From Cohnella sp. OV330 (GTDB taxonomy: Bacteria > Bacillota > Bacilli > Paenibacillales > Paenibacillaceae): 64,000 nt of DNA. The position numbers and the translations under genes were made by a program. The stretch spans positions 62,001 through 126,000 of the forward strand of contig NZ_FOKE01000002.1 in the NCBI RefSeq assembly GCF_900112065.1, written 5' to 3'. The first letter of the stretch is position 1. Every line of letters starts with the position of its first letter. The notes beneath the pieces were generated by a model that was not told the DNA's origin, searched no databases, and worked only from the letters and a program-made list of their open reading frames with translations. Below are positions 1 through 64,000 of the stretch, piece after piece.

Positions 1-320
1 GCGAATTGGTCGAAAAAGCCGCCGAGCGTGCGCGGCTGCGCATCTTGATCCAATCCTTCCTCGTATTCGTGCCTCAAAACGTAAGGCTGACCGAACCGAA
101 TGATCGCATCCGTCTTCTCCGCCTCCACGTCGAGCTCGCCGCGCTCGACCTCGAAGGGGAGCCGCAGCCACACTTTATGCTCCCTGTCGAGCGCCCGGTC
201 GAGAGATCCGTTTTTGTAATCCCAATTGCCGCCCAAATTGAATCCGAGATCGTCGAGGCCTTCTTGCGCCTGAATGTAAGCGACCTGCGTCGAGGTGAGT
301 CGCGAAGACAGCTGTTGCAT
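1..320 (-). CDS. YugN-like family protein (3' end beyond window)
   Basis: The minus frame from ATG at 320 stays open to the window edge, giving about 106 residues. It has the pattern I associate with the YugN-like family: GFNLGGNWDYKNGSLDRAL near residues 32-50, then a charged beta-rich stretch (VWLRLPFEVERGELD). A GGCGG-type ribosome binding site sits just 5' of the ATG. B. subtilis YugN is a small cytosolic protein of unknown function, about 130 residues long, so only the C-terminus should be missing. No membrane segment or signal peptide is visible. The family call is from recognition of the sequence; the role is unknown. Confidence 0.75.
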   Translation of the reverse strand, partial: MQQLSSRLTSTQVAYIQAQEGLDDLGFNLGGNWDYKNGSLDRALDREHKVWLRLPFEVERGELDVEAEKTDAIIRFGQPYVLRHEYEEGLDQDAQPRTLGGFFDQF

Positions 321-480
321 GGGAATTCCGCCTTTTTAGCCATAGAATGCCCGTTTGCCCGGTTCGATAAACCTTTGGACAGCCGGCAGTCCGGCTTTAC
401 GGCGAAATACTTTCAACTTGAAGCGAATTGCTTACCTTAATAGAATGATTGCCGGACGCTGCCCGAGTTCCTCGCCCGAG

Positions 481-1158
481 CTAGGCCTTGACCCACCCTT
501 TTCGATGCGCGTAAATGGCCAGCTGCGTACGGTCCTCCAGTTCGCATTTCATGAGCAAATTGCTGACATGCGTCTTTACCGTCTTAATGCTGATATGCAG
601 CTCGTCCCCGATCTCCTTGTTGGACTTGCCCTCGGCGATGAGCAGCAGCACCTCCCGCTCGCGCTCCGTCAAGCCTTCGTCCTCGTCCTGCGCCGTTCGC
701 CTGCGAAGGCCGCGGGTCAGCGCCTGCGAGACGTCGCCGCTCATGACCGGCATTCCGCGCAGCGCGCCCTGCATCGCATACACCAGCTCGTCCGCCGACA
801 CCGTCTTGAGCACGTAGCTCACGGCGCCCGCTTCGATCGCCGCCACGATCTTGTCGTCCTCCAGGAAGCTGGTCAGTATGATGATCCGCACATGCGGATA
901 CTTGGCCAGCATCGCGCGGGTCGACTCGACGCCATCCATTCCGGGCATCATGAGATCCATCAGCACGAGCTGCGGGACGCGGCCGCCGAAGGCGCCCGCA
1001 TCGAGCCGGTCGATCGCTTCCTGCCCGCCCGAAGCCTCTCCGATCACCTCGAACCGGTCGTCCAGCATCAGATACGTCCGGATGCCGGCCCTTACCATCT
1101 CGTGATCGTCAACGATCAATACGCCGCTCGGGCTTTGCATCGCGTTTAATCCGCTCAT
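481..1158 (-). CDS. liaR: LiaR/VraR-type response regulator
   Basis: DNA-binding response regulator of 225 residues. The N-terminal receiver domain carries the phospho-acceptor Asp in LVLMDLMMPGMDG, and the C-terminal LuxR/NarL helix-turn-helix reads LTEREREVLLLIAEGKSNKE. The reading frame extends 5' to a codon at 1194, but the ATG at 1158 is preferred: it follows a GGAAGGGG ribosome site and lies 7 bases after the liaS stop. It is the last gene of liaF-liaS-liaR, the three-component system that senses cell-wall (lipid II) stress in Firmicutes. LiaR is expected to be phosphorylated by LiaS and held in check by LiaF. No liaI/liaH target genes are in the window. Confidence 0.9.
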   Translation of the reverse strand: MSGLNAMQSPSGVLIVDDHEMVRAGIRTYLMLDDRFEVIGEASGGQEAIDRLDAGAFGGRVPQLVLMDLMMPGMDGVESTRAMLAKYPHVRIIILTSFLEDDKIVAAIEAGAVSYVLKTVSADELVYAMQGALRGMPVMSGDVSQALTRGLRRRTAQDEDEGLTEREREVLLLIAEGKSNKEIGDELHISIKTVKTHVSNLLMKCELEDRTQLAIYAHRKGWVKA

Positions 1159-1165
1159 TTGTCGA

Positions 1166-2206
1166 TTATCCCCTTCCGTTTGCTTCCATAACATGGGCGA
1201 ACTTGGGCAGTCCGACCTTGATCCGCGTGCCTGCGCCCGGCTTGGTCGCGATCTCGACGTCGCCGCCGAGCTGAATCGCGCGCTCCCGCATCGTCGACAG
1301 CCCGTACGAGCCTGCCTTGACCTGATCCGCGCTGAAGCCTTCGCCGTCGTCGTCGATCGACAGCAGCACCTGCCTGTCCGTCTCTCCCAGCACGAGCCTG
1401 ACTTCGTCCGCGCCCGAATGCTTCATGACGTTGGCCATCGCCTCCTGAATGATCAGAAAGAGCTGATGCTCCATGGCGGGCGGCAGCGCCGCGGACACGC
1501 GCACGTCGAGCGTTCCCTGCATGCCGTTCTGCCGGCAATAATCCGGGAACCAGCGGTCGAGCGCCTCCGGCAGCGTCCTGCCTTGCAGCTCCAGCGGCCG
1601 CAACTGCGCGATCAAGCCGCGCATCTGGCGCTGCGCGGCCTTGGACATCTCGATGAGCTGCTGCATGACGCGCCCGGCATGCTCCGGATTCTTGTCCACG
1701 AGCGCCGGCAGCGCCGACGCGCTCATGTGGATCGCGAACAGCTGTTGGCTCACCGTATCGTGGAGATCCCGGGCCAGCCGCCTTCGTTCTTCGAGCACCG
1801 CTTCCTCTACGGTGGCCGCCTTGCCCATTACTTCCTTCTCTCCGAGCTGCTGCAGCAGGCGAAGCCGCTCGGCCAGCCCCTGCTGCAGCCGATTGAATTC
1901 GCGGTACGCGCCCGCGAAGGCATCGGCCCGCTCCTCCGGGAGCCTCGCCTCCCAGTTGCCGGCGGCCGACTGCTTGAGCGCCTCCTGAAGTGCATCGATC
2001 CGGCTCTGATATCGCCTGCCCCGGAAGTAGGCGCCGACGATCCGCACGGCGATCAGCAGCGGGATCAGCCTGTAGATGGCCGCGCCGGCCGGCAGCGCCT
2101 TGATATGAGGCCGCCACAGGCCATAGATGATGGCCAGCACGACCGCACCCGAGATCGCCGCGTAAAAAGCCCACTCCCACTTGATGTTGCGAAGCAGCTT
2201 CGGCAT
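1166..2206 (-). CDS. liaS: LiaS/VraS-type sensor histidine kinase
   Basis: Membrane sensor kinase of 346 residues. Two hydrophobic segments (residues about 12-28 and 40-55) with a very short loop between them make an intramembrane-sensing topology. A linker follows, then a HisKA_3 dimerisation domain with the phospho-acceptor His in RRRLARDLHDTVSQQLFAIH, and a C-terminal HATPase domain (IDDDGEGF, GSYGLSTMRERA). It lies 6 bases downstream of liaF and 7 bases upstream of liaR, so the three genes form one transcript. The expected role is phosphorylation of LiaR on envelope stress. The length matches LiaS/VraS proteins. Confidence 0.9.
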   Translation of the reverse strand: MPKLLRNIKWEWAFYAAISGAVVLAIIYGLWRPHIKALPAGAAIYRLIPLLIAVRIVGAYFRGRRYQSRIDALQEALKQSAAGNWEARLPEERADAFAGAYREFNRLQQGLAERLRLLQQLGEKEVMGKAATVEEAVLEERRRLARDLHDTVSQQLFAIHMSASALPALVDKNPEHAGRVMQQLIEMSKAAQRQMRGLIAQLRPLELQGRTLPEALDRWFPDYCRQNGMQGTLDVRVSAALPPAMEHQLFLIIQEAMANVMKHSGADEVRLVLGETDRQVLLSIDDDGEGFSADQVKAGSYGLSTMRERAIQLGGDVEIATKPGAGTRIKVGLPKFAHVMEANGRG

Positions 2207-2212
2207 CCGTCG

Positions 2213-3427
2213 TTATCCCACCTTCGTCACGCGCACGTCGCCGATGAAGCAGCTGACGATCAGCACCACTTGTTTATCCGTATCTTGAAACCCCGGCGTC
2301 TCCGCGGACATCTGATTGAAAACGCCGCCGCGCTTCTGCTCCAGCACCTTCACGTCTCCGATCAGGCAGCTCGAGAGGACGCGGATGCCGACGCTGTGAT
2401 CGCCGGGCACGTACGCCTTGACGTCCCCGATGAACGCCGACACGTAGATCCGGGTCTCGCCGACCGGAATATGGGCGCGCGTCAGATCGATCGTCGTATC
2501 CCCGATAAAATGCGAGATGCTCATCGGCTGGAGCTCGAACATCTCCTGGCCGATATGCACGTCGCCGATGAACCGGCTGTGGTCGATCCGCGATCCCCGC
2601 ATCGAATGGCCGGGCGGCCGATGGTATTCCTTCCACATCCGGTCGGTCTCGTGGCCCGAATCGTAGCCGTCGTAATCGAAGTGACCGTGCTTGGCGTGAC
2701 GCTCCCGCGCCTTGGCGCGGTGACGTTCATGACGCTCGCGCTGTTTGGCGTGGATCCTTTCGACGCGCTCCTGCATACGTTCGTTGAAATTCTCCATCCG
2801 TTCCTGGCGCCGTTCCATACGCTGGCTAAGGCGATCCGTCGGATCCCAGCCGCGCCCCGGCGGACGGCTTTCGCCCGGGTCTCGCGATCGGCCTTCGCTT
2901 GAGTCGGCAGTTCGCCCGTCGTGCGAATGTCCCTCGCCGGGAGCGGGATCTTCGGCAAATGCGTTCGGGCTGTCATACGGCTGCGGCGGAGGAGGAGGCG
3001 GCGGCAGCGGGCCGTCGAACGGCTTCGGTGCGGGCGGCGGCGTCACTTCGTTCCACCCGCCTTCCTCCCATTTCTTCTTCGTCCGTCCGCAGCCGCTTCC
3101 TCTGAACACCATGTTAAGCCCCGCCACGATGAGCGCCGCGGGAATCGCGAACCTGATCAAGTCGCCGAGTTCCCAATGCACCCAGCCAAGGTTCCGTCCC
3201 AGGAAAAAGAGGCCGACCAGCACCACGATCGCATTCCAGCCGAAGCCGTTCCGCTGTTGAATCAGCAATCCCTGGATGCCGAACAATATGACGAACGCGG
3301 GCCAGAAGGTCGAGAACAGGTAGCCGATGTCGAGCTCGATGACCCCGCTCTGGTTCAAGAGAAAGACGATGCCGCCTCCGATCAATATAAAGCCCCAAAA
3401 AATGCGGTGAAGCACGGACTGCTGCAT
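2213..3427 (-). CDS. liaF: LiaF-like envelope-stress regulator with a long charged insert
   Basis: Membrane protein of 404 residues; B. subtilis LiaF is about 240. Residues 1-105 form four hydrophobic segments. The C-terminal 130 residues form the beta-repeat LiaF domain, seen as repeated FIGD/LIGDVKV motifs (SRFIGDVHIG, SHFIGDTTIDL, SAFIGDVKAY, SCLIGDVKV, SCFIGDVRV). Between them lies an insert of about 160 residues: a Pro run, an acidic patch, then a long Arg/Glu/His-rich helix. The ATG has a GGAGG site. A TATAAT-like -10 lies on the minus strand at 3472-3477. LiaF normally inhibits LiaS in the absence of stress. The insert is unusual and may serve as an extra sensing or scaffolding element. 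Confidence 0.87.
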   Translation of the reverse strand: MQQSVLHRIFWGFILIGGGIVFLLNQSGVIELDIGYLFSTFWPAFVILFGIQGLLIQQRNGFGWNAIVVLVGLFFLGRNLGWVHWELGDLIRFAIPAALIVAGLNMVFRGSGCGRTKKKWEEGGWNEVTPPPAPKPFDGPLPPPPPPPQPYDSPNAFAEDPAPGEGHSHDGRTADSSEGRSRDPGESRPPGRGWDPTDRLSQRMERRQERMENFNERMQERVERIHAKQRERHERHRAKARERHAKHGHFDYDGYDSGHETDRMWKEYHRPPGHSMRGSRIDHSRFIGDVHIGQEMFELQPMSISHFIGDTTIDLTRAHIPVGETRIYVSAFIGDVKAYVPGDHSVGIRVLSSCLIGDVKVLEQKRGGVFNQMSAETPGFQDTDKQVVLIVSCFIGDVRVTKVG

Positions 3428-3562
3428 AGGGGTTCCTCCGTTTTTCTGTGCGAATAGGTTCTGATGGATTCATTATAAAGGAAAGTTCGGACGCTTCCAT
3501 AGCGGCGCGGGATGGAACTTGCCTCGGTCTCGGGACTGAGTCGTTTCCCAGCCCAAATATTA

Positions 3563-3579
3563 TGTCATTTTTCATGACA
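3563..3579. promoter_or_regulatory. GlnR/TnrA operator upstream of amtB
   Basis: The sequence TGTCATTTTTCATGACA is an exact match to TGTNA-N7-TNACA, the operator of the nitrogen regulators GlnR and TnrA. Its centre lies about 51 bases upstream of the predicted amtB transcription start, just upstream of the -35. That is the position from which TnrA, or GlnR in paenibacilli, activates transcription. It sits in the gap between divergent liaF and amtB, so an effect on liaF is possible but not required. Confidence 0.85.
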
Positions 3580-3586
3580 TGTTTTG

Positions 3587-3615
3587 TTGACATATATGAC
3601 TTATAAATATATAAT
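3587..3615 (+). promoter_or_regulatory. amtB sigma-A promoter
   Basis: TTGACA at 3587-3592 and TATAAT at 3610-3615, separated by 17 bases, make a perfect consensus sigma-A promoter. The predicted start is near 3622, about 60 bases before the amtB ATG. The GlnR/TnrA box ends 7 bases upstream of the -35. Confidence 0.85.
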
Positions 3616-3681
3616 TTGGTCGTATTTTTATTCGTATTGTGGGTATGCGACAAAAAATCGATGCATTCTGGGGGAAGAAGA

Positions 3682-4959
3682 ATGACGTTGGAGACGCTCT
3701 CCAGCGGTGTCGATACAATCTGGGTTGTATTGACCGCCGCGATGATTTTATTGATGGAAGGCGGCTTCGCGCTGCTGGAAGCAGGCTTCGTTCGGCAAAA
3801 GAACGCGGTCAGCATCATCATGAAGGTATTCGTGGACATCTCGTTCGGCGCCTTGCTGTTCTACGTCGTCGGCTTCGCGCTAATGTACGGCAAAGACGCC
3901 GGCGGCTTGATCGGGACTTCGGGCTTTGCCATGAAGGGCGACTTGTCGCATTTAAACCTGAACATCTCGACGGACACCTTCTGGCTATTCCAAAGCGCCT
4001 TCGTCATCGCCGTCATCTCCATCGTATCCGGCGCCGTTGCCGAGCGCATCCACTTCCGCGCTTACATCGTCTACACGATCGTCATGACCGGGCTCATCTA
4101 TCCCATCTCCGGTCACTGGATCTGGTCCGCGGGAGGCTGGCTCGCCAAGCTCGGGATGGTCGACTTCGCCGGCTCGGCTGCGATCCACGCCTTGGGCGGA
4201 TTCGCGGCGCTGGCTGCCGCCCTGTTCCTCGGACCGCGCATCGGCAGGTTTGCCGATGACGGCCGCGTCAACATCGTCCCGCCGTCCAACCTCCCGCTCG
4301 CATCCGTAGGGGCCTTCATCCTATGGTTCGGCTGGTTCGGCTTCAATTCGGGGAGCACGCTCAGCGCCACGAACCCGAATATCGGCCATATCGCCGTGAC
4401 GACGATGCTGGCCTCGGCCGCAGGAAGCGCCGCCTGCATTCTGTTTACGATCTTGCGCTATCAAAAAGCGGACCCGCCTACCGTCATCAACGGCGCGCTC
4501 GCCGGTCTCGTCGGCATCACCGCGGGCTGCGCCTTCGTGTCGGACGGCGCGGCCATCTTCATCGGCGCGTTCAGCGGCATCGCGATGGTGCTGGCGACCG
4601 AATGGCTCGAGCGTCGTCGCGTCGACGACCCTGTCGGCGCATTCGCCGTACACGGGATTTGCGGCAGCATCGGCACGCTCGCCGTCGGGCTGTTCGCCGT
4701 ACCGAGCCTCTCCGCGAACGCGGGGCTGTTTTACGGCGGCGGCTGGAAGCTGCTCGGCGTTCAAGCCCTCGGCCTTGCCGTCGTCGCCGTCTGGGGCTTC
4801 GCGCTCACCTGGGGCGCCCTTAAGCTCATCAATGCCTGGCGACCCGTGCGCGTCTCCCGCGACGAAGAGCTTGTCGGTCTGGACGTCGGCATTCACGGCG
4901 TACCCGCGTACAGCCAGGAGCATGACTTTCTTGATATCGAGCGGCTGAAGACAGAGTAG
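3682..4959 (+). CDS. amtB: AmtB-family ammonium transporter
   Basis: Polytopic membrane protein of 425 residues that conducts ammonium/ammonia. It shows the hydrophobic helices of the Amt/Rh family, with signatures such as LMEGGFALLEAGFVRQKNA in the first helices, FGWFGFNSGSTLSA midway and AVHGICGSIGTLAVGLFA near the end. These contain the family's pore residues, including the conserved His of AVHGICG. The ATG at 3682 follows a strong GGGGGAAGAAG site; the open frame further 5' lies inside the promoter and is not used. No glnK/PII gene follows. A GlnR/TnrA operator and a consensus promoter indicate induction under nitrogen limitation. Confidence 0.95.
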   Translation: MTLETLSSGVDTIWVVLTAAMILLMEGGFALLEAGFVRQKNAVSIIMKVFVDISFGALLFYVVGFALMYGKDAGGLIGTSGFAMKGDLSHLNLNISTDTFWLFQSAFVIAVISIVSGAVAERIHFRAYIVYTIVMTGLIYPISGHWIWSAGGWLAKLGMVDFAGSAAIHALGGFAALAAALFLGPRIGRFADDGRVNIVPPSNLPLASVGAFILWFGWFGFNSGSTLSATNPNIGHIAVTTMLASAAGSAACILFTILRYQKADPPTVINGALAGLVGITAGCAFVSDGAAIFIGAFSGIAMVLATEWLERRRVDDPVGAFAVHGICGSIGTLAVGLFAVPSLSANAGLFYGGGWKLLGVQALGLAVVAVWGFALTWGALKLINAWRPVRVSRDEELVGLDVGIHGVPAYSQEHDFLDIERLKTE

Positions 4960-4984
4960 CGGCCCGCCTATTCCACCCAATCAG

Positions 4985-5020
4985 AAAAGCCGATCCCGGA
5001 CGCTTCCGGAATCGGCTTTT
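4985..5020. terminator. Bidirectional terminator between amtB and GH2 gene
   Basis: AAAAGCCGATcCCGGA and TCCGGaATCGGCTTTT form a near-perfect stem with a 4-base loop. It is flanked by A and T runs on both sides, so it can stop amtB (plus) and the glycosidase operon (minus), which converge here. Confidence 0.85.
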
Positions 5021-5059
5021 CATTTGGCAACCGGTCAATGGAACGTAAGATGAATCCGC

Positions 5060-6775
5060 CTAGGACAAATTAATCTCCCGAATCCGTTCCAGCGGGATCT
5101 TTGGCTTGCGGTCTTCGGTCAGCAATCCGTTGATCTCCTGCTGCACGTCGGTCACCTGGGTATAACAGTAGCCGCAAATGCCTTCCACGCTGCGGATCGC
5201 GCGGGTCAGACCCGCGAATCGCTCAATGAACGCCTCGTCCGAATCGACTTGGCGGCCATAACCCCAGCCTTTGTCCGACCGGTAAGCGATCCCGCCGAAC
5301 TCGGTGATCATGATCGGCTGCCCCCTGTAGCCGTATCCTTCGGCGAATGCGTACTTCCACTTGTTGCAGGTCGTATCGTTGCCCGTGATCGCCTCGAGGC
5401 CCGTATACCGTTTCAAAAATTCGTCCCCGGTCTCGACATAGTCGTGCAGCGTCAGGATGTCCGATACGGTATGCTCCCAGCCGTCGTTCGCGATGACCGG
5501 ACGGTTCGGATCGATCGCCTTGGTCAGATGGTAAATGCCCTCCGTGAACTTCTGCTGGCTGCGGTCGCGGAGAATGGAGGAGATGCCCCACGATTCGTTG
5601 AACGGCACCCATGCGACGATGCTCGGATGATTGTACTGTTGACGGACGATCTCCAGCCATTCCTTCGAAAATGCCTCGACGGCCCGGTCGTGGTACTCGA
5701 ACGTAGCCGCCATCTCGGACCACACGAGCAGTCCCTTCACGTCGCACCAATAAAGGAAGCGGGCATCCTCGATTTTCATATGCTTGCGCACGCCGTTGTA
5801 GCCCATCTCCATCACCTTGTCGATGTCGTCGATTAGCGCCTCCTCGCTCGGCGGCGTCAGGTGACTTTCCGTCCAGTAGCCTTGATCGAGGATCAAGCGC
5901 TGATAGAGCGGCACGTTGTTCAGGAGCACCTTGTTTTTCTCGATCGAGATCTTGCGCATGCCGAAATAGGATCCGACGCGGTCAACCTCGGCGCCGGCTG
6001 CATACAGCACGAATTCGACGTCATACAGCGTCGGTCGGTCCGGCGACCACCAGCTTCTTTTCCACGGGCCGTTCGCTTCGTGCACGAGGTCGACCTCGAC
6101 CGAGAGGCACTGACGATCGATATCGAGACCGACGCGTTTCACCGGCCTGTCCTTCAACGTCACGATCGCTTCCAGCCGGAGCCCGCTCGCGCCCTCCGTC
6201 CCGGTCACTTCATAGTCGAAGCGGACCCGATTGCGGTCGATGTCCGGCGTGATCTTGACGCGATCGAGCCGCCGCTCCGCCGCGTACTCCAGCCATACCG
6301 TCTGCCAGATGCCGGTTGTCTGGACGTAGAAGCATTCGAAGTTGTCCTTCGTCCAACGCTGCTTGCCCCGCGGCTGCGTGCAGCTGTCGCTGTCTTCGGC
6401 CTTGACCGTAATCGTATTGTCGGCTCCGAAGACCAGATACGGCGTGATATCGAAGCTAAAAGCCGCATAGCCGCCCTGATGGGCGCCCGCCATCGTCCCG
6501 TTCACCCATACTTTGGCGGTATAGTCGACGGCCTGAAAGTGCAGCAGCACCCGTTTGCCCTCGGCCTCCTTCGGGATCGAAACGGACCTGCTGTACCAGA
6601 CGTAAGGATGGAATGCTTCCTCGCCGATTCCGCTTGCCTGCGTCTCGTACGTGAACGGCACGTTGATCGAATGCGTGCCTTCGAACTTTTCCTGCCATCG
6701 CAGTCTTTCTCCCGCGTTTTCGTCGTCGAAGCGGAAGCTCCATCGGCCATTCAGGTTCAGCCAGCTGTCGCGCAC
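5060..6775 (-). CDS. Glycoside hydrolase family 2 (beta-galactosidase/glucuronidase-like)
   Basis: Hydrolase of at least 571 residues. Order: N-terminal jelly-roll (LNLNGRWSF, then FHPYVWYSRSVSIP), immunoglobulin-like beta domain, and TIM barrel with acid/base Glu in FNESWG (about residue 393) and nucleophile Glu in ITEFGG (about 491). There is no signal peptide, so it should act in the cytosol on imported oligosaccharides. The annotated start is a GTG at 6775 with no ribosome site. The frame stays open 5' through KSYIKDYPRPQF, typical GH2 N-terminal sequence, to an ATA at 6820. That ATA is placed correctly after AAGGGGGG and overlaps the GH51 stop, so the true start is probably 6820 (586 residues). 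Exact sugar specificity cannot be read. Confidence 0.85.
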   Translation of the reverse strand: MRDSWLNLNGRWSFRFDDENAGERLRWQEKFEGTHSINVPFTYETQASGIGEEAFHPYVWYSRSVSIPKEAEGKRVLLHFQAVDYTAKVWVNGTMAGAHQGGYAAFSFDITPYLVFGADNTITVKAEDSDSCTQPRGKQRWTKDNFECFYVQTTGIWQTVWLEYAAERRLDRVKITPDIDRNRVRFDYEVTGTEGASGLRLEAIVTLKDRPVKRVGLDIDRQCLSVEVDLVHEANGPWKRSWWSPDRPTLYDVEFVLYAAGAEVDRVGSYFGMRKISIEKNKVLLNNVPLYQRLILDQGYWTESHLTPPSEEALIDDIDKVMEMGYNGVRKHMKIEDARFLYWCDVKGLLVWSEMAATFEYHDRAVEAFSKEWLEIVRQQYNHPSIVAWVPFNESWGISSILRDRSQQKFTEGIYHLTKAIDPNRPVIANDGWEHTVSDILTLHDYVETGDEFLKRYTGLEAITGNDTTCNKWKYAFAEGYGYRGQPIMITEFGGIAYRSDKGWGYGRQVDSDEAFIERFAGLTRAIRSVEGICGYCYTQVTDVQQEINGLLTEDRKPKIPLERIREINLS

Positions 6776-6816
6776 GAACTGCGGCCTCGGATAATCCTTG
6801 ATATACGATTTGGTCG

Positions 6817-8847
6817 TTATTCGGCGCCCCCCTTGATCCTCGCCGCGATCTCAAGGACATATACCGACGTCGGACGCAGCGGATATCCGCGCTCCCATTC
6901 GTCGTCGGATACGGACCGGGTCGTGCAGGCGATCTTCGCCGGCTCGAATACGGAGTTGATCTCGTCCGCCGAATCGCCGGTGATCTCGTGAAGCGTAGTC
7001 GTGTCCGATGCCGCGAAATCGTCCAATCGAATCTCCGCCCTGACCTCCTCCAAGCTGCGATTCACGATAAATACAGTAACGACGCTGCCGTCTTCGTTCG
7101 CGCAGGCCGCGACGTCCAGGTCCGGCAGCGCGTCCAGCGCGAATGGCGCCGGCTTGGGAGATTGGACGGAGAAGCTGCCGCAGACCGTATCGACCGGCAG
7201 CATGCGACTGATGTCGCTGTTCGCGTACAGCTTCATGACTTCGTACGTCGGCGTCCCGTATACGGTCAGGGGCAGTCCGCTCCAGCCCGCTGCTTTGCCG
7301 CAGTATTGATCCGCATAATAATCGCCGACGCGAATGCAGCCGCCGAGCCAGCCGTTCACGAGGTCGGAAAAACTGCCGATGTGCACCAGATCGCTCGCGC
7401 GCAGCATTTCGTTCAGGTTGGCGGCATTGGCGACCGCCGCGCCGAGCGTATGCTCCTCGGGCAATCCCTTGCGGATCGTATTGGGGTAATACATCGTGTT
7501 GTACTCGGTGATCGCCAGCTTGATGTGGCCATGCTTCGGATTCGCGGCGATCTGCGCGGCCGTCTTCTTTATATCCTCTCGCGTCCATTCGGAAAAAGCC
7601 GCCATCGCCTTGTACCGCTCCTCGGCCGGCGTCTCCCGGTTCATGCCGAAGCGTCCGTAGCCGTGATACAGATGCAGCGTCAAATAGTCGATATGCTCGC
7701 CCGCGATGTCGAGCACGGCCCGGTTCCAGTCCTGGTCGGTATGGCCGCAGGCCATTAGCGAGAGCGACGGGTCCGCCGCCTTCATCGCTTGCGCGAAGGC
7801 GACGCAGCGCTCGCCGAATCGCTCGGCGGAGCAGGTGCCGACCTGCCACTGCCCCCATACTTCGTTGCCGATCTCCCAATAACGGACATCGTACGGCTCG
7901 GGGTATCCATTCGCGGCCCGCAAGGCGCCCATCGGGGTGTCGATCCCGCCGTTGCAGTATTCGACCCACCGCGCAGCTTCCTCCGGCGAGCCCGATCCGT
8001 CGTTCACGCAGATGAGCGGCTCTACCCCAAGCTCCTTGCAGAAGCCGATGAATTCGTCCGTGCCGAAGTACTTGCTCGTCCAACCGCCCCATGCCTCGTT
8101 GTACATGACGGGCCGCTCGAGCGCGGGACCTACGCCGTGCTCCCAGTGGTAGGCGCTGATGTAGTTGCCGGCGAGACGCATCATGCCCGCGTTCAGGTCT
8201 CGCGTCATCTCTACGACTTCCCGCTTCACGATGCCGACGCTGTCCTCGGGGAGCAGGGATACGTGATCGATCCACAGCATGCCGGTAGACACGTGGTCGA
8301 TCCACCTCGGATGAGAGGCTGGTACGTACACGCGAATCTCCGCGTCGGCGCAGGCGCGCGAGATCGGCAGCCGCGCCTCGTATTCCCGCCAGTTGTGGCC
8401 GGCCAGGTCGATGCGGACGCTGCCAAGCGATGCCTCCGTACGCCGGTCGACCGCCTCGACGAGCAAATAGCGCAGTTCGACGGAGGCGCGCGCCACCAGT
8501 TTGACCGCGTACACCATCGGTCCCTTCAGCGCCACCTTCTGCGCAATGCCAGCATAGGCCTCGTCGTCGCTTAGCACCCGTACGCGCTGGGCGCGTCCCG
8601 AATGACGCTGGGCAGGCGCCTCCAGGGCGTACTGCGTGTTTTTCCCGTTCGTATAGGCGCGCCAGCGGCCGGAGACCGCATGCTTTTCCTCCGCCTCGCT
8701 CTCGAAGTCCATATCCTTCAGGGGGAAAGCCAGCATCGCGTCCATATGATCGCGAATGTCTTCAACGAAATGTCCGAACAGATAAGGGTTAATCGTATGT
8801 CCGCTCGCGCGGCCGCAGTCGATCGATATCGTTGCGTTCTTTTTCAA
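6817..8847 (-). CDS. GH51 alpha-L-arabinofuranosidase
   Basis: 676-residue enzyme that should release arabinofuranose from arabinosides. N-terminal INPYLFGHFVEDI is typical of GH51. The TIM barrel carries the acid/base Glu in EIGNEVWG (about residue 327) and the nucleophile Glu in ITEYNTMY (about 447). The C-terminal beta-sandwich ends in TSVYVLEI. It is longer than the common GH51 form of about 500 residues, because residues about 80-200 form an extra carbohydrate-binding-like beta domain. No signal peptide is present, so it acts inside the cell. The start is a TTG at 8847 behind GGAGG. It lies between the permease genes and the GH2 gene in one operon. Confidence 0.88.
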   Translation of the reverse strand: MKKNATISIDCGRASGHTINPYLFGHFVEDIRDHMDAMLAFPLKDMDFESEAEEKHAVSGRWRAYTNGKNTQYALEAPAQRHSGRAQRVRVLSDDEAYAGIAQKVALKGPMVYAVKLVARASVELRYLLVEAVDRRTEASLGSVRIDLAGHNWREYEARLPISRACADAEIRVYVPASHPRWIDHVSTGMLWIDHVSLLPEDSVGIVKREVVEMTRDLNAGMMRLAGNYISAYHWEHGVGPALERPVMYNEAWGGWTSKYFGTDEFIGFCKELGVEPLICVNDGSGSPEEAARWVEYCNGGIDTPMGALRAANGYPEPYDVRYWEIGNEVWGQWQVGTCSAERFGERCVAFAQAMKAADPSLSLMACGHTDQDWNRAVLDIAGEHIDYLTLHLYHGYGRFGMNRETPAEERYKAMAAFSEWTREDIKKTAAQIAANPKHGHIKLAITEYNTMYYPNTIRKGLPEEHTLGAAVANAANLNEMLRASDLVHIGSFSDLVNGWLGGCIRVGDYYADQYCGKAAGWSGLPLTVYGTPTYEVMKLYANSDISRMLPVDTVCGSFSVQSPKPAPFALDALPDLDVAACANEDGSVVTVFIVNRSLEEVRAEIRLDDFAASDTTTLHEITGDSADEINSVFEPAKIACTTRSVSDDEWERGYPLRPTSVYVLEIAARIKGGAE

Positions 8848-8888
8848 TGTGGGCCTCCATACGCCATTATTATTGGTTTAATGATCCT

Positions 8889-9782
8889 TCAACCTTTAAT
8901 CGAGCCGATCATGACGCCCTTGACGAAGTGCCGCTGTACAAAAGGATACATGACAAGCACCGGCAGGCTGGATACGATGATGACCGCGTACTTGATGCTC
9001 TCGGCGAGCAGGATCTTGTCCTCGATCCCCACGCTGGCGTCCACCGCGTCGCTTTGGCTGATCATCAGAATCTCGCGCAGCACGAGCTGCAGCGGGTATA
9101 GCGATTCTCGGCGAATATAGATGAGCGCGTTAAAAAACGAATTCCAGTGACCGACCGCGTAAAACAGGACCATAACCGCCAGAATCGGCTTGGACAGAGG
9201 CAGGATAATATTCCACAGCAGCCGCCAGTTCGAGCAGCCGTCCATGTGGGCGGCCTCCTGAAGCTCCCAGGGAATGCTGGCCTGAAAGTACGTCCGCATG
9301 ACGATCAGATTGTACGTGGCGATCGCGCCGGGCACGAGCAGCGCCCATACCGTATCGACCATATGCAGGTTTTTGACCAGCATATAAGTAGGAATGAGTC
9401 CTCCGTTGAAAAACATCGTAAGCGTAATGATCACCATGAGGAGCTTGCGCCCCGGAAGATCCGGCCTCGACAGCGGATAAGCCGCCAGAACGGTCATGAT
9501 CATATTGATGAGCGTGCCGGCCGCGGCGTAAAAGATCGTATTGCGGTAGCCCGTCCAGATTTTCCCGTTGTGCAGGATGTTCTCGTAGGCGGCCAACGTA
9601 AAGCCTTTGGGCAGCAGCCATACCTGCCCGCCGAGCACCTTGGCCGGATCGCTGAACGAAGCGCTGACGACGAAGATGAGCGGGTACAAAACGACGAGGA
9701 TGATCAGCACGGCGAAGCTATTCACGACCATGTCGAATATGCGGCCGTCCGATGCGCTTTTAACGGTCGTTGGCTTGTCCAT
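8889..9782 (-). CDS. Carbohydrate ABC transporter permease (LplC/CUT1 type)
   Basis: Inner-membrane permease of 297 residues with about six hydrophobic helices. The cytoplasmic EAA loop, EAAHMDGCSNWRLLWNIILP, docks the ATPase. The ending HFVKGVMIGSIKG is typical of the LplC/YtcP branch of CUT1 sugar permeases. The ATG at 9782 has an AAAGGAGG site. It lies 15 bases after the partner permease and in one operon with the binding protein. No ATPase gene is present in the cluster; this subfamily commonly uses a shared MsmX-type ATPase encoded elsewhere. Confidence 0.93.
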   Translation of the reverse strand: MDKPTTVKSASDGRIFDMVVNSFAVLIILVVLYPLIFVVSASFSDPAKVLGGQVWLLPKGFTLAAYENILHNGKIWTGYRNTIFYAAAGTLINMIMTVLAAYPLSRPDLPGRKLLMVIITLTMFFNGGLIPTYMLVKNLHMVDTVWALLVPGAIATYNLIVMRTYFQASIPWELQEAAHMDGCSNWRLLWNIILPLSKPILAVMVLFYAVGHWNSFFNALIYIRRESLYPLQLVLREILMISQSDAVDASVGIEDKILLAESIKYAVIIVSSLPVLVMYPFVQRHFVKGVMIGSIKG

Positions 9783-9797
9783 CGCGGGTTGCCTCCT

Positions 9798-10757
9798 TTA
9801 CCATAGACTCGTCTCCGCGGTCTTGCGCGCGAACCGGTTCACGAGCAGCAGGAGCGTCAGATTGATCAGCGAGTTGAATAGACCGATCGCGGCGGTATAG
9901 CTGTATTCGCCCTTGAGGATGCCCGTCGTGTAGACGAAAGTCGAGATGACGTCGCTCGTTTCGAGATTCAGGTTGTTCTGCATGAGCAGTATTTTCTCGA
10001 AGCCGACATCCATGAAGTGGCCGATATCCAATATAAGCAGAATGACGATGACCGGCACGATCCCCGGCAGGGAGACATGCCAAATTCGCCGCAGCCTGGA
10101 AGCTCCATCCATCTTCGCCGCCTCGTACAGCTGAGGATTCACGCCGCTGAGCGCCGCGATATAGATGATCGACTGCCAGCCCATATTCTGCCAGATATTC
10201 GAACTGATGAAGATCGTCTTGAACCAACCGGCGGACTCCATGAAGCGGACCGGCTCTCCGCCGAGCCACTCGATCAGCTTGTTGACCGGTCCGGTGCTCG
10301 GGGACAGAAAGACCGAGAGGATGCCCACGATGACGACGACCGACATGAAGTGCGGGATAAAGGTAATGTTCTGCAGCCATTTGCCGAAGGACTTGCTGCG
10401 AAGCTCGTTCACGATCAGCGCCAGAAGGATCGGCACCGGGAACGCGATCAGCAGGGAGAACAGGTTGATGGACAACGTATTCCATAGCAATCTCTTAAAG
10501 TAATACGACTCGAAAAACCGCCTAAAATGCTCGAATCCTACCCATTCGCTGCCCGTGATGCCCTTGCCCGGGTTGAAATTTTTGAACGCGATCTGCAGCC
10601 CGTACAACGGTCCGTAGTTGAATATCAAATACCAGGCGATCGGCAAAAGGAGCATCAGATACAAATCATACCGTTTGGCCATCCGTCGCAGCAGTCCGCT
10701 GCCCTGCCGCTTCCGGCTAACGGGCGCGGCGGCCGCTTTGGCTTGCACGCTCTCCAT
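9798..10757 (-). CDS. Carbohydrate ABC transporter permease (LplB/CUT1 type)
   Basis: 319-residue permease with a basic N-terminus, about six transmembrane helices (first about residues 31-50, LMLLLPIAWYLIFNYGP) and the EAA loop EAAKMDGASRLRRIWHVSLP. The sequence YGPLYGLQIAFKNFNPGKG is characteristic of LplB/YtcP-type permeases. It pairs with the downstream permease to form the membrane channel for the sugar bound by the upstream lipoprotein. It is separated from that gene by 123 bases holding a stable hairpin, which suggests lower expression of the permeases than of the binding protein. Confidence 0.93.
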   Translation of the reverse strand: MESVQAKAAAAPVSRKRQGSGLLRRMAKRYDLYLMLLLPIAWYLIFNYGPLYGLQIAFKNFNPGKGITGSEWVGFEHFRRFFESYYFKRLLWNTLSINLFSLLIAFPVPILLALIVNELRSKSFGKWLQNITFIPHFMSVVVIVGILSVFLSPSTGPVNKLIEWLGGEPVRFMESAGWFKTIFISSNIWQNMGWQSIIYIAALSGVNPQLYEAAKMDGASRLRRIWHVSLPGIVPVIVILLILDIGHFMDVGFEKILLMQNNLNLETSDVISTFVYTTGILKGEYSYTAAIGLFNSLINLTLLLLVNRFARKTAETSLW

Positions 10758-10789
10758 GCGTATCTACTCCTATCCTGAGCGGGGATGCC

Positions 10790-10832
10790 CCTCTCCGGAC
10801 TTCCCTTGCGGGCAAGTTCGTCCGAAGAGAGG
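10790..10832 (-). other. Intercistronic hairpin between binding protein and permease
   Basis: CCTCTCcGGAC at 10790-10800 pairs with GTCCGaaGAGAGG at 10820-10832, and an inner CTTG/CAAG stem fills the loop. No T run follows, so it is more likely a 3' stabiliser or partial attenuator of the binding-protein message than a full terminator. Confidence 0.55.
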
Positions 10833-10880
10833 ACTCCTTTCATCTTCTGTTCGCTTTTCCGAGGAAGCCTAAAGCCAGGA

Positions 10881-12467
10881 TTACTTTTTCATCTTGTCAT
10901 AGGCGTCCTGGTAGATCTGCTGCAACTCGTCGATCTTCAGCTTTTTCAGCGTCGCCTGGAATTCATCCCACTTGTCGAAGCTGAGCGCGCCGGCGATGAA
11001 CTTCGTGCTCTGCTCCTCATAGTACTTGTCCAAATCGTTGCGCAGGATGTTGACTTTTTGCGCGGTCGCTTCGTCGAACATCGGCGCCGCGTAGCGGACC
11101 TTCGGCATGTACGGATCAAGCTTCTTTTGCGCTTCCTGCACTTGCGGCGGGTTGATGAAGGAGGCGACCTTTTCGCTGATGAGGTGCGGCGCGCCGCCGC
11201 CGGCGTAAGGCGTGAGCTTCGACTGGTTGCCCGAGTCGATGAATGCCTTGGTGTAGTAAGGGATGCCGTCCTTCACTTCATAGTTTTCGCCCTCTCTGCC
11301 GAATCGCAGCAGCGTGGATCCTTCGTCGCTATAGAAGTAATCGATCCAGCGCATCGTGACTTCCGGATATTTGTCGACGGAGGTGATGGCAAATGCCCCG
11401 AAATCCCGCGCGACCGGCGCGCCTTGGCTTTGCAGCTGATCGCCGTGCGGACCTTTCAGCGGAGCGATGCCGGTATACTGATCCTGGATCGTCAAGAAGT
11501 TGTTATTCGTCTGATCGAAGAAAAATCCGGTGTTGCCCGATCCTTGCTTGGCCAGATAGTCCGCTTCTTTCTGCGAAAACATCTCGGGATCGAGCAGCTT
11601 TTCCTTATAAAGCTTGTTCAAATACATGAGCATTTCTTTGTTCCGGTCGTTGCCCATCCAAATATTAACTTTATCGTTCTCAAGATTAATGTTGTAGCCG
11701 AACTGCAAATCCAGACCGAACGAGCCGCTCATCATCGCGAGTATGGGCAACCCTTGGCCGGCTACCGGAGCGCGGGCGGTCATCGGCAGCTCGTCTTTCT
11801 TGCCGTTTCCGTTCGGGTCTTGGTCCCTGAAGGCGACGAGCACGTTGTACAAGTCGTCCGTCGTCTCCGGCATTTTCAAGTTCAGCTTTTTCAGCCACGC
11901 CTGATTGATCCACTTCTTGTCCGTACGGGCGGCGTCCAGGGTGACGATGCCCGGTATGGCATAGATATGGCCTTCGGGCGTCGTGATCCCCGCGCGAATC
12001 TCCGGATATTGCTCCATCAACTGCTTCAAGTTCGGCGCGTATTGATCGATCAGGTCTTCCAAAGGAATCAATTGGCCGGCCGCTCCATATCGCGTCGCCT
12101 CAAGCTGCGAGAGTCCTGAGCGGTACAAGGCGTCGGGCAGCTCGTTGGACGCGAAGAGCAGATTTTTCTTCTCTTGGAAACCGTCCGTAGGCGCTTCGGT
12201 GAATTCCACCTGAACGTTGCTCATTTTCTCGTAATCTTGGAACACCGGCATATCCTTGAACGGTCCGTTGACGGGAGCGGTTCGGGTGAACATCTTCAGT
12301 TTGATCGGCTGATCCACGATCGGGAATCCGTTTGCTTTTACGGCATTGCCAGACGAAGCCGCCGGCGCTGTCCCTCCGCTTGCGCCGGAATTCGAGCTGC
12401 ACCCGGCGAGCACGAGACTGGACGCGACCACCGTGCCTATCGCGTAACTTTTCCAGTTTTTACGCAT
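10881..12467 (-). CDS. Extracellular sugar-binding lipoprotein (LipO/YtcQ type)
   Basis: 528-residue solute-binding protein. A lipoprotein signal peptide ends in the lipobox LVLAGC (Cys about residue 23), followed by a Ser/Gly/Ala linker, so the protein is anchored on the outer face of the membrane. The body is a type 1 extracellular binding fold, with FTRTAPVNGPF, NEDPNGNGKKDELP-like DQDPNGNGKKDELP (a calcium-loop-like motif) and MRWIDYFYSDEG. The large size fits the LipO/YtcQ group that serves oligosaccharides or glycans. It is the first gene of the transporter-glycosidase operon, behind a promoter overlapped by a cre-like site. Confidence 0.92.
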   Translation of the reverse strand: MRKNWKSYAIGTVVASSLVLAGCSSNSGASGGTAPAASSGNAVKANGFPIVDQPIKLKMFTRTAPVNGPFKDMPVFQDYEKMSNVQVEFTEAPTDGFQEKKNLLFASNELPDALYRSGLSQLEATRYGAAGQLIPLEDLIDQYAPNLKQLMEQYPEIRAGITTPEGHIYAIPGIVTLDAARTDKKWINQAWLKKLNLKMPETTDDLYNVLVAFRDQDPNGNGKKDELPMTARAPVAGQGLPILAMMSGSFGLDLQFGYNINLENDKVNIWMGNDRNKEMLMYLNKLYKEKLLDPEMFSQKEADYLAKQGSGNTGFFFDQTNNNFLTIQDQYTGIAPLKGPHGDQLQSQGAPVARDFGAFAITSVDKYPEVTMRWIDYFYSDEGSTLLRFGREGENYEVKDGIPYYTKAFIDSGNQSKLTPYAGGGAPHLISEKVASFINPPQVQEAQKKLDPYMPKVRYAAPMFDEATAQKVNILRNDLDKYYEEQSTKFIAGALSFDKWDEFQATLKKLKIDELQQIYQDAYDKMKK

Positions 12468-12536
12468 AGATCTATGACCTCCGCATTTTTTGTTTTCACC
12501 GAACCGACGTTGTAAGCGTTTTACCGGCGTGTTTTC

Positions 12537-12564
12537 ATTTTAAACAACGTGCAAGCGCTGCCAA
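12537..12564 (-). promoter_or_regulatory. Promoter of the sugar transporter operon
   Basis: On the minus strand, TTGGCA (12559-12564) and TAAAAT (12537-12542) are spaced by 16 bases; each matches the sigma-A consensus at five of six positions. The start of transcription would be near 12530, about 60 bases before the lipoprotein ATG. Confidence 0.65.
12549..12564. promoter_or_regulatory. cre-like CcpA operator
   Basis: GTGCAAGCGCTGCCAA matches the catabolite-responsive element consensus WTGNAANCGNWNNCWW at every defined position except the first. It overlaps the -35 and spacer of the transporter promoter, a repressing position. A second, weaker CG-centred element (TGTAAGCGTTTTAC, from 12511) lies downstream, also resembling a LacI-family operator. 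Repression by CcpA on preferred sugars is the inference. Confidence 0.6.
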
Positions 12565-12591
12565 TTGCAATATTATGACTATTTACTCCAC

Positions 12592-14199
12592 TTATTTGAC
12601 GGTTCGGTCGCCATTCAAATAGGCTTGCGGCGTCATGCCCTTTATTTCCTTGAACACCTTGAAAAAGTAATTGTAGTTGGCGAAGCCCGCCTGCGTGCTG
12701 ATCTGCTTGATCGAATACCGGCCGCTCTCCAGCAGCCTGCAGCTGACGTCGATCCGCACCCGATTCAAATATTCGGAAAAAGTCGCGCGTGTCTCCTCTT
12801 TGAAAATGCGGCTTAAATAAGACGGATTGAGACCGATCGCGCCGGCTGCCAGCTCCAGCGTAATATAGCCCTGATACCTTTCCAGAATCAGCTCGATCGC
12901 CTGCGATACGTGACGGGAGTAAGGACCGTTCGCACGCTGGCGCCTGAGCAGCTTGAGCAATCCGGCATAGTAGGACTGGAGCCATAACTCCAGCTCGGCG
13001 AGCCCAGCGATTTTTCCGAGATCGGCGCGAGACGGCAGTTCGCTCTCGGCTGCTTCGGACGACAGCGTCGGCATCCATTTCTTGATGGCTTTGTCTCCGG
13101 TATGCAGAAGCTCGCTGACGATCATCTGCACGGTCTGCGCGTGGACGGGCTGTCCGCGAACGGAAGAAAACACGGAAGCCAGCAACTGGTGCATGCCTTC
13201 CTTATCCAGCCGCTCGATCGAGAGCAGCAGCTCCTTTTGCTCCTCGATCGTCAGCGAGACGCGATCGTTGAACAAGCTAGGCCGCTCCGAGGACGGCGAG
13301 GCGTCGAGCGCCCGTACCGCGGCACCATAGCTGGCGCCGAACTGCGCCAAGCTGCCGCATACATAACCGGGCGCGGCCATGCACCTCAGATTCAGCAATA
13401 ATTCGAGCGCATGCTGAAGCTTCGCGATCAATCTGCCGACTTCGCCGGCGACGACATGCTCGCTTCGTTCCTTGAAAGCGAACAGGACGATCATGCGCCC
13501 GTCCTCCGCGTATGCCGCGACCCGATCCTGCATATTGCCGAGACTCTGCTGCATGATTTCGACAGCCTGCTGCGCAAGCCGGTTCGTCTGCACGTCGCTG
13601 TAGGACTCCGTCAACAGCCTGAAGGACACGATCTGCACGGCTGCCGCCACATAGCTTATCGCGCCCCGGAACAGTCCGTGCCGATCTGCCGCGGCCTCCA
13701 GATTTGCCGCCGCATCCGGCTTCCCCCTCGCCAAGTCCGCGAGCAAATCGCGCACGAGCGCTGAGCTTTCCCGCTCCCCGGACATTTCCCCAACGGCATT
13801 TTTGCCGCGCTGCCGATCGTCCGACGGCCGTTTCTCGACCGCTTTGTTCAATATCGCCAAAAGCGACGCCTCGTCCAGCCGGTGTTTAAGCAGATAATCG
13901 ACGGCGCCGTCCTTCAGGCATTCGCGCACGTAGTCGTAATCGTCGTAGCTGCTCAGCATAATCGTGCGCACGGACGGATGCTTTTCTTTAATCGTTCGAT
14001 TGAGCTCCACGCCGTTCATTTCCGGCATGTTCACATCGATGATCGCGACATGAGGCGCCGATCTTCCGATCAACGCTAACGCCATGGCGCCGTTATGGGC
14101 TTCGCCGCACAATTCGAAGCCTTCCTTATTCCAATCCAGCAGCGTCGTCAGGTGATGGCGCACCAACGGTTCGTCGTCTACAAGCAGCACTTGGAACAT
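12592..14199 (-). CDS. AraC-type two-component response regulator (YesN-like)
   Basis: 535-residue transcriptional regulator. The N-terminal receiver domain has the phospho-acceptor Asp in AIIDVNMPEMNG (about residue 55). A middle linker of about 280 residues is followed by a C-terminal AraC double helix-turn-helix (IGLNPSYLSRIFKEETRATF, then ISTQAGFANYNYFFKVFKEI). The ATG is 3 bases after the kinase stop, so the two are co-translated. Immediately downstream is the sugar-binding lipoprotein operon, its probable target. Pairs of this type typically switch on adjacent CUT1 transporters in paenibacilli. Confidence 0.92.
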   Translation of the reverse strand: MFQVLLVDDEPLVRHHLTTLLDWNKEGFELCGEAHNGAMALALIGRSAPHVAIIDVNMPEMNGVELNRTIKEKHPSVRTIMLSSYDDYDYVRECLKDGAVDYLLKHRLDEASLLAILNKAVEKRPSDDRQRGKNAVGEMSGERESSALVRDLLADLARGKPDAAANLEAAADRHGLFRGAISYVAAAVQIVSFRLLTESYSDVQTNRLAQQAVEIMQQSLGNMQDRVAAYAEDGRMIVLFAFKERSEHVVAGEVGRLIAKLQHALELLLNLRCMAAPGYVCGSLAQFGASYGAAVRALDASPSSERPSLFNDRVSLTIEEQKELLLSIERLDKEGMHQLLASVFSSVRGQPVHAQTVQMIVSELLHTGDKAIKKWMPTLSSEAAESELPSRADLGKIAGLAELELWLQSYYAGLLKLLRRQRANGPYSRHVSQAIELILERYQGYITLELAAGAIGLNPSYLSRIFKEETRATFSEYLNRVRIDVSCRLLESGRYSIKQISTQAGFANYNYFFKVFKEIKGMTPQAYLNGDRTVK

Positions 14200-14202
14200 G
14201 GC

Positions 14203-15993
14203 TCAACGCTCCTCTTTCATTGATTGGTCCGTTTGCTTCAGCAGAGGAAAACGTACTTCCGCAGTCGTATACAGCCCCGGCTCGCTGTACAGCTTCACGC
14301 CGTAAGGCTCGCCGTACATCCGGAAAATCCGTTCATGGACGTTTCGCACGCCCATGCCGGAGAAGCGAGACGGCTGCTCCGACGCGTCCTGCTGTCCCAA
14401 GAGCATTTCCATGCGTTCCTTCGTCATGCCTTTGCCGTTGTCGGTCACCTCGATCTTGAGATCGCCCTGTTCCGCAAAGACGCGAATGAGTACGACGCCT
14501 CCGGACGGACCGACGCCATGAACGATCGCATTTTCCACCAACGGCTGGATCATCAGTTTAAGTACCGGGCACGCCAGCAATTCGTCGTCTTCGATTTCCG
14601 TTTGCAGCTTGATCGGCTCCATGAACTTGTATTTCTCGAGCGCGACGTAGCTGGCCACGTAGTTCAATTCCTCCCGTACCGCGAGATATTCATTGGAGTT
14701 GCCCAACACGCCCCGCATCAGTTCGATCAATGCGCCCGACGCCTCTTCAATATTGGGCACTCCGTTGATCTTCGCCAAATATTTGATCGTGTTGAGCGAA
14801 TTGTAGAGAAAATGGGGCCTGATTTGCGCTTGCAGCGCGGTCAACTCCGCTTCGCGCTTCTTTTTCTCGCTGGTCCGGATATCTGCCATCAGCCGCTTCA
14901 GCTCCTCCACCATGTTGATAAAGACATGGTAGAGCTCGCCGATTTCGTCCTTGGTTTTGATCTCTGTTTTGGGAAAGGATAGGTTGCCGTCTTTGACCCG
15001 GGTCATCATCGACTTCAGCCTCCTGATGTTGATGGTCGTCCGGGAGGACATCTGAAGCGAGCCGATCAGAACGACGGCGAATACGATGACCGATACTTCG
15101 ATCATCAGATTGCGGATTCTCGTTGACTCGCTGAGCAGAGAATCCATGGGGATCAGCGCCAGCGTCGTCCATCCCGTGTAAGAGGATTGACGGCGAACGA
15201 CGATGTAAGATCTGCCGTCGATTTTCATTTCGGCAGCATCTCCCGCCCCCGCGAATCGCTGCTTGACTCTAACCAAGGTTTCGTTCGATGGCGCGGAAGA
15301 AGGCGCAGACTCGGTCGCATAGACGAATTCGTCCCGCTCGTCCAGGACGTATAGCAGACTGTCCGTAGTCGGCTTCACCGCATATGTTTTTTTGATAAAG
15401 TCATAATTCAGATCCACCATCACGACGCCGATCGCTTCGCGATTGTACCTGATCTCGCGCCCTACCGTGATGGCGTCTGCCGTCCCCTTCGGCTTAAAAT
15501 AAGCGTGACGGGAGCCGTTGCGCAGAATATAGTCCATCGTCGGCGTCTCCAGGAAAGTGCGGTCGATCCAAGGACTGCCCGAGAAAAATACCTTCCCGTT
15601 CAGCCCCACGACGGCGATTCGCGAAATGTAGGGCTTATAGTCGACAAGTCCGGAGAGAAATCCGGTGATCAGCTTCTGCTCCTGAAACCATTCATAGCTG
15701 ATCTCGTCGCTCGGGCTCATGATCGTATCGATGACGGCGTATTTGTTGGACACGACGACCGTGTTCAGCCGATCGATCTCCTGCAGCATAATATTGAGCG
15801 ATTCATCCGATTGACGGATGCTGTCCAGCACCGACGTGACCGCATTATGCTTGATCGTCTCGCGCATGTTCACGTAGACGATGCCTGTCACGGAAACGAT
15901 GGATAGCAGCGTAACCAGGGCAAACGCGATAAAGATCTTTCCTTGTATGTTCAATCTGGGCGAGATCCGCCTTCGAATAGCCGCCAGCTTCAT
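14203..15993 (-). CDS. YesM-type sensor histidine kinase
   Basis: 596-residue membrane kinase. Order: a transmembrane helix at about 18-40, an extracellular sensor of about 250 residues with a Cache-like fold (YISRIAVVGLNGKVFFSGSP), a second membrane helix at about 290-310, a HAMP linker, a His_kinase domain with the phospho-acceptor His in QIRPHFLYNSLNTIKYL (about residue 393), and a HATPase domain ending in GMGVRNVHERIFRMYG. The start follows AAAGGAG. It should sense an external glycan or the loaded binding protein and phosphorylate the AraC-type regulator encoded next. Confidence 0.93.
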   Translation of the reverse strand: MKLAAIRRRISPRLNIQGKIFIAFALVTLLSIVSVTGIVYVNMRETIKHNAVTSVLDSIRQSDESLNIMLQEIDRLNTVVVSNKYAVIDTIMSPSDEISYEWFQEQKLITGFLSGLVDYKPYISRIAVVGLNGKVFFSGSPWIDRTFLETPTMDYILRNGSRHAYFKPKGTADAITVGREIRYNREAIGVVMVDLNYDFIKKTYAVKPTTDSLLYVLDERDEFVYATESAPSSAPSNETLVRVKQRFAGAGDAAEMKIDGRSYIVVRRQSSYTGWTTLALIPMDSLLSESTRIRNLMIEVSVIVFAVVLIGSLQMSSRTTINIRRLKSMMTRVKDGNLSFPKTEIKTKDEIGELYHVFINMVEELKRLMADIRTSEKKKREAELTALQAQIRPHFLYNSLNTIKYLAKINGVPNIEEASGALIELMRGVLGNSNEYLAVREELNYVASYVALEKYKFMEPIKLQTEIEDDELLACPVLKLMIQPLVENAIVHGVGPSGGVVLIRVFAEQGDLKIEVTDNGKGMTKERMEMLLGQQDASEQPSRFSGMGVRNVHERIFRMYGEPYGVKLYSEPGLYTTAEVRFPLLKQTDQSMKEER

Positions 15994-16014
15994 TGATTGC
16001 GTTCTCCTTTGCGG

Positions 16015-16890
16015 TCATCTTTCCGCGGACGGTTCGCGTCTCGTCGATCGAACGGATAGCGGTGGGACTCTGTAATAACCTTTGAACGCTCTTGTAAACG
16101 TGTACAAATTCGGGTAGCCCAGCGATAATGCAACTTCCGTAATCGTCGCGTCCGTTTCGGTCAGCAGAAGTCTGGCCTTTTCCATCCGTATACGCTGAAT
16201 GTACTTCATCGGCGGCATGCCGACTTGCTCGGCGAACACGTTGGAAAAGTAAGAGCGGTGCACGCCCGCGAATGCCGCCACCTGCTGCACGGAGATGCCC
16301 TCCGTCGCGTGAAGCTCGATAAAATCGAGGCATTCGCGAATCCATCCTGTTTGCGCTTCGGTCTCCATCGGCGTCTTATCCAAGATTAGACCGGCGAACA
16401 GCTCGCAGACCATGCCTTGCAGCGCCATCGCTTCGGCCGGCTTACGGCGTTCGGCGACGGCGAGCGCATCGATGACGCGCTCGGCCGACGCCTTGACGGT
16501 TGGCGTGACCGCCTTTTCCCGATAGGGCCGATCCGGCGTCACGTCAGCCAGTTCGAGCAGCGCTCCCGCTCTGGCGCCGTCGAGCGCCAGCCAGCTCATT
16601 CGAAGCTGCGATTCCGATGTCAGCTGACGGTAATAGTACGTTCGTCCCGGGAACAAGCAGAACAGATCGCCTTTTTGCAGCTCCGCCCAGTTCCCCGCCC
16701 ATTCGATTCTGACCTTACCTTCGGATACAAAATGAAGGCTGTGGCACTCGATTCTCTTCGGTCCGACCTCATATGAAGGCTTAGCGATACTGCGTCCCGC
16801 CCGGACCGGCCATAGCTGGCTCTGTTTATCCAATCGGCCGGGCGTATAGTAAATAAATTGCGCATACTCGTATTCGTACTCCTGCATCAT
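16015..16890 (-). CDS. AraC family transcriptional regulator
   Basis: 291-residue DNA-binding regulator. The N-terminal cupin-like effector domain (KIRIE-like VRIEWAGNWAELQKGDLFCL) is followed by a C-terminal AraC double helix-turn-helix (AAFAGVHRSYFSNVFAEQ, then ALSLGYPNLYTFTRAFKGYY). The ATG at 16890 is chosen because AAGGAG lies 9 bases upstream; a TTG further 5' lacks one. It lies 21 bases upstream of the sensor kinase and diverges from the sulfatase, so it may control both directions. The inducer is probably a sugar, as is usual for this architecture. Confidence 0.9.
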   Translation of the reverse strand: MMQEYEYEYAQFIYYTPGRLDKQSQLWPVRAGRSIAKPSYEVGPKRIECHSLHFVSEGKVRIEWAGNWAELQKGDLFCLFPGRTYYYRQLTSESQLRMSWLALDGARAGALLELADVTPDRPYREKAVTPTVKASAERVIDALAVAERRKPAEAMALQGMVCELFAGLILDKTPMETEAQTGWIRECLDFIELHATEGISVQQVAAFAGVHRSYFSNVFAEQVGMPPMKYIQRIRMEKARLLLTETDATITEVALSLGYPNLYTFTRAFKGYYRVPPLSVRSTRREPSAER

Positions 16891-17017
16891 CCCCGCCTGC
16901 TCCTTCCATCGATTCCTTTTCAGTCCAATAGATAACAAAATGACAACAACAATCTAACATGTTGCTATTTATAAAACGCTATCAATTCACTAATATCATA
17001 CTAGGAGGGGATCATTC

Positions 17018-18556
17018 TTGTCGAGAAGACCTAACATTTTGCTAATTACCAGCGATCAGCAGCATTGGAATACGATCGGCGCTCGCAATCCCGAAATATC
17101 GACGCCCAACTTGGACCGCCTCGTTCGCGAGGGCACGACGTTCGACAGGGCTTATTGCCCGAATCCCACCTGCACGCCAAGCAGGGCTTCGATCCTGACG
17201 GGCATGTACCCAAGCCAGCACGGCGCATGGACGCTCGGCACGAAGCTTTTAGAGGACAAACATACCGTAGGGGAGGACTTCGCGGAAGGAGGCTACCGAA
17301 CCGCGTTGATCGGCAAAGCGCATTTTCAACCGCTGAAGTCGACCGCCGAATACGAATCGCTCGAAGCCTATCCGCGCCTGCAGGACCTGGACTACTGGCG
17401 GAATTTCGACAAACCGTTTTACGGCTTCGACCATGTCGAGCTGGCTCGCAACCATACGAACGAAGCCCATGTCGGACAGCATTATGCGCTTTGGCTGGAG
17501 GAGCAAGGCTGCGCGAATTGGCGGGAATACTTCCTGGCGCCGACCGGCACGATGGACCCCGCGGCGACGTACAAATGGCCGATTCCGGAAAAGTATCATT
17601 ACAATACATGGATCGCGGAGCGGACTAACGCGATGATGGAACAATATAAAAAGTCCGGCGAACCTTTCTTTCTCTGGGCCAGCTTCTTCGATCCGCATCC
17701 CGAATATTTGGCGCCGGAACCTTGGGATACGATGTACGACCCGGACAAGCTGACGATACCTGCGCTCGTTCCGGGAGAGCACGACCGCAATCCGCCGCAC
17801 TTCGGACTCACGCAAGAGGAAGATCCCGATTTCTCGCACCTTGTCGAGACCGGATACGGCATCCATGGCTATCGTTCGCATCTTTATTACGAATACGGCT
17901 CGAAGTTCAAATTGACGGCGTACGACAAAAAAAAGCTGGTCGCCGTTTACTACGGCATGATCAGCATGATGGACAAATACATCGGCAAAATTCTCGACCG
18001 GCTGGACGAGCTCGGGTTGGCTGAAGACACGCTCGTCGTCTTTACGACGGATCACGGCCACTTTTTCGGTCAGCACGGGTTGCAGGCGAAGGGCGGATTT
18101 CATTACGAGGATCTGATCAAGCTCCCCTTTATCGTCCGTTATCCGGGCCGCGTGCCCGCGGGGCGCAGTTCGGACGCCATTCAATCGTTGGTCGATCTCG
18201 CGCCGACCTTCTTGTCCTTCTGCGGCATGCCGATCCCGCCTGCAATGACGGGCGTCGATCAAAAAGAGACCTGGCTCGGCAACCGGTCCAGTGCGCGGGA
18301 TCACGCGATCTGCGAGTTCCGCCACGAGCCGACGACGATCCACCAGAAGACATACGTGGACGAGCGGTACAAAATTACCGTATATTACAATCAAACCTAC
18401 GGCGAGATTTTCGATTTGCAGGAGGATCCGGGCGAGCTGCGCAATCTGTGGGACGAGCCGGCAGCGGAGCGGTTAAAGACGGAGCTTCTGATGAAATATA
18501 TTTGGGCCGAACTCGGCAAGGAACCGATGCCGATGCCCCGGATTCATCACGCGTGA
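17018..18556 (+). CDS. Type I sulfatase (arylsulfatase family)
   Basis: 512-residue alkaline-phosphatase-fold hydrolase that cleaves sulfate esters. N-terminal NILLITSDQQHWNTIG carries metal ligands. The signature CTPSRASILTG has Cys52 in CxPxR, the residue converted to formylglycine by a maturation enzyme not seen here. VVFTTDHGHFFGQHG holds the second metal-binding DH pair. The start is TTG at 17018 behind AGGAGGGG. No signal peptide is evident, so it would act inside the cell on imported sulfated sugars. It diverges from the AraC regulator and belongs with the neighbouring GH51/GH2/ABC genes. A weak cre-like element (16970-16985) lies in the promoter region. Confidence 0.92.
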   Translation: MSRRPNILLITSDQQHWNTIGARNPEISTPNLDRLVREGTTFDRAYCPNPTCTPSRASILTGMYPSQHGAWTLGTKLLEDKHTVGEDFAEGGYRTALIGKAHFQPLKSTAEYESLEAYPRLQDLDYWRNFDKPFYGFDHVELARNHTNEAHVGQHYALWLEEQGCANWREYFLAPTGTMDPAATYKWPIPEKYHYNTWIAERTNAMMEQYKKSGEPFFLWASFFDPHPEYLAPEPWDTMYDPDKLTIPALVPGEHDRNPPHFGLTQEEDPDFSHLVETGYGIHGYRSHLYYEYGSKFKLTAYDKKKLVAVYYGMISMMDKYIGKILDRLDELGLAEDTLVVFTTDHGHFFGQHGLQAKGGFHYEDLIKLPFIVRYPGRVPAGRSSDAIQSLVDLAPTFLSFCGMPIPPAMTGVDQKETWLGNRSSARDHAICEFRHEPTTIHQKTYVDERYKITVYYNQTYGEIFDLQEDPGELRNLWDEPAAERLKTELLMKYIWAELGKEPMPMPRIHHA

Positions 18557-18580
18557 CAACAAGACCCTGACAGCAATAGA

Positions 18581-18626
18581 AAGAAGCTTTTCCGAATGCG
18601 CCCGCAGGTCCTCGGAAAAGCTTCTT
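18581..18626. terminator. Hairpin after sulfatase, between convergent genes
   Basis: AAGAAGCTTTTCCGA (18581-18595) and TCGGAAAAGCTTCTT (18612-18626) form a perfect 15-base stem with a 16-base loop. T runs on either side are short, but the position between convergent genes supports a bidirectional terminator. Confidence 0.7.
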
Positions 18627-18652
18627 CGATGTTGCGCATGCCGCGCAAATGC

Positions 18653-18994
18653 TTATTCTTCTATATATTCGCCGTTCTGCTTCATCGACTCGTAGCGCGC
18701 GATCTCCTCGCGCAGCTTCCTGGCCTTTTCCAGCGGCTTTTTGACGTAGTGAATGTATTCGACCGCGGCGTGATGATCCGGCTTTTTGCCGCTCAGAAAC
18801 TTGCGCAGCGCCGACATCGTTCGATAGGCCTGCTCTTCCTTCTGGACCCGGCGCTCGTAGCGCTGAACCATCTGCTCGATCTCCGCCACTTCCTCGAGCC
18901 GCTTTTGTATGAGAGCGTCCAGCAACGAATGCACCTCCGCTTGCCGAGCCGGTGCGGCGGACGGCGATACAGCTTGCACAATCGGCTTCGTCAT
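18653..18994 (-). CDS. Small coiled-coil protein of unknown function
   Basis: 113 residues. A disordered Ala/Pro N-terminus is followed from about residue 20 by one charged helical stretch (LIQKRLEEVAEIEQMVQRYE, RRVQKEEQAYRTM, KARKLREEIARYESM) with clear heptad character. There is no signal peptide, membrane helix or known motif. I do not recognise the family. The ATG follows AGGTGAT. It stands alone between the sulfatase terminator and the chemoreceptor-like gene; the same strand and short gap (about 95 bases) permit weak co-transcription from the chemoreceptor promoter upstream. Confidence 0.7.
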   Translation of the reverse strand: MTKPIVQAVSPSAAPARQAEVHSLLDALIQKRLEEVAEIEQMVQRYERRVQKEEQAYRTMSALRKFLSGKKPDHHAAVEYIHYVKKPLEKARKLREEIARYESMKQNGEYIEE

Positions 18995-19089
18995 GAAATA
19001 TCACCTGTCTATTCTTGTGAAGATTCATCACACGTAAGCCAATTGTATCGGAAATTCGCCATCATGAGAACCCTTATGTCAGCTATTTT

Positions 19090-20547
19090 TTAGGAAGAGA
19101 TGACAATATCGATGCCGACGACGCCGATCGGACGGCCATCCGCTCCTTGCAGCGGCGTCGACACCGTCACGCAGGGCTTTTTCGTGATCGCGGACAGGTA
19201 AACCTCCGATACGAAAATCTCGCCGCCCATCGCCTTTTTCCACCATTCCCTGCTGCGTGCATTGAGCAGGCCCGCGATCGGCTCGGAAAAAATAAAGGAC
19301 CCGTCCGCCCGGTTGGACCAGATCGCCTCCACGCCAGCCGTCTGCGCCAGCCACCCGGACAGCACCTTGCGATGAATACCGTCGTCCAGCCCGCCGAGCG
19401 CCGGGTCTGCCGCCATGGTCTTCAAAAATTGCATCCATTTTTCTTTTTCCGCGAGTCCTGTATCCGCCCACACCTTGCCTCCGGCTTGATGGACAGCCCC
19501 GATCAGCTCGTCCGCCGCCGTCTTGAGCTCTGTCGATACTCTCCCGAGCTTGGCCGTTTCTTCTCGCTGCTTGAAATTCTGGGCTAGCGTATCGTCGATG
19601 CTCGCCATCATCTGGTTGACGGAGTCGACGACATCCTTCAGCATCGCATTGGCCGCGGAGGTCCGGTCCGCCTGCTCGGCCGCGGCGGTCAGCGTCTTGT
19701 CGACCTGTCCGTCCACTTTTAGGATATGATTATAGATCGCGTCCATCCGGTCGCGATTGACCTTCATCTCGCTCAGCCCTCGCGAGACCGACTGCTTTTC
19801 TTCGGCCACCGACGCAACGACCTGCCGGATGCCCGCCTCGATATCGCGGACGATCCCCGTCGAGCGCTTGACCGCGACGCTGCTCTGCTCGGCGAGCTTG
19901 CGTATCTCTTGGGCGACGACGGTAAACCCGCTGCCGTATTCGCCCGCATGCGCAGCCTCGATGGCCGCGTTCAGCGCGAGCAGGGACGTCTGCGAGACGA
20001 TCTCCTGGATCAATTCGTTCATCTGCGTAATCTTGGAAGCTTCGGCGATGAGTCCGCTCACGCGTTCCTCCATCGTGCCGTGATGCGCCGCGAGATCGTT
20101 CATGACTTCGTCGGTCTGCAGCATCGATCTGCACACGTCGATGACGACGTCCCTGGCCTCCTGGCTCTGGCGGCTCATGCTTTGGGCGTTCGCGCGGATC
20201 TCCTCCGAAGCCGCCGCTACCTCTTGCAGCGCGGAAAACGCGTCGTCCAGCCGTCCTGCCGCCACCCTGCTCTGCTGCCGCAGCCGGTCTTCTTGAACGG
20301 CAGAACGGTCCGCGATCGCCTCCAGCTGTCCGACGCTCGAGTCCACCTCGCCGACTGCGGCTTGAAGGCGATCGGAGATAACGACCGCTTCGCCCACCAT
20401 CGTCCGCAGCTTATCTTGGTCTGCGTCCTGCGCCGTACCGGTCGGTCCCGCACTCGCGGCGGAAGCCATACCTGACACCATCCCCGACGCGTTCAACTTC
20501 GACTCGGCTCCGTCCCTTCTATTGAACCATCTCCGCCATTCGGCCAT
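19090..20547 (-). CDS. Soluble methyl-accepting chemotaxis-like protein with C-terminal Cache domain
   Basis: 485 residues with no transmembrane segment. The N-terminal half is a long coiled coil with the canonical chemoreceptor hairpin tip ([20 protein letters not shown], then [17 protein letters not shown]), which contacts CheA and CheW. The C-terminal 130 residues look like a PDC/Cache sensor half ([29 protein letters not shown]). Sensor-last order without a membrane anchor implies a cytosolic receptor. The ATG at 20547 follows CGGGGG. An upstream in-frame ATG at 20595 lacks a ribosome site and lies only about 10 bases downstream of a TATAAT (about 20610), so it is probably at or near the transcript start. 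Chemotaxis or another kinase pathway are both possible. Confidence 0.88.
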
Positions 20548-20641
20548 TGCGAATCGCCCCCGAGTTCTATCGACATTTTCTACATCGATCGACATAATGT
20601 AATAATTGCTAACATTATATCTGTCCGGCAGGCAAAATAAA

Positions 20642-20663
20642 AGAGGAACCTCTCGGTTCCTCT
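20642..20663 (-). terminator. Terminator of the ECF sigma gene
   Basis: AGAGGAACC and GGTTCCTCT form a perfect 9-base stem with a 4-base loop. On the minus strand the stem is followed by TTTTATTTT. It lies 18 bases after the sigma gene stop and before the chemoreceptor promoter. Confidence 0.85.
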
Positions 20664-20680
20664 CGCTTATATGCGAATCG

Positions 20681-21217
20681 CTATAAATCCATGGCTCCTG
20701 CGCCTCCGGCTTCGGCCTTCAACCTTGCCTTCCCCCGGTGGATCCGGGCTTTGACGGTCCCGACCGGCACCTGCAGGGCAGCCGCGATCTCGTCGTCCTT
20801 GAACCCGTAATAAAACTTGTAAAGCAAAAGCGTTCGCGTCGCCGGCTCCAGCCGCCCGAGGATGTCGGTCAGCTCCGCCATCGTCTCCGGCTCGCTCTGC
20901 CTGGCGGATCCGGATTCACCGGCCGCATAAGCTTCGCTCAGCTCGCTGACGGGCTTGACGCGCCTGGCGCGGTTGGCGTTCAGCGCCAAATTGGCGGCGA
21001 TCGTCTTCGCCCACGGGATGATCTTGTTGCTCTCCCGGAGCGTGTCCCGCTTTTCCAAGATTCTAACCCATGCTTCCTGGACCACGTCGGTCGCGTCGCT
21101 CTTGTGATGAAGCCTGTGACGGGCCACCCGCAGCATCTCCCGATACAGCTCGTTCAGAAGTTCATCCTCGATAGCGGATTGTTCGCGACTTCCGATTTCT
21201 CCGCGGGAGTTCGTCAT
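20681..21217 (-). CDS. ECF-type RNA polymerase sigma factor
   Basis: 178-residue sigma-70 family protein. Region 2 ([35 protein letters not shown]) binds the core enzyme and -10, and region 4 ([32 protein letters not shown]) binds the -35. No region 3 is present, so it is extracytoplasmic-function class. The ATG follows AAGGAGTGA. It is usual for such genes to be followed by an anti-sigma factor, but here a terminator and a chemoreceptor gene follow, so the controlling partner is unknown. Confidence 0.9.
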
Positions 21218-21300
21218 GCCTCAATGTCACTCCTTAGGCCTTTTGATCCTCATCTCCTTTATTTTAACATATGGATTCCGATCGTAATATCATAAATATA

Positions 21301-21834
21301 CTAAGAATCGAATTTTTTGTCGGACAAGTCCTGACCCGCCACGGCGATCTCGTTCATCTCGTCCAGCATCGTCTCCGTCACTCTCCCGTTTCCGCGACGG
21401 ATGACTTTGACCTCGACCTGTTTTTTCCCCCATTCCTTGAACACTTGCCGGGTCGAAGGGAAATAGAGGTCGATGCGTCTTCCCTTGATCCGCGAACCGG
21501 TGTCCGCGACGCAGCCGTAGCCGTAGCCCGGAATGTACAGAAGCGTGCCGAGCGGAAATACGCGCGTATCGGCCGCAATGGTCGACACCTTGCTGCGCCT
21601 CACTTTGACGCCCGAATACGTCACGCCGTATTGAGGATGCCCCGGGCGTTTGCCCGTCGACTCCACGCCTGCCGTATAGCCGGTCGCCAGGACGGAGACG
21701 GTAGCGGGATGAGTTCCCTCGCGTTGTTCTTCCGCGTTCGCTTCCGCGCCGGCTCGCGGGGTGTCAGGCGCGGTCCATGCGGCGGAGACGACAAGAAGAG
21801 CCAGGGCCGATCTGAAAAAAAAGCTTGCGGGCAT
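21301..21834 (-). CDS. 3D-domain secreted protein (cell-wall-active family)
   Basis: 177 residues with an N-terminal signal peptide ([17 protein letters not shown], cleavage near AGAEA), then a 3D domain named for its three Asp residues. The signatures are [27 protein letters not shown] and [17 protein letters not shown]. This is the double-psi-barrel fold of YocH/MltA-like muralytic enzymes. The long frame starts 5' at 21876, but the ATG at 21834 is chosen because AGGAGG lies 9 bases upstream. Its first codons form the 3' arm and T run of the thrS terminator. A role in peptidoglycan turnover is inferred from the family. Confidence 0.85.
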
Positions 21835-21881
21835 CGGTAACATTCCTCCTAGAGGGAGAATGTCCAAAGCCCGCAAGCTTT
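21815..21881 (-). terminator. thrS terminator overlapping the start of the next gene
   Basis: On the minus strand AAAGCTTGCGGGC (21881-21869) pairs perfectly with GCCCGCAAGCTTT (21832-21820), followed by eight T residues in total. The 36-base loop contains the AGGAGG site of the 3D-domain gene, and its ATG begins at the loop edge. It lies just after the thrS stop. Confidence 0.85.
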
Positions 21882-21905
21882 ATGCGTCGTGACTTAACGC
21901 CTAAT

Positions 21906-23846
21906 TTAGTCGGTGCGTTTGCTGTCGATGTCGCCTCTAATGCGCGCGATGAACGCGTCGACCGGCTCCGCGCCGATATCGCCTTCGCCGCGGCGGCGGA
22001 CTGATACGGTTCCGGCAGCGGATTCGTTCTCGCCTACGACGAGCATGTAAGGCACCTTTTCCAGCTGCGCCTCGCGAATTTTGTAGCCGAGCTTCTCGTT
22101 GCGCAGGTCCGCGACGACGCGTACGCCGGATTCGCGGATTTTGTCTTCGAGCTCGCGCGCGTATCCCTCGAACGCTTGGCTGACGGGCAGGATCTTGGCC
22201 TGCAACGGGCACAGCCATACCGGCAGCGCGCCGGCGAAGTTCTCCAGCAGGAACGCGGTCATGCGCTCCATCGTGCTGATGATGCCGCGGTGAATGACGA
22301 CCGGGCGATGCTTTTTGCCGTCGTCGCCGACATACTCGAGCTCGAAGCGCTCAGGCAAGAGCACGTCGATCTGCGCGGTGGAGAGCGTCTCTTCCTTGCC
22401 GAGCGCCGTCTTCACCTGCACGTCCAGCTTCGGCCCGTAGAACGCCGCTTCGCCTTCTGCCTCGAAGTAAGGCAGACCGAGCTCGTCGACCACTTCGCGG
22501 AGCATGCGCTGCGTCGTCTCCCACATGTTGTCGTCCGGCCAGTACTTTTCCTTGTCAGCCGGGTCGCGGTAGGACAGCCGGAAGCGGTATTCCTTAAGGC
22601 CGAAGTCCTCGTAGACGCGCTGGATCAGCTGTACGACGCGCTTGAACTCTTCCTTGATCTGGTCGAGACGGCAGAAGATGTGCGAATCGTTGAGCGTCAT
22701 CGCGCGCACGCGGTGCAGGCCGGTCAGCGCGCCGGACATCTCGTAGCGGTGCATCGTGCCGAGCTCGGCGATCCGGATCGGCAGATCGCGGTAGCTGCGC
22801 ATCTCGCTCTTGTAAACCATCATGTGATGCGGGCAGTTCATCGGACGCAGGACGAGCTCCTCGTTGTCCATCTGCATCGGCGGGAACATGTCCTCCTGGT
22901 AGTGCTCCCAGTGACCCGAGATTTTATAAAGATCGACGTTCGCGAGCACCGGCGTATATACGTGCTGGTAGCCGAGCTTCTCCTCGAGATCGACGATGTA
23001 GCGTTCGAGCATCTGGCGAACCTTGGCGCCGTTCGGCAGCCACAGCGGCAGGCCTTGGCCGACTTCGCGGGAGAAGGTGAACATGCCCAGTTCTTTGCCG
23101 AGCTTGCGGTGGTCGCGCTTCTTCGCTTCCTCGAGGAAATGGAGATGCTCGTCGAGCTGCGCTTTCTTGGCGAAGGCGGTGCCGTAAATGCGCTGCAGCA
23201 TCTTGTTCTTACTGTCGCCGCGCCAGTAGGCGCCCGCCACGCTCAGCAGCTTGAAGGACTTGATGCGGCCGGTTGACGGCAAGTGCGGCCCGCGGCACAA
23301 GTCGAAAAATTCGCCTTGGTCGTAGATGGTGATCTCCGCGTTTTCCGGCAACCCGTTAATCAGATCGAGCTTGAGCGGGTCGCCCAGCTCGGTGTAAATG
23401 CGAAGCGCTTCTTCGCGGCTGACGACGCGCCGGACGATCGGCAAGTCTTCCTTGACGATTTTCTCCATCTCGGCTTCGATCTTCGCCAGGTCTTCCGGCG
23501 TGATCGACTGCTCCATGTCGATATCGTAGTAAAAACCGTCTTCGATTACCGGACCGATCCCCAGCTTCACGGTCGTATCGCCGTAAATGCGTTTGATCGC
23601 TTGAGCCATAAGGTGAGCCGTGCTGTGGCGCATCACTTCGACGCCGTCGGCGGAATCGAGCGTCACGATCTCAACCTTGGCGCCTTGCGTCAGCTCTGCA
23701 TTCAGGTCGACGACCTTGCCGTCCAGCTTGCCGGCTACGGCGTTTTTCTTCAGTCCCGGGCTGATCGAGCCAGCAACGTCGGCGATATTGGAGTCGTCCT
23801 CGTATTCGCGGACCGCTCCGTCGGGCAGTTTGATTTGTACAGTCAT
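21906..23846 (-). CDS. thrS: Threonyl-tRNA synthetase
   Basis: 646-residue class II synthetase that charges tRNA-Thr. Order: TGS domain ([18 protein letters not shown]), an editing domain with [16 protein letters not shown], the class II catalytic core with the zinc-binding [20 protein letters not shown], and an anticodon-binding domain ending in [10 protein letters not shown]. The ATG at 23846 follows GAGGAGG; the longer open frame runs into the T-box leader and is not coding. The length matches bacterial ThrRS. Expression is controlled by the T-box upstream. It lies downstream of ytxC, as in B. subtilis. Confidence 0.97.
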
Positions 23847-23897
23847 TGCGATGGCCTCCTCGGCAGCGTGGAATTGATGTTGGGGACAAAGCAACGC

Positions 23898-24222
23898 AAA
23901 AAAGCGCCCGTCCCCGGTAAGGGACGAGCGCCAGTCTATGGCGTCCGTGGTTCCACCCTCGTTCAACCGTCGCGTGCCGCTCAAACGGCGTACGGACGAT
24001 TCTCTAGGCATGAGTAACGGTCATGACCCGGCAATACTTAATGGCGATGCAGGCGCAGCTGCTTGGCATTCGTTAGCAAACGAATCATGCAGGAATGCCC
24101 TTCGCGTTCGGCACTGCGGCTCGAAAGGGGTCGACGCTTGCCGTTGCCGGAAGGAACTTGCAGCCAAGGTTCCTCTCTCTGGGCCGTCCGTTGCAGCGCC
24201 GCTGTCTTTCTCACAGCCGATA
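23898..24222 (-). promoter_or_regulatory. T-box riboswitch leader of thrS
   Basis: On the minus strand the leader from the predicted start near 24222 carries the T-box sequence AGGGTGGAACCACG (23959-23946), which binds the free acceptor end of uncharged tRNA. After it come a terminator stem (GCGCTCGTCCC / GGGACGGGCGC) and a T run at 23903-23898. The AGAGAG element expected in Stem I is visible near 24175. Uncharged tRNA-Thr should favour the antiterminator and allow thrS expression. I could not place the ACC specifier codon with confidence. Confidence 0.88.
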
Positions 24223-24228
24223 CGTTGC

Positions 24229-24258
24229 ATTATACCCGTATGCAACCGCGTGCGTCAA
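24229..24258 (-). promoter_or_regulatory. thrS promoter
   Basis: On the minus strand, TTGACG (24258-24253) and TATAAT (24234-24229) are spaced by 18 bases, a good sigma-A promoter placed just before the T-box leader. It lies immediately past the 3' end of ytxC. Confidence 0.75.
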
Positions 24259-24284
24259 GCCGCATATCGCCTAAAGCGACCGCT

Positions 24285-25166
24285 TCAACGCGGCATCGGA
24301 TGGTCGCAGATCGCGGCTCGCTCGCCGAAAATGCCCATCAGCGTCCGCACGACCTGCGCATCCGGTTCGTCGGTATGGATGTATAGCCGTCTGGGGCTCG
24401 CCGCGAGCAGCCTGGTGACCAGCAAGCTCTCGCGATCCTGCTGATCGGACGCCGCTTGCAGGATCGGCTCGGTGACGGGTTCGTCCTGCAGCGGACGCAT
24501 TTTCTCGTCGAGCAGCGTCGGTCCTTGCCCCCCGCCGTGCAGCACATGGATAGCAGGCAGGCCTGTCTCCTGACCTTTGACCATCGACTGGAGCAGGCGC
24601 ATGAACTCTTGATATTGGCGGTCCATCAGCATTTCTTCGACCGCCGTTTCGGCCGCTTCACGCAGTTCTTCCGAGTGCTCGCGCAAGCGAAACCGCATGA
24701 AGCCGTCCAAATGAAGCGAGCCGTTCCGCCACAGATAATCGCCGAGCTTCGCCGCGATTTTGACCAGTCTACGTTTCCTGCCCTCGCCAGCGCCTGCTCC
24801 TGAATCGCCGGCTTCGCCGTCAGGCAGCTCGCCGTTCAACAGCACGATCGCTTCCCGCATTCCCGTCTTGATTTCCTTCAGGTCGCGCGTCCCCAGCCTA
24901 CGCTGCATAAACCGTTCGAGCGTCTGCGGCTCCTTGACCGACAGCACGAATTCCGCCAGCACCATGCCGACTTTGTCGCAAAACTCCCGTTGTCCCGCCG
25001 AGAAATCCAGCTTGCACACGATGGCGTCGCCGCGTTCGGCGAGGCGCCACGGACCTTGTCCCGCGCTGTCTGCCAGCCCCTCGAATGCATCGTTCATCAT
25101 GCGCTGCAGCCTGCTTCGCGCCTCCAGGCCCCCGTACAGACTAACGGCCCATTGCTCCTTGTTCAT
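24285..25166 (-). CDS. ytxC: YtxC-like sporulation-associated protein
   Basis: 293 residues, predicted cytosolic, no signal peptide. I recognise the YtxC pattern: MVLAEFVLSVKEP, EEMLMDRQYQEFMRLLQSM and the closing LYIHTDEPDAQVVRTLMGIF. The position directly upstream of thrS is the same as in Bacillus. The family is a putative sporulation protein of unknown biochemistry. The ATG is preceded by GGGGGTGA. A low-complexity Gly/Ala segment (GDSGAGAGEG) sits mid-protein as a linker. Confidence 0.8.
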   Translation of the reverse strand: MNKEQWAVSLYGGLEARSRLQRMMNDAFEGLADSAGQGPWRLAERGDAIVCKLDFSAGQREFCDKVGMVLAEFVLSVKEPQTLERFMQRRLGTRDLKEIKTGMREAIVLLNGELPDGEAGDSGAGAGEGRKRRLVKIAAKLGDYLWRNGSLHLDGFMRFRLREHSEELREAAETAVEEMLMDRQYQEFMRLLQSMVKGQETGLPAIHVLHGGGQGPTLLDEKMRPLQDEPVTEPILQAASDQQDRESLLVTRLLAASPRRLYIHTDEPDAQVVRTLMGIFGERAAICDHPMPR

Positions 25167-25354
25167 CCGCTCACCCCCGGCTTCCTGTTCTTAAGCTATA
25201 TGGTGACCGGAATCGCGATATACGATCGCTCGTTGCATGTGGTATATTTTATTAATTTTCGGCTGGTAAAATGCGGATTCGGCTGAGATGATTTTGGAGT
25301 TGCGCGGGGGGCGGCGGAAAAAGGAGAAGGCGAAGCGATTGCAGGCAATCGGGG

Positions 25355-25680
25355 CCGTCGGCCCACGATATGGGCGATTGCCTTCTGTACAGCAGGCGAT
25401 TGATCCGCCAGCTCACGAGATGGCGATCGCCTTCTCTACGAAAGGCGATGAGGGCCCTTGGCCCGCGATATGGGCGATCGCCTTCTGTACAGCAGGCGAT
25501 CGGATCCGCTAGCCCACAATATGGGCGATCGCCTTCTGTACAGCAGGCGATTGGATCCGCTAGCCCACGATTCGGGCGATCGCCTTCTGTACAGTAGGCA
25601 ATTGGATCCGCTGGCCCGCGGTTCGGGCATTCGCCTTCACAACGAAAGGCGATGAGGGCCGTCGGCCCGCGATATGGCCC
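25355..25680. repeat. Tandem array of about six 50-bp dyad-containing units
   Basis: Between ytxC and mqnC, related units begin near 25371, 25421, 25471, 25522, 25572 and 25622, a 50-51 base period. The best units read GGGCGATCGCC followed by TTCTGTACAGCAGGCGAT, then a spacer with GGATCCGCTAGCCCAC. Each central unit contains a dyad, ATCGCCT-T-CTGTACAG-C-AGGCGAT, that can fold as a hairpin centred on GTAC. The outer units are degenerate: the second and last have TCTACGAAAGGCGAT- or CACAACGAAAGGCGAT-like versions. Open frames of 60-75 residues across it are translations of the repeat, not genes. The rest of 25167-25776 shows no gene. Confidence 0.85.
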
Positions 25681-25714
25681 CCCTATTTCTCGAAGCGGCT
25701 ATGGCATCTCCGCA

Positions 25715-25759
25715 AAAAAGCCTCTCCGGCCGCTCTTCGATCGAGCAGCCAGAAAGGCA
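25715..25759 (-). terminator. mqnC terminator
   Basis: On the minus strand GCCTTTCTGGCTGCTC pairs with GAGCGGCCGGAGAGGC with two mismatches, followed by six T residues. It lies about 20 bases past the mqnC stop and separates it from the repeat array. Confidence 0.85.
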
Positions 25760-25776
25760 TTTTTAAATCAAACCAA

Positions 25777-26913
25777 TCAATTTTGCATGATAAAGTCCCG
25801 CGCGACGCTCTCGTCCTCGTTGTACACTTTCAAAATCTCGTACCGCGTATTCCGCTGCGCAGGGATCTTTCCTGCCTCGCGGATCAGCTTCAGGATGAGT
25901 TCGATATTAACCTTGTGCGTGGTGCCTGCGGCCGAGACGACGTTTTCTTCCATCATCGTACTGCCGAAGTCGTTGCAGCCGTAGGTGAGCGACAGCTTGC
26001 CGACCTCCGGCCCCATCGTAACCCAGGACGACTGGAAGTTGTCGATGTTGTCGAGCGCGATGCGGCTGATCGCCAGCGTCTTCAGGTACTCTTCCGGCGT
26101 CGCCTTCTCGCGCTTCATGTTCGTATTGTCCGGCTGGAACGTCCACGGGATAAACGCCAGGAAGCCCTTGGACGGATAGCCGTTGTTCAGGCATTCGTCC
26201 TGCGCTTCGCGCACCCGCAGCAGATGCAGCGCCCGCTCCTCCATCGATTCGCCGAAGCCGATGACCATCGTCGCGGTCGTGTTCATGCCGATCTTGTGCG
26301 CGGTCGTCATGACGTCCATCCAGTCGCGCCAGGAGCCCTTCAGCCGGCTGATCTTCTTGCGCGTGCGATCGTCCAAAATCTCCGCGCCGCCGCCGGGCAG
26401 CGAGTCGAGTCCGGCTTCGTGGATCTGCCGAATGACCTCTTCGAGCGACAAGCCGTCCGAAACGTCCTTCATCTTGTGAATCTCCGCAGGGGAGAACGAG
26501 TGCATCGTGATATCGGGGAAACGTGCCTTGATCTTGCGCAGCAAGTCCAGGTAATAGCCGAACTTCAGGTTCGGGTTCGTGCCGCCCTGCATCAGAATCT
26601 CGGTGCCGCCGACGTCGACCGTTTCCTGAATCTTTTGCAAAATCAGTTCGTCCGGCAGCACGTAGCCCTCGTTGGAGCCCGGCGCGCGGTAGAAAGCGCA
26701 AAAACGGCAGTATACGTCGCAAATATTCGTATAATTCACGTTGCGGCCAACGACGAAAGTAGTGATCGGGTCCGGGTGGCGGCGCAGCATCAGCTCATTC
26801 GCTGCCGCTCCCATTTTCTCGATCTCGTCCGACTCGAACAGCTTGACGACATCTTCCAATTCCAAGCGCTGGCCTTGCAGCGCGCGTGATAGTATTCCAT
26901 CCACCGCACTCAT
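25777..26913 (-). CDS. mqnC: Cyclic dehypoxanthinyl futalosine synthase (radical SAM)
   Basis: 378-residue radical SAM enzyme that cyclises dehypoxanthine futalosine in the futalosine route to menaquinone. The 4Fe-4S cluster ligands are Cys65, Cys69 and Cys72 in CDVYCRFC. Family signatures are EILMQGGTNPNLKFGYYLDL, LPGGGAEIL and FIPWTFQPDNT. The ATG has a GGAGG-like site. No other futalosine genes are in the window. Menaquinone genes of this pathway are often scattered, so the solitary position is not odd. MqnE is a relative, but the QGGTNPNLK pattern favours MqnC. Confidence 0.9.
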   Translation of the reverse strand: MSAVDGILSRALQGQRLELEDVVKLFESDEIEKMGAAANELMLRRHPDPITTFVVGRNVNYTNICDVYCRFCAFYRAPGSNEGYVLPDELILQKIQETVDVGGTEILMQGGTNPNLKFGYYLDLLRKIKARFPDITMHSFSPAEIHKMKDVSDGLSLEEVIRQIHEAGLDSLPGGGAEILDDRTRKKISRLKGSWRDWMDVMTTAHKIGMNTTATMVIGFGESMEERALHLLRVREAQDECLNNGYPSKGFLAFIPWTFQPDNTNMKREKATPEEYLKTLAISRIALDNIDNFQSSWVTMGPEVGKLSLTYGCNDFGSTMMEENVVSAAGTTHKVNIELILKLIREAGKIPAQRNTRYEILKVYNEDESVARDFIMQN

Positions 26914-27026
26914 CGTTCAAGCCTCCTTCATTATGCTTTTATTCTAACGCTGTTCGCCGTCCTTGTCATGCATTTCTTTGTGAAATAAATCACGATTAAT
27001 GCCGAATAAAAAGGTGCTCCCCATAA

Positions 27027-28409
27027 TCAGGAAGCAACCAGGCCGCGCCGAATTTGTATCCGTTCCTTCATCTCTTGGAAAATGCCGCGCTCATGCTCGT
27101 GCATAAGCGGATTCGGGCGCGCGAAATAGTAGCCTTGCCCCATACTCACGTTCAGCCGGAAAAGCACGTCCGCTTCTTCCTCGCGCTCGACGCCTTCGGC
27201 CACGACGTCGCAGTTCATCTCTTCGGCGGCGGTCACGATCGCGCGCAGCAGGCTCTCCTTGACCTTGTACCGGTCCACGAACTGGATGACCGAGCGATCG
27301 ATCTTGATCAGCTCCGGCATCAGCTCGCCGATCCACTGCAGGCTCGAGTATCCCGATCCGGCATCGTCGATCGCGAAGCGGTATCCCTTCTCGCGGAATC
27401 GGTCCAGTATCCGGGACATCTCCGCAAGATCGTGGATCTCGTGGCGCTCGGTGATCTCAAGCACGATCTGTCCGGGAGACAGCGACGGATGACGCTCCAG
27501 GCATTGCTCCAGATGCGCCATGAACAACGGATGCGCCAATGTCACCGGCGTGACGTTCAGAAAGACGGGCTCGCAAATGCGCCGGCTTGCGATCTCGTCC
27601 AAAGCATGCCGTACCACGATAAATTCAAGCTTGCTGAGCAGCTTGCTCTGGCCCGCAAAGCGGAACAACTCGTCCGGCATATGGAACACGCTCGCGGCGG
27701 GTCCGCGCGTCAGGATCTCCCAGCCGTACACGTCGCCGCTCCTAAGGTCCATGATCGGCTGCGCCAGCACCGAGATCCGGCCCTCGGCCAGAATCTCGTC
27801 GAGCTGTCTGCGCGCTTCGATCACCTGCGGCGTGACGGCTCCCGTTGCGAGCGCCAACGCGAAGTCGAACGTCTCCTTGAGCACCGCCGCCGCATTCGGG
27901 TCGCAATCCCACGAAGCGCTCGATACGGGCACGTACGTGCCCGTCAACTGCCATTGCTCCGCGGCTTCAGGCATGACGGCGGCGGTGCCGCCTTCGAAGG
28001 CGTGCCGCAGCAGCTCCAGCCTGCGGAACAGCGCGACGGGCACGAACGACTCGTCCGGATCCTGCGGCGCGCTGACGAGCACGACGTAATCCTGCGGGCC
28101 GTACTGGTCCATGCCGATCAGCTCGCGCGAGCCGAACTGCTCGCGAGCGAGCATCGTCAACTGCTTCCGGCTGGCGGCGGACAGTCTCTTTTCTTCCTCC
28201 CGGCTATGCTGCCGATGCTCGGGATCGGACTTGCTCTCCCAGCGGTACAAGGCTAAAAAGCAGGCTTCTCCGCGACCGAGACGCCGCCTTAGAAGAGATA
28301 GGATCGGCCGTCGGATCGTAAAATCCGGCGGGAAGGCGTTCAACCGGCCATCCGGAAGAAATGCCTTGGCAATCATCTTAAATCTCTCAAGCAGCATCGT
28401 CGCGGTCAC
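27027..28409 (-). CDS. EAL-domain protein (c-di-GMP phosphodiesterase-like)
   Basis: 460 residues. The N-terminal half (1-200) has no recognised motif and may be a sensory or degenerate module. The C-terminal EAL domain has EIL in place of the EAL triplet (YGWEILTRG, about residue 231), EITERHE, AIDDAGSGYSSLQW (the DDFG-like metal site), ELIKIDRSVI and VVAEGVEREEEADVL. The retained Glu, Asp and Lys residues suggest hydrolysis of cyclic di-GMP, although activity cannot be proven from sequence. No signal peptide or membrane segment is seen. The start may be GTG at 28409 or ATG at 28397. Confidence 0.85.
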   Translation of the reverse strand: MTATMLLERFKMIAKAFLPDGRLNAFPPDFTIRRPILSLLRRRLGRGEACFLALYRWESKSDPEHRQHSREEEKRLSAASRKQLTMLAREQFGSRELIGMDQYGPQDYVVLVSAPQDPDESFVPVALFRRLELLRHAFEGGTAAVMPEAAEQWQLTGTYVPVSSASWDCDPNAAAVLKETFDFALALATGAVTPQVIEARRQLDEILAEGRISVLAQPIMDLRSGDVYGWEILTRGPAASVFHMPDELFRFAGQSKLLSKLEFIVVRHALDEIASRRICEPVFLNVTPVTLAHPLFMAHLEQCLERHPSLSPGQIVLEITERHEIHDLAEMSRILDRFREKGYRFAIDDAGSGYSSLQWIGELMPELIKIDRSVIQFVDRYKVKESLLRAIVTAAEEMNCDVVAEGVEREEEADVLFRLNVSMGQGYYFARPNPLMHEHERGIFQEMKERIQIRRGLVAS

Positions 28410-28530
28410 GTCCTCGCCTGCCTTGTCTTTTCGAATGTCGAATATTGTTATTTTATCACGAATCGGAAGGCTCGGAAAGGCGAATTATGGAAACCGGGTT
28501 CCAACCGCCAAAGCGCTCGCGAAGCCTTAG

Positions 28531-29700
28531 TCAAGCCTCCAACGCTTGCGCCAGATCGCGGATCAGATCGTCGATATCCTCGAGCCCGACCGAATACCGC
28601 ACGAGTCCGTCTGTAATGCCCCGGGCCGCCCTTACCTCCGCCGGCATCGCGGCATGGGACATCATGGCCGGATAGGATAGGATGCTCTCGACCGCTCCGA
28701 GGCTGACCGCCACGATCGGAATGCGTACTTTGCCGAGCAGCCTCCGCGCCTTCTCCCCGCTCCCCGCATCGAACGAGACGACGGCGCCGTAGCCTTGCGA
28801 TTGCCTTTCGTGAATTTCTTTGCCCGGATGTCCGTCAAGCCCCGGGTAATAGACGCGCGCCACGCCCGGATGCTCGCTCAGCCACTGCGCCAGCTTGCGC
28901 GCGCTGCGTTCGCTCGCTTCCATGCGTACCTGCAGCGTCTTCATGCCCCGCATGAGCAGCCAGCTCTCCTGCGTGCCGAGCACCGTCCCCAAGCCGTTCT
29001 GCAGCGCCTTAACCCGCCGGCCGAGCTCTTCGTCGGCCGTGACGATCAAGCCAGCGAGCACGTCGCTGTGGCCGCCCAAAAACTTGGTCGCGCTATGTAT
29101 CACCAGATCGACGCCGAGCTCGATCGGACGCTGATGGTAAGGCGTCATGAACGTATTGTCGAGCATCGTGAGCAGCTCCTGCTCCTTGGCCCAAGCGGAG
29201 ATCCGCGCGATATCGGTGATCTTGAGCGTCGGGTTGGACGGCGTCTCCATGAACAGCGCCTTCGTGTTCGGCCTGCGCGCCGCGACGACTTGCTCGAAGT
29301 CCGTCATGTCGACGAAGGTGGATTCGATCGCCAGCCGGCTCAGCACGGTCGTCAACAGGCGGTAAGTGCCGCCGTATACATCCTCCGTGACGATGACGTG
29401 GTCGCCTGCCGAGAGGAGCAGAAAAGCGGTGGAGATCGCGGACATGCCGGAGGAGAACGCGAATCCGCGCGTTCCGCCTTCGAGCAGCGCGATGTAAGAC
29501 TCCAGCGCTTCGCGGGTCGGATTGCCCGAGCGGCTGTAGTCGTGCTTCGGCGGCTGCTCCAGATCGAAGTGATGGAACGTCGATGCCTGGTAGATCGGTA
29601 CGCTGGAAGCCCCGGTCGCCTCGTCGATCTCCGCCCCGAAGTGGATTAGCTTGGTCGCGAATTCGCGGTCTCCCGCGTGCCGGTCGTTCGGATGCGTCAC
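28531..29700 (-). CDS. metC: Cystathionine beta-lyase
   Basis: 389-residue PLP enzyme of the Cys/Met metabolism family that converts cystathionine to homocysteine. Signatures: YSRSGNPTREALESYIALLE, GFAFSSGMSAIS, and the PLP-binding Lys in LVIHSATKFLGGHSD. The start is GTG at 29700, overlapping the metI stop by four bases (GTGA) and preceded by GGAGGGGAG; an open frame further 5' is out of context. MetC is called over MetI because it is second in the metI-metC pair and resembles B. subtilis MetC in length; the two paralogues are close and the split is by position. Confidence 0.9.
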   Translation of the reverse strand: MTHPNDRHAGDREFATKLIHFGAEIDEATGASSVPIYQASTFHHFDLEQPPKHDYSRSGNPTREALESYIALLEGGTRGFAFSSGMSAISTAFLLLSAGDHVIVTEDVYGGTYRLLTTVLSRLAIESTFVDMTDFEQVVAARRPNTKALFMETPSNPTLKITDIARISAWAKEQELLTMLDNTFMTPYHQRPIELGVDLVIHSATKFLGGHSDVLAGLIVTADEELGRRVKALQNGLGTVLGTQESWLLMRGMKTLQVRMEASERSARKLAQWLSEHPGVARVYYPGLDGHPGKEIHERQSQGYGAVVSFDAGSGEKARRLLGKVRIPIVAVSLGAVESILSYPAMMSHAAMPAEVRAARGITDGLVRYSVGLEDIDDLIRDLAQALEA

Positions 29701-30863
29701 GCGCGCTCCCCTCCGATCTCGGCCGTCGCGGCCTCGATGGCCTGTCCCAGATCGCCGATCAGATCGTCGATATGCTCGATGCCGACGGAGAAGCGAAGCA
29801 GGCGGTCGTCCACGCCAACCTTCCGGCGGATCTCCTCGGGGATGTCGGCATGCGTCTGCACGGCCGGGTACGTCAGCAGCGACTCGACGCCGCCGAGGCT
29901 CTCCGCGAACGCGATCAGGCGCAAATGCCGCAAGATCGGCTCGATCGTGCGGGCGTCCTTCATGCGGAAGGAGAAGATGCCCGTGCTGCCCGAGGCCTGG
30001 CGCTTCTGGACCTCGTGGCCGGGATGGTCTGACAGCGCCGGATGATAGACGGATTCGACCGCAGGGTGAGCGGTGAGCCATTCCGCCAGCTTGACCGAGT
30101 TGAATTCGTGCCGCTCCATGCGCAGCGCCAGCGTCTTCATGCCCCGCATCAGCAGCCAGGAATCCTGCGGACCGAGCACCGCGCCGATGGAGTTGTGGAG
30201 GAATGCCATCTCGTCGGACAATGCCTGTCCCTTCGTGACGATCAATCCCGCCAGCACGTCGTTGTGACCGCCCAAGTACTTCGTCGCGCTATGAATGACG
30301 ATATCGGCGCCGAGCTCGATCGGACGCTGGAGATACGGCGTGAGCAGCGTATTGTCGACGATCGTCAGCAGCCCGTGCACCTTGGCCCAGGACGCGACCG
30401 CGGCGATGTCCGTGATCATCATGAGCGGATTGGTCGGCGTCTCGATGAGCACGGCGCGGGTCGCCGGCGTACGAAGCGATTCGAGCGCATCCAGATCGTT
30501 CGTATCCACGTAAGAGGCGGTCACGCCGAAACGGGACATGATCATCTCGAGCAGGCGGTAGGTCCCGCCATACAGGTCGAGGGAGACGATCAGGTGGTCG
30601 CCTTGCTTAAAAAGGGCGAAAATCGTCTGAAGCGCGGCCATGCCGGAGCTGCAGGCGAACCCGCGGTCCCCGCTCTCGAGCTGCGCGGCGGCTTCCTCGA
30701 GGACGGCTCTCGTCGGGCTCTTCGTGCGGGCATAGTCGAAGCCCGTGCTCTGTCCGAGCTTGGGGTGGCGGAACGCGGTCGCTTGGTAGACCGGGAAGCT
30801 CACGGCGCCGGTCGCGGGATCCTCCTGCGAACCGATCTGGGCAAGGCGGCTTTCGATTTTCAT
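29697..30863 (-). CDS. metI: Cystathionine gamma-synthase / O-acetylhomoserine thiolyase
   Basis: 388-residue PLP enzyme that joins O-acetylhomoserine with cysteine (or sulfide). Signatures: FDYARTKSPTRAVLEEAAAQ, GFACSSGMAALQTIF and the PLP Lys in IVIHSATKYLGGHND. The ATG at 30863 has ATGGAGGA eight bases upstream; the longer frame to 30947 lacks support. It overlaps metC and follows metA by about 119 bases. All three lie under the SAM riboswitch upstream of metA and provide the steps from homoserine to homocysteine. Confidence 0.9.
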   Translation of the reverse strand: MKIESRLAQIGSQEDPATGAVSFPVYQATAFRHPKLGQSTGFDYARTKSPTRAVLEEAAAQLESGDRGFACSSGMAALQTIFALFKQGDHLIVSLDLYGGTYRLLEMIMSRFGVTASYVDTNDLDALESLRTPATRAVLIETPTNPLMMITDIAAVASWAKVHGLLTIVDNTLLTPYLQRPIELGADIVIHSATKYLGGHNDVLAGLIVTKGQALSDEMAFLHNSIGAVLGPQDSWLLMRGMKTLALRMERHEFNSVKLAEWLTAHPAVESVYHPALSDHPGHEVQKRQASGSTGIFSFRMKDARTIEPILRHLRLIAFAESLGGVESLLTYPAVQTHADIPEEIRRKVGVDDRLLRFSVGIEHIDDLIGDLGQAIEAATAEIGGERA

Positions 30864-30982
30864 GAATAAGATTCCTCCATCGTCATAGGTTGGGCGCCTG
30901 GCGCCGGCGGACTTGCGATCGATCGCGATCTTTCCTTCTATGAGCATGAATGCTTATTATGCAGCTCTTGCGGTTCCTCCGC

Positions 30983-31900
30983 TCAGATGCCCGCGCCAAG
31001 ATCGTACGGCGTTTCCTGGTATACATAATAGTTCAACCAGTTGGAATACAGCAGGTTCGCGTGCGCGCGCCACGTCGACAGGGGCATTTTGGACGGATCG
31101 TCTTTCGGAAAATAATTTTTCGGCACGTCGATCCGAAGCCCCTTCGCCTTGTCGCGATCGTACTCCCACTTCAGCGAGTTCGGGTCGTATTCGGAATGTC
31201 CGGTCACGAAAATCTGCTTGCCCCCGCGCGACGCCACGATGTACACGCCCGCTTCCTCGGATTCGGCCCAAACCTCGAGCTGCTGCACTTTGTCGATATC
31301 TTCGCGCCTCACCTCGGTATGCCTGGACTGCGGCACGTAGAACATCTCGTCGAACCCGCGCAGCAGAGGCACGTTGCGCTTCGAGATCGTATGCGGGAAA
31401 ACGCCGAACAGCTTCTCCTCGAGCGGAAGCTTCGGCACGCCGAAGTGGTGATACAGTCCGGCTTGGGCCGCCCAACATATATGGAAGGTCGAGGTTACGT
31501 ACTTGGCGCTCCAATCCATGATGTCCTTCAGCTCTTCCCAATAGTTGACCTCTTCGAATGGCAGCGTCTCGACGGGCGCTCCCGTGATGATTAGACCGTC
31601 GTAGCGCTGATGGGCGATCTCGTCGAACGTCTTGTAAAAGCTCTCCAGGTGCTCGGAAGACGTGTTTTTGGACGTATGGGTTTTCGGATGGAGGAGCACC
31701 ACCTCCACCTGCAGCGGCGTATTTCCGATCAGGCGCAGCAGCTGCGTTTCGGTCGTTTCCTTCGTCGGCATCAAATTCAGTATCGCGATCCGCAGCGGCC
31801 GAATATCCTGATGGTAGGCGACGCTTTCGTCCATGACGAATATGTTTTCTCCGGCCAGCGTCTCTTTGGCGGGCAGATTGTCGGGTACCTTGATGGGCAT
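30983..31900 (-). CDS. metA: Homoserine O-acetyltransferase (MetA family)
   Basis: 305-residue acyltransferase that activates homoserine at the start of methionine synthesis. Catalytic Cys142 is in [12 protein letters not shown]; the His and Glu of the triad are in FVTGHSEYD. Position 111 is Glu (ITGAPVE), the residue that selects acetyl-CoA in Bacillus MetA, whereas E. coli has Gly and uses succinyl-CoA. The ATG at 31900 has AGGAGTGAT upstream; the frame extends 10 codons further without a ribosome site. Transcription is controlled by the S-box just upstream. Confidence 0.95.
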
Positions 31901-31933
31901 AATATCACTCCTGTTCAGGTGTGTTGGCAAAAC

Positions 31934-32110
31934 AAAAGACCCGCTTTCGTCGGAAAGGGGTCGTCGTTAACAAACGGTTACGCGATCGCCTCTCTCATCT
32001 CCCAGAAACGTCCGCAAACGGACGTCATCGCAAGAATTAGCACCGTGCGTACGCTACGCCGGTTGCCGGGCTTCATCGGGCTAGTCCCTCCGCCTGCTCT
32101 TGATAAGATG
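31934..32110 (-). promoter_or_regulatory. SAM-I (S-box) riboswitch upstream of metA-metI-metC
   Basis: On the minus strand the leader starts CTTATCAAGAGCAGGCGGAG, then GGACTAGCCCGATGAAGCC, CGGCAACC, GGTGCTAATTCTTGCG and GGGAGATGAGAG. These are the conserved blocks of the S-box aptamer. The expression platform is a terminator, GACCCCTTTCC / AAGCGGGTC, with a T run at 31937-31934. S-adenosylmethionine binding should terminate transcription before metA, so the operon is off when methionine is plentiful. Confidence 0.95.
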
Positions 32111-32116
32111 GGCAAA

Positions 32117-32145
32117 ACTATTCGGTTGTATGGGTTAAACTACAA
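32117..32145 (-). promoter_or_regulatory. Possible promoter of the metA operon
   Basis: On the minus strand, TTGTAG (32145-32140) and AATAGT (32122-32117) are 17 bases apart and sit immediately upstream of the S-box. Both hexamers are weak, so the call rests mainly on position. Confidence 0.35.
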
Positions 32146-32204
32146 TTAATGTAACCGATCGGCCCGCTTCCGTCAAGCGCCTGGACTGCCGCTCGAAATT
32201 GTCC

Positions 32205-32233
32205 TTGAAAGGGATGAAGCGGAGGATTATACT
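32205..32233 (+). promoter_or_regulatory. corA promoter
   Basis: TTGAAA (32205-32210) and TATACT (32228-32233) are 17 bases apart and match the sigma-A consensus well. The predicted start near 32240 gives an untranslated leader of about 280 bases before corA. Apart from a 33-codon open frame, I recognise no known riboswitch class in that leader. Confidence 0.65.
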
Positions 32234-32308
32234 TAACACGGATTGCGCCCGGACAGGGCAAATTCGAAGCTAAGCATCGATCCGAAAAACGGAAGGGGGG
32301 AGCCGGTC

Positions 32309-32410
32309 ATGGAAGGAGATCATCCTGGGCCAAGTCGCACTTCAAGACGCATTGCCGCAGGACGAGAGTCCGCCACCGAAGCCCCGCGCTTGCCCGGCTC
32401 CGCCGAGTAA
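32309..32410 (+). CDS. Possible 33-residue leader peptide upstream of corA
   Basis: ATG at 32309 is preceded by GGGGGGAG at a good spacing and opens 33 codons (MEGDHPGPSRTSRRIAAGRE and on to GSAE) ending at TAA 32408-32410, about 112 bases before corA. Composition is Arg/Ala/Pro/Ser rich and hydrophilic, with no membrane helix. It could be a regulatory upstream open frame; leader peptides control Mg transporters in enterobacteria, but that is analogy only. It may equally be chance. Confidence 0.3.
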   Translation: MEGDHPGPSRTSRRIAAGRESATEAPRLPGSAE

Positions 32411-32522
32411 ACCCCTTCGCGCGCGGATGTTCGCCCTGCATAATACGACAGCGCCGTACCCATGCGCCTCCTACAGGCGCGCCGGACGGCGCTTAAGCCG
32501 ATTATGACAAGGAGCGATAACC

Positions 32523-33458
32523 ATGAAAATCCGCCTGGTCCGTCAAGGCGTATTCACGCCTGTTGAAGATATCACCGAAACGCTTATTCCGCCGGAGGAA
32601 GGCTTTTACTGGATCGACGCGGACATCGACGATCTGGTCGTCTTGCAGCCGCTGTTCGGCATCCACGATCTGGCCGTCGAAGACTGTATGACCGAGGAAG
32701 AGCAGCGCCCCAAGCTCGAGGTTTACGAGAGCCATTATTTCCTGGTCATCAACAGCATCCGGTTCGACGACGAGGAGATTTTCCTCCGCGCCCTGAACGT
32801 CTTCCTGGGACGGCACTATCTCATCACCGTCACCCGCCAGAAGATCAACGAGCTGCGCAGCATCAAGCCGATTCTCTGGGAGCAGGAGGTCAACACCGCC
32901 GACCGCTTGATGTACCATCTCGTCGATATCGTCGTCGACAACTATTTCTCCGTCGGCGACCGGATCGAAGCCCGCATCGAGCAGCTCGAAGAGGATATTC
33001 TGATGCACACCAAGAAGTCCCATCTGACCGAGATCATCGGTCTGCGAAGCGAGATTCTGTGGCTCAAGAAAGTGCTGGGACCGCAGCGCGACGTCATCGC
33101 CACGCTGAACAAGCGGGATCTCAGGCTCATCGATCATCAGCTGCAAAAGTACTTTATCGACATTCACGAAAATGCCGTCAAAATATACGAAACGTTCGAA
33201 ACGTACCGGGACCTGATGGGCAACTTGCGCGAAGCCTATCAGTCCAGCGTCGCCAACCGGGCCAACGAGATCATGCGCGTGTTCACGGCGCTGACGACGA
33301 TCTTTATGCCCCTCACCTTCCTTACCGGGGTGTACGGCATGAACTTCGATTACATTCCCGGCATGCACGACCAGTACGGATCCGTGGTGCTGCTGTGCAT
33401 CATGATCGGTCTTGGCTTCGGCATGTTCTATATCTTCCGGAAGAAGGATTGGCTATGA
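32523..33458 (+). CDS. corA: CorA-family magnesium/cobalt transporter
   Basis: 311-residue divalent cation channel. A large acidic cytosolic domain with long helices (residues about 1-245) is followed by two C-terminal membrane helices. The signature GMN lies in VYGMNFDYIPGM (about 272-274) at the end of the first helix, where it forms the selectivity mouth. The C-terminus is basic (FRKKDWL). The ATG has AAGGAG upstream. It is monocistronic and ends at a bidirectional terminator. Mg uptake is the likely role. Confidence 0.95.
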   Translation: MKIRLVRQGVFTPVEDITETLIPPEEGFYWIDADIDDLVVLQPLFGIHDLAVEDCMTEEEQRPKLEVYESHYFLVINSIRFDDEEIFLRALNVFLGRHYLITVTRQKINELRSIKPILWEQEVNTADRLMYHLVDIVVDNYFSVGDRIEARIEQLEEDILMHTKKSHLTEIIGLRSEILWLKKVLGPQRDVIATLNKRDLRLIDHQLQKYFIDIHENAVKIYETFETYRDLMGNLREAYQSSVANRANEIMRVFTALTTIFMPLTFLTGVYGMNFDYIPGMHDQYGSVVLLCIMIGLGFGMFYIFRKKDWL

Positions 33459-33481
33459 ACGACGCCGGCCCGTCATCGCAG

Positions 33482-33531
33482 ACAAGGCGCTCCTGATACG
33501 CTGCAGCAGCAGCGAGCGGGAGCGCCTTTGT
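33482..33531. terminator. Bidirectional terminator between corA and MATE gene
   Basis: ACAAGGCGCTCC (33482-33493) and GGAGCGCCTTTGT (33519-33531) form a 10-12 base stem around a 25-base CAG-rich loop between convergent genes. T runs are short, so efficiency is uncertain. Confidence 0.65.
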
Positions 33532-33545
33532 CGTTGAAAGAAAGA

Positions 33546-34931
33546 TTAGACCTGCATGCCGCCCGCCGTCGCCGCCACCGCGACCGCGCCGCGGTCTCCG
33601 CTGTCGGCGAACAGGCCGCGCTTGCGGTGATGCCGCCAACGGAGGTACAGTACGACGCCCCGGATATACTCGTCGAGGATCATGCCCGCGTAAACGCCGT
33701 ACAGTCCCCATCCCAGCTGAATGCCCAACAAATAAGTAAGGCCGACGGACACCAGCCACTGGCTGGGAATCGAGATCTTCATCATATAGCGGCTGTCGCC
33801 GACCGCCACGATCGATTGTCCGAGCGCCATGTTGAGCATCTTGCCCGGCTGCAGGATCAAATTCAGCCACAGGAGTATGATCGCCATATCCACGATCCAC
33901 GGATCGTCCGTGAAAAAGGTAATGATCTGCTTGCGGAATAGGAGCATGAGCGCAGTGTTGAACATGACGAACGCCATGCCGTACCCCATCGCCCGGTACG
34001 CGCTTCGATACGCCTCTCTCAGCCTTCCCTGCCCGAACAGGTAGGCGATCAAGATTTGCACCGCCATCGCGTACGACCACCCGATCGTGAACGCGAACGA
34101 TTCCATCGTATTCATATACGTCCGAGCCGCCAGCTCCTGCGCGCCCATCACGCCGATGATCCCCGTGATCGCGAGCTGCGAGATCTGCCAAGAGCCGCCA
34201 TTGATGCTGAGCGGCCAGCCGATCCGCAAAATCTCCTTCGACTTGCTCCAGTCCGGACGCATGAATTCGCGGAACCCGATCCGGCCGCCGAATGCCGAGC
34301 GGAACACGTAAAGCAGCAGCACGACCGACGCCGCCCGCACGAACAGCGTCGACAGCGCCACGCCGAACAGCCCCCATTTCGGAAAGCCGAGCAGACCGAA
34401 AATAAACAGCGCGTTCAGAAAGATGTGAACGACGTTCATCATGATCGCGATGTACATCGGAGAACGCGTATTGCCGGTGTTGCGGACGGCGGTTGACAGC
34501 GCATTGCCGATAGCCGTAAAGATCATGCCCCCGCCCACGATCGCCATATAATCCTGGGCGAGCGGACGGATATCGTGCGGCATGCCGAGCCATCCGGCGA
34601 ATTGGCTCGCCCCGAATATCATCAGCAGGCTGACGACGAGCCCGATCGCGCCGGTCAGCACGACGGACACGATCGCCAGCTTGCGCGCCTCGTATGCCTC
34701 GCCCGCGCCGAGCCGGTTGGCGATCAAAATGCCCGCGCCGCTCGCGACCAGCATGAAAACGACGATGACCGCATTAAAAAACTGATTGGAAAAGCCGACG
34801 ACGGCCACCGCGTCGTCTGAGATGCGGCTCACCATCAGCGTATCCGACGTTCCGATGGCGAACGCCAGGAACATCTCGATCATTATAGGCCAAGTGAGAC
34901 GGCCGAGCTTCATCTTTTTGTCCAATTCCAT
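33546..34931 (-). CDS. MATE-family efflux transporter
   Basis: 461-residue polytopic membrane protein with twelve predicted helices in two similar halves. The first half starts LTWPIMIEMFLAFAIGTSDT, with GAGILIANRLGAGE. The second starts IGWPLSINGGSWQISQLA, with QILIAYLFGQGR. This is the MATE (NorM/DinF) fold, which exports drugs or metabolites using Na+ or H+. The ATG at 34931 is preceded by GAGGGGCG; an upstream ATG at 34961 is not. It stands alone. The substrate cannot be read from sequence. Confidence 0.92.
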   Translation of the reverse strand: MELDKKMKLGRLTWPIMIEMFLAFAIGTSDTLMVSRISDDAVAVVGFSNQFFNAVIVVFMLVASGAGILIANRLGAGEAYEARKLAIVSVVLTGAIGLVVSLLMIFGASQFAGWLGMPHDIRPLAQDYMAIVGGGMIFTAIGNALSTAVRNTGNTRSPMYIAIMMNVVHIFLNALFIFGLLGFPKWGLFGVALSTLFVRAASVVLLLYVFRSAFGGRIGFREFMRPDWSKSKEILRIGWPLSINGGSWQISQLAITGIIGVMGAQELAARTYMNTMESFAFTIGWSYAMAVQILIAYLFGQGRLREAYRSAYRAMGYGMAFVMFNTALMLLFRKQIITFFTDDPWIVDMAIILLWLNLILQPGKMLNMALGQSIVAVGDSRYMMKISIPSQWLVSVGLTYLLGIQLGWGLYGVYAGMILDEYIRGVVLYLRWRHHRKRGLFADSGDRGAVAVAATAGGMQV

Positions 34932-35059
34932 GTCAGTAAGCGCCCCTCGCCGAACCCGCATGCGTGCCGATTCAATATCCTTGGCATCATATCACGTCCG
35001 GTTCGCCTGCAAAAGGGCGCCTCGCTGTCATGAACGCGGGTTTATGGCGAAATTCGCCC

Positions 35060-36064
35060 TTAAATCGCGATCTTCCTGCTTCTACGGAAGCTTATGCGAA
35101 GCATGCGCAGCTTCTCGTACTGTCGCTCGGTCTCGGCATATTCCGTGCCCGCCGCGCCCCCGTACACCCGCTGCTGCAGCGGCTTAAGGAAACGGTCGCC
35201 CAACTCGTCCATGGCGCCCAAGGCGACCTCCTTCTCCTGCTCCGGCACGGCGGCCAGCTCCTGATCGATCAGCGGCAGCACGTCGTAGCCTTCCTCGTCG
35301 AGCTGCTCGATCCTCGCGATCAGCTCCCTGCGCGCGCACTGCATCCGTTCGGCGAGCTCCGCGAGCGAGCTCCCCTCCCGAATGCCCGCCAGCAGCTTGC
35401 GCTTCTCCTGAATGAGCGACAAGCTCTTGCCGTAGCGGTCCTCCCGCTGGGCGAACATCCAGGCCGCGTACCGCTCGGAGGTCACCGCCGCGGATACCCA
35501 GTCCAGCGGGAACGCATGGCTCCGCTCCGTCTTGGCCAGCATCGCGACCAGCTCCGCGCCGTACCGCTCGGCCTTGAGCTTGCCGAAGCCGGGCACCTGT
35601 TGCAGCTCCGCTTGGCTGTGCGGCAGGAATACCGCCAATCCGTGAAGCTCCCGGTTGGTCGCGATCATATACGCCGGGCGCTTCTCTTCGGCCGCCTTCG
35701 TCCGTCGCCATACGCGAAGCGATTCGACGACCTCGTCCGAAGCCGGCTGTCCGTCCGCATAGCACTGGAGCAGCGTCTGCAGCTGCGGCTTGCGCTCCCA
35801 GAAGGGCGTATCCTCGAGCATGCCGTCCAGCATCGGACGGTACCCTTCCTTCATCCTTCCGGCGACGCCATGACGGAACGACGACAGCAGCTCCTCCCAG
35901 CTCGTGCCCTCGTACCAGATCGTCCGCTCCGCATCTCCGCCTTCGGCCGTCTCCTGCCAGCCTGCGGTCCAATTGCCTTGCTCCTCCCCGATGAACACTT
36001 GTCCTTCGCGCCCCGCCGGGTAACCGCTGTCTTGCTCAAGCCGATTCAAAAACACGATCTTCAT
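35060..36064 (-). CDS. HRDC-domain protein with C-terminal helix-turn-helix region
   Basis: 334 residues. After an N-terminal alpha/beta region (about 1-110), an HRDC nucleic-acid-binding domain is visible (VVESLRVWRRTKAAEEKRPA, YMIATNRELHGLAVFLP, ELQQVPGFGKLKAERYGAEL), about residues 113-185. A C-terminal helical region resembling the RQC/YpbB-type tail follows (LAGIREGSSLAELAERMQCA). There is no helicase motor, so it is a stand-alone accessory protein, perhaps for DNA repair or RNA processing. The ATG at 36064 has AAGGAGGAC. The leader carries a terminator-like hairpin. Confidence 0.8.
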   Translation of the reverse strand: MKIVFLNRLEQDSGYPAGREGQVFIGEEQGNWTAGWQETAEGGDAERTIWYEGTSWEELLSSFRHGVAGRMKEGYRPMLDGMLEDTPFWERKPQLQTLLQCYADGQPASDEVVESLRVWRRTKAAEEKRPAYMIATNRELHGLAVFLPHSQAELQQVPGFGKLKAERYGAELVAMLAKTERSHAFPLDWVSAAVTSERYAAWMFAQREDRYGKSLSLIQEKRKLLAGIREGSSLAELAERMQCARRELIARIEQLDEEGYDVLPLIDQELAAVPEQEKEVALGAMDELGDRFLKPLQQRVYGGAAGTEYAETERQYEKLRMLRISFRRSRKIAI

Positions 36065-36141
36065 AGCCTTTGTCCTCCTTGTATGGGTCCGGCGTCGGCC
36101 GGCACTGGGATAACAAGTCGTCCAAGGGAGAAAAAGGGCGA

Positions 36142-36186
36142 CAAAAAAGAAAGCACCTCGTCCCGCGCTTGGCGATAGAGGTGCTT
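36142..36186 (-). terminator. Terminator-like hairpin in the HRDC gene leader (candidate attenuator)
   Basis: On the minus strand, GAAGCACCTC pairs with GAGGTGCTTTC around an 18-base loop and is followed by TTTTTT. No minus-strand gene lies upstream to be terminated. A promoter-like pair, TTGTCA (36242-36237) and TACGCT (36219-36214) with 17-base spacing, lies just before it, so transcripts for the HRDC gene would have to pass this terminator about 80 bases before its ATG. Confidence 0.55.
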
Positions 36187-36346
36187 CCTCGTCCGTTCGA
36201 CCTGTTCTGCTACAGCGTATCAAAAACAGGCCGTTTTGACAAGAGGCTCCAGGCGACGATATTCACAGGATCGACTTTTGCCGGGTCAGAACCGTTATGT
36301 TAAGGTAAACTCAACATCTTGCCCACATGGCCGCGAAGGAGAGCCG

Positions 36347-37459
36347 ATGTCGATGCAAAGTACGACTTCAGCCGAAATTGGCGTACAATCGATTCAATCC
36401 GAAGCCGAGCTTTTTCTGGCGCGTTTTGCGGAGGAAACCGGAATGGAGGAAATCGCTGCCAGACGTCGTGAAGTACTTGCCGAGATTACGGCGACGGGCA
36501 CATATAGCCATACCCGCGAAGAGCTGATTCACGGCGCTAAAATGGCTTGGCGCAATGCCAACCGCTGCATCGGGCGATTGTTCTGGAACCGGATGCATGT
36601 GTTCGACGAACGCGGTGCTGCCAGCGAGCAAGAGGTGTTCGACGCACTGCTGCGGCATCTCGCGTTCGCTACCAACGGCGGGGAGATCCGGCCTGCGATC
36701 ACGATTCTGCCGCAGGCCGGAGAGGGCCGCGAATCGTTTCGGATTTGGAATCACCAGCTGTTGCGGTACGCAGGCTACGAGAGTACGGCAGGCATTGTGG
36801 GCGACCCCGCTTCGGTCGGGTTTACCCGGATCTGCGAACGGCTCGGCTGGCGCGGCGAAGGTACGCCGTTCGATCTGCTGCCGCTCGCCGTCCAGCATGG
36901 CGGCAAGCCGCCGCGCTTGTTCGAAATTCCGCGTACGCACGCGCTGGAGGTTCCTCTCAGCCATCCGGACCGGGATGTGTTCGCCGGCTTTTCTGCCAAA
37001 TGGTACGCCGTTCCCGTCATTTCCGACATGCTGCTCGAGATCGGGGGCATCCGGTACCCTGCGGCACCTTTTAACGGCTGGTATATGGGCACGGAGATCG
37101 GCTCGCGCAACCTTGGCGACGAGGCCAGGTACAATTTGCTGCCCCGTGTTGCGGTCAATCTTGGTCTGGATACGTCTTCGAATGCGACGCTCTGGAAGGA
37201 TCGGGCGCTGGTCGAACTTAATGCCGCGGTGCTTCACTCCTACCGCCTTGCCGGCGTGACGATCGTCGATCATCATACGGCCGCGCAGCAGTTCAGCATT
37301 TTCGAGCGCAATGAAGAAAAAGCCGGCAGAGACGTCACCGGCCGTTGGTCCTGGCTGATTCCGCCAATGTCCCCTTCCGCTACGTCCGTGTTCCACAAGA
37401 GCTATGAAGATCGCATCGTCAGCCCGCAATTCATTCATCAAAATCCGCCTTACGCATAA
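36347..37459 (+). CDS. nos: Bacterial nitric oxide synthase, oxygenase domain
   Basis: 370-residue haem enzyme that oxidises arginine to citrulline and nitric oxide. The haem-ligating Cys74 lies in MAWRNANRCIGRLFWNRM. Substrate-site sequences include FNGWYMGTEIG, and the pterin and dimer region includes DHHTAAQQF and GRWSWLIPPMSPS. As in Bacillus, no reductase domain is attached; electrons come from an unlinked flavodoxin or reductase. The ATG at 36347 follows AAGGAGAG; the frame runs further 5' without support. It sits just upstream of a DUF3055 gene on the same strand, a plausible two-gene transcript. Confidence 0.95.
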   Translation: MSMQSTTSAEIGVQSIQSEAELFLARFAEETGMEEIAARRREVLAEITATGTYSHTREELIHGAKMAWRNANRCIGRLFWNRMHVFDERGAASEQEVFDALLRHLAFATNGGEIRPAITILPQAGEGRESFRIWNHQLLRYAGYESTAGIVGDPASVGFTRICERLGWRGEGTPFDLLPLAVQHGGKPPRLFEIPRTHALEVPLSHPDRDVFAGFSAKWYAVPVISDMLLEIGGIRYPAAPFNGWYMGTEIGSRNLGDEARYNLLPRVAVNLGLDTSSNATLWKDRALVELNAAVLHSYRLAGVTIVDHHTAAQQFSIFERNEEKAGRDVTGRWSWLIPPMSPSATSVFHKSYEDRIVSPQFIHQNPPYA

Positions 37460-37480
37460 AAAGTGAAGGGAGTTTTCCGT

Positions 37481-37777
37481 ATGGAATTGACAGACTTCGA
37501 TTTTCTTTCGGACAGTACCGAGCAAACGTCCACGCGGTTCGTGACCTTTGTATCTCCGGGATTGAACCGCTTCGACTTGGCGATCGTGACGACAAACCGG
37601 TTTTATGGCAAAAAGCTTGTCGTCGACATGCAGTCCGGCCGAAGCGGCGTGCTCGCTTACGACGATCTCGAGGAAGAAGGCGTCATCGGGTCCGTCTTCC
37701 GCTTAGAGGAAGAAGCAGCAGCCGAGCTGTCCCAGTTCTTGGCGCTCGTCCTGGGCGAGGTTCATTTTACGGACTGA
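37481..37777 (+). CDS. DUF3055 family protein
   Basis: 98 residues, cytosolic, no membrane segment. Recognised as DUF3055 from TRFVTFVSPGLNRFDLAIVT, NRFYGKKLVVDMQSGR and LAYDDLEEEG, followed by a C-terminal helix. Function unknown. The ATG at 37481 follows AAGGGAG; a GTG at 37463 overlaps that site and is rejected. It starts about 20 bases after nos. Confidence 0.8.
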   Translation: MELTDFDFLSDSTEQTSTRFVTFVSPGLNRFDLAIVTTNRFYGKKLVVDMQSGRSGVLAYDDLEEEGVIGSVFRLEEEAAAELSQFLALVLGEVHFTD

Positions 37778-37823
37778 CCGTGCGGTACAATTCTCATGCA
37801 TGAACTGCCCATCCGGAACGCAC

Positions 37824-37856
37824 AATAAGCCCATCCTTATTAAAGGAGGGCTTATT
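37824..37856 (+). promoter_or_regulatory. Hairpin presenting or hiding the ribosome site of the next gene
   Basis: AATAAGCCC (37824-37832) and GGGCTTATT (37848-37856) form a perfect 9-base stem. The 15-base loop ends in AAAGGA, so the ribosome site AAAGGAGGG straddles loop and 3' arm. The following ATG is at 37859. It could be a weak terminator for the upstream genes or a translational switch. Confidence 0.45.
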
Positions 37857-37858
37857 CC

Positions 37859-38122
37859 ATGTCCCGCTTCCTCTCTGAAGACCGTCGGACCACGACAGAT
37901 CTGAGCACCGTGGAGTCTGCCCGCAACGATTTATTTTTGGAAGAATTCCCGGAAGGACCTTACGGAGCCGCTCTCGTCACGAATCTGAAGCTGGGCCGTT
38001 CAAAACCTTGGCGCATCGACCAGGATACGCATGCCGGCTACGAAAATATCGAGCTTCACGAGGACCTGCCCCGCGTTTACCCTGGAGAAGACCCGCTGGG
38101 CGACACTGACGAAGACCGTTAA
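37859..38122 (+). CDS. Small acidic protein of unknown function
   Basis: 87 residues, soluble, acidic C-terminus (YPGEDPLGDTDEDR). Centre: EEFPEGPYGAALVTNLKLGR, then SKPWRIDQDTHAGYENIELH. I believe similar small proteins occur across Bacillales but I do not recall a function. The ATG has AAAGGAGG at about 10 bases. There are no membrane, signal or metal-binding motifs. The ribosome site is within a hairpin. Confidence 0.65.
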   Translation: MSRFLSEDRRTTTDLSTVESARNDLFLEEFPEGPYGAALVTNLKLGRSKPWRIDQDTHAGYENIELHEDLPRVYPGEDPLGDTDEDR

Positions 38123-38236
38123 TGTAAAAAAGAACGGTGAGAATGGGAATCCCCCGAAACTGTGCCGCCGTGGGCACCGCGACAATTTTGTATGCGGTGG
38201 ACTTTGCGCCGACATGAGAAAGCGGTGGAATAAAAC

Positions 38237-38263
38237 AAAAATCGCCGGAGCCTTCCCGGCGAT
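38237..38263 (-). terminator. Terminator of the 5'-3' exonuclease gene
   Basis: On the minus strand ATCGCCGG and CCGGCGAT form an 8-base stem with a 7-base loop, followed by TTTTTG. It lies just past the gene's stop. Confidence 0.85.
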
Positions 38264-38274
38264 TCGTACTTCCC

Positions 38275-39261
38275 TTATATGAGCTTGGCGTCCGCGTCGG
38301 CAAACGTTAGCTCGCCCTGCAGAACCTCCGGCTCCGCAAAAGGATCTTCCGCCGCCGCAGCAGCTTCGGCTCGGCCCAGCAATTCAGCGGCGCCCAGCAG
38401 CTTGTACAAGCCGCCGAACTCCAGCTCCGCGAACTTGCGCGCCGCCGCCTCTTGCCTGATTTCCAGCACGCACTCATTCAGCGTACAGGAGATCGGCGCG
38501 TCCAGGCGGATCTTCGCCAGCTCGCGCGACAGGTGCAGCAGCTCCAGGTTCGCCTCGATCTTGGCGCGCACGCCCTTGGCCAGCTTATCGAGGTTTTCCA
38601 GCACGCCTTCGACGGACCGGTACTCGAGCAGCAGCTTGTGCGCCGTCTTCTCCCCGATGCCAGGCACGCCCGGGTAGTTATCGCTCGTATCCCCCATGAA
38701 CGCCTTCAGATCGACGACCTGCTCGGGCATCAGCTGCCTCTCGCTCATCAGCGTATCGAGATCGTATACCGCATAATTCAGCTTGCCTTTTTTCATGATG
38801 ACGACCTTCACCCGGTCCGAGACGAGCTGCAGCAGGTCATGGTCGCCGGTGAGCACGTACACCTCGGCGTCCGCGCTGAGCGCCGAAGCGAGCGTGCCGA
38901 TGCAGTCGTCCGCCTCGAAGCCGCGCATGCCTACGTTCAGCACGCCCATCTCCGCGACGACTTCCTTGACCAGATCGAACTGCGGGATGAGCTCTAGCGG
39001 CGGCTCCGGCCTGTTGCCCTTATATGCGCCGAACTGCTCGGTCCGGAACGTGGAGCTCCCCATGTCCCAGCAGCACACGACGTGCGTCGGACGGAAGGTC
39101 TTGATCGCGTCGAAAAAATATTGAATGAAGCCGTGGACCGCGTTGGTCGGCAGGCCCGCCTTCGTCTTGCGGATGTATCCGGTATAGGAGGTCGCGAAGT
39201 AGGCCCTGAATAAAATTGCCATGCCGTCGACCAGCAGCACTCGTTGATGGTTGCCGTTCAT
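38275..39261 (-). CDS. ypcP: 5'-3' exonuclease (YpcP/FEN-like)
   Basis: 328-residue FEN-family nuclease related to the PolI 5'-nuclease domain. Metal-binding acidic clusters are seen in VLLVDGMAILFRAY, GFEADDCIGTLA, VYVLTGDHDLLQLV and FMGDTSDNYPGVPGIGEKTA, the last including the helix-hairpin-helix DNA clamp. The C-terminus has a variable Ala/Glu tail. It is likely an RNA-primer or flap nuclease in replication and repair, as for B. subtilis YpcP. It is monocistronic with its own terminator. Confidence 0.92.
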   Translation of the reverse strand: MNGNHQRVLLVDGMAILFRAYFATSYTGYIRKTKAGLPTNAVHGFIQYFFDAIKTFRPTHVVCCWDMGSSTFRTEQFGAYKGNRPEPPLELIPQFDLVKEVVAEMGVLNVGMRGFEADDCIGTLASALSADAEVYVLTGDHDLLQLVSDRVKVVIMKKGKLNYAVYDLDTLMSERQLMPEQVVDLKAFMGDTSDNYPGVPGIGEKTAHKLLLEYRSVEGVLENLDKLAKGVRAKIEANLELLHLSRELAKIRLDAPISCTLNECVLEIRQEAAARKFAELEFGGLYKLLGAAELLGRAEAAAAAEDPFAEPEVLQGELTFADADAKLI

Positions 39262-39356
39262 CGATCTCTCACCCTCGCGCGTTAGACTATCAACCTATTA
39301 TAGCATACCGCGCGTATTGATCCCGGCGCCTTATTTATCCAGCGGCCGGATTCGGA

Positions 39357-40553
39357 TCAGCGCGCGTCGGACGGGGCATGCTCCCGCAAAAACCGCCCGA
39401 TGCGCGCCGCCGCCTCGCGCAGCCGCTCCTCCGGCTCGACAAGCGCGAAGCGCACATAGCCTTCGCCGAGCGCGCCGAACGCGTTGCCTGGAATGACCGC
39501 CACGCCGACATGTTCCAGCATCGCCCTGGCCAGCGCGCGCGAGCTCCAGCCGGCAGGCACGGGCGCCCAGGCGAACATCGATCCGCGCGGCGCGGGAATC
39601 GCCCAGCCCGCCTCGGCCATCGCCGCGATGAAGGCGTCCCTGCGGCACTCGTACTCGGGCGCGACGGGATCCGGCCACGTCAGGTCCAGCTCGAGCGCTT
39701 CGACCGCCGCTTCCTGCACGGCGAGGAACACGCCGAAGTCGATATTGTTCTTCAGCGCGCGAAGGCTGTCCAGCACCTCGGGATTGCCGACCGCGAAGCC
39801 GATGCGCGCGCCGGCCAGATGGAACGACTTGGACAGCGAGTGAAACTCGATCGCGATCTCCTTGGCCTCGGGCACCTCCAGCACGCTCGGCGGCTTGAAG
39901 CCGTCGTAGGCCATCTCGCTGTAGGCGTTGTCGTGCACGAGCAGAACGCCTCGGCGCTTCGCGACGGCGACCGCTTCCTCGAAGAACGACAAGTCCGCGA
40001 CCGCGGCCGTCGGATTGCTCGGATAGCTGAGCAGCATGAACTTGACCTTGTCCCAGACGCCTTCCGGGACGGCGTCGAAATCGGGCAGGTAGTCGCGCTC
40101 AGCCGTCAGCGGCAGCGGCACGGTCTCCACGCCGGCTACCGCCAAGCCGGCTTGGTAGACGGGGTATCCCGGGTCGGGCAGCATCGCCGCATCCCCGGGA
40201 TTCGTCACGGCCAGCGCCAGATGGGCCAGACCGTCCTGCGTCCCCATGAGCGAGAGGACCTCCCGCTCGGGGTCGAGCGCGACGCCGAACCGGCGCTTGA
40301 ACCATTCCGCGACTTTCGATCGAAAAGCGGGACTGCCGTCCGTGCCGGGATAGCGGTAAAGCTCAGGCCGCAGGCTGGCCTCTGCCAGCCGCTCGCGAAT
40401 ACTCATGGCGGGCGGCCTATCGGGACTGCCGATATCGAGCTGAATGACGTCCAGGCCCGCCGATCGGGCCGCCGCCTTCCAACCCGCCACCTCCGAAAAT
40501 ATAGCCGAACCCAGACGGTCCAGCCGATCCGATCTCCAAGCTTGCCGATTCAT
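39357..40553 (-). CDS. PLP-dependent aminotransferase (class I/II, DapL-like)
   Basis: 398-residue fold-type I aminotransferase. YRYPGTDGSPAFRSKVAEWF is the substrate-entry region, GTQDGLAHLALAV follows, MLLSYPSNPTAAV positions the PLP ring, and the PLP Lys lies in FHSLSKSFHLAGARIGFAVG. The C-terminus has GSMFAWAPVP and YVRFALVEPEERL. The pattern resembles LL-diaminopimelate and related aminotransferases, but substrate cannot be fixed. Overlap-free, 41 bases after the site-2 protease gene, probably in the same transcript. Confidence 0.88.
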   Translation of the reverse strand: MNRQAWRSDRLDRLGSAIFSEVAGWKAAARSAGLDVIQLDIGSPDRPPAMSIRERLAEASLRPELYRYPGTDGSPAFRSKVAEWFKRRFGVALDPEREVLSLMGTQDGLAHLALAVTNPGDAAMLPDPGYPVYQAGLAVAGVETVPLPLTAERDYLPDFDAVPEGVWDKVKFMLLSYPSNPTAAVADLSFFEEAVAVAKRRGVLLVHDNAYSEMAYDGFKPPSVLEVPEAKEIAIEFHSLSKSFHLAGARIGFAVGNPEVLDSLRALKNNIDFGVFLAVQEAAVEALELDLTWPDPVAPEYECRRDAFIAAMAEAGWAIPAPRGSMFAWAPVPAGWSSRALARAMLEHVGVAVIPGNAFGALGEGYVRFALVEPEERLREAAARIGRFLREHAPSDAR

Positions 40554-40594
40554 CGTTTACAGCTTCCTTCCCATGCGCGCACGACCCGGCCGCG

Positions 40595-41851
40595 CTATTG
40601 TGCCGGGTTCGTCCAGCCTGCTTCTTGAATGACCCACATCATATACACCAATATCATAATAAGCCCGACGTACAAGCTGCCGATCCGCCATCTGTCGCGG
40701 CTCTTCACTTCGTAATAATTGTCCGGCTCGTACACGTTGCCTTCGACCCGCACCTTCAAGGTCAAGTTCTGCTCGCCGTCCGGCCCTTCCAGCTGATGGG
40801 CATAGACGCGCCGGACGAGGATCGCCTGGTCGATCGGCAGCTCTCCCTTGAACGATAGCGCCTCCCATTCGAACTCGACCACGTGCTGGCCGTCCAGCTT
40901 GCAGTAGGCCGTATAAGGCAGCTCGCGCAAATGGCTGGAGCCGCGGTAATACCAATCCGGCAGGGCGGGGTCCGCCTTGGCTTGATAGACGCCTTCGGCG
41001 ATGTGAACCGGCCCTTCGCCCTTCTTCGCCTTGAACTGCCGGTATGTCGAGAACAGGAACCAGACCCAGATCAGGATGAAAATAACGCTGTGCGTGTACC
41101 AGATGACGAACGGACCGATCACGACGCCCGCGAGCCAGATCCAACGGTTTACCGCAGACGCAATCCTGCCGCCGTCGAGCGGACGGATCGGCACTAAGTT
41201 AAACAAGTTTAGAAAGAAGCCGACATACGCCAGCATATGCCATACGCCGCTGTCCGTATAGACGCCGATGCCGTAGCAGACGAAAGCAGCGGCCGCCCCC
41301 AGATACGGCCCTCCGAGCGCGATATCCGCCTCGGTCGCCGCGTCCTTCGGATTGCGCTTCATCATGATTGCGGCACCGAGGAAAGGAATGAATAACGGCG
41401 CCGTCACCGGCAATCCTTTTCGCTTCGCGACCCACACATGCCCCATCTCGTGAACGAAGATGAGCGCCACGAGCCCGATCGCGAACGACCAAGGATAAAT
41501 AATGGCGTACGCGCCTACCGTGATCGCCATCGAGATCAGCGGCTTGCCGAACTTCAGGAACAGCAGAAGCGCGGCCTTGCCCTTGCCCAGCAAAAAAGCG
41601 AGCACGGCGCCGAACGCCCAGGAGCCGCCGTTCCCTTTGCGCTTGCCGCCTTCATCGTCGGGCGGCCTTTGTTCTTCGTCGCCATGCGAAGGCGGCACGG
41701 GCGGCGCATTCGGGTCGATCGGCTTCGGCGTCGGCAGCTCCGAGCCCGGCTGCATGCCCGGATCCCTCAGCCCTTCCGTCCCGCTGCCAGTCGGCTTCGT
41801 ATCGTCGTCGTGCGTTCCTTCCGGCTCCCGGCCGTCATTCGGCATAGGCAC
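40595..41851 (-). CDS. Site-2 protease family (M50) membrane protein
   Basis: 418 residues. A Pro/Gly-rich acidic N-terminus (1-85) is followed by several hydrophobic helices. The zinc motif HEMGH is in FVHEMGHVWVAKRKGLP (about 132-136), and the second metal ligand Asp is in LVPIRPLDGGRI (about 222). The C-terminal domain is hydrophilic, with a last membrane helix ending YMMWVIQEAGWTN. It is a rhomboid-unrelated intramembrane metalloprotease, substrate unknown. GTG at 41851 follows GAGGAGG; its start overlaps the preceding gene's 3' end by 17 bases. Confidence 0.87.
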   Translation of the reverse strand: MPMPNDGREPEGTHDDDTKPTGSGTEGLRDPGMQPGSELPTPKPIDPNAPPVPPSHGDEEQRPPDDEGGKRKGNGGSWAFGAVLAFLLGKGKAALLLFLKFGKPLISMAITVGAYAIIYPWSFAIGLVALIFVHEMGHVWVAKRKGLPVTAPLFIPFLGAAIMMKRNPKDAATEADIALGGPYLGAAAAFVCYGIGVYTDSGVWHMLAYVGFFLNLFNLVPIRPLDGGRIASAVNRWIWLAGVVIGPFVIWYTHSVIFILIWVWFLFSTYRQFKAKKGEGPVHIAEGVYQAKADPALPDWYYRGSSHLRELPYTAYCKLDGQHVVEFEWEALSFKGELPIDQAILVRRVYAHQLEGPDGEQNLTLKVRVEGNVYEPDNYYEVKSRDRWRIGSLYVGLIMILVYMMWVIQEAGWTNPAQ

Positions 41852-42200
41852 GCTTCAGCTCCTCCTCGCGGTAACCGACGGTCGCCTTGTGCCCGTCGGA
41901 GACGACCGGGCGCTTGATGAGCATGCCGTTGCCGGCGAGCAGCTCCAGCTTCTCGTCGTCGGACAGTTGCGCCATTCGATCCTTCAGACCCATCGAGCGA
42001 TATGCGTCGCCCGCGATATTGAACCACTTGCCGATCGGCAGTCCGCTGTCCGCGACCAGCTTGCGAAGCTCCTTCACGGAAGGCGGGGATTCCTTGATAT
42101 GAATCAATTCGAGCTCATGTCCCTCTGCCTGCAGCGTCTTGATCGCCTTGCGGCAGGTATCGCAGGACGGGTATTGGTATACGGTCAACTTTTTAGGCAT
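41835..42200 (-). CDS. ArsC/Spx-family protein (YusI-like)
   Basis: 121 residues with a thioredoxin-like fold. The CDTCRKA motif (Cys13 and Cys16, a CxxC) stands at the end of the first strand, and IGKWFNIAGDAYRSMGLKDR, then LIKRPVV is the Spx/ArsC signature. Spx itself has the same CxxC, but the RPI/RPVV loop and length fit stand-alone ArsC-like proteins; whether it reduces arsenate is unproven. GGAGGAT precedes the ATG. It lies between the pseudouridine synthase and site-2 protease genes. Confidence 0.85.
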   Translation of the reverse strand: MPKKLTVYQYPSCDTCRKAIKTLQAEGHELELIHIKESPPSVKELRKLVADSGLPIGKWFNIAGDAYRSMGLKDRMAQLSDDEKLELLAGNGMLIKRPVVSDGHKATVGYREEELKRAYAE

Positions 42201-42233
42201 CGCTGCGTATCCTCCAGATTCGATAGATGCATC

Positions 42234-43214
42234 TCATTGGACGTCCAGGCGCGGCGGAAGCTCGCGCAGGACGCGCTCCAGCTCGCGCAGATCCGCGGGG
42301 AGCGGCGCTTCGAGCTTCGTCTCCGCGCCGGTCACCGGATGGCGGAACGCGAGCTGAGCCGCATGCAGCGCTTGCCTGCCGATCGCGCCGGAGAGCGCGT
42401 CGGCGAGCGGCGTGCGCATCCATGCCGGATCGGCGTAGTAGGCGTCTCCGACAAGCGGGCATCCGATCGCGCCCATATGCACGCGGATCTGGTGCGTCCG
42501 CCCCGTGCCGAGCCGAATGTCCAGCGCGCTAGCGCCGCAGGGGTACGCCTCGGACAACGAATAATACGTAAGCGAAGGCTGACCGTCTTCCCGGACGGCC
42601 CGCCTGTGCGGGTCTTCGGGCACGCGGCCGATCGGCGCGTTCACTTCGCCCTCGTCCGCGGGCGGGCGTCCATAGGCGTATGCGCGGTACAACTTGAGCA
42701 CCGTGCCGGCCGACATCTGGGCGGACAGCTGCTGCTGCGCGTATGGGTGCTTGGCAACGATCACGAGGCCGGACGTGTCCTCGTCCAGCCGGTTGACCGG
42801 ACGGAACCGGCAGCGCTCGCCGCGCTCCCGCCAGTAATGCACGACGCCGTTCGCGAGCGTGTTCGCGTAGTGTCCGGTCGTCGGGTGGACGATGACGCCG
42901 GCAGGCTTGTTCAGCACGAGCAGGTCGTCGTCCTCGTGCACGATGTCGAGCGCCATCGGCTGCGGCAGGATATCCTCCGAGGATTCCTCCGCCATGCGCA
43001 GCGCCACGATATCGCCCGCCGATAAAATAAAGCTGGAAAACACCGCGTTCCCGTTGACCGTCACGCCTTCCTCCGAAGCCTTCAGCTTCGTCCACAGCCG
43101 CCGCGAAATGCCGATGCGATTGCGCAGCACGTCGCGCAGCATGCGGCCCTCGTCCCGCTCGTCCGCGACGTGGACAAGCGGTTTGTAATAGCCTTCCGTT
43201 CGTTCCCATTCCAT
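42234..43214 (-). CDS. RluA-family pseudouridine synthase
   Basis: 326 residues. An N-terminal S4-like RNA-binding part (LRDVLRNRIGISRRLWTKLK) precedes a catalytic core. The catalytic Asp lies in PVNRLDEDTSGLVIVAKHP, and LGTGRTHQIRVHMGAIGCPL follows. It should isomerise uridines in rRNA or tRNA. The ATG at 43214 is chosen from AGGAGC upstream and alignment of the S4 part; the frame is open further 5'. It follows the cobalamin adenosyltransferase gene by 5 bases. Confidence 0.9.
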   Translation of the reverse strand: MEWERTEGYYKPLVHVADERDEGRMLRDVLRNRIGISRRLWTKLKASEEGVTVNGNAVFSSFILSAGDIVALRMAEESSEDILPQPMALDIVHEDDDLLVLNKPAGVIVHPTTGHYANTLANGVVHYWRERGERCRFRPVNRLDEDTSGLVIVAKHPYAQQQLSAQMSAGTVLKLYRAYAYGRPPADEGEVNAPIGRVPEDPHRRAVREDGQPSLTYYSLSEAYPCGASALDIRLGTGRTHQIRVHMGAIGCPLVGDAYYADPAWMRTPLADALSGAIGRQALHAAQLAFRHPVTGAETKLEAPLPADLRELERVLRELPPRLDVQ

Positions 43215-43219
43215 CGATG

Positions 43220-43846
43220 CTATAGCTCCTTGCCGATGCGGCGGAATACCGCCGCTCCCCTCTCGTATTCGACGTCCCGCACGTCCGCCTTGGCATTGGC
43301 GGCGCGCGCCGCCGCAAAAAAATAGTCCGACAGCCGGTTGAGATACTTCCCGACTTCGGGCGGGCAGGACCTGCCCGTGGCCGCCAAAGTCACGACCGCG
43401 CGCTCCGCCCGGCGGCATACGGTGCGGCAGACGTGGAGCGCCGCGGCCGTCGCCGTCCCCCCGGGCAGAATGAACCTCGCGATCGGCGGATTGCCCGCCT
43501 CGTGGCGGTCGATCCAAGCTTCGAGCCGCTCCGCCAGCTCGGACTTCACCTTCAGCTGCGCCGGCTCCGGCGCCGCGTAGGAAAGATCCGAGCCGCAGTC
43601 GAAAAGCTCATGCTGGATGACGGTCAGCTCCTCGAGCAGCCGGGCTTCGAACCCGCGGAGTCCTTCCGTCGCCTCGGTTGAAACACCCGCTTCCCTTCCC
43701 GCCCTCGCGGTCGCCGCGGCTTGGCCGACGAACGCGTTCAGCTCGTCGATCGTCCCGAACGCCTCCACGCGCTCGTCGTCCTTGTTCACTTTGCCGCCGA
43801 TGACCGAGGTCGTGCCTTTGTCGCCGGTTCTCGTATACAGCTTCAT
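43220..43846 (-). CDS. ATP:cob(I)alamin adenosyltransferase (PduO type)
   Basis: 208-residue enzyme that makes adenosylcobalamin by transferring adenosyl to cob(I)alamin. N-terminal MKLYTRTGDKGTTSVIGG is the ATP-binding signature; FGTIDELNAFVG and FILPGGTATAAALHVCRTVC, then RRAERAVV follow in the usual order. ATG at 43846 follows GGGAGGAC; upstream open frame is not supported. It lies 17 bases downstream of cobU, so the two cobalamin genes are co-expressed. Confidence 0.93.
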   Translation of the reverse strand: MKLYTRTGDKGTTSVIGGKVNKDDERVEAFGTIDELNAFVGQAAATARAGREAGVSTEATEGLRGFEARLLEELTVIQHELFDCGSDLSYAAPEPAQLKVKSELAERLEAWIDRHEAGNPPIARFILPGGTATAAALHVCRTVCRRAERAVVTLAATGRSCPPEVGKYLNRLSDYFFAAARAANAKADVRDVEYERGAAVFRRIGKEL

Positions 43847-43863
43847 CGCCCAGTCCTCCCGAG

Positions 43864-44469
43864 TCAGATCCGTTCGCCCCGGATCGTCTCTGCGATCCCG
43901 AACGACAGACGGTAGATCGTATGCGACGCCGCGGCCAGTCTCCGGTTGGATTCGGCCAGCAGCTTGATATAAGTTCGCTCGCGCGGATCCGAGACCAGAC
44001 CTGCGGCCGCTTCCTCGGTCACGACGATGACGACGCCCTCGAATTCCAGCAGCGCGCCGAGCAGCTTGCCCGCTTCGGCTGCCGCCTGCCCTTCGTCCCC
44101 TTCGCCCGGACGGGCCTCGAGCACCCGGTGCCGGAGCCAGCCCGACAGGCTGTCCAACACAAGCGCCCTTCGCTCGGCCCGATACGGATTCGAATCCAGA
44201 TTGACGCGGGTGAGCGCCTGCGCGCAGGCGCCGTCCGCCGGCAGCTGCGTCCACGCGAATCCGCGCCGTCCCGGCGCATGCTTCGCGTCGGCGAACGCCC
44301 TCGCGGCAGGTTCGCCGGACGCCGCGCCCGAGCCGTCCTTCCGGCAGGCGCCGGTCAGAGGCCAGGCGGGACAGGTAAAGCCGATCGCTTCCCGGCCCAG
44401 CGACTCCGCCAACCGCTTGGCGTACGCCGATTTGCCCGAACCCGTGCCGCCGGTTACCAACAGGAGCAT
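43864..44469 (-). CDS. cobU: Adenosylcobinamide kinase / guanylyltransferase
   Basis: 201-residue bifunctional enzyme of cobalamin nucleotide-loop assembly. The P-loop GGTGSGKSAYAKRLAES is at residues about 6-22, and LVLDSLSGWLRHRVLEARPG and VVIVTEEAAAGLVSDP are conserved CobU blocks. It phosphorylates adenosylcobinamide and adds GMP. ATG at 44469 has GGAGGTGA. It pairs with the adenosyltransferase gene downstream. No cobalamin riboswitch is seen upstream. Confidence 0.92.
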   Translation of the reverse strand: MLLLVTGGTGSGKSAYAKRLAESLGREAIGFTCPAWPLTGACRKDGSGAASGEPAARAFADAKHAPGRRGFAWTQLPADGACAQALTRVNLDSNPYRAERRALVLDSLSGWLRHRVLEARPGEGDEGQAAAEAGKLLGALLEFEGVVIVVTEEAAAGLVSDPRERTYIKLLAESNRRLAAASHTIYRLSFGIAETIRGERI

Positions 44470-44566
44470 CCCGTCACCTCCCAGGCGCAAAAATATCTAG
44501 CTTAACTATAGCACAATCGCGGGGCGACTTGAAAAAGCGCCGATCCGGCGCAAGCGCGCGGCAAAA

Positions 44567-44595
44567 TAAAAAGTCCGGAGCGAAGCTCCGGACTT
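44567..44595 (-). terminator. Terminator of the Spo0E-like gene
   Basis: On the minus strand AAGTCCGGAGC and GCTCCGGACTT form a perfect 11-base stem with a 3-base loop, followed by TTTTTATTTT. The gene's TAA stop is at the base of the stem. Confidence 0.9.
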
Positions 44596-44854
44596 AACGG
44601 GCATGATAGCTGAGTCTCATATATTCGTTGATCTTCACGTCAAGCATCCGGCTGAGTTCCATGACGGGCTCCGCGGTGAAGGAGTCCTCCCGCAAGAAAG
44701 TCTCCGTCATGCGTCGCCTTAGCAGATCGATTTCTTCGATGAGGCTTCGGTCGTTATAAGAGGGAGGCGCGCCGACTTCACTGTAGGCATTCCTGGCCGA
44801 TACCCATGAAGCGGGCTGAGCCGGTTCCAAAGAATGATTGCTTGCTGTCGCCAT
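44594..44854 (-). CDS. Spo0E-like aspartyl-phosphate phosphatase
   Basis: 86 residues. A disordered N-terminus is followed by the two-helix Spo0E hairpin: SLIEEIDLLRRRMTETFL, then ELSRMLDVKINEYMRLSY. The SxxLD motif (SRMLD) holds the Asp needed for dephosphorylating Spo0A~P in this family. Start at ATG 44854, behind GAGGGGG; an open frame further 5' encodes a poor extension. It would delay or tune sporulation entry. Confidence 0.85.
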   Translation of the reverse strand: MATASNHSLEPAQPASWVSARNAYSEVGAPPSYNDRSLIEEIDLLRRRMTETFLREDSFTAEPVMELSRMLDVKINEYMRLSYHAR

Positions 44855-44948
44855 CGTTTTCCCCCTCTCCGCAGCTACGGGCAAGTCTGCAAAACAAGGG
44901 TAATTATAGCAGAACTTCAGAAAAAATAACATCCTTTTTCCATTTCCC

Positions 44949-46160
44949 CTATTTAAGCTGCTGAACGAACTGTCCGATGCGTTCCAGCGCCTCGGTCAAC
45001 TGCGCGACGGAGGAGGCGTAGGAACAGCGAATGAAGCCCTCGCCCCCGGTGCCGAATACGTGTCCGGGCACGGCGGCGACCTTTGCGTCCCTCACCAGCC
45101 GCATGGAAAACTCCTCGGACGACAACCCGGTCGATTCGATCGAAGGGAACACGTAAAACGCGCCTTGCGGTTCGTGACAGTCCAGGCCGATCTCGCGGAA
45201 GCCTTGAACGACGAGCCTTCTTCTCTGATTGTAGGACTCGACCATGCGATACATTTCGTCCATGCCGTTCTTGAGCGCTTCGAGCGCGGCGACCTGGCCC
45301 ATGATCGGGGCGCACATAACGGTATACTGGTGGATCTTCAGCATCGCGCCGATCAACTCGGGATGGCCGCAAGCGTAGCCCATGCGCCAGCCGGTCATGG
45401 CGAACGCCTTGGAGAAGCCGCTTACCAGTATCGTGCGGTCCTTCATGCCTGGCAACGACGCGAAGCTGACGTGCTTCGAGCCGTAGGTCAGCTCGGCGTA
45501 GATCTCGTCGGAGACGACGATCAGATCGTGCTCCTCGACGAGCTTGGCGATCGGCAGCATATCCTCGTAGCTCATGATCGCGCCAGTCGGGTTGCTCGGG
45601 TAGGAGAGGATCAGCAGCTTGGAACGCGGCGTGATCGCGGCGCGCAGGCTCTCCTCCGTCAGCCGGAAGCCGTCCTTGGCGAAGGTTTCGATGCCGACCG
45701 GAACGCCGCCGCCGAGCGAGGTGATCGGATTGTACGGCACGTAGCTGGGCTCCGGGATCAGCACTTCGTCTCCGGGCTCGACGAGCGCGCGGATCGCAAG
45801 GTCGATCGCTTCGCTCCCGCCGATCGTCACGATAATTTCGTTTTCAGGCTCGTATTGCATATGGAACTGCTTGCTCAAATAGGCGGCGATCTCTTCGCGC
45901 AGCTCGAGCATGCCCGCATTGGACGTATACTGCGTCTTGCCTTTTTCAAGCGAATAGACCGCTGCGTCGCGAATGTGCCACGGCGTCACGAAGTCCGGCT
46001 CGCCCACGCCGAGCGAGATGATGCTGCTGTCCTTGCTGGCGCTCACCAGATCGAAAAACCTGCGGATGCCGGACGGCGGAATGGCGCGCGCGCCGGCGGA
46101 CAAATAACGATCCATCCCCCCGGTAGATGCCTTGCCGCGCGTCTGTTGGTTCGTAATCAT
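44949..46160 (-). CDS. alaT: Alanine aminotransferase-type PLP enzyme
   Basis: 403-residue class I aminotransferase. YTSNAGMLELREEIAAYLS, LSYPSNPTGAIMS and the PLP Lys in LVSGFSKAFAMTGWRMGYAC are typical. Directly downstream of an Lrp/AsnC regulator (41-base gap), the same arrangement as alaR-alaT (yugG-yugH) of B. subtilis, where AlaT is an alanine transaminase. The family name is firm; the substrate is inferred from this neighbourhood. Confidence 0.9.
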   Translation of the reverse strand: MITNQQTRGKASTGGMDRYLSAGARAIPPSGIRRFFDLVSASKDSSIISLGVGEPDFVTPWHIRDAAVYSLEKGKTQYTSNAGMLELREEIAAYLSKQFHMQYEPENEIIVTIGGSEAIDLAIRALVEPGDEVLIPEPSYVPYNPITSLGGGVPVGIETFAKDGFRLTEESLRAAITPRSKLLILSYPSNPTGAIMSYEDMLPIAKLVEEHDLIVVSDEIYAELTYGSKHVSFASLPGMKDRTILVSGFSKAFAMTGWRMGYACGHPELIGAMLKIHQYTVMCAPIMGQVAALEALKNGMDEMYRMVESYNQRRRLVVQGFREIGLDCHEPQGAFYVFPSIESTGLSSEEFSMRLVRDAKVAAVPGHVFGTGGEGFIRCSYASSVAQLTEALERIGQFVQQLK

Positions 46161-46201
46161 TGGACAACCGTCCTTTTCGAAATACTCGCTCCCTTATCGC
46201 G

Positions 46202-46693
46202 TCAAGGCGAGACGAGCAGGCGTTGATCGTCCTCGAATTCCTCGAAGATGATACCGTCCTGTTTATATTTTTTAAGAATGAAAAAGGTCTTGGTCGCGAT
46301 AACGGATTCGATGGTCGAGAGCTTGTTGGAGACGAACGACGCAACTTCCTTAAGCGTCTTGCCTTCGATCTCCACCTGCAAGTCGTACGCGCCTGACATC
46401 AAGTATACCGACTTCACCTCGGGATACAGATAAATGCGCTCGGCGATGCTCTCGAAGCCTCGGCCGCGCTCCGGCGTGCATTCGACTTGGATCAGCGCCG
46501 TTACTTTCTCGTCGTCCACCTTGCTCCAATTGACGACCGTCGCGTACTTCACGATCACATGGTCCCGCTCCATCTCCGCGATGGCGGCAGACACGTCGGC
46601 TTCGTCCGCCCCAAGCATCGTAGCGATGGTCGAAGCGGACAATCTCGCGTCTTCCTTGAGCAGATCCAGAATCTTCAACTTAAATTCGTTCAT
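46202..46693 (-). CDS. alaR: Lrp/AsnC-family regulator (AlaR-like)
   Basis: 163 residues. An N-terminal helix-turn-helix (LKEDARLSASTIATMLGADE) is followed by an RAM ligand-binding beta-alpha-beta domain (VKSVYLMSGAYDLQVEIEGK). The C-terminal tail is longer than usual and acidic (IIFEEFEDDQ). ATG is preceded by AGGAGGG. It is the first gene of the pair with alaT and should sense an amino acid such as alanine. Confidence 0.9.
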   Translation of the reverse strand: MNEFKLKILDLLKEDARLSASTIATMLGADEADVSAAIAEMERDHVIVKYATVVNWSKVDDEKVTALIQVECTPERGRGFESIAERIYLYPEVKSVYLMSGAYDLQVEIEGKTLKEVASFVSNKLSTIESVIATKTFFILKKYKQDGIIFEEFEDDQRLLVSP

Positions 46694-46771
46694 GGGGATC
46701 CCTCCTGAATACCTCTCATATTACATCAAATACAGGTCCCGTGAAAAGAAATTTCAAATTCGTCCGCCTAC

Positions 46772-46808
46772 AAAAAACCTCCCGCCGGATACTGACGTCC
46801 GGGGGAGG
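46772..46808 (-). terminator. Terminator of the coat-protein genes
   Basis: On the minus strand CCTCCCCCGGA pairs with TCCGGCGGGAGG around an 8-base loop, with TTTTTTG following, just past the coat gene stop. Confidence 0.88.
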
Positions 46809-46833
46809 ATGATGCCTGGAGCATGCTCTATGC

Positions 46834-47202
46834 TCAGTGCTGCTGCATTTGCTGCTGGGCGTTTTGCTGCGGCTGCTGCCAGGCCGGAATCGCGCTCTGC
46901 TTGATTTGCTGCACGAACTGCTGCGTCTTCGTTTGGGTGTCCTGATACGTCTTCAGGTTTTTGTCGATTTCCTGCTTCAGCGTCGGCGAGGAGGCGTTGT
47001 ACATGTTGGCCGATTGCATCGCGTTGAACAATTCGCCCTGCATCTGCAGCGTTACGTTCAGCAGCTGGGTGAATTGCTGGCGGACCGTCGGGCAGACCGA
47101 TTCGGTAGCCGCCGTCGCGTATTCGCGCGTCACGCGCTTCAGATCCGCGAGCACGGTATAAGCCAAATCCTCGTCAGGCAGAAATTGGTTTGCTGGCGCC
47201 AT
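46834..47202 (-). CDS. CotF-like spore coat protein
   Basis: 122 residues. Coat F domain: LAYTVLADLKRVTREYATAA and VRQQFTQLLNVTLQMQGELF fold as a helical bundle. The C-terminus is Gln-rich (QQPQQNAQQQMQQH). The ATG has AAAAGGAGG. It pairs with the next gene, a shorter Coat F-like protein, 30 bases upstream. The coat role is inferred from the family; expression in the mother cell is expected but no sigma-E/K promoter was identified. Confidence 0.85.
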   Translation of the reverse strand: MAPANQFLPDEDLAYTVLADLKRVTREYATAATESVCPTVRQQFTQLLNVTLQMQGELFNAMQSANMYNASSPTLKQEIDKNLKTYQDTQTKTQQFVQQIKQSAIPAWQQPQQNAQQQMQQH

Positions 47203-47232
47203 GAAAGTGTGGCCTCCTTTTCGGATGCGATA

Positions 47233-47457
47233 TTAGGCTTGAGGTTGCGTAGGAGCGAGCGGCTGGTGCTGTTGGAGCAGCGACATCAGCGTCTGGTAAT
47301 GCTGCGTGTGCACCTGCGCCTGATGGTCGAGCACCTGCTTGATTTGCTGATTCGAGCATGACGCGGACGCGGCCGTGCATTGCTTGATGAGCAAGTCCTC
47401 GTTGGACATCGAATCCGCGATGTACTCGAGTTCCTTGCCGGTGATCGGTTGAAGCAT
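47233..47457 (-). CDS. Short CotF-like protein
   Basis: 74 residues. ELEYIADSMSNEDLLIKQCT and QIKQVLDHQAQVHTQHYQTL form two helices of a CotF half-domain, followed by a Gln/Pro tail. ATG at 47457 has CAGGAGGG; an upstream frame start at 47490 does not. It is transcribed with the CotF-like gene behind it. In Bacillales, CotF-like proteins often come in such pairs. Confidence 0.78.
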   Translation of the reverse strand: MLQPITGKELEYIADSMSNEDLLIKQCTAASASCSNQQIKQVLDHQAQVHTQHYQTLMSLLQQHQPLAPTQPQA

Positions 47458-47575
47458 GACGATCCCTCCTGTAATTGGACAATCGTGCATAGTATGCGGC
47501 CAACTTCGGATGCTTATCCCATCATACTGTAAAGAAGCGCTCTACAGCGCTAAATTGCAGTACCACGCCGCCAAT

Positions 47576-47602
47576 GAAAAAGAGGCTCTATACAGAGCCT
47601 CT
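47576..47602 (-). terminator. Terminator after cysK
   Basis: On the minus strand AGAGGCTCT and AGAGCCTCT form a perfect 9-base stem with a 4-base loop, followed by TTTTT. It lies about 60 bases past the cysK stop. Confidence 0.82.
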
Positions 47603-47663
47603 CAGCGGGATCGCGCCACGACAAATAATGACCTCTTGAGATCGTCAGCTTCGCGACGCGAGC

Positions 47664-48584
47664 TTAAAACAAATCCATTGACAGGTACCGCTCGCCCGTA
47701 TCCGGCGCGATGCACAGCACCCGCTTGCCTTTGCCCAGCTTGCGGGCCAGCTGGAGCGCGGCCCATACCGACGCGCCGGACGACGGTCCGGCCAATATCC
47801 CTTCCTCGCGCGCCAGCCGCTTCATCGTCGCGATCGCGTCGTCGTCCGTCACCTGCACGATCTCGTCGTAGACGTCCGTATTAAGGATGGACGGGATGAA
47901 CCCGGGGCTCGTGCCGACGAGCTTGTGCGGGCCAGGCACGCCGCCCGACAGCACGGGAGAGCCCGCCGGCTCCACGACGGTCACGTGAAGGTTCGGCAGC
48001 CTCTCCTTCAGCGTTTCGCCCGTGCCGGTGATCGTGCCGCCCGTGCCCGCCGTGGCAACGAACGCGTCCAGACGCCCGTCCGTCTGTTCAAGAATCTCCA
48101 GCGCCGTCGTTCTGCGATGGGCATCGGGATTGGCGGCGTTGTCGAATTGATTCGGCATAAAGCTGCCCGGCGTGCCCGCCGCGATCGACTGCGCTTCCCG
48201 AATCGCCCCGGGCATACGCTGGGACGCAGGCGTCAACACGACCTCGGCGCCGTAAGCTTTCAGCAAGTCGATTCGTTCCTTGGACATATTGTCCGGCATG
48301 ACGAGGATGAGCCTGTAGCCCTTGGCCGCCGCGTTCATGGCCAGGCCGATGCCCGTGTTGCCGCTCGTCGGCTCGACGATAAGCGAGCCCGGACCGATCA
48401 GCCCCCTCGCTTCGGCGTCTTCGATCAGGGAGCTCGCCGCCCGGTCTTTGACGCTGCCGCTCGGGTTGAAGCGCTCGAGCTTGACGAGCACCTCCGCGTC
48501 GCCGGGGCCGGTCAATCGGTTCAGCCGAACGGCCGGCGTATCGCCGATCAGTTCCGTTACGCTTTGATACACAAGCTTCTTCAT
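47664..48584 (-). CDS. cysK: Cysteine synthase (O-acetylserine sulfhydrylase)
   Basis: 306-residue PLP enzyme making cysteine from O-acetylserine and sulfide. PLP Lys46 lies in ERFNPSGSVKDRAA; PTSGNTGIGLAM is the substrate loop, and GTGGTITGTGETL binds the PLP phosphate. The C-terminus ends RYLSMDLF. CysK is favoured over cystathionine beta-synthase relatives by length. It is last in the mutS2 operon, 10 bases after the zinc-ribbon gene. No S-box or CymR site was noted. Confidence 0.93.
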   Translation of the reverse strand: MKKLVYQSVTELIGDTPAVRLNRLTGPGDAEVLVKLERFNPSGSVKDRAASSLIEDAEARGLIGPGSLIVEPTSGNTGIGLAMNAAAKGYRLILVMPDNMSKERIDLLKAYGAEVVLTPASQRMPGAIREAQSIAAGTPGSFMPNQFDNAANPDAHRRTTALEILEQTDGRLDAFVATAGTGGTITGTGETLKERLPNLHVTVVEPAGSPVLSGGVPGPHKLVGTSPGFIPSILNTDVYDEIVQVTDDDAIATMKRLAREEGILAGPSSGASVWAALQLARKLGKGKRVLCIAPDTGERYLSMDLF

Positions 48585-48594
48585 GCGCGTCGTC

Positions 48595-49161
48595 TCACTT
48601 TCGGTCGGCTTCGGGATCCCGGCTCAACCGGTCTCCGATACGGCTGCGGTCCTCCTCGGACAGCGCGTACGCCATCGTGAAGCACGAGGGGCACATATAC
48701 AACGTCATTGAAAAAGGAGCCTCGATAATCGCCCCGCCGCGCAGCCGCTCCGGCCGCTTGGGCGCGAACGAGGCAGCCTGCACGACCTGCCGCCCCGTCT
48801 CGACCATGTACTCCCGGCACTGCGGGCATTCCGGCACGAACTCCTGCTCGTCCAGAATCGCTTCGACCGTGTCCTCGTATCGGAGCAGCGCTTCGTCCTT
48901 GCCGCGCAAGTCGTCGTCGCCGTCCAGTCCGAGCCCTTCCAGATCCTCCGGCAGGTCGCCGAGGCCTTGGCGCCCATAAAGCGCATCGTCCTCGGCCTCT
49001 TCCTCGTCCTCTGCCGGCTCCTCGTCTCCCAGGCCGAAGCGGAGCGTGCGGTAACCGCTGAGCTCGTTGTCGCAGACGGGACAGAACTTGTCCGGTTCTT
49101 CCCCCGCCTCCTGAATAATCTCGGATTGACACCAGGGGCAAATGATCACGTTGGCAGCCAA
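48595..49161 (-). CDS. Zinc-ribbon protein of unknown function
   Basis: 188 residues with four CxxC pairs: ICPWCQSE and FCPVCDNE at the N-terminus (8-30), ECPQCREY and MCPSCFTM near the C-terminus. The middle (about 45-95) is very acidic (EEPAEDEEEAEDD, GLDGDDDLRG). The pairs suggest two structural zinc sites; the linker may be disordered. Start TTG at 49161 follows GGGAGGG. I do not recognise a named family. It is a member of the mutS2-to-cysK operon. Confidence 0.78.
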   Translation of the reverse strand: MAANVIICPWCQSEIIQEAGEEPDKFCPVCDNELSGYRTLRFGLGDEEPAEDEEEAEDDALYGRQGLGDLPEDLEGLGLDGDDDLRGKDEALLRYEDTVEAILDEQEFVPECPQCREYMVETGRQVVQAASFAPKRPERLRGGAIIEAPFSMTLYMCPSCFTMAYALSEEDRSRIGDRLSRDPEADRK

Positions 49162-49164
49162 GGC

Positions 49165-49248
49165 TTAACCCTCCCTCATCATATAAACGACGCCAAGAAT
49201 AAAGAAAAGGGCCGCAAGCGCGAACAGCGTTCCCCATAAATACTTCAT
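49165..49248 (-). CDS. 27-residue single-helix membrane peptide
   Basis: ATG at 49248, with AGGAGG 7 bases upstream, encodes MKYLWGTLFALAALFFILGV followed by VYMMREG and TAA at 49167-49165. It is one hydrophobic helix with a short basic/acidic tail. The next gene's TTG follows 3 bases later, so the peptide is translated within the operon between the DUF350 and zinc-ribbon genes. Small size would hide it from usual annotation. The strong ribosome site and tight packing support a real gene; function unknown. Confidence 0.72.
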   Translation of the reverse strand: MKYLWGTLFALAALFFILGVVYMMREG

Positions 49249-49273
49249 ACGAAACCTCCTGCGGCGGCCGCCG

Positions 49274-49705
49274 TCAATCCAGCGTCACCGCCGCGCCGAT
49301 AATATAGGACAGCGATACGGACAGGAGCAGGGAGATCAGGCCCACCGCGCGATTGTCCTTGCCGATCTCCTCGTCGATCCGGAATACCGGGGTGACGAAC
49401 TCGAACAGCAGGTACGCGGCGAGCAGGAGCAGAAATCCGCCGCCCGCCCACAGCATGCTCTCGTAAATGCTGTCTTTGGTCTGAATGGAAAACCGGAAAA
49501 TGTTGCAGATGCCGAATATCTTGCCGCCGGTCGCCATGGCGACCGCGATGTTGCCTTTGCGGATCTCCTGCCAGCATTCGTATTTGGTCACCCGCTCGAA
49601 GCAATAGAGGCAGATGATCAGCATCAGGATGCCTACGGAAAAATACGCCGGGATCGCGACCGCCGGATGGGACAGCAGTCGGTCGATGCTACTTGGCTCA
49701 TTCAT
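49274..49705 (-). CDS. DUF350 (YshE/YjfL-type) membrane protein
   Basis: 143 residues with about four membrane helices arranged as two related halves: IPAYFSVGILMLIICLYCF, AVAMATGGKIFGICNIF, MLWAGGGFLLLLAAYLLFEF and AVGLISLLLSVSLSYIIGAA. The repeated ...AVAMATGGKIFG... and ...NRAVGLISLLLSV... correspond to the DUF350 repeat. It lies 17 bases after mutS2. In B. subtilis a small membrane gene (yshE) follows mutS2. Function unknown. Confidence 0.82.
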   Translation of the reverse strand: MNEPSSIDRLLSHPAVAIPAYFSVGILMLIICLYCFERVTKYECWQEIRKGNIAVAMATGGKIFGICNIFRFSIQTKDSIYESMLWAGGGFLLLLAAYLLFEFVTPVFRIDEEIGKDNRAVGLISLLLSVSLSYIIGAAVTLD

Positions 49706-49722
49706 GCGGAACGCTCCTAACG

Positions 49723-52092
49723 CTAGTTCAGCTCCGCCACGGTAACGCCGGCGCCGCCCTCGCCATAATTGCCGAGCCTATAGCTCTTCACGTGCTTATG
49801 CCTGCGCAAGAACTCCTGAATGCCCGTTCGGAGCGCTCCCGTCCCTTTGCCATGGATGATATAAACCTGGTGCAGATTCGAAAGAAACGATTCGTCGAGG
49901 AAGCGGTCCGTCTCGATGATCGCCTCGTCTAGCGTGGCGCCCCGGAGATCGAGCTCCGTCCGGATCTGGTCCGAGGCCGCGCGCTTCACGGTCGCGCCGG
50001 AAGGGACGGGCTGCGTCTTTTTGGCCCCCGTATCCTTCGGCGCTTTGACCGGCTCGAGATCGGCCAGCGGCACCTTCATCTTCATGATGCCGAGCTGAAC
50101 GAACGCATCGCTGCCCGCCAGCTCGACGATGTGCCCCTTTTGGCCGCCGAGGCTATACACCCTGACCTCGTCGCCAGGCCCGAGCTTCGCGCTCTTGGAT
50201 GCGGCCGGACGCGGCTTCTCGACCGGCGCCGGGACGGCGTCGTCCAACCTGCGGCGGGCTTCGATGAGCTTGTGCTCCTTGACGCTGGCCGCTTCTTCGA
50301 GCGCGAGCTTGCGCAGGTCGGCGATGATCTCCTCGGCTTCGCGCCGGGCCTTCGCCACTTGAAGCCGGGCTTCCTCGCGAGCGTCTTCGAGCAGCTTGAC
50401 GCGCTGATCCTGAAGCTTCGCGCGGTCTTCTTCGAGCTTCAGGCGCAATTCCTCGGCCTCGCGCTTGATCCGCTCCGCCAGCTGGCGGTCGGACTCGGCC
50501 GTCCGGCGGTCCCGCTCGAGCGAAGCGATCATCGTATCGACCTTGAGCTCGTCGTCCGACACCTCGCCGCGCGCGCGGTCGATGATCGACCGGGGCAGAC
50601 CGAGCCGCTCCGCGATCGCGAAGGCGTTGCTTCGGCCCGGCACGCCGACGAGCAGCCGGTAGGTCGGACTCAGCGTCGCGACGTCGAACTCCATGCTGGC
50701 GTTCATGATGCCCTCGCGATTGTACGCGTACGCCTTCAGCTCGCTGTAATGGGTCGTGGCGAGCAGCCGGCAGCGCAAGCGGTGCAGATGCTCGAGGATG
50801 GCGATCGCGAGCGCCGAGCCCTCGGCCGGATCGGTGCCCGCGCCCAGCTCGTCGAGCAGGACGAGGCTGCGGCTCGTCACCTGGCCCAGCATGCCGATCA
50901 GATTCGTCATATGGCTGGAAAACGTGCTCAGGCTTTGCTCGATGCTCTGTTCGTCGCCGATATCGGCATAAATGCCGTCGAAGACGCACAGGATCGTGCC
51001 TTCGTCGGCGGGCACGAACAAGCCGGACATCGCCATCAGGCTGAGCAGGCCGACCGTCTTGAGCGACACGGTCTTGCCGCCCGTATTCGGACCGGTGACG
51101 ATGATCGCCGAATGCGTATCGTCCAGCTCGATATCGGTAGGCACGACCTTTTTGGGGTCGATCAGCGGATGCCGGGCGCGCTTGAGCCGCAGGCGGCCTT
51201 CGCCGTTCATCTGCGGCTTGGTCGCCTGCATCCGGTCGGCCAGCTTCGCCCGCGCGAAGATCGAATCGATGTAGCCGAGCGCCTCGGCGTCGCCGATGAG
51301 CAGCTCCGCCTTCACGCCGACGCTCTCGGACAGCTGCCGCAGGATGCGCTCGATCTCGCGCGTCTCGCGCAGCTTGAGCTCGCGGAGCTTGTTGTTGATT
51401 TGAAGGACAGCCTCCGGTTCGATGAACAGCGTCGCGCCGCTGCCCGACTGGTCGTGCACGATGCCGCCGAAGTGAGAACGGTATTCGGCCTTGACCGGGA
51501 TGACGTACCGGTCTCCGCGCATCGTGATGAGCGCGTCCTGCAGCATTTTCTGCACCGAGGACGAGCGGATCATGCCTTCGAGCTTTTCCCGGGCGCGGCC
51601 TTCGTTCGTGCGGATCTCCCTGCGGATCGCGGCCAGCTCGGCGCTCGCGGCATCCAGCACGTCGCCCTGCTCGTCGATGCACCGGCGGATCTCGTCCTCC
51701 TGCTGCTTGGCGTCGATGAGCGGCTCGCATAGATCCTCGAGCAGCGGAATGTCCGCTTCTTCGGATACGGCGCCTACGTATTTGCGGATGCGCCTCGAGC
51801 CCATGATGAACTGGGCGATGTCGATCAGCTCCGACGGAAGCAGCATCGCCCCGAGCTTCGCCCGCCCCAGCGCGGGACGAACGTCGGTGATGCCGCCGAA
51901 CGGCGGCGCGCCCTTGACGTCCGTCGCGCGCACGGCTTCGGCCGTCGTATCGAGCCGCCTGTTCACTTCCCTAAGATCGGAAGAAGGACGATTGAGCGCC
52001 GCTTGCTCCTTGCCGAGCGAAGTCTCTCCGAGCTCGCGCAGCCGCTCGCTGATTTTATGGTATTCCAATGTATATAGCGCCTTGTCGTTCAC
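49723..52092 (-). CDS. mutS2: Endonuclease MutS2 (recombination suppressor)
   Basis: 789-residue ATPase-nuclease. The start is GTG at 52092 (VNDKALYTLEYHKISERLRE); AGGAG lies 13 bases upstream, rather far, but the protein's start and length fit the family. The Walker A sequence IIVTGPNTGGKTVSLKTVGL is near 330-345, with Walker B and signature in LVLLDELGAGTDPAEGSALA. A long coiled coil carries the middle, and a C-terminal Smr nuclease domain carries LDLRGATLDEAI and HGKGTGALRTGIQEFL. MutS2 acts on branched DNA and on stalled or collided ribosomes. Confidence 0.95.
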   Translation of the reverse strand: MNDKALYTLEYHKISERLRELGETSLGKEQAALNRPSSDLREVNRRLDTTAEAVRATDVKGAPPFGGITDVRPALGRAKLGAMLLPSELIDIAQFIMGSRRIRKYVGAVSEEADIPLLEDLCEPLIDAKQQEDEIRRCIDEQGDVLDAASAELAAIRREIRTNEGRAREKLEGMIRSSSVQKMLQDALITMRGDRYVIPVKAEYRSHFGGIVHDQSGSGATLFIEPEAVLQINNKLRELKLRETREIERILRQLSESVGVKAELLIGDAEALGYIDSIFARAKLADRMQATKPQMNGEGRLRLKRARHPLIDPKKVVPTDIELDDTHSAIIVTGPNTGGKTVSLKTVGLLSLMAMSGLFVPADEGTILCVFDGIYADIGDEQSIEQSLSTFSSHMTNLIGMLGQVTSRSLVLLDELGAGTDPAEGSALAIAILEHLHRLRCRLLATTHYSELKAYAYNREGIMNASMEFDVATLSPTYRLLVGVPGRSNAFAIAERLGLPRSIIDRARGEVSDDELKVDTMIASLERDRRTAESDRQLAERIKREAEELRLKLEEDRAKLQDQRVKLLEDAREEARLQVAKARREAEEIIADLRKLALEEAASVKEHKLIEARRRLDDAVPAPVEKPRPAASKSAKLGPGDEVRVYSLGGQKGHIVELAGSDAFVQLGIMKMKVPLADLEPVKAPKDTGAKKTQPVPSGATVKRAASDQIRTELDLRGATLDEAIIETDRFLDESFLSNLHQVYIIHGKGTGALRTGIQEFLRRHKHVKSYRLGNYGEGGAGVTVAELN

Positions 52093-52244
52093 GGCGTTGC
52101 GACAACTCCTCTCGCCTCTCATTATATCCGATGGCGGCTGCGCTTGCATTACGCCTCCGTTATAACAGGAGATCAAACTGGATACAATACCTTTAATGCC
52201 GGCGGCACGCCGGACGACAGCCCACAACGGGAGGTAATCAAGCC

Positions 52245-52601
52245 ATGCATTTTCTAGGCCATGTCGTACGCTTTATCGTCTCCGCGATCGTCCTGATGAT
52301 CGTCGGATACCTGGTTCCGCACTTCACGGTCGGCGGCTTCTGGAGCGCCCTCATGCTCGCGCTGGTGATCGCCGTGCTCGGTTGGATCATCGAGGCGATT
52401 TTCGGCAAAAACGTGACCCCGTTCGGGCGCGGCATCGTCGGCTTCCTATGCAGCGCGCTCGTCATCTGGCTCGCGCAGTTCGTCGTAAGCGGCGTCTCCG
52501 CCTCGATTCTGGGCGCGCTGCTCGCGGCGCTAGTCATCGGGATCATCGACTTGTTCATCCCGATCGGCAACCCGTACAAAGCCGGCAAGCGCCACGATTG
52601 A
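52245..52601 (+). CDS. Phage-holin-family (YvlD-like) membrane protein
   Basis: 118 residues with four hydrophobic helices: FIVSAIVLMIVGYLVPHF, SALMLALVIAVLGWIIEAI, IVGFLCSALVIWLAQFVVSG and ILGALLAALVIGIIDLFIPI. The pattern matches the PF04020/YvlD holin-like group, a chromosomal family and not a sign of prophage. It diverges from mutS2 and has AGGAGG-like GGGAGG upstream. A terminator follows. Function unknown; a role in envelope stress is speculative. Confidence 0.85.
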   Translation: MHFLGHVVRFIVSAIVLMIVGYLVPHFTVGGFWSALMLALVIAVLGWIIEAIFGKNVTPFGRGIVGFLCSALVIWLAQFVVSGVSASILGALLAALVIGIIDLFIPIGNPYKAGKRHD

Positions 52602-52632
52602 CAGCATCGCGCAACGGTCTCGGCCCCCCCCT

Positions 52633-52672
52633 AAAACCTCGCGGCCTCCGGTAACGGAGCCGCGAGGTTTTT
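52633..52672 (+). terminator. Terminator of the holin-like gene
   Basis: AAAACCTCGCGGC and GCCGCGAGGTTTT pair around a GC-rich loop with a TTTTTC tail, giving a strong Rho-independent terminator. Confidence 0.9.
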
Positions 52673-52799
52673 CGTATACCGCACGCCAGTCGCGGAGCTG
52701 GCTTATTTCCTTTTTTATCCTCGCGGCAGGATATGCTAATATAGTAAAGTCTGGGCATGACCCGCTCATACCCGGCGATCATGGGATGGGGGAATACAT

Positions 52800-53168
52800 A
52801 TGCGAAAAAAAATAGCCGCCGCGTTGGTCGCGCTCGCGCTCACGGGCGCGCTCGCCGCCTGCGGAGGCAAGAACGACGACGCTGCGGAGCAGGAGACGGC
52901 CGTCGCGTCGCAGGACCTGATCATTCGGGCAACCAATTGGAAGTTCGACCAAGCCGAATACAAGGTGCCGAAGGATACGCCGATTCGCTACATGCTCGAA
53001 AACGAGCAGGGCGCGCACGGCGTCGAGATCGAAAAGGCGGGCGTCAAGCTGAGCAACGGCAAAAAGTCCAAGGTCGCGACGCTGGCGGCCGGCACCTACA
53101 CGATCAAATGCAGCGTCGTGTGCGGGCAGGGGCATTTGTCGATGAAGGCCACGCTGATCGTAGAATAA
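52800..53168 (+). CDS. CuA-type cupredoxin lipoprotein
   Basis: 122 residues. A signal peptide ends in the lipobox LAAC (Cys about 21), so it is membrane-anchored outside the cell. The cupredoxin body ends in CSVVCGQGHLSM, the two-Cys, His, Met pattern of the dinuclear CuA site of cytochrome oxidase subunit II; the remaining ligand is probably the His in GAHGVEIE. The Glu usual in the CxExC motif is Val, but that residue contributes by its main chain. It may carry electrons or copper to an oxidase. It is alone on the plus strand with its own terminator. Confidence 0.85.
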   Translation: MRKKIAAALVALALTGALAACGGKNDDAAEQETAVASQDLIIRATNWKFDQAEYKVPKDTPIRYMLENEQGAHGVEIEKAGVKLSNGKKSKVATLAAGTYTIKCSVVCGQGHLSMKATLIVE

Positions 53169-53181
53169 ACAGGATAAAGGA

Positions 53182-53228
53182 ATCGCCCTTCCTGCCGGAT
53201 CTGATCCGTTCGGAAGGGCGATTTTTTG
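53182..53228. terminator. Terminator between cupredoxin and ZapA-like gene
   Basis: ATCGCCCTTCC and GGAAGGGCGAT form an 11-base stem with TTTTTT on the plus strand. It ends the cupredoxin transcript and lies just beyond the convergent giant zapA gene. Confidence 0.85.
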
Positions 53229-53263
53229 GTTTGACGTACTGACCGTCGGGCCTTCTGCGACCG

Positions 53264-56200
53264 TCAGGTGTGCTCTTCGAGCATGTCGATCCACTCGTTG
53301 TACTCGATCTGCAGCTTGTTGTACTCGATCTTCAGCGCCTCGTGCTCGCGGCGGACGCGATCCAGCTCCTGCGCCGTCCGCTCCGCTTCTTCCGCGTCAA
53401 CCGGGTTTGGAGCGGCTTCGCCGGCAGCCTGCAGCTGCCGCGCGAGCGCATCGCGCTCGGCCTGCAATGCGACGGCTGCCGCCGCCTGCTCGCGGGCGGA
53501 TCTCAGCTCTTCCCCGGCGCGAAGCAGCGATTCGCGTTCACGTTGCTGCTCGCCGGCAGCTTGGCGGAGCTTGCTCTCGAGCGACTCCAGCCGCTCGGAG
53601 GCGGCATCGCGCTCCCGCGCCGCCTCTTCGGCCCGCCGCTGGAGCTGCCGGATCGCGTCGGCCGCGCTTTGCTCGCGCTCGGCAAGCTCGTCCGCCAGCT
53701 CCTTAAGCCGATTCGCTTCGCGCTCGGCGGCTTCGCGGGCGTCGGCTTCGTCGCGCAATCGCTCGGAAGCCGCCTTTTCCGCCTCGATCAGCGCCGCTTC
53801 CTGAGCGGCCGCCGCCTGAAGGCGCTGCTCCGCGGCGGCGCGCAGCGCTTCCGTCTCGGCTTCGAGCTTCGCGCGCTGCGACTGCCATTCGCGCTCCCGC
53901 TCCAACCAGCGCGCTTGCGCTTGTTCGTTCTCGGCGCGCGCCGTCTCGGCGGCTGCCAGCGCGGCGTCGCGACCGCCGAGCGCCTGCTTCAGCTCGGCCT
54001 CGTACAGCTCCTGCGTCACGCGAAGCTCTTCCTGGATCGCTTCGCGCCCGGAGGCCGCTCCCGCTTCTGCCTCGGCCGTCGCCCGTCGCACCGCTTCTTC
54101 CTGCGCGGCGCGAATTCGCGACAGTTCTTCGGCCTGCGCGTCGCGGAGACCGGACAGCTCCTCCTCTTGCGCATCGCGGAGTCTGGTCAGCTCTTCGGCT
54201 TGCGCCGCGCGCAGGCGCATCAGCGCCTCGCCGCTCTCTTCGCGCAGCAGCTCCAGCTCCAGACGCGCGTCGTCCGCCGCGCGCTTCGCCTCGGCCAGCT
54301 CGGCTTCGAGCGGCGCCGCAGCTTCCTTGAGGGCGGCAGCGCGTTCGGCTGCAAGCCGCGACAGCTCACCGGCTTGCGCTTCGCGGAGCTTCGCCAGCTC
54401 GTCGGCCTGCGACGCGCGCAATCGCGCCAGCTCTTCGTCGCGCTCTTCGCGCTGCAGCTCCAGCTCCAGCCGAGCGTCGTCCGCTGCCTGCCGCGCCTCA
54501 GCGAGCTGCGCTTCGAGCGGCGCCGCGGCTTCCTTGAGCGCAGCCGCGCGTTCGGCCGCAAGCCGCGACAGCTCGCCGGCTTGCGCTTCGCGAAGCTTCG
54601 CCAGCTCTTCGGAATGCGCCGCGCGCAGAAGCGCCAGCTCTTCGTCGCGCTCCTCGCGCAGCAGCTCCAGTTCCAGCCCCGCATCGTCCGCTGCTTGCCT
54701 TGCTTTAATCAGTTCGGCTTCAAGCGGCGCCGCGGCTTCCTTGAGCGCAGCCTCAAGTTCGGACGCAGCCTCCGCCTTCGTTTGCGCGATACGCCGCTCC
54801 GCCTCTTCGCCGGCCTCGCGCAGACGCTCTTCCAGCAGCGCCGCTGCATCCGCGAGCTGCCGTTCCGCCTGCTCCGCGAGCTTCAGGCGCTCCTCCGCGA
54901 AATTCCGCGCATCGGCATCGATTCGCAGCTTGGCCGCGACCGCCTCTTGCTTCGCGACGACCGTCTCCTGCTTGGCCGCCTCGGCATCCTGCATGGCGGC
55001 ATCCAGACGCTCCGTCATCGCGCGGCGCTCTTCGTCGAAGTTCGCTTCCGCCGCCGCCACGGCCTGCCTGGCCGCGGACATCTGCTCGGCCAGCTGCGCA
55101 TGCAGGCGCTCTACCGTCGCCCTGGCGGCTTCGAGCTCGCCGCCGAGCTCGGTCTTCGCCGCCTCCAGCGCGTCCCTGCTCTCGCCCTTGACCGCTTCAA
55201 GCGCGTCAAGGCTCTCGCGCTGCAGCGCGTCCAGCTCCGCCTGATGGGCGGCACGCAGGCGCTCCGCTTCGCCGCGGCTCTGCCCGAGCGCGCGCTCGAG
55301 CTCTTCCGCGTGCTCGGCGCGCAGCTTGGCGACCGCGGCTTCCCGTTCCGCCGCCGCGCTATCCAACGCTTCGGCCAGCTTCGCGCCGGCGGCGGCGCCC
55401 TCCGTCTCGCGGGCTTCGCGCTCGAGCTCCAGCTCCAGGCGGAGCTCCTCGAGCTCGGCCCGGTGTCCCGCGCCTAGCCGCTCCAGGTCCGCCAAGTGAC
55501 CGGCCTTCAGCGCCGCGAGCTCGGAGGCGCGAGCCGCCTCGGCGCGCTCCCGCTCCTCGGCCTGACGCGCCTCGAGCCCGGCCAGCTCCGCCGCATGGCT
55601 ATCCCGAAGAACGTTCACGCGGTCCTCGCTCTCGGCGAGCGCCGCGTCCAAGGCGTCCTGCATGCGGGCGCGAATCTCCTCCCGCTCCCGCAGCGCCGTC
55701 TCGAGCGTCAGCGTCAGCCGCTGCAATTCTTCCTGCTTGCCCTCCAGCAGCAGCGCCAGCTCGTCCTCATAGCCTTGCCGCATCGTGCGAAGCTCTTCGT
55801 CGTGCCGTCCGGTCTGCTCGGCCAGCGACCGCTCGTGCCCGTCCTTCAGCGCCGCCAGCTCCGCCGCATGCGCCGCGCTTGCGGATTCGAGCGCTTCGGC
55901 GCGGGCGGCGCGCTCGTCGCGCAGCTCGGCTTCGTACGTCGCCCGAACCCGCTCGCGGTCCGCTTCCTGCGCGGACCGGAACCGCGCCAGCTCCGCCGCG
56001 TGCGCGGCTTTGAGCTCGTCCGTCGCCGAGGCATGCGCCCGTTTGAGCGCTTCATTTTCCTCGGCGTACAGCTCGGCTTCGGCAGCATGGTCGGCCAAGA
56101 TCCGCTCAAGCTCCGCGCCGTGCGCGGAGACGACGCTTTCAAGCTCGGTCGCGTGTCTCTCGGCCGCGTCATCCAGCTCCGCGCGCAGCGCGACAGTCGC

Positions 56201-56884
56201 GTGCTCCAGTTCGTCCGCGTGCGCCGAGCGAATACGTTCGAGCTCCGTCGCCTGCGCCGCCTGAAGACGCTCAAGCTCTGCGCGCTGCGCGGACTTCAAG
56301 CTCGCAAGCTCCGCTTCATGGCCCGACGTCTTTCGCTCGAGCTCCGCCGCATGCGCCGACCGAAGCGCTTCGGCCTCTTCGGCGTACAGCTCGGCTTCGG
56401 CCGCGTGGTCGGCCATGATCCTGTCGAGCTCGGCCTGATGAACGCTGCGCAGCCGCTCGCGTTCTTCGTCCGCCTTGGCCGCCGCTTCGGCGACGGATTG
56501 TTCGGCTTGCCGCTTCGACTCGGCCTGCCGCTCGGCGAAATCCCGCTCCGCCGCTTCCAATGCCGCCGCGCTCTCCGCCTTGTGTTTATCCCAATCGGCC
56601 AGCAGCGTCTCGATCTCCGCCGACAGCCGTTTGCGTTCTACTTCCTCGTGGAGGAGCCGCTCGTTCTCCCGGCGGATGCGCATGAGCTCGTCCGCCATAT
56701 TGACCGAGGCGAGCACGCCGAGCCTCGCGAGGTCGAGCCGCGGGGAGCCGCTCGCGATCTTGTGCATCTGATCGCTGACGAGCAGGGCCACCCGCTTCAT
56801 GTACTCGCTGCTGGTGTGTCCGGTCAACGTGTATTGCGTGCCGTATATGTCAACCGTTACGCGTGTCTTGTCGTCAGCATTCAC
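53264..56884 (-). CDS. zapA: ZapA-domain protein fused to a giant coiled coil
   Basis: 1206 residues; normal ZapA is about 85-140. Residues about 1-95 are ZapA: RVTVDIYGTQYTLTGHTSSE, then MKRVALLVSDQMHKIA and LGVLASVNMADELMRI. Everything beyond is a near-continuous Ala/Glu/Arg/Leu coiled coil, including three copies of a 69-residue unit (AAAPLEAELIKARQAADD type) and shorter HAAELERI-like repeats. It ends in a conserved-looking tail, KIEYNKLQIEYNEWIDMLEE. The start is GTG at 56884 with GGGAGG 6 bases upstream. It follows pheS-pheT, the usual zapA position. ZapA binds and cross-links FtsZ; the extension may link the ring to other structures. This is inference. Confidence 0.85.
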   Translation of the reverse strand: MNADDKTRVTVDIYGTQYTLTGHTSSEYMKRVALLVSDQMHKIASGSPRLDLARLGVLASVNMADELMRIRRENERLLHEEVERKRLSAEIETLLADWDKHKAESAAALEAAERDFAERQAESKRQAEQSVAEAAAKADEERERLRSVHQAELDRIMADHAAEAELYAEEAEALRSAHAAELERKTSGHEAELASLKSAQRAELERLQAAQATELERIRSAHADELEHATVALRAELDDAAERHATELESVVSAHGAELERILADHAAEAELYAEENEALKRAHASATDELKAAHAAELARFRSAQEADRERVRATYEAELRDERAARAEALESASAAHAAELAALKDGHERSLAEQTGRHDEELRTMRQGYEDELALLLEGKQEELQRLTLTLETALREREEIRARMQDALDAALAESEDRVNVLRDSHAAELAGLEARQAEERERAEAARASELAALKAGHLADLERLGAGHRAELEELRLELELEREARETEGAAAGAKLAEALDSAAAEREAAVAKLRAEHAEELERALGQSRGEAERLRAAHQAELDALQRESLDALEAVKGESRDALEAAKTELGGELEAARATVERLHAQLAEQMSAARQAVAAAEANFDEERRAMTERLDAAMQDAEAAKQETVVAKQEAVAAKLRIDADARNFAEERLKLAEQAERQLADAAALLEERLREAGEEAERRIAQTKAEAASELEAALKEAAAPLEAELIKARQAADDAGLELELLREERDEELALLRAAHSEELAKLREAQAGELSRLAAERAAALKEAAAPLEAQLAEARQAADDARLELELQREERDEELARLRASQADELAKLREAQAGELSRLAAERAAALKEAAAPLEAELAEAKRAADDARLELELLREESGEALMRLRAAQAEELTRLRDAQEEELSGLRDAQAEELSRIRAAQEEAVRRATAEAEAGAASGREAIQEELRVTQELYEAELKQALGGRDAALAAAETARAENEQAQARWLEREREWQSQRAKLEAETEALRAAAEQRLQAAAAQEAALIEAEKAASERLRDEADAREAAEREANRLKELADELAEREQSAADAIRQLQRRAEEAARERDAASERLESLESKLRQAAGEQQRERESLLRAGEELRSAREQAAAAVALQAERDALARQLQAAGEAAPNPVDAEEAERTAQELDRVRREHEALKIEYNKLQIEYNEWIDMLEEHT
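54210..54740 (-). repeat. 207-bp in-frame tandem repeat in the coiled coil
   Basis: The sequence around CTTCGAGCGGCGCCGC recurs at 54304, 54511 and 54718, exactly 207 bases (69 residues) apart. The repeats preserve the reading frame and differ mostly at silent or conservative positions. Recent duplication within the gene is the natural reading. Confidence 0.85.
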
Positions 56885-56987
56885 GGTTATTCCTCCCACG
56901 TTCCAACTTAAGCAAAATCGCAGCGAACGTCGCTCAGCCCGCTTTTCGCGTTCTGATGTATTCGCTGCGCTTTGCGCCGTTTCCTGC

Positions 56988-59441
56988 TTATTTGCGAAGC
57001 TCCGCGCTGAAAGATTGTTCCAGTCGCGAAACGACGGATTGCTGCGCTTCGGCGATCTCTTCATCGTTCAATGTACGATCCGGATGACGATAAACGATCG
57101 AGAGCGCCACGCTCTTTTTGCCTGCGCCGAGACGCTCGCCCGCGTAGACGTCGAACACGCGGACGGACTCGAGCCATTCGCCCGCAGCCTGCCGAGCGGC
57201 CTCTACCAGGGACGCTCCCGGCACCGATCCGTCGACGACGACGGCCAGGTCCCGCTCCGCGGACGGGAAGCGCGGCAAAGTGCCGTAGACGATGCGTGCG
57301 TCAGCCGCTTCGTAGAGCGGCTTCAAATCGATCTCGGCGGCATAGGCGTCGCCCAGGTCGAACTCGCGTTGAAGCTCCGGATGCAGCTGCCCGACATAAC
57401 CGATCGCGACTTCGCCGGTCGCGGTCGCGAGCTTCAACGCCGCCGTGCGGCCCGGATGGAAGTCCGCGGGCTGCGCCTGCTCGAAGCGGACCGCGCCGGT
57501 CAGGCCGAGCCGCGTCAGCAGCTTTTCGACGATGCCCTTCGCATCGTAGAAGTCGTACGCCGTCGCCGCTTGGTTCCAGCCGGAGCCCTCGCGATTGCCC
57601 GTCAGCAGGAAGGCCAGACGCGGATGCTCCGCAGGCAGGGTCGTCAGTTTCTCTTCGGCGGAATGATACACGCTGGCGATCTCGAACAACGCGGCGCTCG
57701 CGTTGCGGCGAGACTTGTTGTAAGAAGCGGCCTCCAGCAGGTTCGGCAGCAGCGTCGCGCGAAGCGCGCTGCGCTCCTCGCTCATCGGCATCGCAAGGCC
57801 GATCGGGCGCATGCCTTCGGCTGCCCCGGACAGCGCCGGGAACAGCGCGGCCCGGCTTGCGGAGGTGACCGAATACGTCACGGCCTCGCTAAGCCCGGCT
57901 TCGGACAGCAGCTTCCGCAGCTCTCTGCGGATCGACTGGGGCTTCGTAAGCGCGCCCGTCGTCGTCGGCCCTTCGATGCGGGTCGTCGGGATACGGTCGT
58001 AGCCGTTGAGCCGCGCGACCTCTTCGATCAGGTCCACCGCGCGCGTAATATCGCCTCGGCGCGTCGGCACGGTCAGGCGCCATACGCCTTCGCCGGCCGG
58101 CTCGGCCGCGAACTGAAGCCGCGACCAGATCGTCTTGACCTCGAGCGAGGAGAGCGAGGTGCCGAGCATCCGGTTGATCCGCTCGAGAGACAGCTCGATG
58201 ACGGCCGGCTCGGGCGCAGCGAGGCGAACCTCGGAGACGCCGTCGGTGACGAGCCCGCCGGCCGTCTGCGCGATCAGCGAAGCCGCGCGGTCCAGCGCGC
58301 CGCGCACGCGCTCCGGATCGACGCCTTTCTCGAAGCGCGCCGAAGCTTCGGACCGAAGACCCAGCTGGCGCGACGTCTTGCGTACCGCGGCGCCCGCGAA
58401 CCTGGCGGATTCAAGCAGAATATCGACCGTGTCGGGCGTCACTTCGGTATCGAGACCGCCCATGACGCCGGCCAGCGCGATCGCGCGCTCGTCGTCGGCG
58501 ATGACCGGCATGTGCGGTTCGAGCTTCCGTTCCTGGCCGTCGAGCGTGACCAGCGTCTCGCCTTCGCGGGCGAAACGAACGCGGACGGCGCCCTTGACCT
58601 TGGCGGCGTCGAACGCGTGCAGCGGCTGGCCGTACTCCAGCATGACGAAGTTGGTGACGTCGACGACGTTGCTGATCGGCCGGATGCCCGCGGCGATCAG
58701 CCGGTTCTGCAGCCAGAGCGGGGACGGGCCGATCTTGACGCCCTTCACGACGCGCATCGCGTAGTGGCTGCAAGCCTCGCTCGACTCGATCGCGACCTTG
58801 ATCGCGTCCGCGGTCTTGTCGGCCGCCGAATACAGCGCCTTTTCCGGCTCCGGCAGCGTCAACGGCCGGCCGGTCAGCGCGGCGGTCTCGTAGGCGACGC
58901 CCAGCAGGCTCAGGCAATCCGAACGGTTCGGCGTCAGATCGAGCTCCAGCACCGCGTCGTTCAAGCCGAGCAAGTCGGCGATATCCGTGCCCACCGCCGT
59001 GTCCGCAGGCAGCACGAGGATGCCCTCTTGCAGCTCCTTGGGGAGCAGCTTGTCGTTGATGCCGAGCTCTCTGGCCGAACAGATCATACCCTGAGACTCA
59101 ACGCCGCGCAGCTTGGCGCGCTTAATCTGCAGGTCGCCCGGCAGCTTCGCGCCCACGAGCGCGACGGGCACCTTTTGCCCCGCCGCGACGTTAGGCGCGC
59201 CGCAGACGATTTGCAGCGTTTCGCCGGTGCCGGCATCGATTTTGCAGACGTTCAGCTTATCCGCGTCAGGGTGCTTTTCCTTTTCCAAAACATACCCGAC
59301 GACCGTCTTGGTGACTCCTGCGTTGCGGGAGACGACGCCGTCGATCTCGATGCCGCCCCTCGTGAGCAGATCGGCGAGCTCTTGCGGCTCGATGCCGCCG
59401 AGATCGATATATTCGCTTAACCATTGATAGGATACGTTCAC
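56988..59441 (-). CDS. pheT: Phenylalanyl-tRNA synthetase beta subunit
   Basis: 817 residues, the beta chain of the alpha2-beta2 enzyme. Order: N-terminal tRNA-binding (EMAPII-like) domain, with VGYVLEKEKHPDADKLNVCK and GQKVPVALVGAKLPG; B3/B4 editing domain; B5 domain; catalytic-like core; and C-terminal ferredoxin-fold anticodon-binding domain ending in HPDRTLNDEEIAEAQQSVVS. Start GTG at 59441 with AAGGGGCGG. It follows pheS by 53 bases and shares its T-box. Confidence 0.96.
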   Translation of the reverse strand: MNVSYQWLSEYIDLGGIEPQELADLLTRGGIEIDGVVSRNAGVTKTVVGYVLEKEKHPDADKLNVCKIDAGTGETLQIVCGAPNVAAGQKVPVALVGAKLPGDLQIKRAKLRGVESQGMICSARELGINDKLLPKELQEGILVLPADTAVGTDIADLLGLNDAVLELDLTPNRSDCLSLLGVAYETAALTGRPLTLPEPEKALYSAADKTADAIKVAIESSEACSHYAMRVVKGVKIGPSPLWLQNRLIAAGIRPISNVVDVTNFVMLEYGQPLHAFDAAKVKGAVRVRFAREGETLVTLDGQERKLEPHMPVIADDERAIALAGVMGGLDTEVTPDTVDILLESARFAGAAVRKTSRQLGLRSEASARFEKGVDPERVRGALDRAASLIAQTAGGLVTDGVSEVRLAAPEPAVIELSLERINRMLGTSLSSLEVKTIWSRLQFAAEPAGEGVWRLTVPTRRGDITRAVDLIEEVARLNGYDRIPTTRIEGPTTTGALTKPQSIRRELRKLLSEAGLSEAVTYSVTSASRAALFPALSGAAEGMRPIGLAMPMSEERSALRATLLPNLLEAASYNKSRRNASAALFEIASVYHSAEEKLTTLPAEHPRLAFLLTGNREGSGWNQAATAYDFYDAKGIVEKLLTRLGLTGAVRFEQAQPADFHPGRTAALKLATATGEVAIGYVGQLHPELQREFDLGDAYAAEIDLKPLYEAADARIVYGTLPRFPSAERDLAVVVDGSVPGASLVEAARQAAGEWLESVRVFDVYAGERLGAGKKSVALSIVYRHPDRTLNDEEIAEAQQSVVSRLEQSFSAELRK

Positions 59442-59494
59442 GTGTTATACCGCCCCTTCCTTTTCCACCTTCGCTGAGATACCGGCCGCAGCCG

Positions 59495-60529
59495 TCACAT
59501 GCGGGCGAATTGCCCGAGAAACCGCAGATCGTTGTTGTAGAAGTGACGAATATCGTCGATGTCGTACTTCAGCAAGGCGATGCGTTCGACGCCCATGCCG
59601 AAGGCGAAGCCGGACACTTGCTCGGGGTCGAAGCCGCCGTGCTCGAGCACCTTCGGGTGCACCATGCCGCAGCCGAGGATCTCGATCCAGCCCGATTGCT
59701 TGCACATCCGGCAGCCTTGTCCGCCGCACTGCGTGCAGGTGACGTCGACCTCTGCGCTCGGCTCGGTGAACGGGAAGAAGCTCGGACGAAGGCGAATTTG
59801 CACCTGCGGCCCGTACATCGCCTGGACGAATTGGAGCAGCGTGCCCTTCAGGTCGCTCATGCGGATGTCGGGGCCGACGACCAGACCTTCGATCTGGTGG
59901 AACATGAACGAATGCGTCGCGTCGTCGTCGTCGCGGCGGTAGACGCGGCCCGGGCAGATGACCTTGAGCGGCGTCGCGCCGTCCGCGTTTTTCATCGCGC
60001 GGATCTGAACCGGAGAGGTATGCGTGCGAAGCAGAATCTCGTCCGTAATGTAGAAGGAATCCTGCATGTCCCGCGCCGGATGGTCCTTCGGCAGGTTCAG
60101 CGCCTCGAAGTTGAAGTAGTCGGTCTCGACCTCGGGGCCTTCCGCGATCGTGTAGCCCATGCCGAGGAAAATATCTTCGATCTCCTGCGTGACCTTGGTC
60201 AGCGGGTGGACGCTGCCGGTCGCGACGGCCCTGCCCGGCAGCGTGACGTCGATCGTCTCCGCGGCCAGCCTCCGCTCCGTCTCGGCGCGGTCGAAGGCGG
60301 CTTGCTTGTCGGCGAGCACTTCCTCGATAGCCGCCCGTACGTCGTTGGCGACCTGCCCGATCACCGGACGCTCCTCGGCGCTGAGTCCGCCCATGCCGCG
60401 GAGAATCTCAGTGAGCTGGCCCTTTTTGCCCAAATAATGCACGCGCAGGTCGTTCAAGCGGCCGGCATCGGCCACCTCCTGCAGCTGCGCCAACGCTTCG
60501 ACGCGCAGCGCCTCCAACCGTTCCTTCAT
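59495..60529 (-). CDS. pheS: Phenylalanyl-tRNA synthetase alpha subunit
   Basis: 344-residue catalytic subunit. N-terminal coiled coil, then class II motifs: [56 protein letters not shown] and [23 protein letters not shown] has AAAGGAG. It is first in pheS-pheT and lies behind a T-box leader, so it is expected to rise when tRNA-Phe is uncharged. Confidence 0.96.
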
Positions 60530-60586
60530 GATGCCTCTCTCCTTTATCGCTTGGTCTATCGGCCGGCTCGCCCTTGGCGAACCGAC

Positions 60587-60903
60587 AAAAAAGGCCCTTC
60601 CTCCCCGTAAAAGGGACGAAAGGACCGTGGTACCACCCTAATTGGAAACTTGCTGACGACAACCTGCCGATTCGGCAACATCGTCAAGCCGGAATTCCCG
60701 CTCGAACGGCGTAACGGGCCGCTGCCGGTCCGCTCTACTGGCCCACGCGCTTGGCATCGTCGGCGTTCAAGCGACTGCTCCGGAGTGAAATTCGGCAGCT
60801 CTTCTCCTCGGGCACGCTCTCAGTCTCGGCGTACCCTCCCTGGTCAGGCAGGCGCTGCTTACTTGTCTCCATCGTCGCATTTATCCATTTTTGCTTTGAA
60901 TTA
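60587..60903 (-). promoter_or_regulatory. T-box riboswitch leader of pheST
   Basis: On the minus strand AGGGTGGTACCACGG (about 60625-60640) is the T-box sequence, followed by a terminator stem (GGTCCTTTCGTCCC / GGGGAGGAAGGGCC) and a T run at 60592-60587. In Stem I, GAATTTCACTCC holds a TTC at 60789-60787, a suitable Phe specifier. Uncharged tRNA-Phe should stabilise the antiterminator. Confidence 0.9.
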
Positions 60904-60906
60904 CTG

Positions 60907-60934
60907 ACTATTATAGGGGAACGCGCCACGTCAA
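60907..60934 (-). promoter_or_regulatory. Probable pheST promoter
   Basis: On the minus strand TTGACG (60934-60929) lies 16 bases upstream of AATAGT (60912-60907). An overlapping TATAAT at 60915-60910 is a better -10 but only 13 bases from that -35. The pair sits just before the T-box. Confidence 0.5.
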
Positions 60935-61003
60935 GCAAGCGGACGGCTAAAACCGCTGCTCGGCGTCCCCGCGGAGAGAGGCGACGGTCGCAGACTGATC
61001 GCC

Positions 61004-61492
61004 TCAGACTAGCTTCTTAAACAGGACTTCAAGCGACATCGATCTTTTTAACGTATTGTAAATCGGAGAATGCGCAAGCGCGCCCGAGCAAAAATCGTCA
61101 AAAGCCTTGTCCTCCAAGTCAACGTATAGAAAGACGGTCACCGTCATTTTGGTTATACGCGGTTCTTCCTCGTACCCTTTGACGCCAACCAGAGATAAAG
61201 GGTTCTCCAGAGAAAGGTTCAATACGCCTTCAATCTCTTCAACGACGGAGCCCCTTTTATTCGGCCGCTCCAAAAACGCCAACAGGATGCTGCTCAACAC
61301 GGATCCCGCGAAATATTCAAGACTGGTGATCGGCTTGTATTCCGAGTCGAAGCTGATTTGCTTTTCGACCTGAACGCTGTTTTTATTCGTATAAATTTTT
61401 ACGGAGGAGAGGTCGGTCGACGTGCCTCTAAAGTTCATATTGAACATCTTGGACTCGTACAAGGCGTTTAATCGGTCATCCGTTCGCTTCAT
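61004..61492 (-). CDS. OsmC-like protein lacking both redox cysteines
   Basis: 162 residues. SLEYFAGSVLSSILLAFLER is the central helix and AHSPIYNTLKRSMSLEVLF corresponds to the C-terminal CPV.NTL motif of OsmC/Ohr proteins, with Ser in place of the resolving Cys. The usual catalytic Cys is not seen either, so peroxide reduction is unlikely. There is no signal peptide. The start at ATG 61492 (AAGGAG upstream) overlaps the end of the MetE-like gene by 17 bases. It is the last gene of the four-gene cluster. The OsmC assignment is by motif similarity and moderately sure. Confidence 0.6.
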   Translation of the reverse strand: MKRTDDRLNALYESKMFNMNFRGTSTDLSSVKIYTNKNSVQVEKQISFDSEYKPITSLEYFAGSVLSSILLAFLERPNKRGSVVEEIEGVLNLSLENPLSLVGVKGYEEEPRITKMTVTVFLYVDLEDKAFDDFCSGALAHSPIYNTLKRSMSLEVLFKKLV

Positions 61493-62669
61493 GATGCTTG
61501 CTCCTTAGCACGGAAGCCGCTTCCGTTAACGAACGAATTTTGCCTGCGATCGTCTCCAGTACATTGACAGGACTATTGGAGAAGGTAGCGAAGCCGCAGT
61601 CCGGATTCAGCCATATTCGATCGACCGGCAGATAGGTCGCAGCCTCTTGCGCTTTTGAGATGATCGAATCTATCGTTTCGACGTCATCCGTACGCGGATT
61701 GATCGCGCCTAGACCGAGCGCCGTATGCGCCGCAATCCTCGGATCGGCCAACAAGGAGCTCAGCTCCCCTGCTCTTGGCGTCGAAAATTCGAGAGTCAGC
61801 AGGTCCGGATTCACCTTGGCGAACAGCTCAAGTAGCGGCGTGTAAGGACCTGTCAACAGCGTGCTTTCGTTTTTGCTCCAGTTGCCCCTGCACACATGCA
61901 AAGAAGCGACGGTCTGGGTTCGGTCGACGTGCGCCATGACCTGTCCGATCAAGGAAGCGGCGAATTCGAGCTCCTCCTTCGGATCCTTTCTCTCGGAGAG
62001 CGCCGCGCACATAAAGGACCTGGGCTTGCCCTCCGTGAATACGACCTCGGTCAATACCGGTTCGTCGAACTGAATCACGTCGACGCCGATGCTCGCCAGG
62101 TTGTCCATCTCTTCCTTCAAGATCCGGACGACATCCTGTCCAAGCTCTTCCTTGCTCCCGTATGCCTGGCCGGAGAGATTCGGAAGCCACATCGATCGGG
62201 TCAGCAGATAGGGACCCGGCAACGTAATCTTGACGGGTTTGTCAGTGAGCCTCTTAAGCATCCGAAGCTCGCTCGCGACGATTTCCCCTTCGTACTGCAG
62301 CCGGCCTACGCAAATCGCGTTTTTAATGCTCACGGCCGGCACGTCGAGCGCGGTCAGCATGTCCTCGAACGCCTTTTTATCGTCGATATATTCGAGCATG
62401 TCGCTCATGCTCATCATTCGAACGCCGCCGATTTTGCCTGCGACGAAGGATACGTAGTTATCCCGCCCCAACTCGCCGCTCGTGACGATATCGATCCCCG
62501 ACGCCTCCTGCAACCGGACGACTTTGCGCGTTTCCGCCTCGATCAGCCGGTCGAAGTCGCTGGGTTCCATCCTTCCGCTTCTCGTCATTCTTAAGGCGCT
62601 AAGCACCTCTTTGGATCTCGGCATGCTTCCGATCAAGGAAGCGGGGAACAGCGGCAACGGCTTTTTCAT
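61476..62669 (-). CDS. MetE-core methyltransferase (cobalamin-independent methionine synthase family)
   Basis: 397 residues corresponding to the C-terminal catalytic barrel of MetE alone; the N-terminal half of true MetE is absent. IDIVTSGELGRDNYVSFVAG, IQFDEPVLTEVVF and zinc-ligand candidates in SLHVCRGNW (His and Cys) and LNPDCGFATF (Cys) follow MetE order, ending in a family-typical helix. It should transfer a methyl group to a thiol, with homocysteine as the usual acceptor. Relatives of this size (YxjG/YxjH, core-MetE) use varied methyl donors. It sits in an operon with a flavoprotein and a binding-protein-like gene. Confidence 0.88.
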   Translation of the reverse strand: MKKPLPLFPASLIGSMPRSKEVLSALRMTRSGRMEPSDFDRLIEAETRKVVRLQEASGIDIVTSGELGRDNYVSFVAGKIGGVRMMSMSDMLEYIDDKKAFEDMLTALDVPAVSIKNAICVGRLQYEGEIVASELRMLKRLTDKPVKITLPGPYLLTRSMWLPNLSGQAYGSKEELGQDVVRILKEEMDNLASIGVDVIQFDEPVLTEVVFTEGKPRSFMCAALSERKDPKEELEFAASLIGQVMAHVDRTQTVASLHVCRGNWSKNESTLLTGPYTPLLELFAKVNPDLLTLEFSTPRAGELSSLLADPRIAAHTALGLGAINPRTDDVETIDSIISKAQEAATYLPVDRIWLNPDCGFATFSNSPVNVLETIAGKIRSLTEAASVLRSKHHEANG

Positions 62670-62701
62670 AGGCTCGATCTCCCGAAGTGAATATAAATAG
62701 G

Positions 62702-62739
62702 GAAAAGAGAAGTAGCGGAGGCTTCCACGCTTCTCTTTT
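62702..62739 (-). other. Intercistronic hairpin in the MetE-core operon
   Basis: AAAAGAGAAG and CTTCTCTTTT form a 10-base stem around a GC-rich loop in the 78-base gap between the PhnD-like and MetE-core genes. The T run after the stem is interrupted by CCC, so it may be a weak terminator or a processing/stability element that lowers expression of the last two genes. Confidence 0.5.
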
Positions 62740-62747
62740 CAACGGTC

Positions 62748-63566
62748 TTAGGTATTCAGAAACTTCAAATATTCGTTGGCTTCGCGCAGCTGCTCGAATC
62801 CCGAGATTCTGCCCTGCACCCATTCCTTCAAGCCTTCCATGTCCATCATCTTCCGGTGGGCTTCGTTGCCGTAGTCCATCCGGTGGAGCACCTGCTGCCA
62901 TTGCGCGAAACTTTCCGTCGAAAAGTCGGGATGCGCCGTGAAAATGCAGTGGTCGAACAATGACGTCGCATCGATGCAGACCAGCTGATTGGCGTCGACG
63001 GTGCCGTCCGCCTTCCACGCCTCCCAGTTCAGATCCAGCGCGACGGCGGCGTCCACCGTTCCCGCCATCAACGCTTTCATCGCGTCCAGCTCTCCGCCGA
63101 CGTGGTCGCCGTGGAGGCCGACGCCGATATCGAACCTTTGCTCCGTATAATCCGCTCCGTATTCAAGTCCATGCCGATGCAGATGATTAATCGGAATCAA
63201 TCGGGCTTGCGGAGAATCGATCGCGCCGAAGCCGATCTTCTTTCCCCTCAGTCCATCTAAATCGTCGATGCCGCTGTCTTTTCGAACGACGAAGACGGTC
63301 TTTCTGTCCCGGTCCGTATCTCTCATAGAACCCATCAGGCACTTGCCGTCCGTCCTTAAGTACGTATCCAGCCAGGCCAGCGGGGAATTCCAGGCGATAT
63401 CGATCTCCCGCTCCATCAAGCCGTCGACCTGTCCCTCATAATCCTTGTAGTAAACGCATTCGATCTCGAGACCTTCCGCTTTGAAAAAATCGGCGATGAT
63501 GCCCCAGATCACGGTAACCCGCGGATCGTAGATAACCGCCCCGACTTTAATCGGATCCTTGCTCAA
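62748..63566 (-). CDS. Cytosolic PhnD-like periplasmic-binding-fold protein
   Basis: 272 residues. It is similar in pattern to phosphonate/phosphite substrate-binding proteins: YYKDYEGQVDGLMEREIDIA, WNSPLAWLDTYLR, KTVFVVRKDSGIDDLDGLRG, KKIGFGAIDSPQA. It starts at TTG 63566 right at the domain, after AAAGGAG, and has no signal peptide or lipobox, so it is not exported. Proteins of this fold without a signal include enzymes such as MqnA/MqnD and Thi5-type proteins. It could therefore be an enzyme or intracellular sensor, not a transporter part. It lies 22 bases after the flavoprotein gene. No permease or ATPase gene is near. Confidence 0.82.
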   Translation of the reverse strand: MSKDPIKVGAVIYDPRVTVIWGIIADFFKAEGLEIECVYYKDYEGQVDGLMEREIDIAWNSPLAWLDTYLRTDGKCLMGSMRDTDRDRKTVFVVRKDSGIDDLDGLRGKKIGFGAIDSPQARLIPINHLHRHGLEYGADYTEQRFDIGVGLHGDHVGGELDAMKALMAGTVDAAVALDLNWEAWKADGTVDANQLVCIDATSLFDHCIFTAHPDFSTESFAQWQQVLHRMDYGNEAHRKMMDMEGLKEWVQGRISGFEQLREANEYLKFLNT

Positions 63567-63588
63567 CCGCGCTCGCTCCTTTGCGTGT

Positions 63589-64000
63589 TTATGGGATCAT
63601 CTGGCCCGTCAATGCTTTACCCAGCCAGACGGTCAGGACGTCCGCGCTTGGCGCCATGATCTGGCCGGCATAGGCGTCCCTGAGCAGTCTTTCGAGCGGA
63701 AGCGCCTTATTGTAGGCTTTCCCGCCGCCGACTCTCATGGCCAGTCTTCCGCATTCGATCGCGGCTTCCGAGGCAAAGATTCTGGCCGATAAAATCTTCG
63801 CCAACGCGTCGGCCTCTCCGCTCGCGCCCGCTCTGGCGGCTTCCATCGTGATGGCCTTTGCGGCTGACGCCTGCTTGTAAATGCTCCCGATATGAATTTG
63901 AACCGTTTCGATATTGGACAACGTGCTTCCATCGGGGTATTTCCTGCCCGAAGCATGTCCGCTAGCGATCTCGAACATATGCAAGGCCGTGCCGCTGTAG
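63589..64000 (-). CDS. Acyl-CoA dehydrogenase-like flavoprotein (5' part outside window)
   Basis: The frame runs to the window edge, so only the C-terminal 136 residues are seen. IHIGSIYKQASAAKAITMEA and ILSARIFASEAAIECGRLAM, then RVGGGKAYNKALPLERLLRD form the C-terminal helical domain of acyl-CoA dehydrogenases, with the typical GGG.Y....PLERL.RD block. Some members of the superfamily are flavin-dependent monooxygenases that act on sulfur compounds (DszC/SfnB type). With a MetE-core and OsmC-like gene downstream, such a role is possible, but the part that shows the substrate is missing. Confidence 0.8.
   Translation of the reverse strand, partial: YSGTALHMFEIASGHASGRKYPDGSTLSNIETVQIHIGSIYKQASAAKAITMEAARAGASGEADALAKILSARIFASEAAIECGRLAMRVGGGKAYNKALPLERLLRDAYAGQIMAPSADVLTVWLGKALTGQMIP

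What the first reader, a model, noticed from the sequence alone, without database searches (positions are those of the whole stretch)
61004..64000. Unusual four-gene operon: flavoprotein, cytosolic PhnD-like protein, MetE-core and OsmC-like protein
The genes are tightly packed on one strand (22- and 78-base gaps, then a 17-base overlap), so they form a unit that continues off the window. The mix is odd. It has an acyl-CoA-dehydrogenase-family flavoprotein, a binding-fold protein that has no signal peptide, a methyltransferase that is only the catalytic half of MetE, and an OsmC-fold protein that lacks the redox cysteines. Together these suggest a small-molecule pathway with an oxidative step, a ligand-holding or enzymatic step by the PhnD-like protein, and a methyl or thiol transfer. 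I know of no described pathway with this exact set. The function is inference.
Basis: partly seen in the sequence, partly recalled or inferred. Interest (0 to 1): 0.72.

Follow-up and report, generated by a model that had tools for sequence, protein, structure and literature searches.

The report
Mobile four-gene methyl/thiol pathway cassette
Four bacterial genes, related to a flavin enzyme, a binding protein kept inside the cell, a methyl-transfer enzyme and a stress protein, stay together as one unit in scattered soil and mouth bacteria and probably form an undescribed pathway that moves methyl groups between sulfur (or selenium) compounds.

Summary
The unit is exactly four genes; the first, ACAD, starts 740 bases beyond the window. 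Of 27 fully visible loci with this OsmC, 26 have ACAD-SBP-MetE-OsmC in order and one lacks MetE, while flanks differ. It is patchy: 5 of 198 genomes of the order, own included. ACAD-SBP is a wider core pair with other partners elsewhere: OsmC alone, a TusA-diiron-like fusion, DoxX/radical SAM proteins (Rv1678-Rv1681 type) or an NhaC-like transporter. The "ACAD" lacks the catalytic Glu (Met-Ala-Pro in 36 of 36), and 7 of 7 operon-bearing Gemella-family genomes lack ETF alpha, so it is no ordinary dehydrogenase. The SBP has no signal peptide and 35 invariant residues, including His-Cys. The MetE-like protein keeps zinc and homocysteine residues plus invariant Cys221; three Gemella-family paralogues have an in-frame TGA (probable selenocysteine) exactly there, beside a YedF-like gene, and another paralogue sits beside TusA/DsrE/TusA-OsmC-like genes. 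Best reading: MetE-OsmC is a homocysteine-dependent methyl/alkyl transferase for a sulfur or selenium compound that ACAD-SBP prepares. Substrates are unknown. A conserved hairpin separates the two gene pairs in 14 of 19 Bacillales-type loci.

The parts
61004..61492 (-). OsmC-like protein, 162 aa, without the redox cysteines (Ser68, Ser142)
   Evidence: (Pfam OsmC 22.4 bits, cut-off 27.5)
61476..62669 (-). MetE-like protein, catalytic half only, 397 aa; zinc ligands H258 C260 E294 C358, homocysteine residues S15 E66 D202
   Evidence: all these residues invariant in 26 of 26 operon sequences; residue roles from PMC7857596 section 11; H258/C260 assigned by the HxC motif (recalled), the others also seen aligned
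62007..62009 (-). Codon TGC of Cys221, invariant in this MetE-like group; in three Gemella-family paralogues the matching codon is in-frame TGA
62706..62736 (-). Conserved intergenic hairpin AGAGAAGCGTGG-loop-CCG-CTTCTCT between the SBP and MetE genes
   Evidence: 1 match in window, 0.00 expected; in this gap in 14 of 19 Bacillales-type loci; no covariation above shuffles; stem mostly invariant
62748..63566 (-). PhnD-like periplasmic-binding-protein fold without signal peptide, 272 aa, relative of the Rv1680 family
   Evidence: (NF049985 216 bits, cut-off 400)
63589..64000 (-). C-terminal part of an acyl-CoA-dehydrogenase-fold flavoprotein, relative of the Rv1679 family; complete gene is contig C16 125589-126740 (L002 7589-8740), 383 aa
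   Evidence: (NF049984 237 bits, cut-off 600)

Best explanation
The operon is a self-contained cytosolic pathway cassette of two modules. SHOWN: ACAD-SBP is a conserved core pair; MetE-OsmC is an overlapping second pair; the MetE-like protein has an intact Zn/homocysteine site plus a Cys221 that is a probable selenocysteine in paralogues; the ACAD lacks the dehydrogenase base. INFERRED: the SBP-fold protein holds or converts a small organosulfur/selenium (or quaternary) compound inside the cell; the ACAD-fold flavoprotein acts on it; the MetE-like enzyme, with homocysteine on zinc, accepts a methyl or small alkyl group from the product (giving methionine and freeing the S/Se part) or runs the reverse; Cys221 handles the S/Se atom; and the cysteine-less OsmC-like protein is a non-redox partner that binds or hands on the product, in the place that TusA-, DsrE- or YedF-like proteins take beside the paralogues.
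For: Order kept in 26 of 27 fully visible OsmC-bearing loci, the other (L056) lacking only MetE; MetE-OsmC frames overlap in 25 of 26 (starts are the first possible ones of the open frame); flanks differ. Zn and homocysteine residues invariant in 26 of 26 (roles). Cys221 aligned with in-frame TGA in 3 of 3 Gemella-family paralogues, two of them near-identical loci, reading on to TAA at codon 395/397; next to a protein matching the C-terminal half of YedF over the cut-off (two scanned; the third 110 of 114 identical positions); all three genomes have tRNA-Sec at 68 bits. The G651 paralogue lies beside TusA-, DsrE- and TusA-OsmC-like proteins (all matches below family cut-offs); its OsmC part matches the window OsmC by profile (probability 96.8, E 3e-10). 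Met-Ala-Pro in place of the Glu motif in 36 of 36 ACADs; ETF alpha in 0 of 7 operon-bearing Gemella-family genomes. Gemella family: operon genomes have MetE (6 of 7 full plus 1 contig-end fragment, against 2 of 8 without operon; Fisher p 0.04, or 0.007 with the fragment; relatedness not corrected). Precedent for selenol/thiol (de)methylation by methyltransferases of the superfamily that includes MetE: PMC10418091 (passages).
Against: No substrate, product or phenotype is known. The window genome and four other genomes of its order show no tRNA-Sec over the cut-off (only 108 candidates per large genome were scored, so this is not conclusive), so selenium itself is probably not required there. 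L056 has ACAD-SBP-OsmC without adjacent MetE. The TusA-like part of the fusion and the window OsmC lack the usual cysteines, which weakens a simple sulfur-relay idea. No sulfur or selenium gene family recurs beside the window-type operon. No SECIS was recognised by Rfam in the paralogue.
Confidence: 0.38

Rival explanations
1. A fifth family of folate-independent 'core' methionine synthases: ACAD and SBP supply an unknown methyl donor and the only purpose is methionine synthesis, as MesX does for MesD.
For: Complete Zn and homocysteine residues without the folate-binding half. [quoted passage not shown] One operon genome, G591, has metH only in three consecutive open frames and no full MetE.
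Against: 18 of 19 Bacillales-type operon genomes have MetH over the cut-off and 12 of 19 full MetE, so it is not needed as sole synthase, though by the MesD precedent this does not exclude it. Cys221/probable Sec and the TusA/DsrE/YedF-like neighbours of paralogues are unexplained.
Confidence: 0.25
2. Oxidative sulfur acquisition: the ACAD-fold protein is a flavin-dependent monooxygenase (SfnB/DszC-like) that cleaves C-S bonds, and the SBP is an intracellular scavenger.
For: The ACAD lacks the catalytic Glu and matches SfnB (83 bits, cut-off 430.9) and DszC (40 bits, cut-off 850) weakly; ETF-alpha-free hosts. A diiron-oxidase-like partner occurs beside ACAD-SBP in L058-L060 (44-49 bits to R2lox models, cut-off 194).
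Against: SBP relatives at 59-69% identity carry source labels of anaerobes (Anaerococcus, Treponema, Lachnospirales), although their ACAD genes were not seen. No flavin reductase in the unit. Does not explain MetE-OsmC.
Confidence: 0.2
3. Thiamin-related pathway: the SBP is a Thi5-like pyrimidine synthase, since the window operon lies near a TPP-riboswitch thi operon.
For: Pfam NMT1/THI5 hit, Thi5 among Foldseek hits, TPP riboswitch at L002 17608-17714.
Against: A phytase-like gene separates them; no thi gene family recurs among the 20 loci compared and no TPP riboswitch reached the cut-off in the other 19 loci scanned. Thi5 TM-scores are low (0.40-0.48).
Confidence: 0.03
4. Ordinary transport operon whose binding protein lost its signal peptide.
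For: PhnD-type fold. An amino-acid permease gene lies beside it in the Gemella-family loci, and an NhaC-like transporter beside the second pair in L048/L049.
Against: No ABC permease or ATPase inside the unit in the 26 four-gene loci; SBP identity of 59-84% across distant bacteria and cleft residues that never vary suggest an enzyme or a fixed ligand.
Confidence: 0.03

Closest known systems
Rv1679 family acyl-CoA dehydrogenase / Rv1680 family SBP-like protein (NCBIfam NF049984, NF049985)
   Same: Best NCBIfam hits of ACAD and SBP; same adjacent order in 3 of 3 actinobacterial plasmid loci, two of which are members over both cut-offs
   Different: Window proteins score far below the cut-offs (237 of 600, 216 of 400). 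Partners there include DoxX-like and radical SAM proteins (Rv1678 and Rv1681 families over cut-off in L031), not MetE-OsmC
Core methionine synthases MesA-MesD (PMC7857596; section 11 and passages read)
   Same: No folate-binding half; zinc and homocysteine residues conserved; MesD also has a partner protein
   Different: Full-length database hit to a solved MesD structure (3rpd), but membership in a Mes family not shown; extra invariant Cys221; partner families differ
Type I mlp gene clusters (corrinoid methyl-selenide/sulfide demethylation, PMC10418091; passages read)
   Same: Methyltransferases of the superfamily to which that paper also assigns MetE; thiol/selenol methyl transfer proposed
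   Different: No corrinoid protein in the window unit; acyl-CoA dehydrogenase, substrate-binding protein, OsmC and TusA are not mentioned there (term search)
OsmC-like selenoproteins (NCBIfam NF041052; UxxT motif in review PMC13188914, passage)
   Same: The TusA-OsmC-like protein of L061 resembles it (33.9 bits, cut-off 95) and is homologous to the window OsmC
   Different: Window OsmC has Ser at that position and itself does not match NF041052 at E up to 1
MqnA/MqnD and Thi5, SBP-fold cytosolic enzymes (recalled; Thi5)
   Same: SBP fold used as an enzyme inside the cell
   Different: No sequence relation shown; different partners

Membership tests
Core methionine synthase (Mes/core-MetE) | Catalytic MetE domain without the folate-binding half | tested here: met
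   397 aa, Pfam Meth_synt_2 over residues 8-364
Core methionine synthase (Mes/core-MetE) | Zinc ligands H-C-E-C and homocysteine residues S, E, D | tested here: met
   Invariant in 26 of 26, roles; H258/C260 placed by motif
Core methionine synthase (Mes/core-MetE) | Belongs to one of the four described families | tested here: inconclusive
   Only a database hit to 3rpd; no tree was built
Core methionine synthase (Mes/core-MetE) | Makes methionine in vivo | not testable with these tools
   MetH over cut-off in 18 of 19 Bacillales-type hosts, which neither proves nor excludes it
Acyl-CoA dehydrogenase | ACAD fold family | tested here: met
Acyl-CoA dehydrogenase | Catalytic glutamate (YEGT motif position; role recalled) | tested here: not met
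   Motif faces APS; Met-Ala-Pro in 36 of 36
Acyl-CoA dehydrogenase | ETF available as electron acceptor | tested here: inconclusive
   ETF alpha in 11 of 11 Bacillales-type operon genomes tested, 0 of 7 operon-bearing Gemella-family genomes
ABC transporter substrate-binding protein | Export signal and linked permease/ATPase | tested here: not met
   First strand at residue 6; none in the unit
OsmC/Ohr peroxidase | OsmC fold | tested here: met
   Foldseek best hits are E. coli OsmC, E 3.6e-7, TM about 0.5, on a model of mean pLDDT 74
OsmC/Ohr peroxidase | Two redox cysteines | tested here: not met
   Ser68 and Ser142; position of the second Cys recalled
Rv1679/Rv1680 families | Curated score cut-off | tested here: not met
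   237 of 600 and 216 of 400 bits
Type I mlp gene cluster | Corrinoid protein encoded in the cluster | tested here: not met
   None of the four genes

The most novel reading that the evidence does not exclude
The cassette is a corrinoid-independent pathway for salvaging methylated sulfur or selenium: a new class of MetE-like enzymes with a catalytic Cys/Sec (Sec in Gemella-family paralogues, a selenoprotein family not found by the searches made here) demethylates a thio- or selenoether onto homocysteine, fed by an ACAD-fold flavoprotein and a cytosolic SBP-fold enzyme that form an ancient, partner-swapping catalytic core shared with the Rv1679-Rv1680 pair.
Probability: 0.25. Interest if true: 0.82.

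Novelty: new variant of a known kind. Interest (0 to 1): 0.66.

Why it matters
A strictly ordered four-gene unit that keeps together while its surroundings change, and that spans Paenibacillus/Cohnella, Bacillus-type genera and the Gemella family, marks a discrete unknown pathway. It gives testable partners to the Rv1679-Rv1680 pair, for which the literature listings seen here show no function. It shows an SBP fold that looks enzyme-like, and points to a MetE-like family with a Cys/Sec residue that would widen the known chemistry of methionine synthase relatives and the list of selenoproteins.

Tried and rejected
Transport operon: rejected, no permease in the unit. Thiamin link through the neighbouring thi operon: rejected, flanks not conserved. 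Need as sole methionine synthase: not supported for 18 of 19 Bacillales-type genomes; G591 left open. Riboswitch control: the riboswitch and T-box hits over the cut-off in the 20 loci scanned (TPP, purine, c-di-GMP-I, glmS, T-box; besides tRNAs and one SECIS_4) lie 1.7 kb or more from the four genes. A viral-contig scan with the SBP alignment found no relative. A phylum sample found the SBP in 1 of 398 genomes, the window's own; a class sample of 17 genomes found none. Rfam recognised no SECIS in the paralogue of L064; a short stem AGTCAAGGTTGAC about 20 bases after the TGA is identical in L063 and L064, but one longer run of identical codons lies elsewhere in that gene, so the SECIS is not proven. 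Covariation of the intergenic hairpin: not above shuffles; the loose pattern also matched once outside the gap in L013 and once in L020. Literature (listings unless said): no paper with 5 of 6 terms OsmC, acyl-CoA dehydrogenase, PhnD, methionine synthase, gene cluster, substrate-binding protein, nor with 4 of 5 terms PhnD, cytoplasmic, acyl-CoA dehydrogenase, radical SAM, Rv1680; listings for Rv1676-Rv1681 names show no paper on function; listings for TusA with R2lox and for MetE with selenoprotein terms gave nothing on this set. Selenoprotein reviews PMC13188914 and PMC9312934 and the deep-Sep paper PMC12013277 contain neither 'methionine synthase' nor 'MetE' (term searches in the main text only). 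The Haft and Gwadz 2023 paper on new selenoproteins is not held and could not be checked. Not tested: selD in the window genome, tRNA-Sec in 13 of the other operon genomes, gene trees.
Full report
Observation. The window is contig C16:62001-126000 of a 7.47-Mb genome; the nearest MetE match listed is labelled Cohnella hashimotonis, 96%. Taking 20 kb around the window end completes the first gene: ACAD, 383 aa, at contig 125589-126740. Upstream of it lie a phytase-like gene (206 bits, cut-off 440; 218 bases away) and a thi operon with a TPP riboswitch (thi gene names recalled from the sequences); downstream lies pheS (name recalled). So the unit is four genes.

Conservation. The OsmC-like protein is rare: 136 proteins found in a word-limited search of 5.8 billion; 5 of 198 genomes of the order, own included. 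One scan of named genomes with an OsmC alignment gave 17 loci: 16 from Paenibacillus, Cohnella and Bacillus-type genera ('Bacillales-type' here) and one Gemella haemolysans contig end. With the window, G061 and G012 that makes 19 Bacillales-type loci, and 19 of 19 have ACAD-SBP-MetE-OsmC in that order. They were found through OsmC, so the test is whether the other three are there. From the SBP side (15 genomes of the Gemella family and 398 of its class) 14 distinct SBP loci were found: 8 with MetE and OsmC (7 Gemella-family, one of them the contig end where ACAD cannot be seen, and G649), 1 with OsmC only (G651; its contig length equals that of Ammoniphilus oxalaticus P0018), 3 beside a TusA-diiron-like fusion, 2 beside an NhaC-like transporter. 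So of 27 fully visible loci with this OsmC, 26 have the four genes in order and one lacks MetE. ACAD is next to SBP in 35 of 35 loci where both can be seen (these 27, L048, L049, L058-L060 and the plasmid loci L030-L032; in L042 a second ACAD copy lies between). No other gene family occurs in more than 6 of the 20 loci first compared, and immediate neighbours differ. The cassette is kept as a unit in changing surroundings; horizontal transfer was not tested with trees.

ACAD. NCBIfam ranks it nearest to Rv1679 (237 bits, cut-off 600). Aligned to solved dehydrogenases, the YEGT motif with the catalytic Glu (role recalled) faces APS. Met-Ala-Pro stands there in 36 of 36 family members, three actinobacterial ones and three with the TusA-diiron partner included. 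ETF alpha (PF00766) is present in 11 of 11 Bacillales-type operon genomes tested and absent in 7 of 7 operon-bearing Gemella-family genomes. So at least in the latter it cannot hand electrons to a known ETF. Whether it is a monooxygenase, a reductase or redox-neutral is open.

MetE-like protein. The zinc ligands and homocysteine contacts defined in PMC7857596 (section 11) are invariant in 26 of 26 operon sequences (H258 and C260 placed by motif). It is 27-30% identical to the full MetE proteins matched in these genomes and 41-50% to paralogues in other contexts. In G651 the paralogue follows CcdA-like (recalled), TusA-like, DsrE-like and TusA-OsmC-like genes (TusA, DsrE and OsmC matches below family cut-offs). 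A broken copy in G787 follows close homologues of the last three (80, 84 and 66% identical). In the Gemella-family genomes G604, G609 (near-identical loci) and G611 the paralogue has one in-frame TGA exactly where the operon proteins have Cys221, continues to TAA at codon 395 or 397, and follows a protein matching the C-terminal half of YedF (124-125 bits, cut-off 110; L063 and L064, L062 by identity). These genomes have tRNA-Sec at 68 bits. A SECIS was not recognised by Rfam. I regard this gene as a probable selenoprotein; the window MetE itself has Cys.

OsmC-like protein. Its profile matches the OsmC part of the L061 TusA-OsmC-like protein (probability 96.8), which resembles the NCBIfam OsmC-related selenoprotein (33.9 bits, cut-off 95). 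The cysteine there aligns with Ser68 of the window protein. MetE and OsmC frames overlap in 25 of 26 loci (L015 has a 1-base gap, starts as called from the open frame), so the two are probably made together.

Selenium and betaine neighbours. tRNA-Sec reaches the Rfam cut-off in 17 of 26 genomes examined: 11 of 15 Gemella-family genomes and 6 of 11 others, including 3 of 3 with the TusA-diiron-like partner, but not the window genome or four others of its order (in large genomes only 108 candidates were scored, so misses are possible). No background rate was measured. In G600 a glycine/betaine-type reductase cluster starts about 6 kb after the operon; in G652 one lies about 3 kb from TusA-diiron/ACAD-SBP together with a betaine aldehyde dehydrogenase over its cut-off; both have the selenoprotein B gene with in-frame TGA. 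Searching all loci held over 4 kb, the only other such cluster is in L073 (G787), about 15 kb from its broken MetE paralogue. This is a lead, not a rule.

RNA element. A hairpin, AGAGAAGCGTGG-loop-CCG-CTTCTCT, sits between SBP and MetE in 14 of 19 Bacillales-type loci and nowhere else in the window. Without it are L011, L013, L015, L022 (gaps near zero) and L020. Covariation is not above shuffles because the stem hardly varies.

Mechanism and verdict. The sequence shows two modules; the chemistry is inferred. I favour methyl or alkyl transfer between homocysteine and a sulfur or selenium compound prepared by ACAD-SBP. PMC10418091 (passages) gives a precedent of selenol/thiol methyltransferases with a corrinoid protein, which is missing here. 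A core methionine synthase with a new donor is a strong rival, since MesD also works with a partner protein and its genomes often contain MetH (PMC7857596, passages); oxidative sulfur acquisition is another. I found no description of this set in the searches named in Tried and rejected.

Noticed in passing
L062, L063, L064 (unnamed Gemella-family genomes G604, G609, G611): MetE-like paralogue with in-frame TGA at the position of invariant Cys221, next to a YedF-domain gene: probable new selenoprotein family.
   Followed up: partly
window 62706-62736 (-) and the SBP-MetE gap of 13 other loci: Sequence-conserved hairpin of unknown role between the second and third genes.
   Followed up: partly
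L058 11051-12334, L059 11524-12807, L060 10908-12191: Fusion of a TusA-like domain without the CPxP cysteine to an R2lox-like diiron domain (below family cut-off), directly before ACAD-SBP in 3 of 3.
   Followed up: partly
L060, L025/L072 and L073: Glycine/betaine-type reductase clusters (selenoprotein B with in-frame TGA) within a few kb of ACAD-SBP in two genomes and about 15 kb from a MetE paralogue in a third.
   Followed up: partly
L061 1550-4088 and L065 6169-8720: TusA-like, DsrE-like, TusA-OsmC-like and MetE-like genes in one cluster; MetE broken in L065.
   Followed up: partly
L042 6412-8834: Second ACAD gene in tandem; the two are 58% and 47% identical to the window ACAD.
   Followed up: no
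G591 C1:1587897-1591308: metH hit falls into three consecutive open frames in this operon-bearing genome, which has no full MetE hit.
   Followed up: no
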